From an uncultured Butyrivibrio sp. (GTDB taxonomy: Bacteria > Bacillota > Clostridia > Lachnospirales > Lachnospiraceae), in assembly GCA_946546925.1 (NCBI GenBank), contig CAMNOS010000006.1:1-45198 (forward strand): a DNA stretch of 45,198 bases. Reading direction: 5' to 3'. Below, piece by piece: positions 1-45,198 of this stretch. A program made the position numbers and the translations under genes. The notes under the pieces are model-generated. The model made no database searches and was not told the DNA's origin. It saw only the letters and a list, made by a program, of their open reading frames with translations. Position 1 is the first letter of the stretch; every line of letters starts with the position of its first letter.

Positions 1-41
1 AAAAGAGACTGCGCATAAATCCTATGCGCAGCCTCTCAAAA
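1..41 (-). terminator. Rho-independent terminator of the amylase gene
   Basis: Inverted repeat with arms at 5-17 and 23-37 (nine pairs GC-rich around TGCGCATA, a two-base bulge at 32-33, then four more pairs) and a five-base loop. Read on the minus strand it ends in TTTT at the window edge, 18 bases beyond the amylase stop codon. The U-tract may continue outside the window. Confidence 0.85.
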
Positions 42-58
42 TCTGTGATGCTATTCGT

Positions 59-3000
59 TTATTTTACAAGAATTCCATTCTCATCGAAGGTGTACTTGAA
101 GAAGATCAGAAGTCTTATTGTCTTTGACCTGACCATTCTTCCCTGGAGGTCAAAATATCTTGTGCCGTCCTTGAAGTTTACGAATCCGGCTTTCATGATA
201 AGACCGCTCTTTGTTGCATAATAGGTGTAACCGCTGTCAGTGAAAAGAGTGTTCTTCAGCATTACACCATTTTCATCAAAGTAGTAGCTGAAAAGAAGGA
301 TATCTGCAAAGCCCTTGATAGCCTTGCCGTCTCTTCCGAAGTAGTAGGTATTGCCATCTACTGTAGCTGAAGCATTCCTGACCATTGCACCGCTATTCTT
401 GAAGTAGTATGTTGCATCGTCAATGACCATAAGTCCCCTGGCCTTGGATCCATCAGGCATTACGTAGTAGGTAACGCCCCACTTTGTTACAAACTCACCC
501 TTCGCAGGAATCTCAGGCTCTGCAGGTGTTTCTGGTTCTACAGGTGTCTCGGGTTCTACAGGTGTCTCGGGATCTACAGGTGTCTCGGGATCTACAGGTG
601 TCTCGGGATCTACAGGTGTCTCGGGTTCTACAGGTGTCTCGGGTTCTTCTGCCGTGATTCCCAGGAAGCTGTAAACTTCTTCTTTGCTTGTAAAGCTGTC
701 TCTGCTGCTTGTTGTGAAATAATTCTTTTCCGCAGTGATGTTCCTGTTGTCATCAAGCTGTGAACCATTGTTATTGTTGTTAAAGATATAAGTGAGTGTT
801 CCGGTCTCGATAGCCTTTGTGGGAACAGTGGTGGTGTACCAGTTGGTACCCTCTTCTCTGTCCATCTGCTTTCCTGGCCATCCGCCGATGAGATTGTTGT
901 ACTCACCGTTTTCTCCGCCGTAGATGTAAAGAGCAATGTCCTTCCAGTTATCATCATCTGCTGACTCATTGTAGAAATAAACAGTGCTGTAAGCTACATC
1001 TTCTCCTTCAGCTATTGCTGCAAGTGCATCCTTCTTGGAGCCGTACTTCTGGAAACCGATTCCGTTGTGAAGGAAGAATCTGTACTTCATGTCAGTGATC
1101 TTCATATCGCTGGTCTGCTTGCCGTTATCGCCGTTATTGAAGATGATATTGAGCTCCTCACCTGCTCCGGCAGGAAGTACTATCTTATACCAGCCATCTT
1201 CTTCCTGAGTCATCTCAGTTCCGGGCCACTCTCCAAGTGAAGCTGCGCCCCATGAGTATGCACAGACTTTTTCCCACCCCTGTGTGTTGTAGAAGTATGC
1301 TGTTGTGTAGCTGTCTGATACTCCAAGCGCTTCCTCTGCTGCTTCCTTGCTTGTGTATCTGTCGATCTGAAGCTGACCGGAAGACCTCTCAGCATCTCCC
1401 GCAATATAGATATCAGTGCTGTCAGGGGTTATACCCTCGATGTTAACTGTCTGTTTGTCGCCGCCGTTATTGAAGATGACGTTAAAGGAATCAATATCTC
1501 CCTTAACCTTGACGTCTCCACGCCACCAGCCATCGCCCTCGTTTGCAGCTCCGGTGCCGGGCCATCCTCCAAAGATCTGGGTTCCGTCAGAAAGCCATCC
1601 ATAAGCATTGACATTGGCCCAGCCTTCTGTACCGAAGAAGTAAACAGGATATGTATGAATTCCAATAGCCTCTTCAGCTTCCTTTTTGGAGCTGTAGAGT
1701 GTTGTGCTGTCAAATGTAGCAAATGTGCCTGTCTGAGGGCTTACTGAGTATACGGGAGAAACAGCGCCGTTTCCGTCCTCAAAGGTGATCTCGAACTCAT
1801 CGTCAAGTACAGTTGCCCAGTGCCATCCGTCGTTGTCATCAACTGTTGAAAGAGTTTCATCAGATCCGTCAACCCTTGCAACTACACTTCCCCAATTCTC
1901 TGAATTGTAGAAGGATACAACAGTTCCTGTTCCCTCTTCTCTCTCGGAGAGAACTACAACAGATCTTGCTCCTACACTTCCGTAGAGCACACCGTCTTTT
2001 ACCAGGAAGATCTCATCGCTTCCCTCAACCATGTTGGGGTAGGTTCCGTCTGCAAGTCTTGTATCGGAAACAATTGATGTCCTTACTGCTGCGCTGTTGA
2101 TAAGTACTGCACCCTGCACGTCCTCACCGATTCTCTCAACCATTACGGTCTGGATGTTGTCGCCGGGGTTAGACACATACTCGTCAGCATCAAGCATCTG
2201 TCTGCGGAAAAGATTAACCGCCTTTACCTCAGGTGCTTTATAGATATCACTTCCTGCAGCACCTATGAGGTTATCACCGTAAGGATTGTCCTTGGAACTG
2301 TTATTGGGTCTTGAGAAGAACAGCGGTGTTCCGTCCTTCCTTGCGCTGATATAGGACCATCCGAGGATTACCTGCTCATCGTTAATTGACTTCCAGCAGC
2401 TCTCGCTGTCATTCATATAGTTGTCATGTGACTCAACCCATGTGATGAGCTTCTCAGTATCAGCTGAATAGGTTCTTCCGTTTACTGTCTCATCGCTGAT
2501 CTGGTAATCAGTTATCTTACTTGCTGTGAGATTGCCGCTTGCAAGAGCTGAACGAAGATTAGCTCCGTAGTTGCTTGCGGTTGTGCCTCCGATGTACTCC
2601 TGATAAGCAGGAATCCTTGCTCCTGTTCCCTGAAGAACCTCTCCGTATACAAAGAGATCGTCGTAGCTCTTTGTTCCAACTTCTTCCGAATATTCGTTGA
2701 GAGCTTCTCTCATATTGGGATAGAAAGTATTTCTGTCAGCATCATCTGCATAGTCTGAAGGTACCGGATCGTCCGGAAGTGCGATGTGCTTGGCTGTATC
2801 TATTCTGAATCCGTCAGCGCCAAGATATACGCAGTCCTTGAGGTATTCATAGAAGTATTTCTGGAATCCCTCGTTCTCGGTATCTACATCTGGAAGACCG
2901 CCCATCGCATAGTATGTGAGCTCTACCCTGTCAGAATATCCTCCTGCAAGCTTGCCTGTTGTGTGATACAGACTGTCAAACCCTCCTGCAGCATCTATCA

Positions 3001-3790
3001 GACTCTGTGACACCTGTGACGACGAAGGTGTTGTGTGGTTGGGAAGAATATCCACAATTACGGCAACGCCGTACTCATCAGCAACATCACACATGTGCTT
3101 GAATTCTTCCCTTGTTCCCAGCTGGTAATTGCCGATAACCCAGTCCGTGGGCTGATAGTGGTAGTACCACATTCCGTTCGGGCCGTGGAGATTCATTCCT
3201 GTATCTGTAGCAAGGCATTCATTGGCCGGTGAAGTCTGAACCGCTGTATATCCTGCATCAGCTATTGCTTCCATGTTGTCTGCTATAGTGTTGAAGCTCC
3301 AGCAGAATGCCTGTAAAATAGCGCCATCATGTATATTGTCCCTGTTGACCGATGCGTTGTCCGATTCTCTCTTTTCTCTGGGAGCGTAATTGGAAGTCTT
3401 TTCATCCTTCTTGTCTTCTTCCTGATCTTCCTGCTTCTCGATATCATATTCTTCGCCGTCCATGTCGATCAGCTCTTCGTCTTCCCCAGCTTCATCTATG
3501 AGCTCTTCAGATTCCTCTTCCTGTTCCAAAGGATCAGCATTATCCTCATCCTTTTTTTCATCATCTGAAAGATTGGTCAGATCTTCTGCATCCTCATTTT
3601 CATCAGCAGCCTTGTTATTATCCATGTTGTTCTCGGCATCGTCTTTTGTCTGCTCTACTGCCGGCAGTTCCTGATCCGCTGATGCGTCCGCCGCCATAAC
3701 TCCGGTAACGTTTCCAAAAGAACTCAAAAAAATAGACAGACTAAGGCCTGCTGCCGCAAGGGTTTTTGTCCACAGCTTAACTCTTTTCAT
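59..3790 (-). CDS. Secreted multi-domain alpha-amylase (GH13) with starch-binding modules and wall-binding repeats
   Basis: Extracellular starch-degrading enzyme of 1243 aa. Numbering from the ATG at 3790: signal peptide about 1-34; a long Asp/Glu-rich linker about 35-140; GH13 catalytic domain about 150-515 with the conserved regions [15 protein letters not shown] (nucleophile D331), VYGEVL (acid/base E384) and ESHDN (D456); a beta domain to about 615; four tandem CBM25/26-like modules (about 622-705, 711-820, 823-925, 928-1045), the last three with a GGWPG or GEWPG motif and FNN; eight PETPV-type hexapeptides (1049-1096); then aromatic choline/glucan-binding-type repeats (YYF, G-x-A) to the C terminus, which probably hold the enzyme on the cell surface. 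The frame is open up to a GTG at 3853, but GGAGG four bases before 3790 and the signal peptide beginning there decide the start. It stands alone with its own promoter, operator and terminator. Family certain; exact product specificity not shown. Confidence 0.96.
503..646 (-). repeat. 18-bp tandem repeats coding the PETPV linker of the amylase
   Basis: Eight consecutive 18-bp units encode (E/D)PETP(V/A) hexapeptides between the last starch-binding module and the wall-binding repeats. The three central DPETPV units are near-identical at DNA level, so copy number could vary by slippage without breaking the frame. Pro/Thr/Glu linkers of this type usually act as rigid spacers. Confidence 0.9.
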
Positions 3791-3871
3791 ATGTCCTCCA
3801 TCGCCTCCAAATACTGTGTTTGCAAGGTACAATGCATGATCGGGGCATCGCACACAAACTGGTTACAAAAT

Positions 3872-3889
3872 AAGTTAATCGGTTAACTT
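3872..3889. promoter_or_regulatory. Palindromic operator, LacI/MalR type
   Basis: The 18-bp near-perfect palindrome AAGTTAATCGGTTAACTT has one mismatched pair and a central CG, the hallmark of LacI-family operators. It lies just downstream of the predicted transcription start (about 3894) of the amylase promoter, where a bound repressor would block initiation or early elongation. A maltose-type LacI repressor is the natural candidate for a starch gene, but no regulator gene is in the window. Confidence 0.7.
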
Positions 3890-3900
3890 TGATAGCATAA

Positions 3901-3930
3901 ATTATACGTGTCCGAAGAGGGTGATGTCAA
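3901..3930 (-). promoter_or_regulatory. Sigma-70 type promoter of the amylase gene
   Basis: On the minus strand, TTGACA (3925-3930) and TATAAT (3901-3906) are both perfect consensus hexamers, separated by 18 bases. The predicted start at about 3894 gives a leader of about 100 nt that contains the palindromic operator and ends in two GGAGG motifs before the ATG. Confidence 0.88.
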
Positions 3931-3980
3931 TTGTACAAAATCTTATATTTTATTATTAAATTTTTGTTAAAAGTGCATGG

Positions 3981-4006
3981 AAAAAGGGACCTCAAAAGAA
4001 GCCCCC
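3981..4006 (-). terminator. Rho-independent terminator of the symporter gene
   Basis: Minus strand: GGGGCTTC, loop TTTT, GAGGTCCC (eight pairs including two G-U) followed directly by TTTTT. It begins six bases after the symporter stop codon and separates that gene from the amylase promoter. Confidence 0.8.
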
Positions 4007-4011
4007 ACAAA

Positions 4012-5382
4012 TCAGATCTCTATAAGGCCGAGAACACCGGCAATGGAACTGATCAGAATGATCAGTACAAACAAAGGACACATGAACCTGATCATGAAAT
4101 TAAACATGCCCTTTCGCTTGAAAGGATGGCCTCCAAGCTCAACTTCCTCTGCCACGAGCGCCAGTCCCATGTACTTCACCACAAGGTGGCATGTAAAGAC
4201 AGCCGCTATCGGCATCATCACAGAGTTAGTCAGAAAGTCAAAGAAATCCAGCATCTGCATCCCAAATACTGTAAGGTTCGCAAGCGGCCCATATCCAAGG
4301 GACGACAGCGTTCCCAGGGATATCATAATGATCGACATGACACTGGTACTAAGCGCCCTTGACCACTTGAACTCATCGCTGAATGTAGCTACCGCGCTCT
4401 CCAAGAGAGCTATGGCACTGGTCACTGCCGCAATAAGGACAAGCAGGAAAAAGAGGATGCCTATCAGCCTCCCGATTCCCATGCTTGCAAAGATCTTGGG
4501 CATGGTGATAAACATCAGCGACGGGCCTGCTTTAAGTGTCTCGGGGCTCCCACCCGAAAAAGAAAAGACTGCAGGGATTATCATCAGGCTTGCAATGACT
4601 GCTATCGCCGTGTCAAATATTTCCACCTGTTCCGTCGATTTTTCTATGCTGACATCTTTTTTCACATAAGAGCCGAAGGTTATAAGGATTCCCATGGCAA
4701 TTGACAGCGAGTAGAACATCTGCCCCATAGCGGATACAAAGGTCATTATGGAAAAGCGGCTAAAATCAGGTATCAGACAGTACCTGACACCTTCAAGCGC
4801 CCCCGGTCTTGTCATGGAATAGATACAGATAACAACAGCAAGGGCCGCAAGGACCGGCATCATGAACTTGGCCACAGTTTCTATTCCCTTCCTCACTCCC
4901 AGAAAAATGATGGCAAGGACAATTATCGCAAACACCCAGAACCAGGATTCCGACTGTGCTCCGTCCGAAATAAAAGCGCTGAAATATCCATCCTGAGCGA
5001 TTGTCTGAGGGTCGACGCAGATGTAATCATAAAGGTATTTGCACACCCATCCGCCTATAACAGAGTAGTAGGGAACGATCAGAATGGGAATGATCGCATT
5101 GACCCAGCCTCCGAGCCTTACAAACCTGTTTTCGGTAAAGTATTTATAAGCTCCCACAGGGCTCTTATTACTCGCTCTTCCAAGTGCCGTCTCCGCGATT
5201 ATCATAGTGTAGCCGAAGGTTACAGCCAGTATTATATAGATCACAAGAAAGATTCCCCCGCCATATTTGGCGCAAAGATAAGGAAACCTCCATATATTAC
5301 CAAGTCCTACAGAAGCTCCCGCAGCTGCCAGCACAAAGCCGATTTTGCCCGAAAATGAGCTCCTTTTTGTATTGTGTTCCAA
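4012..5382 (-). CDS. Sodium-dependent SNF/NSS-family transporter
   Basis: Integral membrane Na+ symporter of 456 aa, the usual size of bacterial LeuT/MhsT-type carriers that import amino acids. The first membrane helix contains the signature GLGNIWRFPYL followed by the GGG motif; about eleven further hydrophobic segments follow, including FSGGSPETL and the MGQMFYSLSIAMG helix. Start: the frame is open to 5454 with no Met that fits, whereas TTG at 5382 has GGAGG six bases upstream and starts LEHNTKRSSFSGK, directly before the family N terminus, so a TTG start is chosen. The gene has its own terminator. A possible extended -10 (TGTTATTCT, minus strand) lies in the short gap before the next gene, but its -35 is poor. 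Substrate cannot be told from sequence. No sign that it belongs to the polysaccharide locus. Confidence 0.93.
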   Translation of the reverse strand: MEHNTKRSSFSGKIGFVLAAAGASVGLGNIWRFPYLCAKYGGGIFLVIYIILAVTFGYTMIIAETALGRASNKSPVGAYKYFTENRFVRLGGWVNAIIPILIVPYYSVIGGWVCKYLYDYICVDPQTIAQDGYFSAFISDGAQSESWFWVFAIIVLAIIFLGVRKGIETVAKFMMPVLAALAVVICIYSMTRPGALEGVRYCLIPDFSRFSIMTFVSAMGQMFYSLSIAMGILITFGSYVKKDVSIEKSTEQVEIFDTAIAVIASLMIIPAVFSFSGGSPETLKAGPSLMFITMPKIFASMGIGRLIGILFFLLVLIAAVTSAIALLESAVATFSDEFKWSRALSTSVMSIIMISLGTLSSLGYGPLANLTVFGMQMLDFFDFLTNSVMMPIAAVFTCHLVVKYMGLALVAEEVELGGHPFKRKGMFNFMIRFMCPLFVLIILISSIAGVLGLIEI

Positions 5383-5472
5383 AATCCGCCTCCAAGAAAA
5401 TAATATAGGCTGCCAAAAATGGCAACTCGTATAGAATAACACAAAATTGCGCAAAAATCCAAGAAATTATCG

Positions 5473-6801
5473 TCAAAGTCTTTCCATAAAAAGAGACACA
5501 AACGAAAGCCCTGCCCCCTGTCCCCACGGATAATGTCCATATGTCTGGTAGTGAACTCCAAAGTCATCGCAGGAACTTAATGCATCTGTGACTTTCCCGT
5601 CTTTGGTCTTACTGTCAAACAGTTTTTTTCCAAGGGCAGCAGCCTTCTCACAATCTGCGGATGACCTTGCTGCCTCTTTGTTTTCTTTTGCCATCTCTTC
5701 GTCAGCAGTTGCTGCATCTGGTCTATCAGGGCCGTTCAGAAGCCCGTACAGGATCATCCCTGTGGCAGAGGTGTCAAGATGACCGTCAATTGCCTGAATC
5801 TGCCATGAATATCCTCCGTCGGGACGCATGTATGTCAAAAGAGTTCCGGACAGCTCTTTATACCACTCCAAAAGAAGGAGGTCTTCGTTTGTGCCTGTAT
5901 CTGCCGGTGCATCACCGCAGTAAGGCAAAGCTCTTACATACTCGGAAAGCCCCATTATAAGCCATCCCGCTGCTCTTCCCCAGGACAGAACGCCCTTTTT
6001 CTCAATTTTTCCATTCTCTCCGCACCCAAAACCGTGATAGGGGAGGCGGCTCTTTTCATCCATTCCGTTCTTCTTAAAGCCCAGAAGCTGCTTTCTGGCA
6101 AGGTCAAGTGCCCTGACTTCTCCAAAGCATCTGCCGTAGAGGCTTAGGAACATCGCTGTCTGACCTATGCCGTCAGCAAATATGCTGCTGCTTTTCGAGG
6201 CATTGTAAACTATGATCCCGTCGTCATCCCGGGGCGCGTTCTGAAGATAGTCATACATTCTGTCCGAAAAAAGCCTGCTGAGCCCGGATAATTCCTGTCC
6301 CGGAGGGCACTTTCGCATTGTAGCACAACTTCCGTCCCCGGGCTTAGTCTCCAAATTTCGCATTGTAGCGCAACTTCCGTCCCCAGGCTTAGTCTCCAAA
6401 AATGTCCCTCTGTCTCCGTCCCCACAGGACATTTTCAAGAGGGCAGCGGCGGCAAGGGCGTCATCTATGTACTCGATCTTGCCGTCGTACTTATCCTTCC
6501 AAAGCTTAAGGTGAGAAAGGACAGCGGCATCAATATCCCCAATGAGGGCTCCTGTATCCTCCAAAGCACATGAAGCCAGCACATTCCTGGCACCTGCAAG
6601 GCCAAGAAGAAGCATTCCCGCAGGCCAGAACATCGGGTCTTTGGTTCTGACAGACCTGCCCAGAGCGCTCTTCGCCAGATCCTTTACCCTCTCCTTTGGT
6701 GATACTTTCATCACTCCGTCAAGCTCACGAATCGTTTCCCTGACAAGTTCTGTATACTTTTCATCCTTGGCGGCAACACATCCCATCTCGGCACCCCACA
6801 T
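5473..6801 (-). CDS. GH88/GH105-family unsaturated uronyl hydrolase-like protein with in-frame repeat insertion
   Basis: Family members (YteR-like) remove 4,5-unsaturated uronic acids left by polysaccharide lyases, or act on related uronyl ends, through an (alpha/alpha)6 barrel. Visible here: YIDDALAAAALLK and FADGIGQTAMFL, each with the Asp expected at the active site, and KGVLSWGRAAGWLIMGL, the family tryptophan/glycine block. No signal peptide, so probably cytoplasmic. Between the first and second blocks is an odd low-complexity insert with a perfect 15-residue duplication (LETKPGDGSCATMR repeated) coded at 6311-6400; family members have no such segment, so activity may be altered. The ATG at 6801 has no clear ribosome site; the ATG at 6786 (GGGG seven bases before it) is an alternative. 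Last gene of the leftward operon, five bases after the Wzx stop. Confidence 0.85.
   Translation of the reverse strand: MWGAEMGCVAAKDEKYTELVRETIRELDGVMKVSPKERVKDLAKSALGRSVRTKDPMFWPAGMLLLGLAGARNVLASCALEDTGALIGDIDAAVLSHLKLWKDKYDGKIEYIDDALAAAALLKMSCGDGDRGTFLETKPGDGSCATMRNLETKPGDGSCATMRKCPPGQELSGLSRLFSDRMYDYLQNAPRDDDGIIVYNASKSSSIFADGIGQTAMFLSLYGRCFGEVRALDLARKQLLGFKKNGMDEKSRLPYHGFGCGENGKIEKKGVLSWGRAAGWLIMGLSEYVRALPYCGDAPADTGTNEDLLLLEWYKELSGTLLTYMRPDGGYSWQIQAIDGHLDTSATGMILYGLLNGPDRPDAATADEEMAKENKEAARSSADCEKAAALGKKLFDSKTKDGKVTDALSSCDDFGVHYQTYGHYPWGQGAGLSFVSLFMERL
6311..6400. repeat. Two adjacent 45-bp direct repeats inside the GH88/105 gene
   Basis: Copy one at 6311-6355 and copy two at 6356-6400 match at 43 of 45 positions (differences gca/gcg and ccg/cca). 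Because 45 is a multiple of three the frame is kept. Both contain CTTCCGTCCCC, a G/C-rich motif echoed again at 6417-6423 and, partly, near 6298. Confidence 0.95.
6399..6435. repeat. Hairpin-forming inverted repeat next to the 45-bp repeats
   Basis: AAAATGTCC at 6399-6407 and GGACATTTT at 6427-6435 are perfect 9-bp complements around a 19-base loop rich in GTCC/GTCTCC. Together with the neighbouring 45-bp repeats this looks like a small palindromic repeat element (REP/MITE-like) inside a coding sequence. No transposase is present. Confidence 0.7.
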
Positions 6802-6805
6802 AAAA

Positions 6806-8332
6806 TTACTGTCTCAGAAGCTTCTGTCTGATCCTGGCATAGACATACTTGAACTCATCGCTTCTTCCGTACAGCAGAATATACACTCCATTAAAAACAA
6901 TAGTTATGATAACAACCATTATAAAAAATCTCACAAAGGAAAGGCTCGCAAGCACATACCTTGAGATCAGAAGGCAGATGACAAGTACCGACACGAGACT
7001 TGCCAGATACTTGAATGAATCCACGAAATATCCGTAAGCGCTTTTTCCAAAGCAGGTCTTGTAAATGATAATGGGCTTAGTGATATTGGCAATAAGTCCC
7101 GAGACTATGGTTCCGATATAGATACCCGTAAGTCCCAGAGGAGTCTGTACCAGAGCAATTGACAGCACCAGGTTCACGGCGCCCTGGATCAGGGCCAGGT
7201 ACTTGTCCGGCTCAAATACGCCGGCTGCGGTCTTGTAATTACTTAGCACTATCCTGTCGCCCTTAAAATAGTAGTCTGTCAGGATGCAGAACACCGGGGC
7301 AGTGGCAAGAACCCACTTTTCGCCCCAGAGAAGACTTATGAGAGGGGTCAGAAGGACCATGAATCCGACACAGCTAAACCCGTATATCCAGGAGGCAAAG
7401 AACCTGTAAACCCTGAACATATCGAACTGCTTCTGCCTTCCTTCCGTTGCGATGAGGTTTCCAAAACTTGAGATCACAGAGTTAAAGATTATGTTTACGA
7501 AGTTGGACACAGAATTGATGACCAGATTGTAATTGTCAACATATCCGGACGCTGCCACCTCAATAAAACTGGAGATAATGAGGGCATCGGTCTGTAGCCT
7601 TGCAACATCTCCAACCTTGTGGAACACGAGTGCCTTGGTCTTTTTCCAGACTTCTCCGCTCTCCTCTTTGGACAGCGGTAAGACATCCTTTTCTTTAAGA
7701 TAAGGGTACATCCTGTCAAGGAGCCTTGATACAAAGATCTTCTGAATGAGCTGCACCGCAGCGTCCGTAAGAAGGAACAGGTAGAAGTTCTCTGTAAAGA
7801 CCACCACAAATATCTGAATGAGGACCGTCACTACCTTGGTCACAGTATTTATGTTGGTCTGCACATAGTTCTTTTGCTCCGCATTTATGAGGGAGTATTT
7901 GTAAGCGACAAAGTAGCTGCTTACGGTATTAAAAAGAAATATGAAGTAAAAGAGGGTCAGATCCCTGAGGGACACATCCCCGGGATTTTTGACCAGAAAT
8001 CGCAAAAAAGGCGAGAGCGCAAGTCCAAGCCCTGCAACAACTGCGGCGATGACCAGATATGCCTTCCTGTACAGCTGCATGTAGGACTTTATCTTTTCCT
8101 TCTCACCTCTGGCGACAGGACCGTATAGACTGAAATTAAGCGCTGTTCCGATTCCAAGCTCTGCCATGTTGAGGATGGAGAGCACGTTGGTGTAGGTGCT
8201 GTTGATTCCAAGGAGCTGCTCACTCAGGTGCATGATAAATACAGTTCTGAGCACAAATGACATCAGAGCTGTAGCCACCTGGCCAACGTAGCCAAAGGCG
8301 ATATTCCTGGTTGCAGACTTCACTCTACTCAT
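6806..8332 (-). CDS. Wzx-type polysaccharide flippase (MOP superfamily)
   Basis: Integral membrane protein of 508 aa with about 12-14 hydrophobic segments, in the MOP/MATE-like family that flips undecaprenyl-linked repeat units across the membrane for Wzy-dependent polymerisation. The N terminus (RNIAFGYVGQVATALMSF, then the LGINSTYTNVLSILNMAELG block) is typical of Gram-positive capsule and exopolysaccharide flippases. It starts six bases after the stop of the GT11 gene; the only plausible ribosome site (AAGGAAG) is about fifteen bases away, so expression may depend on coupling. A second, unrelated flippase (PglK-like ABC) lies at 17967-19760, which is unusual for one locus. Confidence 0.92.
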   Translation of the reverse strand: MSRVKSATRNIAFGYVGQVATALMSFVLRTVFIMHLSEQLLGINSTYTNVLSILNMAELGIGTALNFSLYGPVARGEKEKIKSYMQLYRKAYLVIAAVVAGLGLALSPFLRFLVKNPGDVSLRDLTLFYFIFLFNTVSSYFVAYKYSLINAEQKNYVQTNINTVTKVVTVLIQIFVVVFTENFYLFLLTDAAVQLIQKIFVSRLLDRMYPYLKEKDVLPLSKEESGEVWKKTKALVFHKVGDVARLQTDALIISSFIEVAASGYVDNYNLVINSVSNFVNIIFNSVISSFGNLIATEGRQKQFDMFRVYRFFASWIYGFSCVGFMVLLTPLISLLWGEKWVLATAPVFCILTDYYFKGDRIVLSNYKTAAGVFEPDKYLALIQGAVNLVLSIALVQTPLGLTGIYIGTIVSGLIANITKPIIIYKTCFGKSAYGYFVDSFKYLASLVSVLVICLLISRYVLASLSFVRFFIMVVIITIVFNGVYILLYGRSDEFKYVYARIRQKLLRQ

Positions 8333-8338
8333 AAAACT

Positions 8339-9268
8339 TTAAACAATGCTTCCTTTCTCATCCATGAGGATCCAGCCCTTCCAGTAATCATGCATGATAT
8401 CAGGTGAAACCGGCTGGTTGTTCCTCATCTTATAGGTTCGTATGATCTCTCTGTCAGGCCTTCTGCCCAGCCTTGCTCCCCAGAAGCTGAAGGTTGAATT
8501 GGCACAGATATTGCCCTTGCAGTGGCTCATCAGCATCAGATCCTGCACGGAGTTCCTGCCGGTGTTCCAGTCGACAATGGTATACTTCGACTCGTCGGAG
8601 TACCTCTGCCTTGCGTACTCGTGATCACTTGTAAATATATAGAAATGAGTGGACTCATCCTTGAGTCTGAAGTACTCCATGGCGCTGTCGTAATACTCCG
8701 TGGTGGCAATGTTGCCAAGGATTGCAAAATTGGGCGGATCCAGATAGTCGCCTCTTCTTATGTGTACACTCACAGAGGATTCTTTTTCCATCTTCTCTAC
8801 AAGAGCCATGTTCCTTGCATGCAAAAGCTCGTCGGGGTGGTCCGGAAACTCATAGCAGTCCCTTAGTCTGTCCATAATATCCCCGTAGTATTTCTGACAG
8901 GCAAAATATCCTGTTATATACATATCATCCAGGTCAAAGAGCTCCTCGTGGTACATTTTGCTCTCGCAAAAGACCTTTGGATTGTCCGTATCCGTTATCC
9001 CGAGAGTCCTGGTCACTTTCCCCTTAAGTTTCCCCAAAAGCCCCTGCTTTAAAAAGTAATCTCTCTCTTCTTTGCTGCACTCCTCAAAGGTTACATTTTT
9101 AAAAAGAGGAAGCTCAAACTCTCTTGGCGCAAGCATGTTTTTCTGAACCGACTCATCAAACCACGACAGGTCGAGTTTGGCCTGCTTGCCCATAGTAAGA
9201 AATTTCTGGTACACCGCATACTGCTGCATTTGGTTCCCCAGACCGCCTGCAATCTGAATTATTACCAT
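8339..9268 (-). CDS. GT11-family glycosyltransferase (alpha-1,2-fucosyltransferase-like)
   Basis: 309 aa, the normal GT11 length. The N-terminal GGLGNQMQQYA is the conserved family opening and SVHIRRGDYLD (HIRRGDY about 169-175) is the nucleotide-sugar-binding motif. NSTFSFWGARL near the C terminus is the third conserved block. Members transfer fucose (or another deoxyhexose) from GDP-sugar to a galactose-type acceptor on the lipid-linked repeat at the cytoplasmic face. No GDP-fucose synthesis genes are in the window, so either they are elsewhere or the donor differs. One of two canonical GT11 genes here (the other at 19757-20632). Confidence 0.93.
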   Translation of the reverse strand: MVIIQIAGGLGNQMQQYAVYQKFLTMGKQAKLDLSWFDESVQKNMLAPREFELPLFKNVTFEECSKEERDYFLKQGLLGKLKGKVTRTLGITDTDNPKVFCESKMYHEELFDLDDMYITGYFACQKYYGDIMDRLRDCYEFPDHPDELLHARNMALVEKMEKESSVSVHIRRGDYLDPPNFAILGNIATTEYYDSAMEYFRLKDESTHFYIFTSDHEYARQRYSDESKYTIVDWNTGRNSVQDLMLMSHCKGNICANSTFSFWGARLGRRPDREIIRTYKMRNNQPVSPDIMHDYWKGWILMDEKGSIV

Positions 9269-9286
9269 AAGTAATCCCCCAAAACT

Positions 9287-10480
9287 TTATTTGTTCTTCA
9301 TTATCCACTCATAAGCCTTTATAAGCGAATCTGTATCCCTTATCTCCTGCACGGGCAGCACATACCCCTTGTCTGTACCAAAGAGATCCGTGGCAATTCC
9401 CCTGCTCTTGACAGAATACCCAATGACCAATGTCGGCACTCCGCTGCTGTAGGCCGCAATAGTACTGTGGGTTCTCGCCCCCACAAAAAAGGCACATCTG
9501 GAAATGTATCCCTTTAATACCTCCGCAGGTGAATCCTCAACAAGACTCACCCTTTTCGTGTCTTTAAACTCGCCGTAAAGCTCCGACAGCGGTTTTCTGT
9601 CATCGTTATTGGCCCAGACAACATGTGGTACAAGAAGGACCTTCCTGGTCGTGTTATCAAGGATATATCTGATAAACTTCCTGTAACTGTCCTTTACAGC
9701 CTCCCTGTCCCCGGCACGGTCAAGTACCATGGGACTTAAGTTTATCCCGATATATTCACCTTGCTGAACATCTGAAGGGACTGCCCCGTCATCGCACAAA
9801 AGCTCAAATGCGGGGTCACGCCTTAGGATGAGCCTGTCCTTATCTATCCCGGCATCAAGAAGTGCATTATAGGTGATGGACTCCCTGGCATATATCCTCT
9901 CGTAGCTCTTAAGGTCCTGCAAAAGAGCTGCATCCTTAAGTGAAGACGGTTCAATTGAGCACCCCCACAATACAGTCTCAAACCCCTTTTTCCTGAACAC
10001 GTTATGAGCAAGAATAAGGTCTGATACCATCTCGGGATAGCAGTAGTTGTCGCCCCCTATCGATACGGCAAGAGGCTTTTTGCCATCAGAAGAAGCCCCG
10101 TAGGCACTGCAGTTCATCTCTCTGCACTTCTCCTCATAGGTCCTGAACACATCCCTGAACCTGTACCTGAGAAAAGACTCCCTGTCCCCTGTCAGCTTCC
10201 TGTAGCCATAATACAGCACATGGTCGATGAACTTCCTGTCGATGTGCCGCTCCTCGGAAATGGTGCAAAGTCCCATTTTTTCCAGCTCGCCAAGTCTGTA
10301 CTTTCTGTCTTCCAGGGCGCTGTTGGTTCCTATCACAAGGGGGAACCTCTTCCCCTCGCTGTCCTTTTTGCGCTCTTCTTCTATAAGCCTCACAGTGCTG
10401 TCCGCAATAGCCTCGCACCCGTGATTGCCGCTTCCTGCATGCATATACAGAATTATCGGTCTGCCAAGATCCATACTCAT
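9287..10480 (-). CDS. Polysaccharide pyruvyl transferase family protein
   Basis: 397 aa, CsaB/WcaK-like family (GT-B-like fold). Family members add a pyruvate ketal from phosphoenolpyruvate to a sugar, giving a negative charge; a few have other roles. Seen: HAGSGNHGCEAIADS at the N terminus, VSIGGDNYCYPEM, ARESITYNALLDAG, and the C-terminal FFVGARTHSTIAAYSSGVP block containing the conserved RxHS-type motif. It directly abuts the GT2 gene upstream (the GT2 stop at 10481-10483 touches this ATG), so the two are likely co-translated. The acceptor sugar is unknown. Confidence 0.88.
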   Translation of the reverse strand: MSMDLGRPIILYMHAGSGNHGCEAIADSTVRLIEEERKKDSEGKRFPLVIGTNSALEDRKYRLGELEKMGLCTISEERHIDRKFIDHVLYYGYRKLTGDRESFLRYRFRDVFRTYEEKCREMNCSAYGASSDGKKPLAVSIGGDNYCYPEMVSDLILAHNVFRKKGFETVLWGCSIEPSSLKDAALLQDLKSYERIYARESITYNALLDAGIDKDRLILRRDPAFELLCDDGAVPSDVQQGEYIGINLSPMVLDRAGDREAVKDSYRKFIRYILDNTTRKVLLVPHVVWANNDDRKPLSELYGEFKDTKRVSLVEDSPAEVLKGYISRCAFFVGARTHSTIAAYSSGVPTLVIGYSVKSRGIATDLFGTDKGYVLPVQEIRDTDSLIKAYEWIMKNK

Positions 10481-11473
10481 CTATCCCTTCTTATGTCTGT
10501 TGTACAGTCTAAGATACAGCTGCGGGCTAAGCCTGAAGATCAGAACCTTTACCTTGTATCCTGCGGAAAGAGCTCCGAATGCGCCTCGGGTCTTAAGCGC
10601 CCGGCTGATCTGTTCTCCCGCCTCCCTGACAGCTCTTTTGCAGACTTCTTCATCTCTTTGGTCCGGGGCAATAACCGCAACCTTACCGACAACAAGAAGC
10701 GAAGTCATTATCCTTGATGCAGCCAGTGATACAAAGGCCCTGTCCGAGATTTCACTGCGATATGGCTCAAGCAGGTCAAAAGCCCTTTTCCAGCATGCAA
10801 ACTGATCCGTATAGCTCTCCCTGAAAGTGCTGTTCATTGCGCCTTTGGGGTTGTAGGTGTATATGTAGTCGCCCTCCGGTATGCAGACAATGCAGTGCGT
10901 CTTCTTAAGGTAAAGAGCATACTCCAGTATGAAAATCAGGTCCTCGCCTATTGTGAGATCCTCCCTGAAGCGCACCCCGCTCTCAAAAAGAGTCTTTCTG
11001 TCATAGAGCTTGCCCCAGACATGGGTATTGCCTCCCAGGATGACGTTCTCTATGTACTGAAAGCCTGTAATCTTGCCCGCTGAAGAATAGACGCTTGTTT
11101 CATCAACAAGAGCTGTGGACTCATCCGCCCGTTTCATCATATTCTCAAGAAACATTTCAGTGACTTTGTCATCGGAGTCGACAAAGGAGACAAATCTCCC
11201 CGTAGCTTCAGAAAGCCCCACATTCCTTGCGTGGGATACTCCGATGTTTTTGATGTGAAAGACCTTTATGATCTCCTCACCGTATTCCTCCTTAAGCTCG
11301 TCGCAGATCTCCCCTGATCCGTCCGTGGACTCGTCATCCACAAGGATTATCTCAAGCTCGCCCTTTTCGACAAACTTCTGCTCCAAACAAGATAAGACAC
11401 ACGTCTTAAGTGTGTCTTTGGCCTGATAGACAGGAATTATTATGCTTACAAATTTCTCCCTATTATCTCCCAT
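10481..11473 (-). CDS. GT2-family glycosyltransferase
   Basis: 330 aa inverting-type GT-A enzyme. SIIIPVYQAKDTLKTCVLSCLEQ is the family nucleotide-binding start, LVDDESTDGSGEICD the first Asp block, and FVDSDDKV the DxD motif that binds metal and UDP-sugar. The C-terminal third has no membrane helix, so it is cytoplasmic or peripheral. The ribosome site before the ATG at 11473 is weak. Donor and acceptor cannot be read from sequence. The 70 bases upstream, up to the next stop codon, hold no other feature I can support. Confidence 0.92.
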   Translation of the reverse strand: MGDNREKFVSIIIPVYQAKDTLKTCVLSCLEQKFVEKGELEIILVDDESTDGSGEICDELKEEYGEEIIKVFHIKNIGVSHARNVGLSEATGRFVSFVDSDDKVTEMFLENMMKRADESTALVDETSVYSSAGKITGFQYIENVILGGNTHVWGKLYDRKTLFESGVRFREDLTIGEDLIFILEYALYLKKTHCIVCIPEGDYIYTYNPKGAMNSTFRESYTDQFACWKRAFDLLEPYRSEISDRAFVSLAASRIMTSLLVVGKVAVIAPDQRDEEVCKRAVREAGEQISRALKTRGAFGALSAGYKVKVLIFRLSPQLYLRLYNRHKKG

Positions 11474-11543
11474 ACTTCATAGGCTTGCGCCCAATACTCC
11501 TCAAAATCTTAGCTTTGCGGTCCTCATTAAAGTCCGCACAGTA

Positions 11544-12911
11544 TCAGTAAGCTGTCCAGGTCTCCCTATCAACACCGATTATATACCACAGTCCGTAGTG
11601 CTCACTGTAGGAGAGGTTAAGCCAGTTGAACTTATCCTCGGTAAAATCCGATTCGTAGGCCATTGAATATCTGGTCTGCCACTGGGGCCTAAGCATCGGA
11701 GCCTCCACTACCATATCCTCGCCTTTGGCCGCCTCAGTCAGATATGCGTCACGCTCATCAAACTCCCTCTTGATCCTTGCAAGGTTGGCCCCCTCCTGTA
11801 TATAGGTCAGTATGAAAACAACAGAAAGCACTGCCACAAGGGATGTCGCTCCTATCTGAACAAGCTCTTCATCAAAGCCTTTGTTACAGATATATGCAAA
11901 GCCTTCCATTATCCCTGTCATCAGAAACAGACTCGCTCCATAGTAGGTCCTTAGCTGTGAATCTGGAACGGCGATGAGTGCATAGCAGGTTGCCAGAAAC
12001 AGAAATCCAAAAAGCAGCATCACTTTAGCTGTTTCCCAGAATTTCCCGGCACTGCCTGTGCGGTAGCATATGGCAATGACCATCACCATAAATACAAGCA
12101 CCAGAAGCAGGTAGTTCTCCTTGATATTCAGTGTGATCTTAAGGAATCTTGCAGCAAGTGCCACCATACCTGTGTGAGCCTCTTCTGCTGCCTCAGCCCT
12201 TGAAGTATTACCGGGTGAGAGGATCATGATAAGAAAACCTGTGATATTGCCGACAAGCCCCGCAACCATCCATGCTCTGATTCCGGACAAAGATCTATCA
12301 GACAGCCATGCTGCAAGCATAAGCACAACGACCATGAGGATCACTCCGCCCGATGAATTCTCGTTGCACCATCCGGCCAAAAGCCCAAAGAAGAACATTC
12401 CGATGCAGAGCCCTATACCGGACGCAGAGTTCTCCCTGAATTTCTTTCTGAACAAAGTAATGTACCCAAACATTATCACTGCAGTGAAGAGATAATTGCA
12501 GGCTCCCGTTTCCCACAGAACACTGTTTGATATCGTTGGCTCGAACAGCCAGAATAACATCATTATACCCAGATACACCCGAAGGTCATATTCCTTCCTG
12601 GCAGAAACATTCAGATATACCAGAAGGGTTAACAGTGTAAAAGCCAGGCCGGCCGCGATGTTGAATACTGCTTTATTGCCGGTGTACAGAAAAAACCTGA
12701 GGATAATATGTGCAATACTTCTGCCTATGTGATTAATGTAATGCTCATATTCCTGCGCAAAGAGATCCAGAAAGCCGGAAGCCTCTGCCACCCTGTCACT
12801 ATAGATGATATCATCGGACATATTGGGAGTCAGGAACTCATAAATGGTCACAAGTATGAAATTGATGATGACCGTTACATAGAACAGTTTTTTTCTCAGT
12901 TTATCAGACAT
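11544..12911 (-). CDS. Polytopic membrane protein, DUF6056-like
   Basis: 455 aa with about eleven hydrophobic segments and short loops. The pattern NSDDIIYSDR-type acidic loop after helix one (here PNMSDDIIYSD), HIGRSIAHIILRF, and ISNSVLWETGACNYLFTA matches the DUF6056 group of membrane proteins common in Gram-positive polysaccharide loci. By topology these resemble GT-C enzymes that use lipid-linked sugars outside the membrane, so a side-branch glucosyl-type transferase or second polymerase is possible; this is not established. Its ATG overlaps the Wzy-like gene stop by eight bases (ATGTCTGA), a sign of translational coupling. Confidence 0.8.
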   Translation of the reverse strand: MSDKLRKKLFYVTVIINFILVTIYEFLTPNMSDDIIYSDRVAEASGFLDLFAQEYEHYINHIGRSIAHIILRFFLYTGNKAVFNIAAGLAFTLLTLLVYLNVSARKEYDLRVYLGIMMLFWLFEPTISNSVLWETGACNYLFTAVIMFGYITLFRKKFRENSASGIGLCIGMFFFGLLAGWCNENSSGGVILMVVVLMLAAWLSDRSLSGIRAWMVAGLVGNITGFLIMILSPGNTSRAEAAEEAHTGMVALAARFLKITLNIKENYLLLVLVFMVMVIAICYRTGSAGKFWETAKVMLLFGFLFLATCYALIAVPDSQLRTYYGASLFLMTGIMEGFAYICNKGFDEELVQIGATSLVAVLSVVFILTYIQEGANLARIKREFDERDAYLTEAAKGEDMVVEAPMLRPQWQTRYSMAYESDFTEDKFNWLNLSYSEHYGLWYIIGVDRETWTAY

Positions 12912-14118
12912 TTGCTTTATCCTTCATATCATCTGACTTAAACAGGATGTCCCTGAAAAAGTATCCAAGATAAACTCCTGCGATGAGGAGGAAAAAATCT
13001 CTGCCAAGATATCTGGTTACAAAAGTTGCCTCGATTATTGTATATAAGGACAGCGACAGTACGATCAGCGCGCTGCGGGCATCTTTTTTGATCATGCAGA
13101 CATACAGAAGCACGATTATGAGTACCGCGATCACCACAGTAGGAATTATGCCATACCAGTAAAAGAGTCTTGCCCAGCCCATATCAAAATATCCGTCGGC
13201 TCCCCGTCCTGCTATGAGTTTCCAATTGCTCAGAATGCCTCCGTGGTCCGGGACTCCGTAGTAGAGATTGCTCATCCTGTAGTTGAGTCTTTTCTCAAGT
13301 CTCCAGAATTTCTTGATTATGAAACCAATATCAGTAAAATGTACTCCGGTGTACTTCTGCATAGTGCATCCTGCCGCAATTACTGTCAGAAGTATACACA
13401 AAAACGGGGTCACCAGCATTTCCAGTATGTACAGCACCTTCACTTTGGAAAGAGACGGAAATACTCTTATGACAACTGCCAGCACAAGAGTAAATGCCAG
13501 CATTGCAATCCCTGTCCTTGACTTAGTGATCACCGCAACAATCCCGGAGACCACAATCAATGAGCCGTATAGAAGAGCTGACGCCTTCTCTCCATAGATG
13601 AACAGCCACATGAGTACAAGTGAGTACACGCAGCCAAGAAGAGTGTTGGGGTGGCCGAAACCGTACACATATCTGGTCTCCACTCCAACGCTCCTGCCAT
13701 AATCGGCAACAAGCGCGACATTTCCAAGTACTCCAATGACAGACAGAAGCGCTATCACTATATACCCGGAGAGGCAGAAGTAAAAAGAATACTTCATCGC
13801 CCTCTTAAGATCTATATCCCTTGCGGCGGCAAGAAAGGTAAATATCCTCAGGATATCATTTTTCCCCGAAATCCTGTAGCACAAAACCCCAAACGCCAAA
13901 GCTGCCGCGATAAGCACAAGCTCTTTCTTATCATGCTTCATCAATGCAACTGCCAGAAATGTCAGCAAAAAAGTCAGGCGAAACACATAGCTCTCATATG
14001 GAAAAGAAAGCTCACTCTTTTCCACAAGCATAATCAGGAGTTCTATTGTCAGCGCAATGTAAAAGAGCAGATTCGCTGATTTTTTTCTGTTTTCATCCGT
14101 AAGTAATTTAGCCAGCAT
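12904..14118 (-). CDS. Wzy-like O-antigen/exopolysaccharide polymerase
   Basis: 404 aa, about ten to twelve membrane helices, with a large hydrophilic loop at about 250-320 containing RLNYRMSNLYYGVPDHGG. The middle helix region YGFGHPNTLLGCVYSLVLMW and the following KSRTG are typical of bacterial Wzy polymerases, which join flipped repeat units on the outer face of the membrane. Sequence conservation in this family is low, so the call rests on topology, the H-P-N motif and position in the locus. The start overlaps the GT17 stop by one base (TGATG). Confidence 0.85.
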   Translation of the reverse strand: MLAKLLTDENRKKSANLLFYIALTIELLIMLVEKSELSFPYESYVFRLTFLLTFLAVALMKHDKKELVLIAAALAFGVLCYRISGKNDILRIFTFLAAARDIDLKRAMKYSFYFCLSGYIVIALLSVIGVLGNVALVADYGRSVGVETRYVYGFGHPNTLLGCVYSLVLMWLFIYGEKASALLYGSLIVVSGIVAVITKSRTGIAMLAFTLVLAVVIRVFPSLSKVKVLYILEMLVTPFLCILLTVIAAGCTMQKYTGVHFTDIGFIIKKFWRLEKRLNYRMSNLYYGVPDHGGILSNWKLIAGRGADGYFDMGWARLFYWYGIIPTVVIAVLIIVLLYVCMIKKDARSALIVLSLSLYTIIEATFVTRYLGRDFFLLIAGVYLGYFFRDILFKSDDMKDKANV

Positions 14119-15080
14119 CAGTTTCCTCTGAATAAAGTCCGCCTTATCTTTCTGAAGGCCTTTCTGAAAAACCTTCCGACTGTAAGGTCAAAACCATGAT
14201 AAAGTCTGGACAGCAACGTGATCTTCGGCATCACAAGATGCTCATATTTCGCAAGATTATCAACAAGATATTCAGGATAAGAGCTGTCGATTCTGACCCT
14301 CTCAAACCTGGCATCTCTTCCGAAGATATCCTGCCCCAGAACCAGTCTGTCCATGGTCTCCAGAATGATCTCTCTCTCGTTATACTCCTGGTGGGCTGCG
14401 GCCTTAACCTTGACTCCTATTCTCTTCACAGGATCCGTTTCGTGGTCTCCGCCCATGTATCCGAAGTGCCATCCGCCATCAGCCACCCTGACGGCGTTGT
14501 CATCCGTAACTTCGCAAAGATCCCTTAGTCTTACTATTCCCTCCTTGGGAATGCAGAGCATTGACGTGACCTTAGTTCCAAGCCACTTCCTCTCCTTCTG
14601 TGGAATATCAGGGAATTCTCTGGTAATGGAAAGAAGCTTTCCGGACTTCTCCTCCATGTTGAGAAAGCCGTAGAAATTCCTCTGTGCCAGGTGGTAGACC
14701 TTAGTATTGTCAAAGTTTTTGATGATCTTCTCAAGTTCAACAGGGTTGGGGATCTCATCGCAGTCCCCGAAGATGATGACGTCTTCGGCTGTGGCTCCAA
14801 CCTCCTTAAGTCCCTCTATCAGGCGGTTTTTCTGGAAGTAATCCCTCTGATGAGTGGTGCCTGTCCTTGGAGAATCGTCCACAGTCACATAGACGATCCT
14901 GTCAAGAAACTTTCTGAACCTGTCCCTGTTGGCCGCAAAGCACAGGTCCTTTTCAGCTCCAGAGAAAGTCATGGTAGCTTCCTCGATGATGAATTTGTCT
15001 ACGTACTTATCTAAAATGTTGAGCCTTAGCTCAAGAATGTCCAGTTCATTAAAGAACGGGATACAGTCATAAACTTTCAC
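14118..15080 (-). CDS. GT17-family glycosyltransferase (beta-1,4-N-acetylglucosaminyltransferase-like)
   Basis: 320 aa. KVYDCIPFFNELDILELRLN, the EATMTFSGAEK block, VIIFGDCDEIPNP (with the acidic DxDE metal site) and NFYGFLNME are the family marks of GT17, named for eukaryotic MGAT3 but widespread in bacterial capsule clusters. It would add a GlcNAc-type sugar to the growing repeat in the cytoplasm. The start is GTG at 15080, forming a GTGA overlap with the stop of the preceding GT2 gene, so translation is coupled. Confidence 0.9.
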   Translation of the reverse strand: MKVYDCIPFFNELDILELRLNILDKYVDKFIIEEATMTFSGAEKDLCFAANRDRFRKFLDRIVYVTVDDSPRTGTTHQRDYFQKNRLIEGLKEVGATAEDVIIFGDCDEIPNPVELEKIIKNFDNTKVYHLAQRNFYGFLNMEEKSGKLLSITREFPDIPQKERKWLGTKVTSMLCIPKEGIVRLRDLCEVTDDNAVRVADGGWHFGYMGGDHETDPVKRIGVKVKAAAHQEYNEREIILETMDRLVLGQDIFGRDARFERVRIDSSYPEYLVDNLAKYEHLVMPKITLLSRLYHGFDLTVGRFFRKAFRKIRRTLFRGN

Positions 15081-16132
15081 TTTCTAATCCTCGCTTTGAT
15101 AAAGGCCTTGATCCTGTGCTTTCCAAGATATCCCATCATGGCCTTGTATGGATTGCCGGCCATCTGCAGTTCATGGAAAAACGCATCTTCCTCCGAGGCC
15201 CACTTTGGAAGGGCAAGGCACGCATATTTAAGGTAAAAAGAATCTGACAGCATCTCTTTTAACCGCTCTGACACATCAGACTTTTTAAGATCAGACATCA
15301 ACAGATTCTTGACTGCAATACTGCAGGTCAGTGATTTGCGCTCATCCAGAATCTTTTTATAACAGCCGCTCCCCTTATCCCAGGCTGCCACAAAATCATC
15401 GAACCTCTCCCAGGCTGTGATCTGGTGGTCAAGGTACTCCCTGTGATAGCTGCCGGAAAGACCTGAGTTGTCCGTAACATATCCGTAGATGACCCTGTCA
15501 AGATAGGATATGCCCTCAGACTTATCGATCAGCTGCGCTGTCTGAAGAAGGTCTTCACCGTGATTCAGAAATATGGTGTGGTCTCCTGCCAGCGAAGCAT
15601 GGGCAAGTTCCCTTTTTACGCACTTATTCCAGAGGGGATTTAACAGATCCCCGCTGCACATCACATCATAAACAGCTTTTTTATCATCCTGCGCATAGAC
15701 TCGTCCGGCTTCAAACGGAAATGTCCTTATGCTCTCCCCGGAAGGAGAGATCTTCTTGTAATCGTAAAAGAACAAGTCAGGAGCCGCAGCTTTCCGGTCA
15801 AAGCTCCTTATAAACTCATACAGGGCATGTAGTGAACCGTCGCACAGCGCATCATCCGCATCAAGAAACAAAAGCCACTCCCCTGAAGCAGTCTCCATTC
15901 CAAGGCGCCTTGCGGCGTAGGCTCCGATCTTCTCTCTGTGAAGTGCCGTTACAAAGTGGTAGTCCGCAGAAAGATCGTCGCACAGCTTTGGAGAGCCATC
16001 CGTTGACCCGTTCTCCACCAGGATAATTTCAACCTCGAAGCGGCTTTGCATGGCCTGCTTAAGCACCGAGTCCACAGCCTTTCTAAGATGCTTATCCGCA
16101 TTGTACACAGGAACAATAACAGAAAACCTCAT
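15077..16132 (-). CDS. GT2-family glycosyltransferase
   Basis: 351 aa. FSVIVPVYNADKHLRKAVDSVL opens the GT-A domain; ILVENGSTDGSPKLCDDL and LLFLDADDALCDG (DxD) follow. The chosen ATG at 16132 overlaps the upstream stop as ATGA and has GAAGGAG eleven bases before it; eight further codons are open upstream but would overlap the neighbour more and lie before the conserved start of the family. Basic C terminus (KAFIKARIRK) may contact the membrane. Specificity unknown. Confidence 0.92.
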   Translation of the reverse strand: MRFSVIVPVYNADKHLRKAVDSVLKQAMQSRFEVEIILVENGSTDGSPKLCDDLSADYHFVTALHREKIGAYAARRLGMETASGEWLLFLDADDALCDGSLHALYEFIRSFDRKAAAPDLFFYDYKKISPSGESIRTFPFEAGRVYAQDDKKAVYDVMCSGDLLNPLWNKCVKRELAHASLAGDHTIFLNHGEDLLQTAQLIDKSEGISYLDRVIYGYVTDNSGLSGSYHREYLDHQITAWERFDDFVAAWDKGSGCYKKILDERKSLTCSIAVKNLLMSDLKKSDVSERLKEMLSDSFYLKYACLALPKWASEEDAFFHELQMAGNPYKAMMGYLGKHRIKAFIKARIRK

Positions 16133-16893
16133 GTGATACCGTGCTCCTTCTTCCACTTGTCGCTCTTTCGCCAGAACAAAAGGGGTCTTACAGCCATCTT
16201 GAATCTCTTCTTAGGGCTGTAGAACCTTGGATATGAGGCATTCTCTCCCCACCATTTGTGGAAGACAAAGGGCTCTATCCCCTTGTTCTCAGGCAGCGGA
16301 TGCTCTCTTCCAAACCTGACCGCCACCTCAAGAGGTGCCCACTTAAGGCCCTCTTCTTCCATGGCATTCTTGTGGTAACAGCACAGGAAAATATCCTCAT
16401 TGTAAAAGCCGTCATAGACCTTCTCCCACTTAAGTCCCCGAAGAGAGGGGTACTCAAGGAGCCTTTTGGACCTGATGGATACACTGTTGCCAACTCTGCA
16501 GATCTCGCCCTTTCTGTCCCTGTAGGCGTAGTCGTTTTTGGGCAGCGGCCAGGGAGAGCCGATGTAGTCGTAGGTAAGGAACTCATCCCTCCAGTTCTCC
16601 GGATGGATCACAAATCCGTCTGCGTGTACTACCAGGCAGAAATCTGTCTTTATGTGGTCCTTGAGCTCATAGACCATCTTATAGTTGAACTTGTCAATTG
16701 AATCAAGCTTATCTGTGTGGCTGTACCTGATGCTCTTTGGCAGATAAAAGGGCTTTTTGTCCGTCACCAGCACAGCATCACCGAAATCTATGCCACGCAT
16801 GCTGTATTTCATGGCCTGTACGGTCTCATATATATTTACACTTGTCATTGCCACCAGAGTAACACTTGGCAGTTTAAGCTTATCGGTACTCAT
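16129..16893 (-). CDS. DUF5672 protein, probable glycosyltransferase
   Basis: 254 aa. Matches by eye the DUF5672 family seen in capsule and lipopolysaccharide loci: PSVTLVAMTSVNIYETVQAM, the block KTDFCLVVHADGFVIHPENW (a DxD-like HADG with acidic metal-site look), YDYIGSPWPL, and GNSVSIRSKRLLEY followed by NEDIFLC. That order (donor block, D-x-D-like, G-x-P-W, G-N-G/S, E-D) is that of a GT-A-fold transferase, but the biochemical role of the family is not established. Sits between GT11-like and GT2 genes and overlaps the latter by four bases. Confidence 0.82.
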   Translation of the reverse strand: MSTDKLKLPSVTLVAMTSVNIYETVQAMKYSMRGIDFGDAVLVTDKKPFYLPKSIRYSHTDKLDSIDKFNYKMVYELKDHIKTDFCLVVHADGFVIHPENWRDEFLTYDYIGSPWPLPKNDYAYRDRKGEICRVGNSVSIRSKRLLEYPSLRGLKWEKVYDGFYNEDIFLCCYHKNAMEEEGLKWAPLEVAVRFGREHPLPENKGIEPFVFHKWWGENASYPRFYSPKKRFKMAVRPLLFWRKSDKWKKEHGIT

Positions 16894-16905
16894 ATTCTTC
16901 CAATC

Positions 16906-17952
16906 TCAGGCCCTGTAGGTCTTGATCAGCCCGCTGCGCCTTAGCAGCGACCTTACAATCTTCTTAAAATAAAAAACTCCATAGATGCATTTACGTCTGA
17001 TGATCTGGAAAAATACCCATACCTTCCCCGGGCGTCTGTTGCGCCTCTTGTACAGGCTCGATACTGCTTTATATTCCTCCAGTTCCTTCCTGCACTCATC
17101 AGCTGAAAAGAGTCTGCCTTTCCTGTCCTGATAAGTCAGGAAAGTATAAATATTCTGTTCAGACGACCAGAATCCATCGGATATGTTGTGTCTTGCCCAG
17201 TACTTGGGCGCTATGGCATACTTAAGCTCCGTGCTGGACATGACCGGCATCAGTGAAAAAGAGGAATTGGACAGTATCAGGTATCTTGCATTCTTAAGTG
17301 TTACATAGTCCTTACCCATATCAAAATGATGGCACTCATATTCCGGAAGGACCTTTTTAGCTGCCTCTTCATCCTCGGTAACCACCATAAACCGCATTGC
17401 AGGATTTATCTTTTTCATATTCCTGATGGCATTTAAAAAGTACTTTCTGTCCAGATACAGTTCCGGGTGATCCGTGTACTCTCCGCCTCTTAAGTTTATT
17501 ATGCACATATCATCAGCAGTGTACTCATAAGACTCTGCATCTTCTCTGACATGAAGCCACTCTCTGATCCTGTCCCGATACTTCTCAAAGTACGACTGAT
17601 CCTGCATGTTACCATATATCAAGGTTCCGTCTTCAACCTTGAACAGCTGAGGGTCCGCTCCGCTTATGTAGCAGCCATTAGACATATCATGTCTGGAGTT
17701 TCCCATATAGAGCCGGTCGTCCTGCTCATGATAGATCTTATAGTTCTTCATTTCCTCCCTTGGGATCTCTTTGCCCATATCGATGGGATCCATGAAGTAC
17801 AGCCCCTTCTTGGAATGAACGACGTTCCCGATCTGTCCGGGGTTAACAAAGCCGAAGTCCACACCCTTTTCCAGGGCCAGACACCTGGTGACTATATAGA
17901 AAAACAGCTGGTTTCCCAAACCATAGCCCGGTATAAACTCAGTTCCTATCAT
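16906..17952 (-). CDS. Divergent GT11-like (fucosyltransferase-fold) glycosyltransferase
   Basis: 348 aa. The N terminus EFIPGYGLGNQLFFYIVTRCLA carries the GLGNQ(L/M) opening of GT11-like enzymes, and MCIINLRGGEYTDHPELYLD replaces the usual HxRRGDY with N-L-R-G-G-E-Y, keeping the key Arg. LILSNSSFSLMPVMSS corresponds to the third conserved block. The missing His and second Arg separate it from the two canonical GT11 genes in the window, so it may use another donor. Basic C terminus. It begins fourteen bases after the ABC-transporter stop. Confidence 0.8.
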   Translation of the reverse strand: MIGTEFIPGYGLGNQLFFYIVTRCLALEKGVDFGFVNPGQIGNVVHSKKGLYFMDPIDMGKEIPREEMKNYKIYHEQDDRLYMGNSRHDMSNGCYISGADPQLFKVEDGTLIYGNMQDQSYFEKYRDRIREWLHVREDAESYEYTADDMCIINLRGGEYTDHPELYLDRKYFLNAIRNMKKINPAMRFMVVTEDEEAAKKVLPEYECHHFDMGKDYVTLKNARYLILSNSSFSLMPVMSSTELKYAIAPKYWARHNISDGFWSSEQNIYTFLTYQDRKGRLFSADECRKELEEYKAVSSLYKRRNRRPGKVWVFFQIIRRKCIYGVFYFKKIVRSLLRRSGLIKTYRA

Positions 17953-17966
17953 AAATTACCAATCCT

Positions 17967-19760
17967 TCAGTGTATTACAGCGCGTCCCTCCAGGGATGTG
18001 CGCGTTATCTTCTCGTCCTTGACCTCGTAGATCACATCGCAGTTTTCGATGGTGTTGAGCCTGTGGGCGATGATGACCATGGTCTTCTTGCCGTGGAAGC
18101 TGTTAATGGCCTCCATTACCGCAGCCTCTGTCTCATTGTCCAGGGCGCTTGTGGCCTCATCAAATACCAGTATCTCAGGGTTGTGATAAAGAGCTCTCGC
18201 TATACCGATCCTCTGTCTCTGACCGCCGGAAAGTCTTACTCCCCTGTCACCTATGGTGGTATCAAGGCCTTCGGGAAGGCTTCTTACAAAATCTGCAAGC
18301 TGGGCTTCCTCCATGACTTCCCATATCCTGTTGTCATCAATCTCTGATGCGTCGATACCAAAGGCAATGTTCTCTCTTATGGACTCGTCCACCAGATAGA
18401 TAGACTGGGGGATGTATCCGATCTGGGCAAGCCAGGACTCGTAGTTGGAAAAAATGCTGGCGCCGTCGCAGAGGATCTCGCCCTTCTTAACATGTAAAAG
18501 TCCGAGAAGGATATCCACAATGGTGGACTTTCCTGCGCCGGAAGGTCCCATAAGTCCCACCGACTGGCCCTTTTTAACAACCATCTCAGCCCCGGTAAAG
18601 ATATTGGTGTCTGAATCCGGGTATGCAAATGTGATATCCCTTAAGGTTATCTCTTTTTCAAGGTGAAGCGGCGGACCTGCAACCTTGGCTCTCTCCGCCC
18701 TCATGGCCTTGTTGGTCTTCATGGACTCAGTCAGGTTCTCGTAGACGAAATCAAGGCTGTACTGGTTGTAGGCTATCTGTGTGAGGTACGTATTGATCCT
18801 GTTGGCAGATGGCATGATACGAATTGCCGCCATACCAAAGGCAGTGATCTGCGGAAGAAGCGCCCTGGCATCGCCGCCCCCGAGAAGATACAACAGCACA
18901 TACAGAAGAACTACCGCAATAAAAACAGTCTCAATAAGAAGCCTTGGGATGTTGTTCATGACGGTGTAGTTCCTGTCGATATCAGCACCGATCCTGCCCT
19001 GCTCATAGTAGTTGCGTATAAAGAAATCCTGGCGGTTAAGTACCTTGACATCCTTGAGGCCGTAGATTGCCTGAAGCCTCCACTTGGCAATCCTTGACTG
19101 TGTCTCCTGGTTCTTCCTTCCGATGGTGTTGAGTCTTGGCTTTAAGACCCTTGTGATGATAAGAGTCAGTATCACCAGAACCACCAGTATAAGGGCAGTC
19201 ATCTGCCAGTTAACAAATAAGAGCACGATTCCCAGACAGATGGAAACCACCATCTCTGTTGAAAGCGAGAGCAGAGACAGCATAAGTGTAAAGGTCTTGG
19301 GAATATCGCTGTCTGTTATCCTGAATACCGTTGGAATATCTGCTCCAAGATAGTCCTCATAGGGCCTGTTCAAAAATTCTCTCATGACCCTGCTTATCAT
19401 GTCGTTCCTTGCCCGGGAGATAAAAGTATTCTGCCGGTATACCAGAAACAGCAGGTACAGATTCTTGAAAATGAAAAGAAAGATAAGAATGATCAGCAGA
19501 GCACTGGCAAGCTTAAGATCACTGTTAAGCCCCAACCCTTCCACTACAGACTTAAGTGCCGGATACTTCTCAATCTGCCTGTGAAGTGACTCCGGATTAA
19601 GGATCACCGAGATCACCGGGATCATCATCGATACACCGAGGGTTTCAACAACACCCCCAATGAGTATAAGGACAGCCAGTAAAACAAGCTGTCCTTTCTG
19701 TTTTCTGTCAAATATGTAATTGATCTTGGAAAAAAGGCTGACCTTCCTTGCTTCGCTCAT
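17967..19760 (-). CDS. ABC transporter, fused permease-ATPase (PglK-like lipid-linked glycan flippase)
   Basis: 597 aa half-transporter: six membrane helices in residues about 20-330, then an ATPase domain with Walker A GPSGAGKST (about 408-416), signature LSGGQRQRIGIARAL (about 508), Walker B ILVFDEATSALD (about 531) and the H-loop AHR. The N-terminal pattern (GGVVETLGVSMMIPVISVI) is that of the PglK/WlaB group, ATP-driven flippases for undecaprenyl-pyrophosphate glycans, rather than drug exporters. Its ATG overlaps the upstream GT11 stop as ATGA. The locus also holds Pgl-like genes at its right end, which supports this role; the Wzx at 6806-8332 is then a second flippase. Confidence 0.9.
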   Translation of the reverse strand: MSEARKVSLFSKINYIFDRKQKGQLVLLAVLILIGGVVETLGVSMMIPVISVILNPESLHRQIEKYPALKSVVEGLGLNSDLKLASALLIILIFLFIFKNLYLLFLVYRQNTFISRARNDMISRVMREFLNRPYEDYLGADIPTVFRITDSDIPKTFTLMLSLLSLSTEMVVSICLGIVLLFVNWQMTALILVVLVILTLIITRVLKPRLNTIGRKNQETQSRIAKWRLQAIYGLKDVKVLNRQDFFIRNYYEQGRIGADIDRNYTVMNNIPRLLIETVFIAVVLLYVLLYLLGGGDARALLPQITAFGMAAIRIMPSANRINTYLTQIAYNQYSLDFVYENLTESMKTNKAMRAERAKVAGPPLHLEKEITLRDITFAYPDSDTNIFTGAEMVVKKGQSVGLMGPSGAGKSTIVDILLGLLHVKKGEILCDGASIFSNYESWLAQIGYIPQSIYLVDESIRENIAFGIDASEIDDNRIWEVMEEAQLADFVRSLPEGLDTTIGDRGVRLSGGQRQRIGIARALYHNPEILVFDEATSALDNETEAAVMEAINSFHGKKTMVIIAHRLNTIENCDVIYEVKDEKITRTSLEGRAVIH

Positions 19761-20632
19761 TGCAGTGCCACCTTTGTCATGCGATCAGTATAGATGTCAT
19801 CCATCCTCTTGTTGTTGATCCACTTCTCAGGTGCAATGATCATCTTCTCGGGCGCGTCATTAAGCCATGCCGACCACCATGAAAAAGAGCTGTTGGCAAT
19901 TATGTGATGCTTGCATCTGCTCATGAGAAGAAGATCCGCCACATCGGAGTTCTCTCCCTCCTGAAGCTCTACATTTATGAAATTGTGCCCCTTGAAGTGC
20001 TCTTTGCACCACTCCTTGTCATCAGTGAATATAAAGAATACTGCATTGGGGTATTTCTGCCTCACCAAGCTGATTGCATTCTTGTAATACTGCTCAGAGC
20101 AGAGGTTGTGGATATTGATATGCTCTGCATCCAGATAATCGGTTCTTCTCACATGTATGCTTACAGACTCACAGCACTCTATCTGCTGAAGTGTGGACCA
20201 GCTCACGGAGTCGTGCATGATCTCCTGGGGGCGCTTTCCAAAGGTCTCCTGGATAAGTCTTGCCACCTCAGGAGTCGGGAAATACTTCTCCGACTGCCAG
20301 TATCCTACAAGATATGCGTCCTCCACCTCAAGGATCTTAGGATCAAATATCCCTTCCTGCTCATCGATCCTGTAGGTCTTACGGCCTGTGAGTTTTCTTC
20401 TTATGCGACTGAAGATGTCCATCCTGGAGTCGGTCATCTTAACTATCTCATCCCTGGTCGCTCTCTCGTACTCTACTCCGAAGCGGTCGAGGACCGGAAC
20501 TCTCAGTTTATCATTTACAAAGCCGGTCTCATCGTCAATCTTGACCGTTCTTCCCCTATGTATAAGTTCTCTGTACAGGGCATACTGAAACATCTGGTTG
20601 CCCAGACCGCCCTTAAGCTGAATTATGATCAT
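19757..20632 (-). CDS. GT11-family glycosyltransferase (alpha-1,2-fucosyltransferase-like)
   Basis: 291 aa, canonical GT11: IIIQLKGGLGNQMFQYALYREL at the start, SVSIHVRRTDYLD with the HxRRxDY motif, and ANSSFSWWSAWLN as the third block. The ATG at 20632 is chosen because GGAGGAGCT lies directly before it and the family begins there; nine more codons are open upstream but lack a ribosome site. It is the first gene after an internal promoter at 20665-20693 and overlaps the ABC transporter by ATGA. Donor probably GDP-fucose or a similar GDP-deoxyhexose, not proven. Confidence 0.94.
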   Translation of the reverse strand: MIIIQLKGGLGNQMFQYALYRELIHRGRTVKIDDETGFVNDKLRVPVLDRFGVEYERATRDEIVKMTDSRMDIFSRIRRKLTGRKTYRIDEQEGIFDPKILEVEDAYLVGYWQSEKYFPTPEVARLIQETFGKRPQEIMHDSVSWSTLQQIECCESVSIHVRRTDYLDAEHINIHNLCSEQYYKNAISLVRQKYPNAVFFIFTDDKEWCKEHFKGHNFINVELQEGENSDVADLLLMSRCKHHIIANSSFSWWSAWLNDAPEKMIIAPEKWINNKRMDDIYTDRMTKVALQ

Positions 20633-20664
20633 AGCTCCTCCGTAAAAATGCATATACACTTTAC

Positions 20665-20693
20665 ATTATATCACAGTCACAGCTGTTCAACAA
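20665..20693 (-). promoter_or_regulatory. Internal promoter ahead of the GT11/PglK-like gene run
   Basis: Minus strand: TTGTTG (20688-20693), spacer of 17, TATAAT (20665-20670) preceded by TGA, i.e. an extended -10. It lies in the 82-base gap between the SGNH gene stop and the GT11 ATG, giving a predicted leader of about 25 nt. No terminator was seen upstream, so readthrough from the previous genes is also likely. Confidence 0.72.
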
Positions 20694-20714
20694 ATATAGT
20701 CAGCGCTGATCATA

Positions 20715-21800
20715 CTACTCTGCATCCAGCTCATAGTAGATCCCGTTCTCAATATTATTCCTGACTAAGTCCCTGGCAGTCTCACAGTCCCGCTGCCATT
20801 TATCGAAGGCTTCATCCCATGAGCTGTAGCGACTGTCGCCGCGATGGTCTGATATGAGACCCTTCCCGGAAGCTCTGTAATTGTCCACGAGATACTGCTC
20901 AAAAAAGTCGGTGACTTTCTCAGCTCCCAGAATGTTGGTGTGGGTTCCGTAATCCCTGATGTCTGTCTCAAAGTCCAACCCGATCTCATCCGTGCAGCCA
21001 TTCATGTCAAGGAACGGATAGCCGTGCTCCGTGATAAGATCCGACATGTAATTTATCTTCTTTTGCTCATCTTCCGTCGCGGAATAAGGAGTTACAACAA
21101 AAAGTGCATTGAGCCCCTTTTCTTCAATGTATTCAAGAAGATCAAGCAGATACTCTTCCTCCTCAGGGGGAATCGCCTCTCTTTGTGCGGTGACAAAGGG
21201 CTTATCGGCAGGACCCACATCGGTTTCTATCACATGCCCCTTCAGGTCTTCGGGATAGGCGTAGAAAAGGGTTCTGAACTGGCTCCATAAAAAGAGCGTC
21301 TTCCAGTTTGAGTGATACTTGAAGATATCAAAATAATATGTAAGCCTCTCCTCTTTGTCATCAACCATGGCATTTATGGCCCTGATCCTGTTAAGCGAAT
21401 ACTTAAGGTTGTCGGTCACTTCCCTGGTGTGAGCCATATTCCCCAGAAGATCCTCATCCCTTGCTGTCCACATCCTCATCTCAAAGATTAAAAGCTCGGG
21501 ATTCTGGCGCTTTAACACCTCTTCCACCAGATACCTGGTTGCAACGGGCCTCTGCATATTTGAAGAAATCGGATAGACGGTTATTCCTGTATCTGCGTAT
21601 ATTTTGGGAGTTGCAATGCAGGCCGGCAGAGGACTTGATCCGATAAACACCGCATCCAGGGTATTTTTCTTCTCGGCATAAAAGCCCACATATCTGTCCT
21701 TCACATCTCCGTTGGTCCGAAGGATATATGTCAGATGGACCAGCATCCAGAGGATCAGCACTATGAAAATAAAACTTTTTAACAGTTGTTTCTTTGTCAT
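20715..21800 (-). CDS. SGNH/DltD-like membrane-anchored protein, partner of the MBOAT acyltransferase
   Basis: 361 aa with one N-terminal membrane helix (LKSFIFIVLILWMLVHLTYIL) and an extracytoplasmic domain. DAVFIGSSPLPACI has the Gly-Ser-Ser block of the SGNH/DltD/AlgX-type fold, and the later DYGTHTNILGAEKV fits the Asp-x-x-His position of the catalytic site. Such proteins work next to an MBOAT protein to move acyl groups onto surface polymers (DltB/DltD, AlgI/AlgX). The gene starts three bases after the MBOAT stop, which supports that partnership. The acyl group is not known; the nearby ACP, VOC and FkbH genes suggest an ACP-bound short acid. Confidence 0.85.
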   Translation of the reverse strand: MTKKQLLKSFIFIVLILWMLVHLTYILRTNGDVKDRYVGFYAEKKNTLDAVFIGSSPLPACIATPKIYADTGITVYPISSNMQRPVATRYLVEEVLKRQNPELLIFEMRMWTARDEDLLGNMAHTREVTDNLKYSLNRIRAINAMVDDKEERLTYYFDIFKYHSNWKTLFLWSQFRTLFYAYPEDLKGHVIETDVGPADKPFVTAQREAIPPEEEEYLLDLLEYIEEKGLNALFVVTPYSATEDEQKKINYMSDLITEHGYPFLDMNGCTDEIGLDFETDIRDYGTHTNILGAEKVTDFFEQYLVDNYRASGKGLISDHRGDSRYSSWDEAFDKWQRDCETARDLVRNNIENGIYYELDAE

Positions 21801-21803
21801 ACT

Positions 21804-23330
21804 TTAAAAATCCTTGTATATAAACTCAGCTGCGCTGTATCCCGGACCGTATTCAGCCAGAAGAATGCAGTAGAACAAAAGGCCGATGATGACAGCCCAC
21901 CTTAGAATAACAGGCCTTGAAAAGATATACTCCCTCACGCTTCGTGCAGTGCCTTCCCCGGCCGAAGTCTCAATTCTGTACTGCATTACGGAAACAGCGG
22001 CAAGAATAACAAGCGATACTAAAAGAATCCCCCACTCAACCACATCAAGGCCGAGATTCAACAGACTCCCGTCTACAAGAATTCCGGGATTAAATGTGCT
22101 AAAGCTCTCCCCGATAAGCCTTAGAGCATGAGGCACATTGTCAGATCGAAAGAACAGGTCACCTATGCACACAAGAATAAAAGTCCTGACAACCCTGAAG
22201 CAGTCAGCTCCCCTGCTCTTTAAGTCTATATGCATTTTATCCGCGAACAGCCAGGTGAAAAAGGGAAGAGTTATCTCGCCTGCAACTATGTAAGCCCAAT
22301 GAAGAAGTCCGGAACCTATGACATACTTCATCTCTCCGCCGTGCCACAGTCCCACAGAAAGCCACAGTATGAACATGGCCACATAAGTTGTATACTGCTT
22401 GCCTTTCTTTTTGCCAAACTTTCCCTTAAGGCTCTTCCCCAGAGATGTGATCATTCCGGTTCTCAGGAGCGGATAAAAGACATTCTCTCTCATCCACTCA
22501 CCCAGAGTAATGTGCCATCTTCTCCAGTATTCGCTGATATTTTTGGCAAAAAAAGGTGTTCTGAAATTCTCGGGGAGCATTATTCCGAAGCACTCGGAAA
22601 CTCCGATCACTATGTCCATGCAGCCCGAAAAGTTTGTGTAGAGCTGCAGCGCAAATGCGACTGTCGCGATCATGATGTATAAACCGGGGTAATTCCGGTC
22701 GTTGCCATAGATCTCGTTGACTATGGTCGCAAGGCGCTCTGAAATGACCAGCTCCTTAAAAAAGCCCCAGAGCATCCGCAGCGAGCCGTAACAGATATTC
22801 CTGTAGCAAAGCTTATGCTCACAAAAGAACTGCTGCTGCATGTCCCTCGATTTAAATATCGGGCCGGATATCATGACGGGAAAATACAGGCCGTAGAGGG
22901 AAGTCTTAAGAAAGCCGGACAAGGGCTCTGAGAGTCCGTTATAGACTTCAATAAAATACCCAAGGAGAATAAATGTATAAAAAGAAAGCCCCAGAGGTGT
23001 CATGAGCGCCCCCGTTCCTGTAAGCTTAATATACTTAAGTACCACAAGCACTCCCAGAAGAGCCGTCAGTTCCGCGATCAGGATCAGTCTTCTTGTCCTG
23101 ATGTTCTCATCGGAAGTCGCAGACAGAGCTTTAAGCAGCCCCCAGGTGATAAGTGATGCCACAACCGGGTACAGAATAAGGACTCCGTTACCCGCAAGAA
23201 GATAGTAAGAAGCGCTGCCCAAAAGCAGTATAACCCACTGTCCCCTGCCTTTTGTAAAGACAGGGACAAGATAATATATAATTAAAGTCAGTGCAAAAAA
23301 GCACAAAAAATAAAAGCTTGTAACGCTCAT
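21804..23330 (-). CDS. MBOAT-family membrane-bound O-acyltransferase
   Basis: 508 aa polytopic protein of the AlgI/DltB/PatA group. The conserved core is present: FFAKNISEYWRRWHITLGEWMRENVFYPL, then LWLSVGLWHGG with the catalytic His at about residue 330. About eleven membrane segments. Family members pass acyl groups from a cytoplasmic carrier to an acceptor outside the membrane. It is placed between an AsnB-type gene (stop three bases before this start) and the SGNH-like partner, so it most likely acylates the polysaccharide made here. Confidence 0.95.
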   Translation of the reverse strand: MSVTSFYFLCFFALTLIIYYLVPVFTKGRGQWVILLLGSASYYLLAGNGVLILYPVVASLITWGLLKALSATSDENIRTRRLILIAELTALLGVLVVLKYIKLTGTGALMTPLGLSFYTFILLGYFIEVYNGLSEPLSGFLKTSLYGLYFPVMISGPIFKSRDMQQQFFCEHKLCYRNICYGSLRMLWGFFKELVISERLATIVNEIYGNDRNYPGLYIMIATVAFALQLYTNFSGCMDIVIGVSECFGIMLPENFRTPFFAKNISEYWRRWHITLGEWMRENVFYPLLRTGMITSLGKSLKGKFGKKKGKQYTTYVAMFILWLSVGLWHGGEMKYVIGSGLLHWAYIVAGEITLPFFTWLFADKMHIDLKSRGADCFRVVRTFILVCIGDLFFRSDNVPHALRLIGESFSTFNPGILVDGSLLNLGLDVVEWGILLVSLVILAAVSVMQYRIETSAGEGTARSVREYIFSRPVILRWAVIIGLLFYCILLAEYGPGYSAAEFIYKDF

Positions 23331-23333
23331 TGC

Positions 23334-25229
23334 TTAGTTATCCCGTCTGTATTCATCTTCATACCACTGCAGGAACATCAGTATATACCATATCTGGATC
23401 CTGTAAATCCCTCTTTCGGTAAAATCAGTCCATATCCTTTCGACCACATCGGCATCAAGTATACCCATGGCCCTGATTTTTTCTTTGCTAAGAAGTGCCT
23501 CTGCCCAGTCTCTGAGCTCACCGCTCTTAAGCCATTTGCGGACCGGAATTGAAAATCCCTTCTTGGGCCTCTCCATCATCTCTCCGGGCACATAACGGTA
23601 TAATACATCCCTGAGTATCTTTTTGCCAGCGCTATCATCGCGAAGGTACTGAATGGGAAGTGAAAATGCAAAATCAACCACATCTCTGTCGAGCATGGGA
23701 ACCCTTGTCTCCAGTGACACGGCCATGGCTGTCCTGTCCACTTTAACAAGGATGTCGTCAGGGTGATAAAGGAGCATGTCCATCAGCATGGTCTCGTGAT
23801 TGACTTCTCCAAGGAAAGAAGCCGGAAGGTCAATGCACTTGTAAGAAAGTGCGCTCTTTTTCAATGCAATCTTACCTATGAGGGGATCGGTCTCATGTTC
23901 AAACTTATGGAGTTCATAGGGGGACCTTGCACCCAGATATTTCGCTTTTAAATAGCGCTCCGCTTTAGATTCATTTCCTGTTATGTCATCACCCATTCCC
24001 GCCAGAAGCGCCCAGCTTGCAGCTCTTCTTAGAGGGTAGGGAATCTTCTTTATCTTATTCCACACGCGGCTCACCGAGGCGTATGAGTTATAACCGCAAA
24101 AGAGCTCATCTCCTCCGTCACCTGATAGCGACACCGTAACATGATTCCTGGTCATCCTGCTCACCAGATAGGTGGGAATCTGTGAGGAATCAGCAAAAGG
24201 CTCCCCAAACATAAAAGGCAGCTTTGGGACAACTGCCCTTGCATCCTTATCGGATATGTAGATCTCCGTGTGCTCAGTCCCAAGGTGATGTGCTATCTCT
24301 TTTGCATAGACCGCCTCGTTGTACTTCTCATCCTCCATTCCTATGGTAAAAGTCCTGACTTTACCGGGAGCTATGGACTGCATAAGGGACACTATGGTAG
24401 AGCTGTCTATCCCCGCAGAAAGAAATGCCCCCAGAGGAACATCAGCTATCATCTGTCCCTTTATCGACTCCTTTAGAAGCCTTTCAAGCTCAAGGGACGC
24501 CTCATGAAAACTTCCCTTGAATTTATTCTGCTGTCCCTTAAGTGCCACATCCTTAAGGCTGTAATAAGTCTGCACCCTGTACTTGAGAGTATTGATATCA
24601 AGTGTAAGTACCGTTCCGGGCTCCAGCTTATATATCCCTTTGTAGATTGAGTAGGGCGCAGGTATATAGCCATCCTCAAAATAGATATCAAGAACATCCT
24701 CATTGATGCCATTGTCAAAACCGTCAATGCAGCGGATGCAACCAACATCTGAGGCAAAAACAAATGCTCCGCCGACATAGCCATAGTAAAGGGGCTTCTC
24801 TCCAATCCTGTCCCTTCCCAGGGTGATGGTCTTTTCCCTGCTGTCGTACACAGCAAAGGCAAACATGCCCTTTGCCATAGTCAGAGTCTTATCTACCCCG
24901 TATTTTTCGATGGCTTCAATCAGCACTTCGGTGTCGGAAGTGCTCCTGAACAAAATCTCTTTTTCAAGGTCCTTTTTGATCGTGCCGGCGTTATAGATCT
25001 CACCGTTGTAGACCATAACATCCCTGCCCGAAGCAGATACGAACGGCTGTGCACCGTTCTTGGAGAGGTCAACAATAGAAAGACGCCTGTGTCCAAGCGC
25101 CACGCTCTTATCTTCACTTATATAAACACCGCCGTCGTCAGGCCCCCGGTGCAGCATCCTCTCATTCATCTTACGGATGTTGGCAGCCGCATCGCCCTTA
25201 AACCCTATAAGTCCTGCAATTCCGCACAT
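23334..25229 (-). CDS. asnB: Glutamine-hydrolysing asparagine synthetase-family amidotransferase
   Basis: 631 aa. The N-terminal glutaminase domain begins MCGIAGLIG with the nucleophile Cys2, followed by HRGPDDGG, GHRRLSIVDLS and VYNGEIYN; the synthetase domain has the PP-loop LSAGIDSSTIVSLMQ and LSGDGGDELFCGYN. The ATG at 25229 (GAGGAA before it) is chosen because the mature enzyme must expose Cys2; eight upstream codons are open. In polysaccharide loci this family often amidates uronic acid carboxyls to uronamides (WbpS-like) rather than making asparagine. The window has a second copy (29117-31057) and a GalNAcA-type supply pathway, which fits that use. First gene of its operon, about 45 bases below an extended -10 promoter. 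Confidence 0.93.
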   Translation of the reverse strand: MCGIAGLIGFKGDAAANIRKMNERMLHRGPDDGGVYISEDKSVALGHRRLSIVDLSKNGAQPFVSASGRDVMVYNGEIYNAGTIKKDLEKEILFRSTSDTEVLIEAIEKYGVDKTLTMAKGMFAFAVYDSREKTITLGRDRIGEKPLYYGYVGGAFVFASDVGCIRCIDGFDNGINEDVLDIYFEDGYIPAPYSIYKGIYKLEPGTVLTLDINTLKYRVQTYYSLKDVALKGQQNKFKGSFHEASLELERLLKESIKGQMIADVPLGAFLSAGIDSSTIVSLMQSIAPGKVRTFTIGMEDEKYNEAVYAKEIAHHLGTEHTEIYISDKDARAVVPKLPFMFGEPFADSSQIPTYLVSRMTRNHVTVSLSGDGGDELFCGYNSYASVSRVWNKIKKIPYPLRRAASWALLAGMGDDITGNESKAERYLKAKYLGARSPYELHKFEHETDPLIGKIALKKSALSYKCIDLPASFLGEVNHETMLMDMLLYHPDDILVKVDRTAMAVSLETRVPMLDRDVVDFAFSLPIQYLRDDSAGKKILRDVLYRYVPGEMMERPKKGFSIPVRKWLKSGELRDWAEALLSKEKIRAMGILDADVVERIWTDFTERGIYRIQIWYILMFLQWYEDEYRRDN

Positions 25230-25283
25230 AGTATTCCTCTTGTTTTCGCCCAAAGGACACGCTGTTTCCTCAGCATTTACAGA

Positions 25284-25292
25284 ATTATACCA
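25284..25292 (-). promoter_or_regulatory. Extended -10 promoter for the asnB-MBOAT-SGNH run
   Basis: Minus strand TGGTATAAT: a perfect -10 (25284-25289) with the TGn extension. The best -35 at a 17-base spacing is only TATCAT; a TTGACC lies too far away (24-base spacing). The predicted start is about 45-50 bases upstream of the asnB ATG. Confidence 0.62.
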
Positions 25293-25331
25293 TTTTCTAT
25301 GTTATGATGATAGGGTCAAAAGTACTGCCCG

Positions 25332-25340
25332 TGATATACT
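25332..25340 (+). promoter_or_regulatory. Candidate extended -10 promoter for the FkbH-like gene
   Basis: TGATATACT on the plus strand is an extended -10 with no convincing -35. It would start transcription at about 25347, giving a short leader with AAGGAG nine bases before the ATG at 25365. An alternative is TTTACA-16-TATGTT about 55 bases further upstream. The 135-base gap between asnB and this gene holds both divergent promoters and nothing else I can support. Confidence 0.45.
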
Positions 25341-25364
25341 AAAGAATAGAAGGAGACCTCAGAT

Positions 25365-27158
25365 ATGAAAGAACTTGAATACCCTTTTGACAACAACTAT
25401 ATCATGAAGAAATCCAGGAGCCTTAAGAAAGCTCTTTTAAATGACGGTACAGACAGGATCCGTAAGAAGATTGCAGTACTTGGCGGCTCCACCACCCACG
25501 ATATCATAAGGATCATGGAACTGTTTCTTTTAAATTACGGAATCGAGCCACAGTTCTATGAATCCGAGTACGGTCAGTACTGGCAGGACGCGATGTTCCC
25601 CGGGGAGCTTGGCTCTTTTGCACCCGATATCATCTTCATCCACACATCAAACCGCAACATCACAGACTACCCGGGCATGGATGACAGCGCTCAGGACGTG
25701 GACAGCAAGCTGCAGAAGACCTATGACCACTTTGAATCCATGTGGAAAAAACTGACTGAGACCTACCACTGCCCCATAATACAGAACAATTTCGAAGCGC
25801 CCTTTTTCAGGCTCCTCGGGAACAGAGATTCCTTTGATGTTCACGGCCGTGTGTCTTTTATAAACAGGCTCAACGAAATGTTTGCGTCCTACGCAAGGAG
25901 CGCAGCAGACAGGTCCGAAAGTTTCTATATCAACGACATCAACTATATCTCTTCCTGCTATGGCCTCGATGAGTGGTCAGACCCCAAGGCCTGGCACATG
26001 TACAAATATGCTCTGTGCATACCCGCCATACCGACGCTTAGTTTTTCCGTTGCCAATATCATAAAATCAATTTACGGCAAAAACAAAAAAGCCCTGGTTC
26101 TCGACCTGGACAACACCCTCTGGGGCGGAGTTGTGGGAGACGACGGTGTAGACGGGATAGAGATCGGGCAGGAGACCAATCTGGGCCAGGTATATTCAGA
26201 GTTCCAAAGCTATGTGAAGATGCAAAAAGACATCGGTATACTCCTTACTGTCGATTCCAAGAACGATGAAGAGAATGCCCTGGCAGGTCTTAATCACCCG
26301 GATGCAGTTCTAAAGCCTGAAGATTTCGTCGCAATAAAGGCCAACTGGGATCCCAAGAGCGAGAATATGAAGTCCATTGCAAAAGAGCTGAATATACTCC
26401 CGGATTCCATGGTATTTGTGGATGACAACCCCGCAGAGAGAGCCATCATAGAAGGTCAGATAAAAGGCGCTGCTGCCCCTGAACTCGACTCTCCGGAGCA
26501 CTACATAAGGATTCTTGATCACTCAGGCTTTTTTGAGGCAACCAGCGTCTCGGAGGATGACAGAAAGAGGAACGAGATGTACATAGCCAACAAAAAGCGC
26601 ACAGAGGCAGAAGTCAGCTTTGCGGATTACGGCGAATATCTCACCAGCCTTGAAATGGAAGCTGACATAATGCCATTCGAGAAGCTCTATGTTCCCAGGA
26701 TTGCCCAGCTCACCAACAAGAGCAACCAGTTCAATCTCACCACCAGGCGCTACAGCCCCGATGACATCCTTGCCGCTGCCGAAGATCCCCAGGTCATAAC
26801 CCTGTACGGACGACTTAAGGACAAATTCGGCGACAACGGGATCGTATCCCTTATTGCAGGAAACATCAAAGACGACGAACTTCACATAGACCTGTGGCTC
26901 ATGAGCTGCCGGGTTCTTAAGCGCGACATGGAATTTGCCATGATGGATGCACTGCACCAAAAAGCCCTGGCACGAGGTGTCAGGACCATATACGGCTACT
27001 ACTATCCCACAGCCAAGAATAAGATGGTGAAGGATTTCTATTCTCTTCAGGGATTTGAGCTTGTTTCAGAAGATCCGGAAGGTAACAGAACCTACCGGCT
27101 TAAAGTCAGTAGCGACTACAGGCAAAAGAACCGCTATATACACGTAAATTGCCGCTAA
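25365..27158 (+). CDS. FkbH-like HAD-IIIC/GNAT fusion protein (acyl-ACP loading)
   Basis: 597 aa, the only plus-strand gene. Three parts: an SGNH-like N-terminal domain (about 1-235; KIAVLGGSTTHDI), a HAD-IIIC phosphatase domain with DLDNTLWGGVVGDDG (D247 and D249), LLTVDSKND and FVDDNPAER, and a C-terminal GNAT-like domain (about 430-597; TNKSNQFNLTTRRY, SCRVLKRDMEFAMMD). Characterised FkbH proteins take 1,3-bisphosphoglycerate, remove phosphate and load a glyceryl group onto an acyl carrier protein; capsule loci of other bacteria carry close relatives. An ACP gene lies 1.6 kb away at 28794-29036, supporting a glyceryl- or similar ACP route. Start set by AAGGAG nine bases upstream. It is transcribed away from asnB and ends against the convergent GT4 gene. 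Confidence 0.93.
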   Translation: MKELEYPFDNNYIMKKSRSLKKALLNDGTDRIRKKIAVLGGSTTHDIIRIMELFLLNYGIEPQFYESEYGQYWQDAMFPGELGSFAPDIIFIHTSNRNITDYPGMDDSAQDVDSKLQKTYDHFESMWKKLTETYHCPIIQNNFEAPFFRLLGNRDSFDVHGRVSFINRLNEMFASYARSAADRSESFYINDINYISSCYGLDEWSDPKAWHMYKYALCIPAIPTLSFSVANIIKSIYGKNKKALVLDLDNTLWGGVVGDDGVDGIEIGQETNLGQVYSEFQSYVKMQKDIGILLTVDSKNDEENALAGLNHPDAVLKPEDFVAIKANWDPKSENMKSIAKELNILPDSMVFVDDNPAERAIIEGQIKGAAAPELDSPEHYIRILDHSGFFEATSVSEDDRKRNEMYIANKKRTEAEVSFADYGEYLTSLEMEADIMPFEKLYVPRIAQLTNKSNQFNLTTRRYSPDDILAAAEDPQVITLYGRLKDKFGDNGIVSLIAGNIKDDELHIDLWLMSCRVLKRDMEFAMMDALHQKALARGVRTIYGYYYPTAKNKMVKDFYSLQGFELVSEDPEGNRTYRLKVSSDYRQKNRYIHVNCR

Positions 27159-27161
27159 TAC

Positions 27162-27191
27162 AAAATGGCCCTTGTGACGGGGCCATTTTTT
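27162..27191. terminator. Bidirectional terminator between convergent genes
   Basis: Perfect 10-bp arms AAAATGGCCC (27162-27171) and GGGCCATTTT (27180-27189) with an eight-base loop, flanked by A and T runs so it can stop transcription in both directions. It begins four bases after the FkbH stop and touches the GT4 stop codon (27190-27192). Confidence 0.93.
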
Positions 27192-28407
27192 AACCTATTA
27201 TTTCCTCCAGATATTCCTTCCACTTCGCATTGGCAACATCGGGCGCAAACCGCTCCTGAACCTTTGTTGCCGCAATTCCCAGGCGGTTACAGAGTTCTTC
27301 GCTCTCAAGAAGTCTTATGAGAGCATCTGTAAGTGCCCCGGTATCGCCAACCGGGATGAGAAGCCCGTTTACATTGTCCTCAATGAGGTCTCTTGGGCCT
27401 CCGCAGGGACAATCAGTCGATATGCAGGCAAGACCGAGTGACATTGCCTCAATAAGAGAGTTGGGCATTCCCTCGTGTCCGGACGCCAGGACGAATATTC
27501 TGGCCTTTTCTATGTGCTCGGCAACGTGTTTGACGTTGCCCTTAAACTCCACTCTTGAGTCGATCCCGAGACTTACTGCACGGCGCTGCAGCTTAAGCCT
27601 GTCCGGGCCGTCGCCGTAGAACACAAGTCGGTAATCCTGAAACCTGTCTTTAGTAGCTTCTTTGAACGCTTCCATCACAAGTGCCTGGTTCTTGTTCTCG
27701 TGAAGCCGCGCCACCATGACAATTTTCTTCTCCCGCTCTCCGATATAGCGCTTCCTTACAAATGACGGATCCATTGAGTTTGGAAGGATCGTGCACTTCT
27801 TGCGGATATATCCGGGAAACTTCTCTCTGGCCCCGTTGGACTGCACAGCGATTCCTGCTGCCTTGCCAAAATTGGCGAGCATGCCGGCCTTAAGGGACGG
27901 CGTGTTATATTCCCAGTCAGGATCAGCCCTGACAGAGACCACAACCTTAAATCCTTCCCTTGTTGCGGTTGAGAGTGCCATAATATTGTTCTTACCGATA
28001 AAACTGAGGATCACGTCAGGCTGCAGCATGCGCCAGATATCTCTCAGGATCCTGTGGCGCAGCTTAAGATTGGTAAGCCTGTCCTTTTGCTGCTCGCGCA
28101 AAAGAGCTGAGAACACCCGCTGTATACCGTCCTTCTCACCACCTGTCAGATCCACCCAGGCAGGGTTCTCATCCAGGTCAGCAACCATAGAAGCCCCCGG
28201 TGCTCCCGCAGGAACAGGCTTCCAGGCTGCATGTCTCACCTCGTATTCGTTGGGCGCAAGGTAAGTGGTGACAAGAGTCACCTTGAAGCCTGCTTCAAAA
28301 AAGTAGTCAGCAAGGTTACTCATAACCCGCTCGGCACCGCCTTTTTGAAGAGAGCCTATGTATAATGCAATATGCTTTTGTCTTAACGAGTTGTTACTGT
28401 TCGACAA
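27190..28407 (-). CDS. GT4-family glycosyltransferase
   Basis: 405 aa GT-B retaining transferase. N-terminal KHIALYIGSLQKGGAERVMSNLADYF carries the GGAERV acceptor-side motif; the C-terminal half has KKIVMVARLHENKNQ, ASGHEGMPNSLIEAMSLGLACISTD (EGMPNSLIEAM, the E-x7-E nucleotide-sugar block) and CPCGGPRDLI. The first in-frame start is TTG at 28407, which overlaps the VOC gene end by fourteen bases; GGGGAT about ten bases upstream may serve as ribosome site. No other start exists before the conserved region. Last gene of its operon. Confidence 0.92.
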   Translation of the reverse strand: MSNSNNSLRQKHIALYIGSLQKGGAERVMSNLADYFFEAGFKVTLVTTYLAPNEYEVRHAAWKPVPAGAPGASMVADLDENPAWVDLTGGEKDGIQRVFSALLREQQKDRLTNLKLRHRILRDIWRMLQPDVILSFIGKNNIMALSTATREGFKVVVSVRADPDWEYNTPSLKAGMLANFGKAAGIAVQSNGAREKFPGYIRKKCTILPNSMDPSFVRKRYIGEREKKIVMVARLHENKNQALVMEAFKEATKDRFQDYRLVFYGDGPDRLKLQRRAVSLGIDSRVEFKGNVKHVAEHIEKARIFVLASGHEGMPNSLIEAMSLGLACISTDCPCGGPRDLIEDNVNGLLIPVGDTGALTDALIRLLESEELCNRLGIAATKVQERFAPDVANAKWKEYLEEIIG

Positions 28408-28783
28408 GTTCGATTATCCCCATGCTTATGTTATTAAGGAAAACTACTTTTCTGCCCTCTATACATGGCGCAGTCTCAGGTTCCTGTATCACGGTGTATC
28501 CGTTTTCAGAAAGCTCAGCCACAGCGCTTTCAAGGCTTTGCACCTCATAGCAGAAGTGATAGGGTGAATTCTTAAACCTTTTAAGCAGCGGATACATTGG
28601 AGACTCCTCACTAACAGGCTGGATAAGTTCAACCCTGTAGTCTCCGTTTATCAGGAATTCAATATTGCATTTTCTGATCTCATCATACCTTGACGGTTTC
28701 TCGACCACATAACCGAGCTCAAGAAATTTTTTCTCAGTCTTTCCGATGTTTTTGGCAAGATAGCCCACATGATGTATTTTCAT
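28394..28783 (-). CDS. VOC (glyoxalase/methylmalonyl-CoA epimerase-like) family protein
   Basis: 129 aa, one vicinal-oxygen-chelate domain with the two beta-alpha-beta-beta-beta halves: KIHHVGYLAKNI at the start (metal-ligand His), VELIQPVSEESPM, YHFCYEV (second His) and MGIIELVE (C-terminal Glu ligand). Family members isomerise or cleave small metabolites, e.g. methylmalonyl-CoA epimerase. The ATG at 28783 has AAGGA seven bases upstream; the longer open frame overlaps the ACP gene and lacks homology. It starts ten bases after the ACP stop, so it may act on an ACP-bound substrate; that is inference. Confidence 0.85.
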   Translation of the reverse strand: MKIHHVGYLAKNIGKTEKKFLELGYVVEKPSRYDEIRKCNIEFLINGDYRVELIQPVSEESPMYPLLKRFKNSPYHFCYEVQSLESAVAELSENGYTVIQEPETAPCIEGRKVVFLNNISMGIIELVEQ

Positions 28784-28793
28784 CGCTCTGTCC

Positions 28794-29036
28794 TTACTGA
28801 AGTTTACTGATGATGATATCCACCATCTCACCCACATTCTTCATGGACACTATCTGGCCCATATTGAACTTGATGCCAAACTCCTGCTCGATGGCATTGA
28901 TGAGGTTGATGTGCTCAAGTGAATCCCAGTCTTCAATGTCATCTGCTGTAGTTGCATCGTTAACTGTGATATCTTCATCCTCAAATACATCCCTGAACAC
29001 TTCGTTCAGTTTCTCAAAGACTTCTTCTCTTGTCAT
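28794..29036 (-). CDS. Acyl carrier protein
   Basis: 80 aa, acidic, four-helix ACP. DWDSLEHINLINAIEQEFGIKF contains the DSL motif with Ser39, the attachment site for 4'-phosphopantetheine; the helix after it (LINAIEQEF) is typical. TAAGGAG lies nine bases before the ATG. A stand-alone ACP in a polysaccharide locus, followed by a VOC protein and near a FkbH-like gene, points to a dedicated acyl-ACP donor for glycan decoration, not fatty acid synthesis. No phosphopantetheinyl transferase is in the window. The 80 bases upstream hold a weak CTGG/CCAG hairpin only. Confidence 0.94.
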   Translation of the reverse strand: MTREEVFEKLNEVFRDVFEDEDITVNDATTADDIEDWDSLEHINLINAIEQEFGIKFNMGQIVSMKNVGEMVDIIISKLQ

Positions 29037-29116
29037 TTTTAAATCTCCTTAGTTTCTGAAATAGATTACTGTTCCCGCCATTGTATCGGAATGGTCTGGC
29101 CCGCGACCAGCCAGCG

Positions 29117-31057
29117 TCACATATGATAGCTGTACCACTGCTGGAATATGTAGAAGGACCATGCTATCTTGCTGAAATTGGCACCGGTAGCCGGGCCTGC
29201 ATCTCCCATAACAACGTAGTCATTTATAAACTTTGATACGTAATCCGCATCAAATATTCCCTGCTTTTTAAGGAATGATGTGCTGCTGTAATCAAGAAGA
29301 GCCTCCTTCAAAGGTCCTCTCAGCCAGGCATCCATGGGTACGCCAAAGCCGGTCTTGGGTCGCTCCAACAGCTGCTTAGGTATATAGTCGTATGCAATAT
29401 CCTTGAGGATGTGCTTCTTGTCACCTCGACAGTACTTGAACCTGTGAGGGATTCTGAAAGAGTACTCCATCACATCCGTATCCATAATAGGACACCTGTT
29501 CTCCAGGGAATACTTCATGGAAGCCCTGTCCATCTTGACCAGAATATCTTCGGGAAGATAGGTGTCCATATCAAGGAGCATGCGCCTTATCTGAAAATTC
29601 TTTACCCCATAGACAGTTTCAAAGGGATACAGGACCGGTGCCTCGTTACTGCTTAAGTTAAAATCGGTGCCAAGGTATTCAGATGCACTGACAGGTCTGT
29701 CAAGGACCTCTCTTCCTGAAACAAATGCATGGGCCGATCTCACATAGCTTTCTGACACCAGCTGAGTCTTGGTCTCAGGATCTCTGTTGCCTGCCACAAC
29801 TCTGACTCTGAAGGGCATCCTGTCGATAAGTTTACCTCTTCCGACAGGAATCTTACCTATTGCATTGACTATAGCGCCGGGAATCTCAAGCTTCTGTGCC
29901 TGTCCCACGTTGTCATATATATTGTAACCGCAGAAAAACTCATCTCCGCCGTCTCCCGAAAGGGCCACGGTCACATCTTTTTTGGCCAGCTTGCTCACCA
30001 GCATTGATGGTATCTCAGAGTTATCCGCAAAAGGTTCATCGTAGTACTGAGGTATACTTGCCACCAGATCAAACATCTCCTTTTCCGAGATGTAGAGTTC
30101 CGTGTGGTTGGTTCCAAGGTACGCAGCTATCTCTTTGGCGTACTCTGCCTCATTATAGCTTGGAACATCAAAACCAATACAGAAGGTCTTAACCGGTTCC
30201 TCGGAGAATTCCTGGGCAATGGCTGTCACGAGAGAGGAATCATACCCTCCCGAAAGGAAGCACCCAAGCGGAACATCAGCTATCATCCTGGATACCACTG
30301 ACTTTTTTAGTCTCTCCTTCAGTCCTTCTTTGGCCTCTTCATAGTTTGTCACGGGGTCGGCGGATTTACTTGCATATACTTCCTTGATGTCCCAGTATTT
30401 CCACTTATTGATCTCGCCGTCCTTAAAGCGCAGGGCTGATCCTGCCTCCAGCTTGTAAACATCGGTAAATATCGTCTCCGGAGCACTTATATACTGCTGG
30501 TACAAAAACCTTGGAATGAGCTGTCTTCTTATCTCTCCCTTAAATCCCGGACACTTCATGATGGGCTTAAGCTCCGAGGCAAAAACAAGGTTGCCGTTAT
30601 CCACCCAGTAGAACAGCGGCTTCTTGCCGATCCTGTCGCGGGCCAGGAAAACTTCACCGCTCGCCCTGTCATAGATAGCGATGGCGAACATTCCGTGAAT
30701 GTGATCCAGCATATCAATTCCCCACTGAAGGTAAGCAGCTATGATCACCTCCGTATCGCAATTGGTCTTGAAGGGATAGTATTTAAGCTCCTCCTTCAGT
30801 TCCAGGAAATTGTAGATCTCACCGTTAAACACGACAGAGACTCTTCCGTCAGACGAGTGCATGGGCTGGTGCCCCAGAGGCGAAAGATCAAGTATCGCAA
30901 GTCTTCTGTGTGCAAAGCCGATAAAGTAATCCCCCGCTCCCTCATATATCTCAACACCGGCATCATCAGGCCCTCTGTGGTACATGGTGTCATTCATTAT
31001 GCGCAGGTTTTCTTCAGGTATTCTTTTTTTGGATACGTAGCCACATATGCCGCACAT
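29117..31057 (-). CDS. asnB: Second asparagine synthetase-family amidotransferase
   Basis: 646 aa. MCGICGYVSKK with Cys2 as glutaminase nucleophile, YHRGPDDAGVEI, AHRRLAILDLSPLGHQPM and VFNGEIYN in the first domain; LSGGYDSSLVTAI (PP-loop) and LSGDGGDEFFCGYN in the synthetase domain. Clearly a paralogue of the copy at 23334-25229 but diverged (SGGYDSS against SAGIDSS), so the two probably have different substrates. In this setting amidation of a uronic acid or of an acyl group is more likely than asparagine supply. It is next to a deacetylase-fold gene and the ACP gene in the same operon. Confidence 0.93.
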   Translation of the reverse strand: MCGICGYVSKKRIPEENLRIMNDTMYHRGPDDAGVEIYEGAGDYFIGFAHRRLAILDLSPLGHQPMHSSDGRVSVVFNGEIYNFLELKEELKYYPFKTNCDTEVIIAAYLQWGIDMLDHIHGMFAIAIYDRASGEVFLARDRIGKKPLFYWVDNGNLVFASELKPIMKCPGFKGEIRRQLIPRFLYQQYISAPETIFTDVYKLEAGSALRFKDGEINKWKYWDIKEVYASKSADPVTNYEEAKEGLKERLKKSVVSRMIADVPLGCFLSGGYDSSLVTAIAQEFSEEPVKTFCIGFDVPSYNEAEYAKEIAAYLGTNHTELYISEKEMFDLVASIPQYYDEPFADNSEIPSMLVSKLAKKDVTVALSGDGGDEFFCGYNIYDNVGQAQKLEIPGAIVNAIGKIPVGRGKLIDRMPFRVRVVAGNRDPETKTQLVSESYVRSAHAFVSGREVLDRPVSASEYLGTDFNLSSNEAPVLYPFETVYGVKNFQIRRMLLDMDTYLPEDILVKMDRASMKYSLENRCPIMDTDVMEYSFRIPHRFKYCRGDKKHILKDIAYDYIPKQLLERPKTGFGVPMDAWLRGPLKEALLDYSSTSFLKKQGIFDADYVSKFINDYVVMGDAGPATGANFSKIAWSFYIFQQWYSYHM

Positions 31058-31096
31058 TTGTCAAATTCCTCTATTCTGAGCCGGGCGCTCCCTTCG

Positions 31097-31864
31097 TCAG
31101 ATCTCTGTCTCCATAGGTTTTATGTCAAATTCATCCCTGAGCGGTCCAAAATCCTTACACTCGTTGTCTATGGAATCGATCATCTCCGTATACTTCTCGT
31201 TAACAAGCGTCTTGTAGTTGGTCAGATTATCATAGCCCATCTTGGTCCAGGCAAACGGATGGGTGAGAATCTGTATCTTATCGTGTTTGGCAATGGTCTC
31301 CTCGTCCGGATAGCCGTATCTCCAGATGTGATTGGCATCCGACATGTACTTGATCTCAAGCCTGGACTCCGGAGTGGCCTTGGGGTCAAAAGTAAAGAAC
31401 TCGTCCTGGTAGGCATTGAGTATCCCGTTAAGCTTGATATCCTCCGCAAGTACGCTTGGAGATGGTCTGTGAATGGAAAAAGAATTGATCTCAAAGCCGA
31501 GCATATCGCTGAGCATATGGATCTCCTGCTTGATCCTCTCTCTTATCACCTTCATGTCGGTCATTCCGTTAAGTGCAAAGTGAAGACCGATATTCTGACC
31601 TCTTTCATGCATATCTGTCAGGATGTCCCTGTTCTTCCTCGAAAGAATGTTGTATGAGTTATTGGTCCACTGGAAAAAGAATGTAGATCTGAAGTCCATG
31701 CTCTCCTCGACCTTGGAAAGCGCATGAGCTCTCTCAACCGAGTATTCCACGTCATGGCGCATGATGATGAACTCGTCCTTGTTAAGCGCCTCCTCATATG
31801 TGGCATAGCGCCCGCTCTCTTTGATTATTCTTATGATCTCTCTGTAATCATTAAAGGAAAACAT
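31097..31864 (-). CDS. Polysaccharide deacetylase-fold protein (WbmS-like)
   Basis: 255 aa. FIIMRHDVEYSVERAHAL has the Asp-Val after His that resembles the NodB (CE4) metal site; FFFQWTNNSYN, GLHFALNGMTD (second His) and SIHRPSPSVL (third His) follow in the CE4 order, and ILTHPFAW near the end could supply the last motif. Similar proteins (WbmS-type) occur in O-antigen loci where sugars are N-modified, but their reaction is not settled. No signal peptide, so it would act on nucleotide sugars or lipid-linked sugars inside the cell. Predicted role (inference): removing N-acetyl before formylation by the protein at 32991-33926. Confidence 0.72.
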   Translation of the reverse strand: MFSFNDYREIIRIIKESGRYATYEEALNKDEFIIMRHDVEYSVERAHALSKVEESMDFRSTFFFQWTNNSYNILSRKNRDILTDMHERGQNIGLHFALNGMTDMKVIRERIKQEIHMLSDMLGFEINSFSIHRPSPSVLAEDIKLNGILNAYQDEFFTFDPKATPESRLEIKYMSDANHIWRYGYPDEETIAKHDKIQILTHPFAWTKMGYDNLTNYKTLVNEKYTEMIDSIDNECKDFGPLRDEFDIKPMETEI

Positions 31865-31881
31865 ATTTAGCCTCCAGTCTC

Positions 31882-32994
31882 TTATTTTCTTCCTGCTCTC
31901 TCAATGACTTTGTCCAGATAATCCCTCCACTGAACAAAGATGGCTTCTCCATTTGTGATCTCTTTAATCCTTGCCGCATTTCTGCCAAGCCTGGCCGCCA
32001 GTTCCTTGTCCTCGATGAGCTTTAGCATCCCTTTCACAAGGGCATCCTTGTCCTTAATTGGGACCAGAAGTCCGTTCTCACCATCAGTCATCACCGTCCT
32101 TGGTCCTCCGCAGGGACAGTCGGTTGCGACTATTGGCATTCCCATGGCCATCGCCTCCAAAAGAGAATTGGGCAGTCCCTCCCAGTCAGAAGTAAAGGCA
32201 TAGATCTCGCCCTTTGGAACCTCCTTCTCAAGGCTGTCCGAGCCGCCCATCAAAAGGATATAGTCCTCGGCATGGTTGTCTGCAATTATCTTATCAAGTA
32301 TTTCTTTGGTGCCGTCAAAAGAATCCGGACCGTAGATCTTAAGTTTGTACTCGGGATGCTTTTTGTGAACCTCGAGAAATGCCTCGCACAAAAGAGGCTG
32401 ATTTTTGAAATCAACCAGTCTTGCATGATGCATCACGGTCTTCTCTTTAACAGCCGGGTGCTCAGCATCAAAGTACTTGGGATTTACAGGATTAAGGATA
32501 ATGGTTGAATTGTCCTGCAGATACGGCTTAAAGAATTCCTTCTGCCCGGTGGTCTGGAATACGCAGCCGGCAGCTCTCGGAAAGAGCCACTTTATCTGTA
32601 CCTTGTCTGAAAATGCATCATAATGTCCAACCGGGTCGGTCCTTACTGAAATAACAACAGGGACATCACTCTTTCCTGCCGCCATCAGTGCCCTGTAATT
32701 GGCTCTCTGCGCAAAGGCCACCAGCACGTCCGGGTGGTACTGCTTCACGAATTCCCGCAAGTACTTCACCCTGAGGAAGAACTTGGTTATTCTGTTTTTC
32801 TTTTCATCGCCCTCCCGAAGGCCCACGTGAACTCTTGTAACTCTTTCATCAAGTTCAAATTCGTCCCGGTCATACCATTCGGTAGCTACATATACTTTTA
32901 TTCCTTCCTTGGCAAACTGATTAGCCAGGTTGGAAACCACTCTCTCCGCGCCGCCCTGTACCAGGCAGTTGAGATGAAATGCCATCGTTTTCAT
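31882..32994 (-). CDS. GT4-family glycosyltransferase
   Basis: 370 aa GT-B enzyme. N terminus AFHLNCLVQGGAERVVSNLANQF; C-terminal half with VMHHARLVDFKNQ, FTSDWEGLPNSLLEAMAMGMP (the E-x7-E block) and TDCPCGGPRTVM. It is similar by eye to the GT4 at 27190-28407 (same GGAERV and CPCGGPR motifs), suggesting that they arose by duplication. ATGA overlap with the stop of the formyltransferase gene shows coupling. Sugar specificity unknown. Confidence 0.93.
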   Translation of the reverse strand: MKTMAFHLNCLVQGGAERVVSNLANQFAKEGIKVYVATEWYDRDEFELDERVTRVHVGLREGDEKKNRITKFFLRVKYLREFVKQYHPDVLVAFAQRANYRALMAAGKSDVPVVISVRTDPVGHYDAFSDKVQIKWLFPRAAGCVFQTTGQKEFFKPYLQDNSTIILNPVNPKYFDAEHPAVKEKTVMHHARLVDFKNQPLLCEAFLEVHKKHPEYKLKIYGPDSFDGTKEILDKIIADNHAEDYILLMGGSDSLEKEVPKGEIYAFTSDWEGLPNSLLEAMAMGMPIVATDCPCGGPRTVMTDGENGLLVPIKDKDALVKGMLKLIEDKELAARLGRNAARIKEITNGEAIFVQWRDYLDKVIERAGRK

Positions 32995-33926
32995 GTAAGG
33001 ATAGTCCCCACTTTAATTTTATTCTCAGCTTCATATCTGTCTATAAGAAGCGAACCGTCAACGGTTCTCACCACAAGCTTATCATCAAAGATATCTATAA
33101 CTTCGCCCGGAGCGTATTTGGAAAAATCTATCATCTCATCAAAGGGATGTGCTTCCCAGACAGTTACCCTGTGGCTGTCCGACTCAGTTCCGTCGTAGCA
33201 GAAGGCTCCGGGAAAAGGCGCTGCAACGCCCCTTATCAGGTTATAGATGTTCCTCGTCCTGTCGTGGAAATCAATTCTTCCATCCTTCGCTGTACGTTTA
33301 TTGTACCATGAATCAAAGTCTTTTGAATCCGTGTGGATCTGCACCTCTCCCTTTTCAAGGTAGGTCGTGAGAAGCTTTCTGATGAGGTTCTTTGAGCAGA
33401 TCATGTTCTTGTACTGAGCAGTTCTTATGTCATCGTGCTCATTGATCTGGAACATCTCTGTCGCAAATACATTCGGACTGTCGGCATGTTCATCATACTT
33501 AAAGAGATTTAAGTTAAATCTGGTGTCCCCAAGTATCATCGACCAGTTAAGCGGTGACCTTCCTCTTCCGAAGGGAAGATATCCGCAGTTTCCGTGGAAT
33601 CCGAAGATTCCCACTCTGAAGGCATCAAGCACTTCCTTTGGTATGAGCCTCTGCCATCCCATGACAATGCCTATGTCAAAAGTATTCTCTGAAATAAACT
33701 GCCTTGTCCTGTCATCATTGAGAAAATAGCTGTCTGCTTCAAATACAGGCATACCATAGGTGTCTGTCAGGTGTGAAAGTCCCTTGTATCCCGAGACCTG
33801 GTTGTGCTCAAGGACCTTACTCGCAATTGTGATCACCAGATCAACCCGGCAGATATCCCTCTGAATAAAGTCAATAATGTTCTCCGATGTGTCCTTAACT
33901 CCAAAAACAACTACTTTGTAATGCAT
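32991..33926 (-). CDS. Formyltransferase-family protein (sugar N-formyltransferase-like)
   Basis: 311 aa. Fold of the 10-formyltetrahydrofolate-dependent formyltransferases (Fmt, ArnA, WbtJ, VioF): DIGIVMGWQRLIPKEVLDAF, then GIFGFHGNCGYLPFGRGRSPLNW with the catalytic Asn/His region altered (FHGNxGYLPxxRGxxP), and LNLFKYDEHADSP with the catalytic Asp region. A C-terminal Fmt-like beta domain follows. Its place next to a deacetylase-fold gene, GT4s and nucleotide-sugar genes favours N-formylation of an amino sugar over tRNA formylation. Start: GTG at 33929 or ATG at 33926; the latter has GAAAGG eight bases upstream and a TGATG overlap with the previous stop. Confidence 0.85.
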   Translation of the reverse strand: MHYKVVVFGVKDTSENIIDFIQRDICRVDLVITIASKVLEHNQVSGYKGLSHLTDTYGMPVFEADSYFLNDDRTRQFISENTFDIGIVMGWQRLIPKEVLDAFRVGIFGFHGNCGYLPFGRGRSPLNWSMILGDTRFNLNLFKYDEHADSPNVFATEMFQINEHDDIRTAQYKNMICSKNLIRKLLTTYLEKGEVQIHTDSKDFDSWYNKRTAKDGRIDFHDRTRNIYNLIRGVAAPFPGAFCYDGTESDSHRVTVWEAHPFDEMIDFSKYAPGEVIDIFDDKLVVRTVDGSLLIDRYEAENKIKVGTILT

Positions 33927-35128
33927 CACATATACCTTTCCAAAATTTCATGAATACTTTCTCTGTACTTATCCGGGGTGTAGAAAAGAGCCCTCTCGTA
34001 GGCTTTCTTTGAGTATTCCTCCCTAAGACCGTCGTCGCCTAGCATGTTCTCTATCACACGGGCAAGCATCCTCTCGCCATCTGTAAAGACTTCAGGATCG
34101 AAGTTCTCTTCTTCGTCCATATCAGGAACGAGCACTCCGTACCTGCCTCTTACAACTTCCCTTATGCTGCTGCCGTCAGGATATTTGGAAATGAGCTCAT
34201 CATACTCATCTTCAGACAGAAGTATCTCTCTTGGACCTGTCTTGCAGTCTGCAGATATAAGGGGCTTTTTGAGGGCCATGGCCTCAAGCACCGCATTGGG
34301 AAATCCCTCGTGGTTGGAGCTGCACACATATATATCTGAAGCCGCAACATAGGGAAATGGATTCTTCTTAACGCCTGGAAATGCAACCTTGTCTTTTACT
34401 CCAAGCTTAGCGGCAAGTTCTCTGTATTTATCCCAGTTTCCGGCACCAAGGACAATGAGTCTGGCATTGGGAAACTTTGTAGAAGCCACAGCAAATGCCT
34501 TGACGAGATGCCATATTCCCTTGATGTAGTCATTGCGCGCCATGCATGAAATAGTCAGAATACCATCGCCGGCAAAGGGAAAATCTTCAGGCACACATGC
34601 GCCCTTGTTCTCCACATCCTCTACATCAAGAGGATTGTATATGAAGGTACTTCTCCTGTAATCAAAATCCCGCTCAAGCTGCCTGACTATCTCTTTTGAA
34701 CATGACAGCACCTGATCCGAGCCCCTGCAAAAGAGTTTGACCTGCCTTTTGTTCTCCATATCGGTCTGACAGCGAAGTCCCGTGAGCACTTTCTCGCCGG
34801 CCCTTGAGAGCACATTGACATAGTTGGCACTGCTGCCAAAGCTGTAGGATACATCGATCCCCATCTCTTTCTTGATCCGGCGTGTCTTTTGTACTCTCTT
34901 AAAAACATTCAGTATCTTATTGACAATGCCCTTCTTAGAAGGAACATTTATGTCAATAACGTTGAGCCCAGTGACATCAAAATTGATATCTTTTGAACTG
35001 AAGATAAGAATACTGATGTTGTAATAATCCTTAAGGAGTCTTGCAGTCTTGATGCAGACCCTCTCAAAACCTCCCTGATGGAGCATCGGCACCATCAGCA
35101 TCAGGTTCTTTTTGTTCCTGTTATCCAT
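33926..35128 (-). CDS. GT4-family glycosyltransferase
   Basis: 400 aa GT-B enzyme. NLMLMVPMLHQGGFERVCIKTARLL at the N terminus (GGFERV), GDGILTISCMARNDYIKG and SSNHEGFPNAVLEAMALKKP in the C-terminal half, with the E-x7-E motif. A loop near 305-345 (DEYDELISKYPDGSS, MDEEENFDPEV) is acidic and specific to a subgroup of capsule GT4s. Start overlaps the preceding stop by one base (TAATG). Donor unknown. Confidence 0.92.
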   Translation of the reverse strand: MDNRNKKNLMLMVPMLHQGGFERVCIKTARLLKDYYNISILIFSSKDINFDVTGLNVIDINVPSKKGIVNKILNVFKRVQKTRRIKKEMGIDVSYSFGSSANYVNVLSRAGEKVLTGLRCQTDMENKRQVKLFCRGSDQVLSCSKEIVRQLERDFDYRRSTFIYNPLDVEDVENKGACVPEDFPFAGDGILTISCMARNDYIKGIWHLVKAFAVASTKFPNARLIVLGAGNWDKYRELAAKLGVKDKVAFPGVKKNPFPYVAASDIYVCSSNHEGFPNAVLEAMALKKPLISADCKTGPREILLSEDEYDELISKYPDGSSIREVVRGRYGVLVPDMDEEENFDPEVFTDGERMLARVIENMLGDDGLREEYSKKAYERALFYTPDKYRESIHEILERYM

Positions 35129-36573
35129 TAAAAGTGACCTCTCTCATAGAAAAAAGCCATCATCTTAGCCTGTGATTTCACATCAAAGCCGGCAGCCCTT
35201 AACTTCCCCAGTATATACTCGGAGCTCTCAGATCTGTTTCCTATTGAATACTCTATGCTGCGGTGATGTGTCTTTTCGGCTTTCTTTGGTACATTGAGCG
35301 CATCGAAACCTGTCCCCTGATCAAGCATGTCAAAATCAGGCGTATCGTCGGTTTCAAAAATGCTCTCCCTGCGCTCACCGGCAATCTGAGTCAGGGTCTG
35401 GTTGACTCTTATCTCCTCCGACAGTGCATCGGTCTGGTAGTCCTCGTGAAGAAGGAGATCATCTATGATCTTTCTCGCCCAGTCTCTGGGCTCAGAATTG
35501 ATACTCATCATTGATACCAGCTCAGTGACATTGACTTCGGGTGTGACGGTATCAGACACAAGGCACTGCAGGCCTGAAGCCTGTGCCTCCACCACGCTTC
35601 CCGGAAGTCCCTCGTATCTCGACGGAAAACAGAAATAGTCCATGGCCTGATAGTAGTCGCTGGCATTGGATTTATTCCCTGCAAATATGCAGCGGTCCTT
35701 GATATGGAGCTTCTCGGACAGCCTGATCACATCCTCCATCTCAGGGCCCTTGCCCAGCATGAGAAGTCTCACTCTCATCCCGTGGAGAATGCTGTACTGA
35801 TTCAGATCGTCATTGTCAAGAAGTCTCGTGACCTGGGCAAATACATTGAGCAAGAACTCGTGGTTCTTGGCGTAGCGAAAGCTCCCCACATGTCCTATCA
35901 CAAGTGCATTGGAGACACCAAGTTCCGCCCTTATCGCGTTTCTCTTCTCCTCGTTGTATGCAAAGCGCTTTAAGTCTATTGCATTAGGTATTATGCGCAC
36001 CCTGCCGCTGTCGACCAGCTCTCTGCCAAAGACCGAAATGCCTGCCTCTCTTGAGCAGGCGAAATTATAGTCAGTTACGCCCTCTCTCTGCAGGGGGGTC
36101 CTTAAAAATCTTGTGGCAATACCCTTTATGCCGTTGTCCACACCTGCGCTTCTTGCGTGAGCTACGCAGATGGGTATTCCGGCCTTTTTGGCAATCGGAA
36201 GGTAAATCGCAGCGGTACTTGTCATATGTCCCTGCACAACCTTCCACTCATTGGCATGTTCTTCAAAAAAACGCCTTATCGCGTTTCTGTACTCCAGAAG
36301 ATTGGTTCCTGTAAACTTAGGGAGACAGAATATCCTTCCCCCAAGCTTGTATACGCTGTTATCAAAATAGTCCGGCTCGCGGACATTCATCAGTTCATCG
36401 GATGTAGGACTCTTTTTCCCCGTCTTCTCAGCAGAGCAGTGGACAAGAAAGTCAAACTGAATCCTGTCCCTGTCCATATTTCTGTATAGATCCATTATCC
36501 TGCACTCGGCTCCGCCAAGTCCCAATCCCCCAAGGACATGCAGCACTCGGATCTGTCCGTAACCTTCTTCCAT
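35128..36573 (-). CDS. GT4-family glycosyltransferase with extra C-terminal region
   Basis: 481 aa, longer than most GT4s. RVLHVLGGLGLGGAECRIMDLYRNM, GHMTSTAAIYLPIAKKAG and FCFPSRYEGLPGSVVEAQASGL (E-x7-E) give the family. About 80 residues after the GT-B fold (from about 400; ERRESIFETDDTPDFDMLDQ, then basic HHRSIEYS) have no obvious fold and could be a membrane or partner contact. The ATG at 36573 follows AAGGTGAGG; the GTG at 36582 lies inside that ribosome site and is rejected. Confidence 0.9.
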   Translation of the reverse strand: MEEGYGQIRVLHVLGGLGLGGAECRIMDLYRNMDRDRIQFDFLVHCSAEKTGKKSPTSDELMNVREPDYFDNSVYKLGGRIFCLPKFTGTNLLEYRNAIRRFFEEHANEWKVVQGHMTSTAAIYLPIAKKAGIPICVAHARSAGVDNGIKGIATRFLRTPLQREGVTDYNFACSREAGISVFGRELVDSGRVRIIPNAIDLKRFAYNEEKRNAIRAELGVSNALVIGHVGSFRYAKNHEFLLNVFAQVTRLLDNDDLNQYSILHGMRVRLLMLGKGPEMEDVIRLSEKLHIKDRCIFAGNKSNASDYYQAMDYFCFPSRYEGLPGSVVEAQASGLQCLVSDTVTPEVNVTELVSMMSINSEPRDWARKIIDDLLLHEDYQTDALSEEIRVNQTLTQIAGERRESIFETDDTPDFDMLDQGTGFDALNVPKKAEKTHHRSIEYSIGNRSESSEYILGKLRAAGFDVKSQAKMMAFFYERGHF

Positions 36574-36608
36574 ATTCCTCACCTTTTATACTGTAAAATC
36601 ATGTTTCT

Positions 36609-37355
36609 TCAGCCTTTTAAGCGCTTCCTGACCTGCATCACGGTGTACTTGGCCTTTGCAGTCACAAACTCTGACGCTTCCTCGACAATGCTTCTGTCCC
36701 TGATCTCAAGCTTTTTAAACTCCGTATAGGAAACAACCCTTCCGGAATCCATGAGGCTTTCCAGTTTCTCAAAATCCTTTTCGTTCATGGAGTTCGTGTG
36801 ATAGACAAAGGTAACTATCCCCGCCCTTGTATCCTCAAAGCTTGCGCTTCTCTTAACTGAAATGGGATAAAAGATCAGATCCTCCGTCCTGAAAGGTCCT
36901 GTCCCGAATCCGTCCGTCACGACGTAAAATCCGTTTTTCTTAAGTGCTCTCAGAGTGTTTTTGTCAAAAGAGTGTGACGGCGCCATGAAGATATCAGTGA
37001 CAATCCCCCTGGATTCGAGGATTCTTTTGCCTTCCCTTATCATCTCGTCCTGCCGCACATAGGATAGTCCCGCGAACTCAGACTTACCTCCAATGGGGAA
37101 CATTCCGGGATTCCTGGTTGTATAGAGGTGATTGAGGCCGTGCATGGCAATGACCCAGCCATGCTCCTGAAGCCCCTTCACATACTCCCAGAAGTCCTCA
37201 CGGGGCGGATCTATCCTTAGCTTTTTATCCCTGTTGTCGGGTACGACACCGATAAGCGGACAGATCCCGCAGTCATCAAGGATTTCCTTGAAGCGCAGGA
37301 ATTTCTTCCAGTCCATGTCCGGTGTTATGTCGTCCATTCGTATTGCAATGCGCAT
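36609..37355 (-). CDS. DUF2334-like polysaccharide deacetylase-fold protein
   Basis: 248 aa, CE4-like fold. RIAIRMDDITPDMDW gives the Asp-Asp metal site, VIAMHGLNHLYTT the His-x3-His motif, and FMAPSHSFDKNTLRAL the Ala-Pro-x-His block. VTFVYHTNSM near the C terminus may provide the last His. No signal peptide, so the predicted site is the cytoplasm, acting on lipid-linked or nucleotide sugars. Reaction likely N- or O-deacetylation; substrate unknown. It lies between the epimerase (fifteen bases upstream) and the GT4 run. Confidence 0.82.
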   Translation of the reverse strand: MRIAIRMDDITPDMDWKKFLRFKEILDDCGICPLIGVVPDNRDKKLRIDPPREDFWEYVKGLQEHGWVIAMHGLNHLYTTRNPGMFPIGGKSEFAGLSYVRQDEMIREGKRILESRGIVTDIFMAPSHSFDKNTLRALKKNGFYVVTDGFGTGPFRTEDLIFYPISVKRSASFEDTRAGIVTFVYHTNSMNEKDFEKLESLMDSGRVVSYTEFKKLEIRDRSIVEEASEFVTAKAKYTVMQVRKRLKG

Positions 37356-37370
37356 GCTCTTTATACTTCC

Positions 37371-38345
37371 TTATAGGTTTTTCTTATACCAGTCGATGGC
37401 CAGCTCGATGCCTGCCTTGAAGTCATAGGAAGGATCATACCCCAGCATCTTCCTTGCCTTGGAGATGTCTGCATTGGAATCCCTGATATCTCCGGCTCTC
37501 GGCGGTCCGAAGATGGGCTCCACATCAACTCCGACGGCTTCTGTCAGATGATGGTATACATCGATGAGAAACTCTCTTCCGCCGGCTCCGATATTGTAGG
37601 CCTCTCCGGCCGCATCGGACGAAGCAAGGCAGGCACGCAGGTTCCCTTCGATTACGTTGTCGACATATGTAAAATCGCGGGACTGTTTGCCATCACCATT
37701 GATTGTGGGAGTCTCGCCGTTCATAAGCTGCCTGAGGAACTTAGGGATAACGGCGGCATAAGCTCCGTTCGGATCCTGGCGTCTTCCGAACACGTTGAAG
37801 TATCTGAGTCCGTAGGTGTCAAGGCCGTAAAGCTTCTTGTAGAGCTTGCCGTACTCCTCGTCGGTCTTCTTGGTGAGAGCATAAGGAGAAAGAACGTTGC
37901 CCTCCTGTCCTTCCCTCTTGGGAAGTGTAGTAGAGTCACCATATACCGATGAACTTGAGGCGTAGACGAACTTCTTTACACCGTTCTGTCTGGATGCCTC
38001 CATCATGTTAAGAGTTCCCCTGATGTTGATCTCCTCGTAGAGAAGGGGCATCTCAATACTCCTTGGAACGCTTCCCCAGGCTGCCTCGTTGAGAACGTAG
38101 GTTGCGCCTTCGGTTGCCTTCATGCAGGCATCAAGATCCCTGATGTCCTCCTTGAGGAAGGTGAACTTCGGATTGTCCATAAATAGCTCGATGTTCTCGA
38201 TATGTCCCGTGGACAGATTGTCCATGCACCTCACGGCAAGGCCCATATCAAGCAGTGCCTCACAGATGTTGGATCCGATAAAGCCGGCACCGCCGGTCAC
38301 CAGAAAAACTGAATTCTCATCAAACTTTAATTCCCTGAATCCCAT
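37371..38345 (-). CDS. NAD-dependent UDP-HexNAc 4-epimerase (WbpP/TviC-like)
   Basis: 324 aa short-chain dehydrogenase-type epimerase. VFLVTGGAGFIGSNICEAL binds NAD, KFVYASSSSVYGDS and SPYALTK supply the Ser, Tyr and Lys of the active site, and EAAWGSVPRSIEMP together with RYFNVFGRRQDPNGAYAAVIP match the WbpP/WbgU/TviC subgroup that works on UDP-GlcNAc/GalNAc and their uronic acids. A WbpO/TviB-type dehydrogenase lies upstream at 38846-40165; together they can supply UDP-GalNAcA. The ATG at 38345 is chosen by fit to the family; its ribosome site (AAAGAAG) is weak, and twenty upstream codons are open but Lys-rich and non-homologous. First gene after the promoter at 38441-38469. Confidence 0.92.
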   Translation of the reverse strand: MGFRELKFDENSVFLVTGGAGFIGSNICEALLDMGLAVRCMDNLSTGHIENIELFMDNPKFTFLKEDIRDLDACMKATEGATYVLNEAAWGSVPRSIEMPLLYEEINIRGTLNMMEASRQNGVKKFVYASSSSVYGDSTTLPKREGQEGNVLSPYALTKKTDEEYGKLYKKLYGLDTYGLRYFNVFGRRQDPNGAYAAVIPKFLRQLMNGETPTINGDGKQSRDFTYVDNVIEGNLRACLASSDAAGEAYNIGAGGREFLIDVYHHLTEAVGVDVEPIFGPPRAGDIRDSNADISKARKMLGYDPSYDFKAGIELAIDWYKKNL

Positions 38346-38440
38346 GATAATAATCTTCTTTCTCTTTTTATTCTTTTTGGCTTCCGGGTTGCCTTCCCTT
38401 TGCATTCAGGAAGCCACACTTAACGCAATTCTATCTTATA

Positions 38441-38469
38441 AATATAATCTTCTTGGCCCGAAATGTCTA
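38441..38469 (-). promoter_or_regulatory. Promoter of the epimerase-to-GT4 operon
   Basis: Minus strand: TAGACA (38464-38469), spacer exactly 17, TATATT (38441-38446). It lies between the terminator at 38526-38570 and the epimerase start, giving a leader of about 90 nt. It probably starts the run of eleven genes down to 27190. Confidence 0.75.
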
Positions 38470-38521
38470 GTTATGATGAAAAACATGGTGTTTCGTTGTC
38501 ATCACCTTCCTTGCTTTTGTA

Positions 38522-38845
38522 TCAAAAAGGACAGGAAATTCCCGTCAAATACGAAGATTTCCTGTCCTTTGCAAGACAAAATTTAGTTGACACCACATCC
38601 GGGTGCGAAATCCTTAACTGTTCCCGCCTTCCTGCAAGCATCGCAGGCAGGTTGAGGATAACTCCATCCATGTTGTAGGGAACCTCGATCCCCTCTCCAC
38701 CTGCTTCAGGAGCCTTATTGTCGAAGTAGATGGTGTGGCCTCTTCCAATAATGAACATCAAAACCGCAATGGCAATCACCGCAAGAAGTGTTATCCCCCT
38801 GACGATCCAGCACTCACAGGCCTTCTTTTTATTCGCATGTCTCAC
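38522..38845 (-). CDS. Small single-pass membrane protein, DUF6672-like, running into a terminator
   Basis: 107 aa. One membrane helix (IVRGITLLAVIAIAVLMFIIG) then GRGHTIYFDNK, which resembles the start of the DUF6672 group of small membrane proteins in Lachnospiraceae; the rest does not clearly match. The GTG start at 38845 follows the dehydrogenase stop directly, with no good ribosome site, so it relies on coupling. The last fifteen or so residues (KDRKSSYLTGISCPF) are coded by the terminator hairpin and the stop codon lies in its U-tract, which suggests that the true C terminus was lost or that a frameshift has extended the frame. Function unknown; gene assignment moderately sure. Confidence 0.6.
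   Translation of the reverse strand: MRHANKKKACECWIVRGITLLAVIAIAVLMFIIGRGHTIYFDNKAPEAGGEGIEVPYNMDGVILNLPAMLAGRREQLRISHPDVVSTKFCLAKDRKSSYLTGISCPF
38524..38570 (-). terminator. Rho-independent terminator ending the right-hand operon
   Basis: Perfect 14-bp arms, AAAGGACAGGAAAT (38526-38539) and ATTTCCTGTCCTTT (38557-38570), with a 17-base loop and, on the minus strand, a TTTTT tract. It overlaps the 3' end of the small membrane protein frame and insulates the operon from the promoter at 38441-38469. Confidence 0.9.
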
Positions 38846-40165
38846 TTACAGGCGCCAGTAGTCGAATTCCAGGGCCTTGTAGTCCTCAAGGTTGTAGATT
38901 CCCTTGAGATCCATGAATACCTTTGTCTTATGTGATGCATTGTAGAAAGCTGCAATATCCTCAGGTCTGTAGTCCTTGAAATCCTCATGGGCAACGGCAA
39001 CAATAACCGCATCCATATCCTTAACAGCTGTAAGATCGTCAAATTCAATGCCATAGAGGCGCTTTGCCTCAGCGGCATCAGCCTGGGGATCTACAACAAC
39101 AGGTGTTATTCCATACTCGCCCAGCTCTCTGTAGATATCGATAACCTTGGTGTTCCTGGTGTCGGGGCAGTTCTCCTTGAAGGTAAATCCAAGGATTGCC
39201 ACTTTCGCATTCTTTACTGATATGTCATTGGCAATAAGGCGCTTAACCAGAGACTCTGCAATATATTTGCCCATATCATCGTTGATACGTCTTCCGGAGA
39301 GGATTATCTGTGAGTGATATCCAAGCTCCTCTGCCTTGTAGGTCAGATAGTAAGGATCAACACCGATGCAGTGTCCGCCAACAAGTCCGGGGAAGAAGTG
39401 AAGGAAATTCCACTTGGTACCTGCTGCCTCAAGGACGCTCTTTGTGTCGATGCCCATGCGATGGAAGATCATGGACAGCTCGTTCATGAAAGCAATATTG
39501 ATATCTCTCTGGCTGTTCTCAATTACCTTGGCAGCCTCAGCAACCTTGATCGACTGAGCCTTGTATACTCCTGCAAGTGCAACAAGGCTGTATACCCTGG
39601 CAACCGTCTCGAGTGTCTCCTCATCCATTCCGGATACTATCTTGGTTATGGTATCGAGTCTGTGAACCTTGTCACCCGGATTGATACGCTCAGGTGAATA
39701 TCCAACCTTAAAGTCCACTCCGCACTTAAGTCCTGACTCAGCCTCTAGGATCGGAACACAGATATCCTCGGTAACCCCGGGGTAAACCGTTGACTCATAT
39801 ACAACTACTGAACCCTTTGTAAGGTATTTGCCAAGGGTGTGACTTGCGCCCTCAACAGGTGTAAGGTCAGGTGTATGGTCGTCATTTACAGGTGTCGGAA
39901 CCGCAACCACATGGAATTTGCACTCACGAAGTTTCTCGGGATCTGCAGTAAACTCAACCGTAGTCTCCTTAATGGCATCGTCGCCCACTTCTCTTGTGGG
40001 GTCAATTCCCTTCTTATAAAGTTCTACCTTCTCTGCGTTGAAATCATAGCCCACAACCTTGATCTTCCTGGCATAGGCCACTGCAATAGGCATTCCGACA
40101 TAACCAAGTCCCACAAGGGAAAGCTTCTCCTCTCCTGCAAGGAGCTTCTCATAAAGATCCATCAT
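38846..40165 (-). CDS. UDP-HexNAc 6-dehydrogenase (WbpO/TviB-like)
   Basis: 439 aa nucleotide-sugar dehydrogenase that oxidises the C6 alcohol of UDP-GalNAc or UDP-GlcNAc to a carboxylate with two NAD+. Seen: KLSLVGLGYVGMPIAVAYA (NAD site), STVYPGVTED, GYSPERINPGDK, and GLVGGHCIGVDPYYLTYKA with the catalytic Cys. The sequence around SQIILSGRRINDDMG and FTFKENCPDTRNTKV is that of the TviB/WbpO subgroup, not UDP-glucose dehydrogenase. With the 4-epimerase downstream it would give UDP-GalNAcA. GGAGG lies five bases before the first of two tandem ATGs (40165 and 40162). Confidence 0.95.
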   Translation of the reverse strand: MMDLYEKLLAGEEKLSLVGLGYVGMPIAVAYARKIKVVGYDFNAEKVELYKKGIDPTREVGDDAIKETTVEFTADPEKLRECKFHVVAVPTPVNDDHTPDLTPVEGASHTLGKYLTKGSVVVYESTVYPGVTEDICVPILEAESGLKCGVDFKVGYSPERINPGDKVHRLDTITKIVSGMDEETLETVARVYSLVALAGVYKAQSIKVAEAAKVIENSQRDINIAFMNELSMIFHRMGIDTKSVLEAAGTKWNFLHFFPGLVGGHCIGVDPYYLTYKAEELGYHSQIILSGRRINDDMGKYIAESLVKRLIANDISVKNAKVAILGFTFKENCPDTRNTKVIDIYRELGEYGITPVVVDPQADAAEAKRLYGIEFDDLTAVKDMDAVIVAVAHEDFKDYRPEDIAAFYNASHKTKVFMDLKGIYNLEDYKALEFDYWRL

Positions 40166-40182
40166 TTATTCCTCCAAAAGTT

Positions 40183-41283
40183 TTATTTAACAAGCTTCTT
40201 AATTTCCTCAAGATACGCTTGTATTATACTACGCCTGTCAAATTTCTGCTCCACATAGCGCCTGGCGGCCTTGCCCATCGCTGCGCGTTCATCCGCCGGC
40301 ATCTCCATGAAGCGCTCAACCGCTTCATAAAGCGCTTCCTTCGACCGGGGCTCACAGAGAAGCCCCGTCACATCCCTCTCAACGATCTCCCTGCACCCAG
40401 GAATATCTGTCGTGATAACAGGTCTTCCGGTGGCTGCAGCCTCCATGATGACATTGCTCATGCCCTCGTGATAGGAGGGATGGATAACCGCATCAGACTC
40501 TCTTATATAGGGATGTATGTCAAGCTGATATGGTATTGTCTTTAAATACCCTTCCTTCTCAGCCTCTTTTGCCCTCTCTTCAAAGTCATCTTCAGCATAT
40601 CCCACAGCCGCAAAAGATATGCCATCCCCGTATTTCTCATGCCCCTTTCGGGCGGCATACAAAAGCTCCTCGGATCCCTTTTCTTTCATAAGCCTTCCGA
40701 TGTAGAGAAACCTTGTCACACCGTCGCTGTGCCCCGGGTAATCCTCAAAGGCGTGTTTTGACAGGTTAACTCCCGATCCGCTCACCACTGTGGTCTTTCT
40801 TCCACGGATTCCATGCTCCTCAAAGATCTTCCTGTTCTCATCGTTCTGGAAAAAGAGACATCCGCAGGATTTGAGCGCCGCCCTGTACATCAGCACGATG
40901 ATCCCAAGCAGGATTCCACCGCGCTCAAATGTACTTCCAAGCCCGGTTATCGTGGAAATGTACGGAATCCTCTTCATCCGGCATGCAAAACCGCCGTAAA
41001 TATTGGGCTTTATCGTATAGGTTATCACCACGTCAGGTCTTTCGCTCTTAAGGAGCCTTTTGTATTCCCGGTACAGAGCCATATCCTGGACCGGATTGAC
41101 GCCTCTTCTGTTTATCTCGGTGTGGATTACCTTAACGCCCTCATCCTTTAGCTCTTTGACCTTGCGGTCATCCGGAAGGCTGACGGACACCTCATATCCC
41201 TCCTGCATAAGGCCAAGGAGGAGCTCATTTCTGAAATCATAGAGACCTGAAGATGAGTTTGCAAGTATCAGTGCCTTCTTCAT
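40183..41283 (-). CDS. GT4-family glycosyltransferase, PglA-like
   Basis: 366 aa. KKALILANSSSGLYDFRNELLLGL, VVITYTIKPNIYGGFACR and STITGLGSTFERGG are marks of the PglA/WbpX-like GT4 group that adds the second sugar (GalNAc-type) to an undecaprenyl-pyrophosphate-linked first sugar. The C-terminal half has FLYIGRLMKEKGSEEL and PSYHEGMSNVIMEAAATGRP (E-x7-E). It follows the ATP-grasp gene with an ATGA overlap and the PglC-like gene one step earlier, consistent with acting right after the initiating transferase. Confidence 0.9.
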   Translation of the reverse strand: MKKALILANSSSGLYDFRNELLLGLMQEGYEVSVSLPDDRKVKELKDEGVKVIHTEINRRGVNPVQDMALYREYKRLLKSERPDVVITYTIKPNIYGGFACRMKRIPYISTITGLGSTFERGGILLGIIVLMYRAALKSCGCLFFQNDENRKIFEEHGIRGRKTTVVSGSGVNLSKHAFEDYPGHSDGVTRFLYIGRLMKEKGSEELLYAARKGHEKYGDGISFAAVGYAEDDFEERAKEAEKEGYLKTIPYQLDIHPYIRESDAVIHPSYHEGMSNVIMEAAATGRPVITTDIPGCREIVERDVTGLLCEPRSKEALYEAVERFMEMPADERAAMGKAARRYVEQKFDRRSIIQAYLEEIKKLVK

Positions 41284-42263
41284 TGTGCCAGATTCTCCTC
41301 AGGTATCATCTTAAGTTCGTTGTACTTCATCATATAGATGCCGTCTCTGTAATCTCCTATGTTAACAGGATTCTCCCGGCCCTCAAGGTTATTTATCACA
41401 AGTTTTGGGAAATTGACTCCGCACTCATATGCATGTGGATAGCCGCCTCCAAACCTCGGGTTAACTTCCGACAGATACCATTTGTCCTCGTCCTCGTTGT
41501 AGAACAGGTCGATGTCTATCATGCCACGGTATCCCACATTCTCAACAAACTCGGATATCTGGAAAAAGAGATTCTCATCATGGCAGGACACTGACTTATC
41601 CGTCTCTCCGGCCCTCATCTTTATCTTTTTCTTAAGGAAAATGGATACGCATTTTCCGGAGATGAGATCGATGTAAACATCAGCTCCGTACTCCTGTCCC
41701 CTCATGTACTCCTGTATCATGAGCCCGTCATAGTCATGGAAAAGAGCTGTCAGCATCTCTTTTGACCTGACCTCATTGATGTTTATCGAGGCGCTTCCCT
41801 TCTGAGGCTTGACAAATACGGGATAATCCACCTCCCCAGCCTGCCTGGAGGCCTCGAAGATATCTATTGAAGGGTAGCATACGCCGGTTGGAATCCCCAG
41901 CTTACAGAGCATATCGTACATCCTGAATTTGTCCAGACTCGTCTCGCACAGCTCATAGGATGAAACAATGGGGGTCACACCGATCGCCTCAAATCTGTCC
42001 GCATTCTTTGCAATAAGTGACAGCTCCGGATCTATGAGGCTTAAGACTCCTTTTATGTTCTCCTTTTTGCAGATTGAAAGGATCTCATCGATATAACCCG
42101 GCGCATCAATCCTTGGTACGATCTTCGCCTCGTCGGCGTCATAAACCGCAGGCCCCAGGTTGGAGCAGTCCGTGGCAAATACCTTTCCTGCCATCTCTCT
42201 CTTAAAATACTGAACCACCTTGTTTCTTGTTCCGCTGCTGAGTATGAGAATATTTGTTGGCAT
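41280..42263 (-). CDS. ATP-grasp ligase (carbamoyl-phosphate-synthase-like)
   Basis: 327 aa. N-terminal pre-ATP-grasp domain (NILILSSGTRNKVVQYF), then the ATP-grasp core: YPVFVKPQKGSASININEV, LMIQEYMRGQEYGADVYID and WYLSEVNPRFGGGYPHAYECG with the metal-binding Glu-x-Asn. Family members join a carboxylate to an amine through an acyl phosphate. Position between the PglC-like and PglA-like genes, and next to an aminotransferase that makes a 4-amino sugar, suggests that it acylates that amine or amidates a uronic acid with an amino acid; this is inference. ATG at 42263 follows GGAGGAG by seven bases. Confidence 0.88.
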   Translation of the reverse strand: MPTNILILSSGTRNKVVQYFKREMAGKVFATDCSNLGPAVYDADEAKIVPRIDAPGYIDEILSICKKENIKGVLSLIDPELSLIAKNADRFEAIGVTPIVSSYELCETSLDKFRMYDMLCKLGIPTGVCYPSIDIFEASRQAGEVDYPVFVKPQKGSASININEVRSKEMLTALFHDYDGLMIQEYMRGQEYGADVYIDLISGKCVSIFLKKKIKMRAGETDKSVSCHDENLFFQISEFVENVGYRGMIDIDLFYNEDEDKWYLSEVNPRFGGGYPHAYECGVNFPKLVINNLEGRENPVNIGDYRDGIYMMKYNELKMIPEENLAQ

Positions 42264-42267
42264 ATGA

Positions 42268-42915
42268 TCACTCCTCCTTAAGCTTCCCTGTCCTGTCAAG
42301 TCGTTCCTGTCTTATTTTTGCAAAGTTGCCCTCCACCTTGTTGGTGTCGTCGGCCACCTGATCCGAATGACACAGCACTGTCTTTACGGTCATGGCAATT
42401 ACCTTTAAGTCCATCATAAAACTGAGATTCTCCACATACACTGCATCCAGCTCAAACCTTGTATCCCAATCCACTGTGTTCCTGCCGCTGGCCTGAGCAA
42501 GCCCCGTAAGCCCGGGCCTTACCGTGTGTCTGAGCCTCTCCCTCTCTGTGTAGTAGGGAAGGTATTCCACAAGAAGCGGCCTTGGACCGATAAAACTCAT
42601 GTCTCCTTTGAGGATGCAAAAGAGCTCCGGCAGCTCATCAAGGCTTGTCTTCCTCAAAAGCTTCCCAAAAGAAGTCAGTCTCTCACTGTCCGGAAGAAGC
42701 TTTCCATCCGCATCCCTCTTATCTGTCATTGTCCTGAACTTGTACATGTTAAAGATCTTCTCATCTTTTCCGGGGCGGGGCTGCTTAAAGAGCACCGGGC
42801 TTCCCAGCTTAACCCTGACAAGAAGTGCAAGTATCAGGTACAGCCAGCAAAAGAGTACAAGGATAACAAGAGATATTAAAATGTCTAACAGTCGTTTTAT
42901 AAACCTTTTGTACAT
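42268..42915 (-). CDS. Initiating phosphosugar transferase, PglC-like (small monotopic PGT)
   Basis: 215 aa. One N-terminal membrane segment (LLDILISLVILVLFCWLYLIL, re-entrant in known structures), then the catalytic domain: FNMYKFRTMTD, KTSLDELPELFCILKGDMSFIGPRPLL with the Asp-Glu dyad, and VRPGLTGLAQASGRN. Such enzymes move a sugar-1-phosphate from UDP-sugar to undecaprenyl phosphate, the first membrane step of the pathway. The dehydratase and aminotransferase upstream suggest a bacillosamine-like or AATGal-like first sugar. The C-terminal tail (about 180-215) is hydrophilic. Confidence 0.95.
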   Translation of the reverse strand: MYKRFIKRLLDILISLVILVLFCWLYLILALLVRVKLGSPVLFKQPRPGKDEKIFNMYKFRTMTDKRDADGKLLPDSERLTSFGKLLRKTSLDELPELFCILKGDMSFIGPRPLLVEYLPYYTERERLRHTVRPGLTGLAQASGRNTVDWDTRFELDAVYVENLSFMMDLKVIAMTVKTVLCHSDQVADDTNKVEGNFAKIRQERLDRTGKLKEE

Positions 42916-42918
42916 TCT

Positions 42919-44190
42919 TTACCTGAAGCACCTCTTTATTATCTCAATGATGACATCCTGCTCGTCAGCAGTCATCTTGTTGTCACTTGGAAGGCAAAGT
43001 CCCCTGTCAAATATGTCCATTCCGACATCAGGCACTTTTCCCTCGTCTATGTAGGCATTGCTCCTTGCTCTTCCGGAGCCGTCATCCGTAATAAAACCGT
43101 GCATGCGGTATATCGGCTGCATGTGCATGGGCTTCCAGATGGGTCTTCCCTCAGCATTGTACTTGGCGAGAGTCTCGAAGATCTCTGTAGGACAGCTCTT
43201 ACCCGGCTCCGTCTCATACAGTACTGTCTTTTCACCTCTCACCTGCCTGCACATCGCATCATTGTCAATAAGGATACAGGAGAGCCAGAAGTTTGGCTCC
43301 GATCTCTTCTCGTCAAAGGGATTCATCCTGACGGGAAGATCTTTAAGCCCCTCTCTATATCTGTAATAAATGGCTTTCTTCTGGGCGATGTGCTCCTCAA
43401 GGTGCGGAATCTGCCCCCTTATGACACCGGCTATCACATTGCTCATCCTGTAGTTATAGCCCATCTCCTCATGCTGGTACCAGGGCGCATCCTCGCGGCT
43501 CTGGGTGGACCACTTCCTTATCTTGTCAGCATCCTCAGGTGAATCTGTAAGGAGCATTCCGCCTGCGGAGCCGGTGATGATCTTGTTGCCGTTAAAAGAA
43601 ATAACGCATATATCTCCGAAAGTACCTGTCTGTCTGCCATCGTAGGTTGCCCCGAGAGACTCTGCGGCATCTTCGACTATAAGAGCTCCATGTCTGTCAC
43701 AGATCTGTCTTATCTCAGATACTTTGCCCGGAGTTCCGTACAGATGGGCAATGACAACAAGTCTTACATCAGGGTATATCTCAAAGGCCTTCTCAAGTGC
43801 CTTGGGTGACATGTTCCAGGTATCGTATTCCGTGTCTATAAATACAGCTTCGCCGCCCTCGTAAGCCACGGGATTCACTGTGGCATCAAATGTGAGGTCG
43901 GAGCAGAAGACTTTTTTGCCCTCAAGCACTCCGTGTCCAACAGAAGGCTGCCCATAGAGCTTCTCGCCGGCAAGCTTTATTGCCAGGTGGAGCGCAGCTG
44001 TTCCGGAAGAAAGAGCTACTGCTCCCTTACATCCGAGCTTCTCACATATCATCCTCTCCGACTCATTGATATTGGCGCCTACAGTCGACATCCAGTTGGT
44101 GTCGTAGGCCTCCTGCATGTATTTGAGCTCCTCCCCGTGCATTGTGGGGGATGACAGCCATACTTTTTTCTCAAAGGGCTTGATCTCCAT
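42919..44190 (-). CDS. DegT/DnrJ/EryC1/StrS-family PLP aminotransferase (PglE-like)
   Basis: 423 aa sugar aminotransferase that would put an amine on C4 of a UDP-4-keto-6-deoxy-HexNAc. Seen: WLSSPTMHGEELKYMQEAYDTNW, GAVALSSGTAALHLAIKLA, VEDAAESLGATYDGRQTGTFGD and SFNGNKIITGSAGGML with the PLP-binding Lys. The ATG at 44190 follows GGGAG; six upstream codons are open. It begins eighteen bases after the dehydratase stop, so the pair PglF/PglE works in sequence. Whether the product has gluco or galacto configuration cannot be told. Confidence 0.94.
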   Translation of the reverse strand: MEIKPFEKKVWLSSPTMHGEELKYMQEAYDTNWMSTVGANINESERMICEKLGCKGAVALSSGTAALHLAIKLAGEKLYGQPSVGHGVLEGKKVFCSDLTFDATVNPVAYEGGEAVFIDTEYDTWNMSPKALEKAFEIYPDVRLVVIAHLYGTPGKVSEIRQICDRHGALIVEDAAESLGATYDGRQTGTFGDICVISFNGNKIITGSAGGMLLTDSPEDADKIRKWSTQSREDAPWYQHEEMGYNYRMSNVIAGVIRGQIPHLEEHIAQKKAIYYRYREGLKDLPVRMNPFDEKRSEPNFWLSCILIDNDAMCRQVRGEKTVLYETEPGKSCPTEIFETLAKYNAEGRPIWKPMHMQPIYRMHGFITDDGSGRARSNAYIDEGKVPDVGMDIFDRGLCLPSDNKMTADEQDVIIEIIKRCFR

Positions 44191-44208
44191 AATTTCTCCC
44201 TTCCTCAA

Positions 44209-45198
44209 TCAGATTGAAACATCCGAATTGATCTTCTGTGCAGTTTCTGCCAGAGCGGCCTTCCTCTCTCTGGTCATGGTGTATCTGTGGACATCGGGGT
44301 GATAGGTCTCAACGATCTCCTGAACCAGCTCCCTGATGTCCGGGGATTCCTCTTTTGCAGCAGTGTTGAGTTTTTCAAGCTGGGAAAAGAATCTCATCTC
44401 ATCCAGTTCTATCGGCTTTCCGATGTGGATCATCTTGTTGTCGGTATCCTGCAGACCCTCCTCATCCATGAGCATCTCCTCATAGAGCTTCTCGCCGGGG
44501 CGAAGGCCTGTAAATTCAATCCTGATATCCTCTCCGACCTTGTATCCCGAGAGCTTGATAAGGTTCTCCGCAAGGTCAAGTATCTTAACAGGTTCGCCCA
44601 TATCAAGGACGAAGATCTCGCCGCCCTTTGCAAAGGCTCCCGCCTGCAGCACCAGTGACACCGCTTCGGAAATCGTCATAAAGTATCTTATGATCTCCGG
44701 ATCCGTAACGGTGACGGGGCCGCCCGCTGCTATCTGCTTTTTAAAGAGCGGAATTACCGAACCGTTAGACCCAAGGACATTGCCGAATCTCACCGCAACA
44801 AACTCGGTGTCATAGTGCCTGTTAAAGGTCTGAACTATCATCTCGCAGATCCTCTTTGATGCACCCATGATATTGGTGGGATTGACCGCCTTGTCAGTGG
44901 ATATCAATACGAACTTTCTGGTTCCGTTGGTAGCAGCTGCCATGGCCGTCTTAAAGGTGCCGAACACATTGTTCTTGATGGCTTCATTCGGACTGTCCTC
45001 CATGAGAGGCACATGCTTGTGTGCTGCCGCATGATATACGATGTCAGGTCTGTACTTCTCGAATATCCTGTTGATCCTCAAGGTGTTCCTGACTGAAGCT
45101 ATGAGCACCACAAGATCCATGTCGGGGTACTTGTATTTCAGCTCCTGTTGGATCTCATAGGCATTGTTCTCGTATATATCCAGGATAATGAGCTGTTT
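44209..45198 (-). CDS. UDP-GlcNAc 4,6-dehydratase, CapD/FlaA1/PglF-like (5' end cut by window)
   Basis: Partial: the frame stays open to the window edge at 45198, so the N-terminal membrane part and start lie outside. The visible 329 residues begin KQLIILDIYENNAYEIQQEL, then YHAAAHKHVPLME, NVFGT, VLISTDKAVNPTNIMGASKR (Thr-Asp-Lys and Met-x3-Lys replace the usual Tyr-x3-Lys, as in this subgroup) and RPGEKLYEEML. The enzyme makes the UDP-4-keto-6-deoxy sugar used by the aminotransferase next to it. About half of a full-length PglF-like protein is present. Confidence 0.95.
   Translation of the reverse strand, partial: KQLIILDIYENNAYEIQQELKYKYPDMDLVVLIASVRNTLRINRIFEKYRPDIVYHAAAHKHVPLMEDSPNEAIKNNVFGTFKTAMAAATNGTRKFVLISTDKAVNPTNIMGASKRICEMIVQTFNRHYDTEFVAVRFGNVLGSNGSVIPLFKKQIAAGGPVTVTDPEIIRYFMTISEAVSLVLQAGAFAKGGEIFVLDMGEPVKILDLAENLIKLSGYKVGEDIRIEFTGLRPGEKLYEEMLMDEEGLQDTDNKMIHIGKPIELDEMRFFSQLEKLNTAAKEESPDIRELVQEIVETYHPDVHRYTMTRERKAALAETAQKINSDVSI

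Follow-up and report, generated by a model that had tools for sequence, protein, structure and literature searches.

The window (the whole 45,198-nucleotide stretch of DNA analysed here) carries a gene set that appears built to hold a three-carbon acid from sugar breakdown on a carrier protein, to adjust it, and to attach it to a surface glycan. With a probability of about 0.62, we read this set from its sequence as a Dlt-like polymer-acylation machine in which the carrier would be charged by an FkbH-type protein, not by DltA, and an MBOAT/SGNH pair would esterify the glycan. By its genomic associations, the VOC protein of the same locus belongs to the FkbH pathway, and related bacteria exchange the proposed editing enzyme while retaining the rest of the gene set.

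The locus and its proteins

The DNA comes from an uncultured Butyrivibrio sp. (Lachnospiraceae), a gut-type bacterium, contig CAMNOS010000006.1. The FkbH, ACP, VOC, MBOAT and SGNH genes proposed in the initial annotation lie where it had put them, with their catalytic residues intact:

20715..21800, minus strand: SGNH-fold protein (predicted SGNH fold; conserved S56, D283 and H287)
21804..23330, minus strand: DltB-like MBOAT acyltransferase with C-terminal FIYKDF (PF03062)
23334..25229, minus strand: AsnB1, an asparagine-synthase-like amidotransferase (family match; syntenic in same-genus loci)
25365..27158, plus strand: FkbH-type protein, a proposed glyceryl transferase/phosphatase (TIGR01686)
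27159..27192, no strand: hairpin with a T-run at the FkbH/GT4 junction (inverted repeat I9 and sequence)
27190..28407, minus strand: GT4 glycosyltransferase (family match; syntenic in same-genus loci)
28394..28783, minus strand: VOC protein with four proposed metal ligands (H5, E52, H76 and E125)
28794..29036, minus strand: stand-alone ACP with DSL phosphopantetheine site S39 (PF00550)
29117..31057, minus strand: AsnB2, a second asparagine-synthase-like amidotransferase, upstream of ACP (family match)

The FkbH protein scored 288.5 bits on TIGR01686, above the curated cut-off of 146.65. Its HAD motif residues D247, D249, D353 and D354, together with C515, which we take to be the transfer cysteine, were at least 95% conserved among 130 aligned sequences. 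The position of S39 in the ACP was occupied by serine in 116/116 aligned carriers, as expected of a Ser-site carrier, and the DltC model was absent from the NCBIfam matches of the window ACP. Loading of D-glyceryl by FkbH proteins in assembly lines is described in the available portions of two papers (PMC8949500, PMC7489565). An apparent FkbH-ACP fusion (L109) and a longer FkbH (L141) were not taken as evidence, as their reading frames cross runs of N.

In the window, the FkbH gene is on the strand opposite to the rest of the cassette, being flipped in place relative to same-genus loci (L206, L296, L298). We discarded the idea of an invertible segment flipped through repeats around FkbH because no inverted-repeat pair was found at both FkbH borders. 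The hairpin between the convergent ends of FkbH and GT4, a probable two-way terminator judging by its sequence, spans the junction, so a mis-join at this point seems unlikely.

The MBOAT protein matched the DltB structure 6bug with an E value of 8.4e-18 and scored 139.6 bits on the DltB equivalog model TIGR04091 (cut-off 375). Its H330 was at least 95% conserved among 83 aligned sequences, and the C-terminal FIYKDF fits the FxYxxF acyl-shuttle motif; the window protein thus has both the conserved histidine and the tail. The available part of a 2025 paper describes FxYxxF as the acyl-bearing motif in PatA and DltX (PMC12148441). For the SGNH protein, profile comparisons gave no family match, while its predicted fold, among the matches listed, was SGNH. 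Residues S56, D283 and H287, forming the Ser/Asp/His set of such a partner, showed little or no variation across 20-23 aligned sequences, and the N-terminal helix (residues 3-26) of the model is probably membrane-spanning. We infer a DltD/PatB-like final transferase.

The nearest solved relative of the VOC protein was the C. acetobutylicum glyoxalase I (3hdp, 2qh0), with 48% identity, a common fold among the matches listed, and the same proposed ligands. Residues H5, E52, H76 and E125 are presumably the metal ligands, as in this fold. The C. acetobutylicum protein had no firm placement in the VOC tree, which was built from few columns, and no match in the class-wide draw was identical to it, the best reaching 51%.

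Linkage across genomes

We collected 74 window-type FkbH loci from genomes of the same family and recorded neighbours within 6 kb: ACP was present in 66 loci, MBOAT in 44, and VOC in 23. All five families occurred together in seven loci, the window included, and six further loci had all but a called SGNH gene. The five families that the initial annotation had joined in one pathway are therefore linked in related genomes.

A second sample consisted of 80 loci from named genomes, retrieved by VOC alone, with neighbours taken within 6.5 kb. ACP was found in 69/80 and FkbH in 66/80 of these loci, while 11 had no ACP match. Both FkbH and ACP were present and MBOAT absent in 41/80, which indicates that the outlet varies. 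We also saw that many FkbH/ACP/VOC sets have a GNAT or hexapeptide transferase in place of MBOAT; a natural GNAT-VOC fusion lies next to ACP and FkbH in L089. Elsewhere, VOC adjoins TIM and PGK (L064), and five VOCs sited between CapD and DegT form one clade when both samples are pooled.

Among newly fetched loci of the class-wide draw, close VOC relatives were accompanied by FkbH and ACP in 11/11 cases and distant ones by FkbH in 0/9. At the genome level, FkbH was present in 29/30 strong-VOC genomes compared to 53/367 others (Fisher 3.5e-21). Even where VOC lay away from FkbH, eight of nine strong-VOC genomes carried FkbH (p 2.5e-6). A MaoC-type dehydratase was found in 17/74 FkbH loci and in none (0/74) together with VOC (23/74; p 0.0006). 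The presence of FkbH in nearly all strong-VOC genomes, unlinked cases too, and the mutual exclusion of VOC and MaoC make VOC a part of the FkbH pathway, as had been claimed initially.

The exchange is seen directly in L074 and L161, where the slot between MBOAT and ACP is filled by VOC in one locus and by SDR-MaoC in the other, with SGNH, MBOAT, ACP and FkbH being 58-84% identical. The initial annotation had allowed a glyceryl or a lactyl thioester; we keep glyceryl for the VOC locus, whereas lactyl better fits the sister loci with MaoC dehydratase and SDR. A broader generalisation, which we hold tentatively and at less than even odds, is a modular carrier-fed polymer acylation outside Dlt. 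Here, FkbH or an AMP ligase would charge the ACP. The editor would be exchangeable, being either VOC, which would epimerise 2-hydroxyacyl-ACP, or MaoC with SDR, which would make lactyl-ACP, and so would the transferase (MBOAT/SGNH, GNAT or hexapeptide). The C. acetobutylicum glyoxalase I structure might be such a carrier epimerase under another name.

Proposed route and alternatives

In the proposed route, FkbH would take D-glyceryl phosphate from 1,3-bisphosphoglycerate, remove the phosphate, and load D-glyceryl, probably via Cys515, onto the ACP's phosphopantetheine arm. The metal of VOC would bind the 2-hydroxy-thioester, and the C2 proton would be removed and returned, most likely on the opposite face, to give L-glyceryl-ACP. 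The acyl group would then move from ACP to the tyrosine of the MBOAT's own FIYKDF motif, comparable to DltB taking from DltC. Finally, the SGNH protein would take it from the tyrosine and esterify the surface polysaccharide that the genes around the cassette produce.

From the genomic association we infer that the alpha carbon of a carrier-bound hydroxyacyl group is the target of VOC, most likely in an epimerase reaction, which makes VOC a candidate for a new enzyme activity. To our knowledge, it would be the first VOC-fold enzyme epimerising a carrier-bound 2-hydroxyacyl, if this reading is true. Removal of the alpha proton is harder from a 2-hydroxy thioester than from methylmalonyl-CoA, and this counts against the epimerase step. 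An unlikely alternative, which would leave the cassette real, is that VOC is a glyoxalase-I-like isomerase converting the hemithioacetal of a 2-oxoaldehyde and the carrier thiol to 2-hydroxyacyl-ACP (for example, methylglyoxal to lactyl-ACP) as a second charging route. The role of an independent loader hardly fits the near-constant presence of FkbH in strong-VOC genomes, and in L092 and L093 VOC stands with a carrier and an AMP ligase.

The odds are low, too, that MBOAT/SGNH is an ordinary acetyl-CoA-fed O-acetyltransferase, with the neighbouring FkbH/ACP/VOC genes serving a cytoplasmic acyltransferase. Acyl-CoA is said to feed non-Dlt MBOAT/SGNH pairs in the available part of the 2025 paper (PMC12148441), the GNAT/hexapeptide sets described above fit such a division, and 20/51 FkbH-linked MBOATs were scattered across the tree. 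The window MBOAT, however, falls in a single clade of 31 rows (SH-aLRT 100), every one FkbH-linked, which supports the initial assignment of MBOAT to the FkbH set. This clade is nested in one of 57 rows (35 FkbH, 9 ACP-only, 8 AMP-ligase and 5 unlinked). Also against the acetyl-CoA explanation, an ACP-like or AMP-ligase gene was located within 1.5 kb in 17/30 MBOAT kin loci of FkbH-negative genomes, and no GNAT or hexapeptide family matched among the 37 window proteins scanned.

That VOC stands outside the pathway, whether as a detoxifying glyoxalase or as a methylmalonyl-CoA epimerase, is very improbable: a TIGR03081 match and a VOC copy adjoining lspA (L076) speak for this, but the match, at 49.3 bits, is under the cut-off of 114.95, for which the epimerase assignment was rejected, and both the genome-wide tie to FkbH and the exclusivity with MaoC oppose it.

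The FxYxxF tail was present in 44/51 FkbH-linked MBOATs, including that of the window, and also in 16/17 MBOATs with no called loader; MBOAT itself occurred in 39/40 FkbH-negative genomes. We counted this commonness against the Dlt-like reading, along with the diversity of outlets, the MBOATs outside the clade, the ACP-less VOC loci, the glyoxalase I name of the nearest solved relative, and the opposite strand of the window FkbH.

Significance and comparison with known systems

If true, the Dlt-like reading would mean that carrier feeding also serves acids other than D-alanine, and it would connect the decoration of the cell surface with an intermediate of glycolysis. Surface glycans of Lachnospiraceae are predicted to bear esters of glycerate, and a VOC subfamily in which the solved protein goes under a glyoxalase name would gain a pathway. 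Among the matches listed, we found no description of the cassette in open-access literature on FkbH/ACP with polysaccharide, O-antigen or capsule, on glyceric acid/flagellin, on MBOAT/SGNH/ACP, or on VOC/ACP/epimerase. O-methylglycerate is linked to a Campylobacter flagellar glycan region, a link not found in the open-access literature among the matches listed. This region includes the fkbH-domain gene cj1302, according to the available part of one paper (PMC7099621).

The cassette shares with Dlt (DltA, DltB, DltC, DltD and DltX; teichoic acid D-alanylation) a small acid held as a thioester on a stand-alone carrier, the MBOAT and SGNH pair, and the FxYxxF acyl-Tyr shuttle. It differs in the loader, which is FkbH in place of the adenylating DltA (no AMP-binding match among the 37 window proteins scanned), in the shuttle motif being fused to MBOAT, in the added VOC, and in an MBOAT score far under the DltB equivalog cut-off.

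PatA/PatB-type O-acetylation has, as in the window, an MBOAT with fused C-terminal FxYxxF and an SGNH partner. Its known members are said to be acyl-CoA-fed, and non-Dlt MBOAT/SGNH pathways to have no similar carrier protein, in the available part of PMC12148441, whereas the window pair travels with a carrier and a loader. Glyceryl-ACP clusters for polyketides and peptides (tetronates, methoxymalonyl units) likewise combine FkbH with a stand-alone ACP; among the 37 window proteins scanned there was neither an acyl dehydrogenase nor a FabH-like or assembly-line protein, and the proposed outlet is a polysaccharide acyltransferase instead. In contrast to methylmalonyl-CoA epimerase, the window VOC has a carrier-bound 2-hydroxyacyl as its proposed substrate. 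With the C. acetobutylicum glyoxalase I it shares identity, fold and proposed ligands, and the relatives of the window VOC are tied to ACP and FkbH.

Co-occurrence and linkage of the five genes

Among 397 genomes drawn from the Lachnospiraceae, 43 gave a VOC match (E up to 0.001) and 99 an FkbH match, which passed the curated TIGR01686 cut-off in 82. FkbH over the cut-off was present in 29 of the 30 genomes with a strong VOC match (E below 1e-20), compared to 53 of the 367 others (Fisher 3.5e-21); when all 43 VOC genomes were counted, the figures were 37/43 and 45/354. By the listed coordinates, both genes lay at most about 3.1 kb apart on one contig in 21 of the 30. Eight of the other nine carried FkbH elsewhere (p 2.5e-6), and the sole strong-VOC genome without it (G305) was a draft 81% complete with a VOC contig of 4.8 kb. 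Where the VOC match was weaker (13 genomes), 4 had FkbH within 3 kb (G013, G165, G338, G387).

We fetched 37 regions around VOC and 77 around FkbH, partly overlapping. Once duplicates were removed, 89 FkbH proteins remained that were at least 400 residues long and scored over 200 bits; the profile, made from 22 FkbH sequences found in the VOC regions, was biased toward the VOC-linked type. The 74 loci over 600 bits were analysed, while the 15 lower-scoring ones (ACP 11, GNAT 6, VOC 2, MBOAT 0) were left out. Within 6 kb of the 74 FkbH genes we observed ACP at 66, MBOAT at 44, VOC at 23, SGNH at 21 (always together with MBOAT, 21/21), MaoC at 17 and SDR at 15. ACP, MBOAT, VOC and SGNH ranked first among neighbour families, these four being labelled by profile and the remaining neighbours clustered by BLAST. 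The initial annotation had assigned the five genes to one pathway and called for a survey of their co-occurrence; the linkage is indeed seen in relatives, with all five genes at 7 of the 74 loci, counting the window, and all except a called SGNH at 6 more.

Loci were also selected by VOC only, as the best 80 of 202 relatives from titled contigs, several contigs, judged by their length, being common to this sample and the regions fetched above. Within 6.5 kb of these VOC genes there were ACP at 69, FkbH at 66, MBOAT at 29, SGNH at 10 and MaoC at 0. One Coriobacteriales draft contig (L217) carried all five genes. In a class-wide draw, 391 genomes were searched with the C. acetobutylicum glyoxalase I; 65 matches were listed, and 20 further regions were taken, G000, G060 and G207 (among the best) being already in the set. 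The 11 best-scoring VOCs of these regions (L296-L306) all had FkbH and ACP nearby, with the VOC frame broken or containing stops in two (G490, G668); neither gene was present in the remaining nine (L307-L315).

Other VOC settings were observed as well. At 34 of the 80 loci, uncut, VOC, ACP and FkbH occurred without MBOAT (e.g., L213:12746-14557 and L214:8463-10004), next to two large families without a Pfam match, DUF6044, GDSL, GtrA and radical SAM-SPASM proteins, each at 29-50 of 81 loci. VOC relatives forming one clade lay between the amino-sugar pathway genes CapD and DegT (L071, L082, L085, L233, L278), with no ACP called within 6.5 kb. At L064:9265-12031, a VOC of the window's family adjoined triosephosphate isomerase and phosphoglycerate kinase, the latter having 1,3-bisphosphoglycerate in common with FkbH.

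Gene order and exchange of the proposed editors

In L296 and L298 (same genus) and L206 the order on one strand was AsnB, ACP, VOC, GT4, FkbH, AsnB, MBOAT, SGNH. Gene order in the window agrees, except that FkbH is inverted in place; no inverted repeats flanking FkbH on both sides were found there.

Further features of the window
25365-27192, + strand (FkbH): FkbH gene and a hairpin with T-run, linking the FkbH end to a convergent GT4 gene
59-3853, window edge: large alpha-amylase that carries three stretches of CBM26 as well as choline-binding repeats

At 17 of the 74 FkbH loci (L101, L155, L161 and 14 others) a MaoC-type dehydratase took the place of VOC, with SDR in 13 of the 17. No locus had both VOC (23) and MaoC (17) (0/74, p 0.0006), nor did any of the 54 loci whose flanks reached 6 kb in both directions (VOC 17, MaoC 12; p 0.005), in a test that treats loci as independent. 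Mapped onto a tree that covers 72 of the 74 FkbH proteins, the states VOC, MaoC and neither required a minimum of 24 changes compared to a shuffle mean of 32.4; the states are thus more clustered than in shuffles, and at least 24 changes imply that the proposed editors were swapped often. For example, L074 and L161 share SGNH, MBOAT, ACP and FkbH at 58-84% identity, while the slot between MBOAT and ACP holds VOC in L074 and SDR-MaoC in L161; in L074, VOC lies on the opposite strand, and two extra genes separate ACP from FkbH.

The D.NP.H motif was kept in all 20 MaoC frames found, and Pfam upheld the naming of the two MaoC and two SDR proteins submitted. MaoC would dehydrate glyceryl-ACP and SDR would reduce the pyruvyl product, so that MaoC-type cassettes may produce lactyl-ACP.

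The transferase varied too, with GNAT genes or a GNAT-VOC fusion at L083, L087, L089 and L090 (the natural fusion, L089:9386-10378, adjoins ACP and FkbH) and hexapeptide proteins at L088, L091 and L092. VOC occurred with ACP and an AMP ligase in L092 and L093, and a methyltransferase sits between ACP and VOC in L070.

The VOC protein

Residues H5, E52, H76, E125, D34, R37 and C78 were invariant in 24 aligned VOC proteins and at least 95% conserved in 99. The first four we take to be the usual ligand places of the VOC fold. The closest solved structures were the C. acetobutylicum glyoxalase I, followed by methylmalonyl-CoA epimerases; a review places each of the two active sites of that glyoxalase inside a single subunit (PMC5412262). 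VOC probably acts on a carrier-bound acyl group; that it epimerises this group is a tentative proposal, at somewhat below even odds.

MBOAT proteins and comparison with Dlt

MBOAT was present in 39 of 40 FkbH-negative genomes. Of 30 MBOAT loci returned from these with 1.5 kb flanks, 14 had ACP-like matches (at low scores, 14-25 bits), 9 AMP-ligase-like matches, 17 either and 13 neither. In a tree of 88 MBOATs, which titled contigs entered from only 9 of 80 loci, the window's protein fell within a clade of 31, all FkbH-linked (SH-aLRT 100). This clade is nested among 57 rows (FkbH 35, ACP only 9, AMP ligase 8, none 5, where 'none' may reflect too short a flank); branching adjacent to it was weakly supported, and 20 of the 51 FkbH-linked MBOATs lay outside it.

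The FxYxxF tail, described as the motif that shuttles the acyl group in PatA and DltX (PMC12148441), occurred in 44/51 FkbH-linked, 9/9 AMP-ligase-linked, 5/11 ACP-only and 16/17 other MBOATs. It is consistent with the proposed mechanism. Since MBOATs without FkbH have it too, the motif cannot separate carrier use from acyl-CoA use; it is the tree that bears on this question.

FkbH is reported to load D-glyceryl in assembly lines (PMC7489565, PMC8949500), and DltB to be fed from a carrier protein (PMC9338922, PMC12148441). We consider a Dlt-like machine, in which FkbH would charge ACP with glyceryl, VOC would edit the acyl group and MBOAT/SGNH would esterify a surface glycan, the most likely explanation, with a probability of about 0.62.

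In FkbH-negative genomes, AMP ligase, ACP, MBOAT and SGNH were adjacent at L178 and L182-L185. Two AMP ligases (both incomplete, cut by locus ends) and three ACPs from FkbH-negative loci matched amino-acid-activating, DltA or DltC models of NCBIfam, all below cut-offs. Although under the Dlt cut-offs tested, the gene sets of L178 and L182-L185 are Dlt-like.
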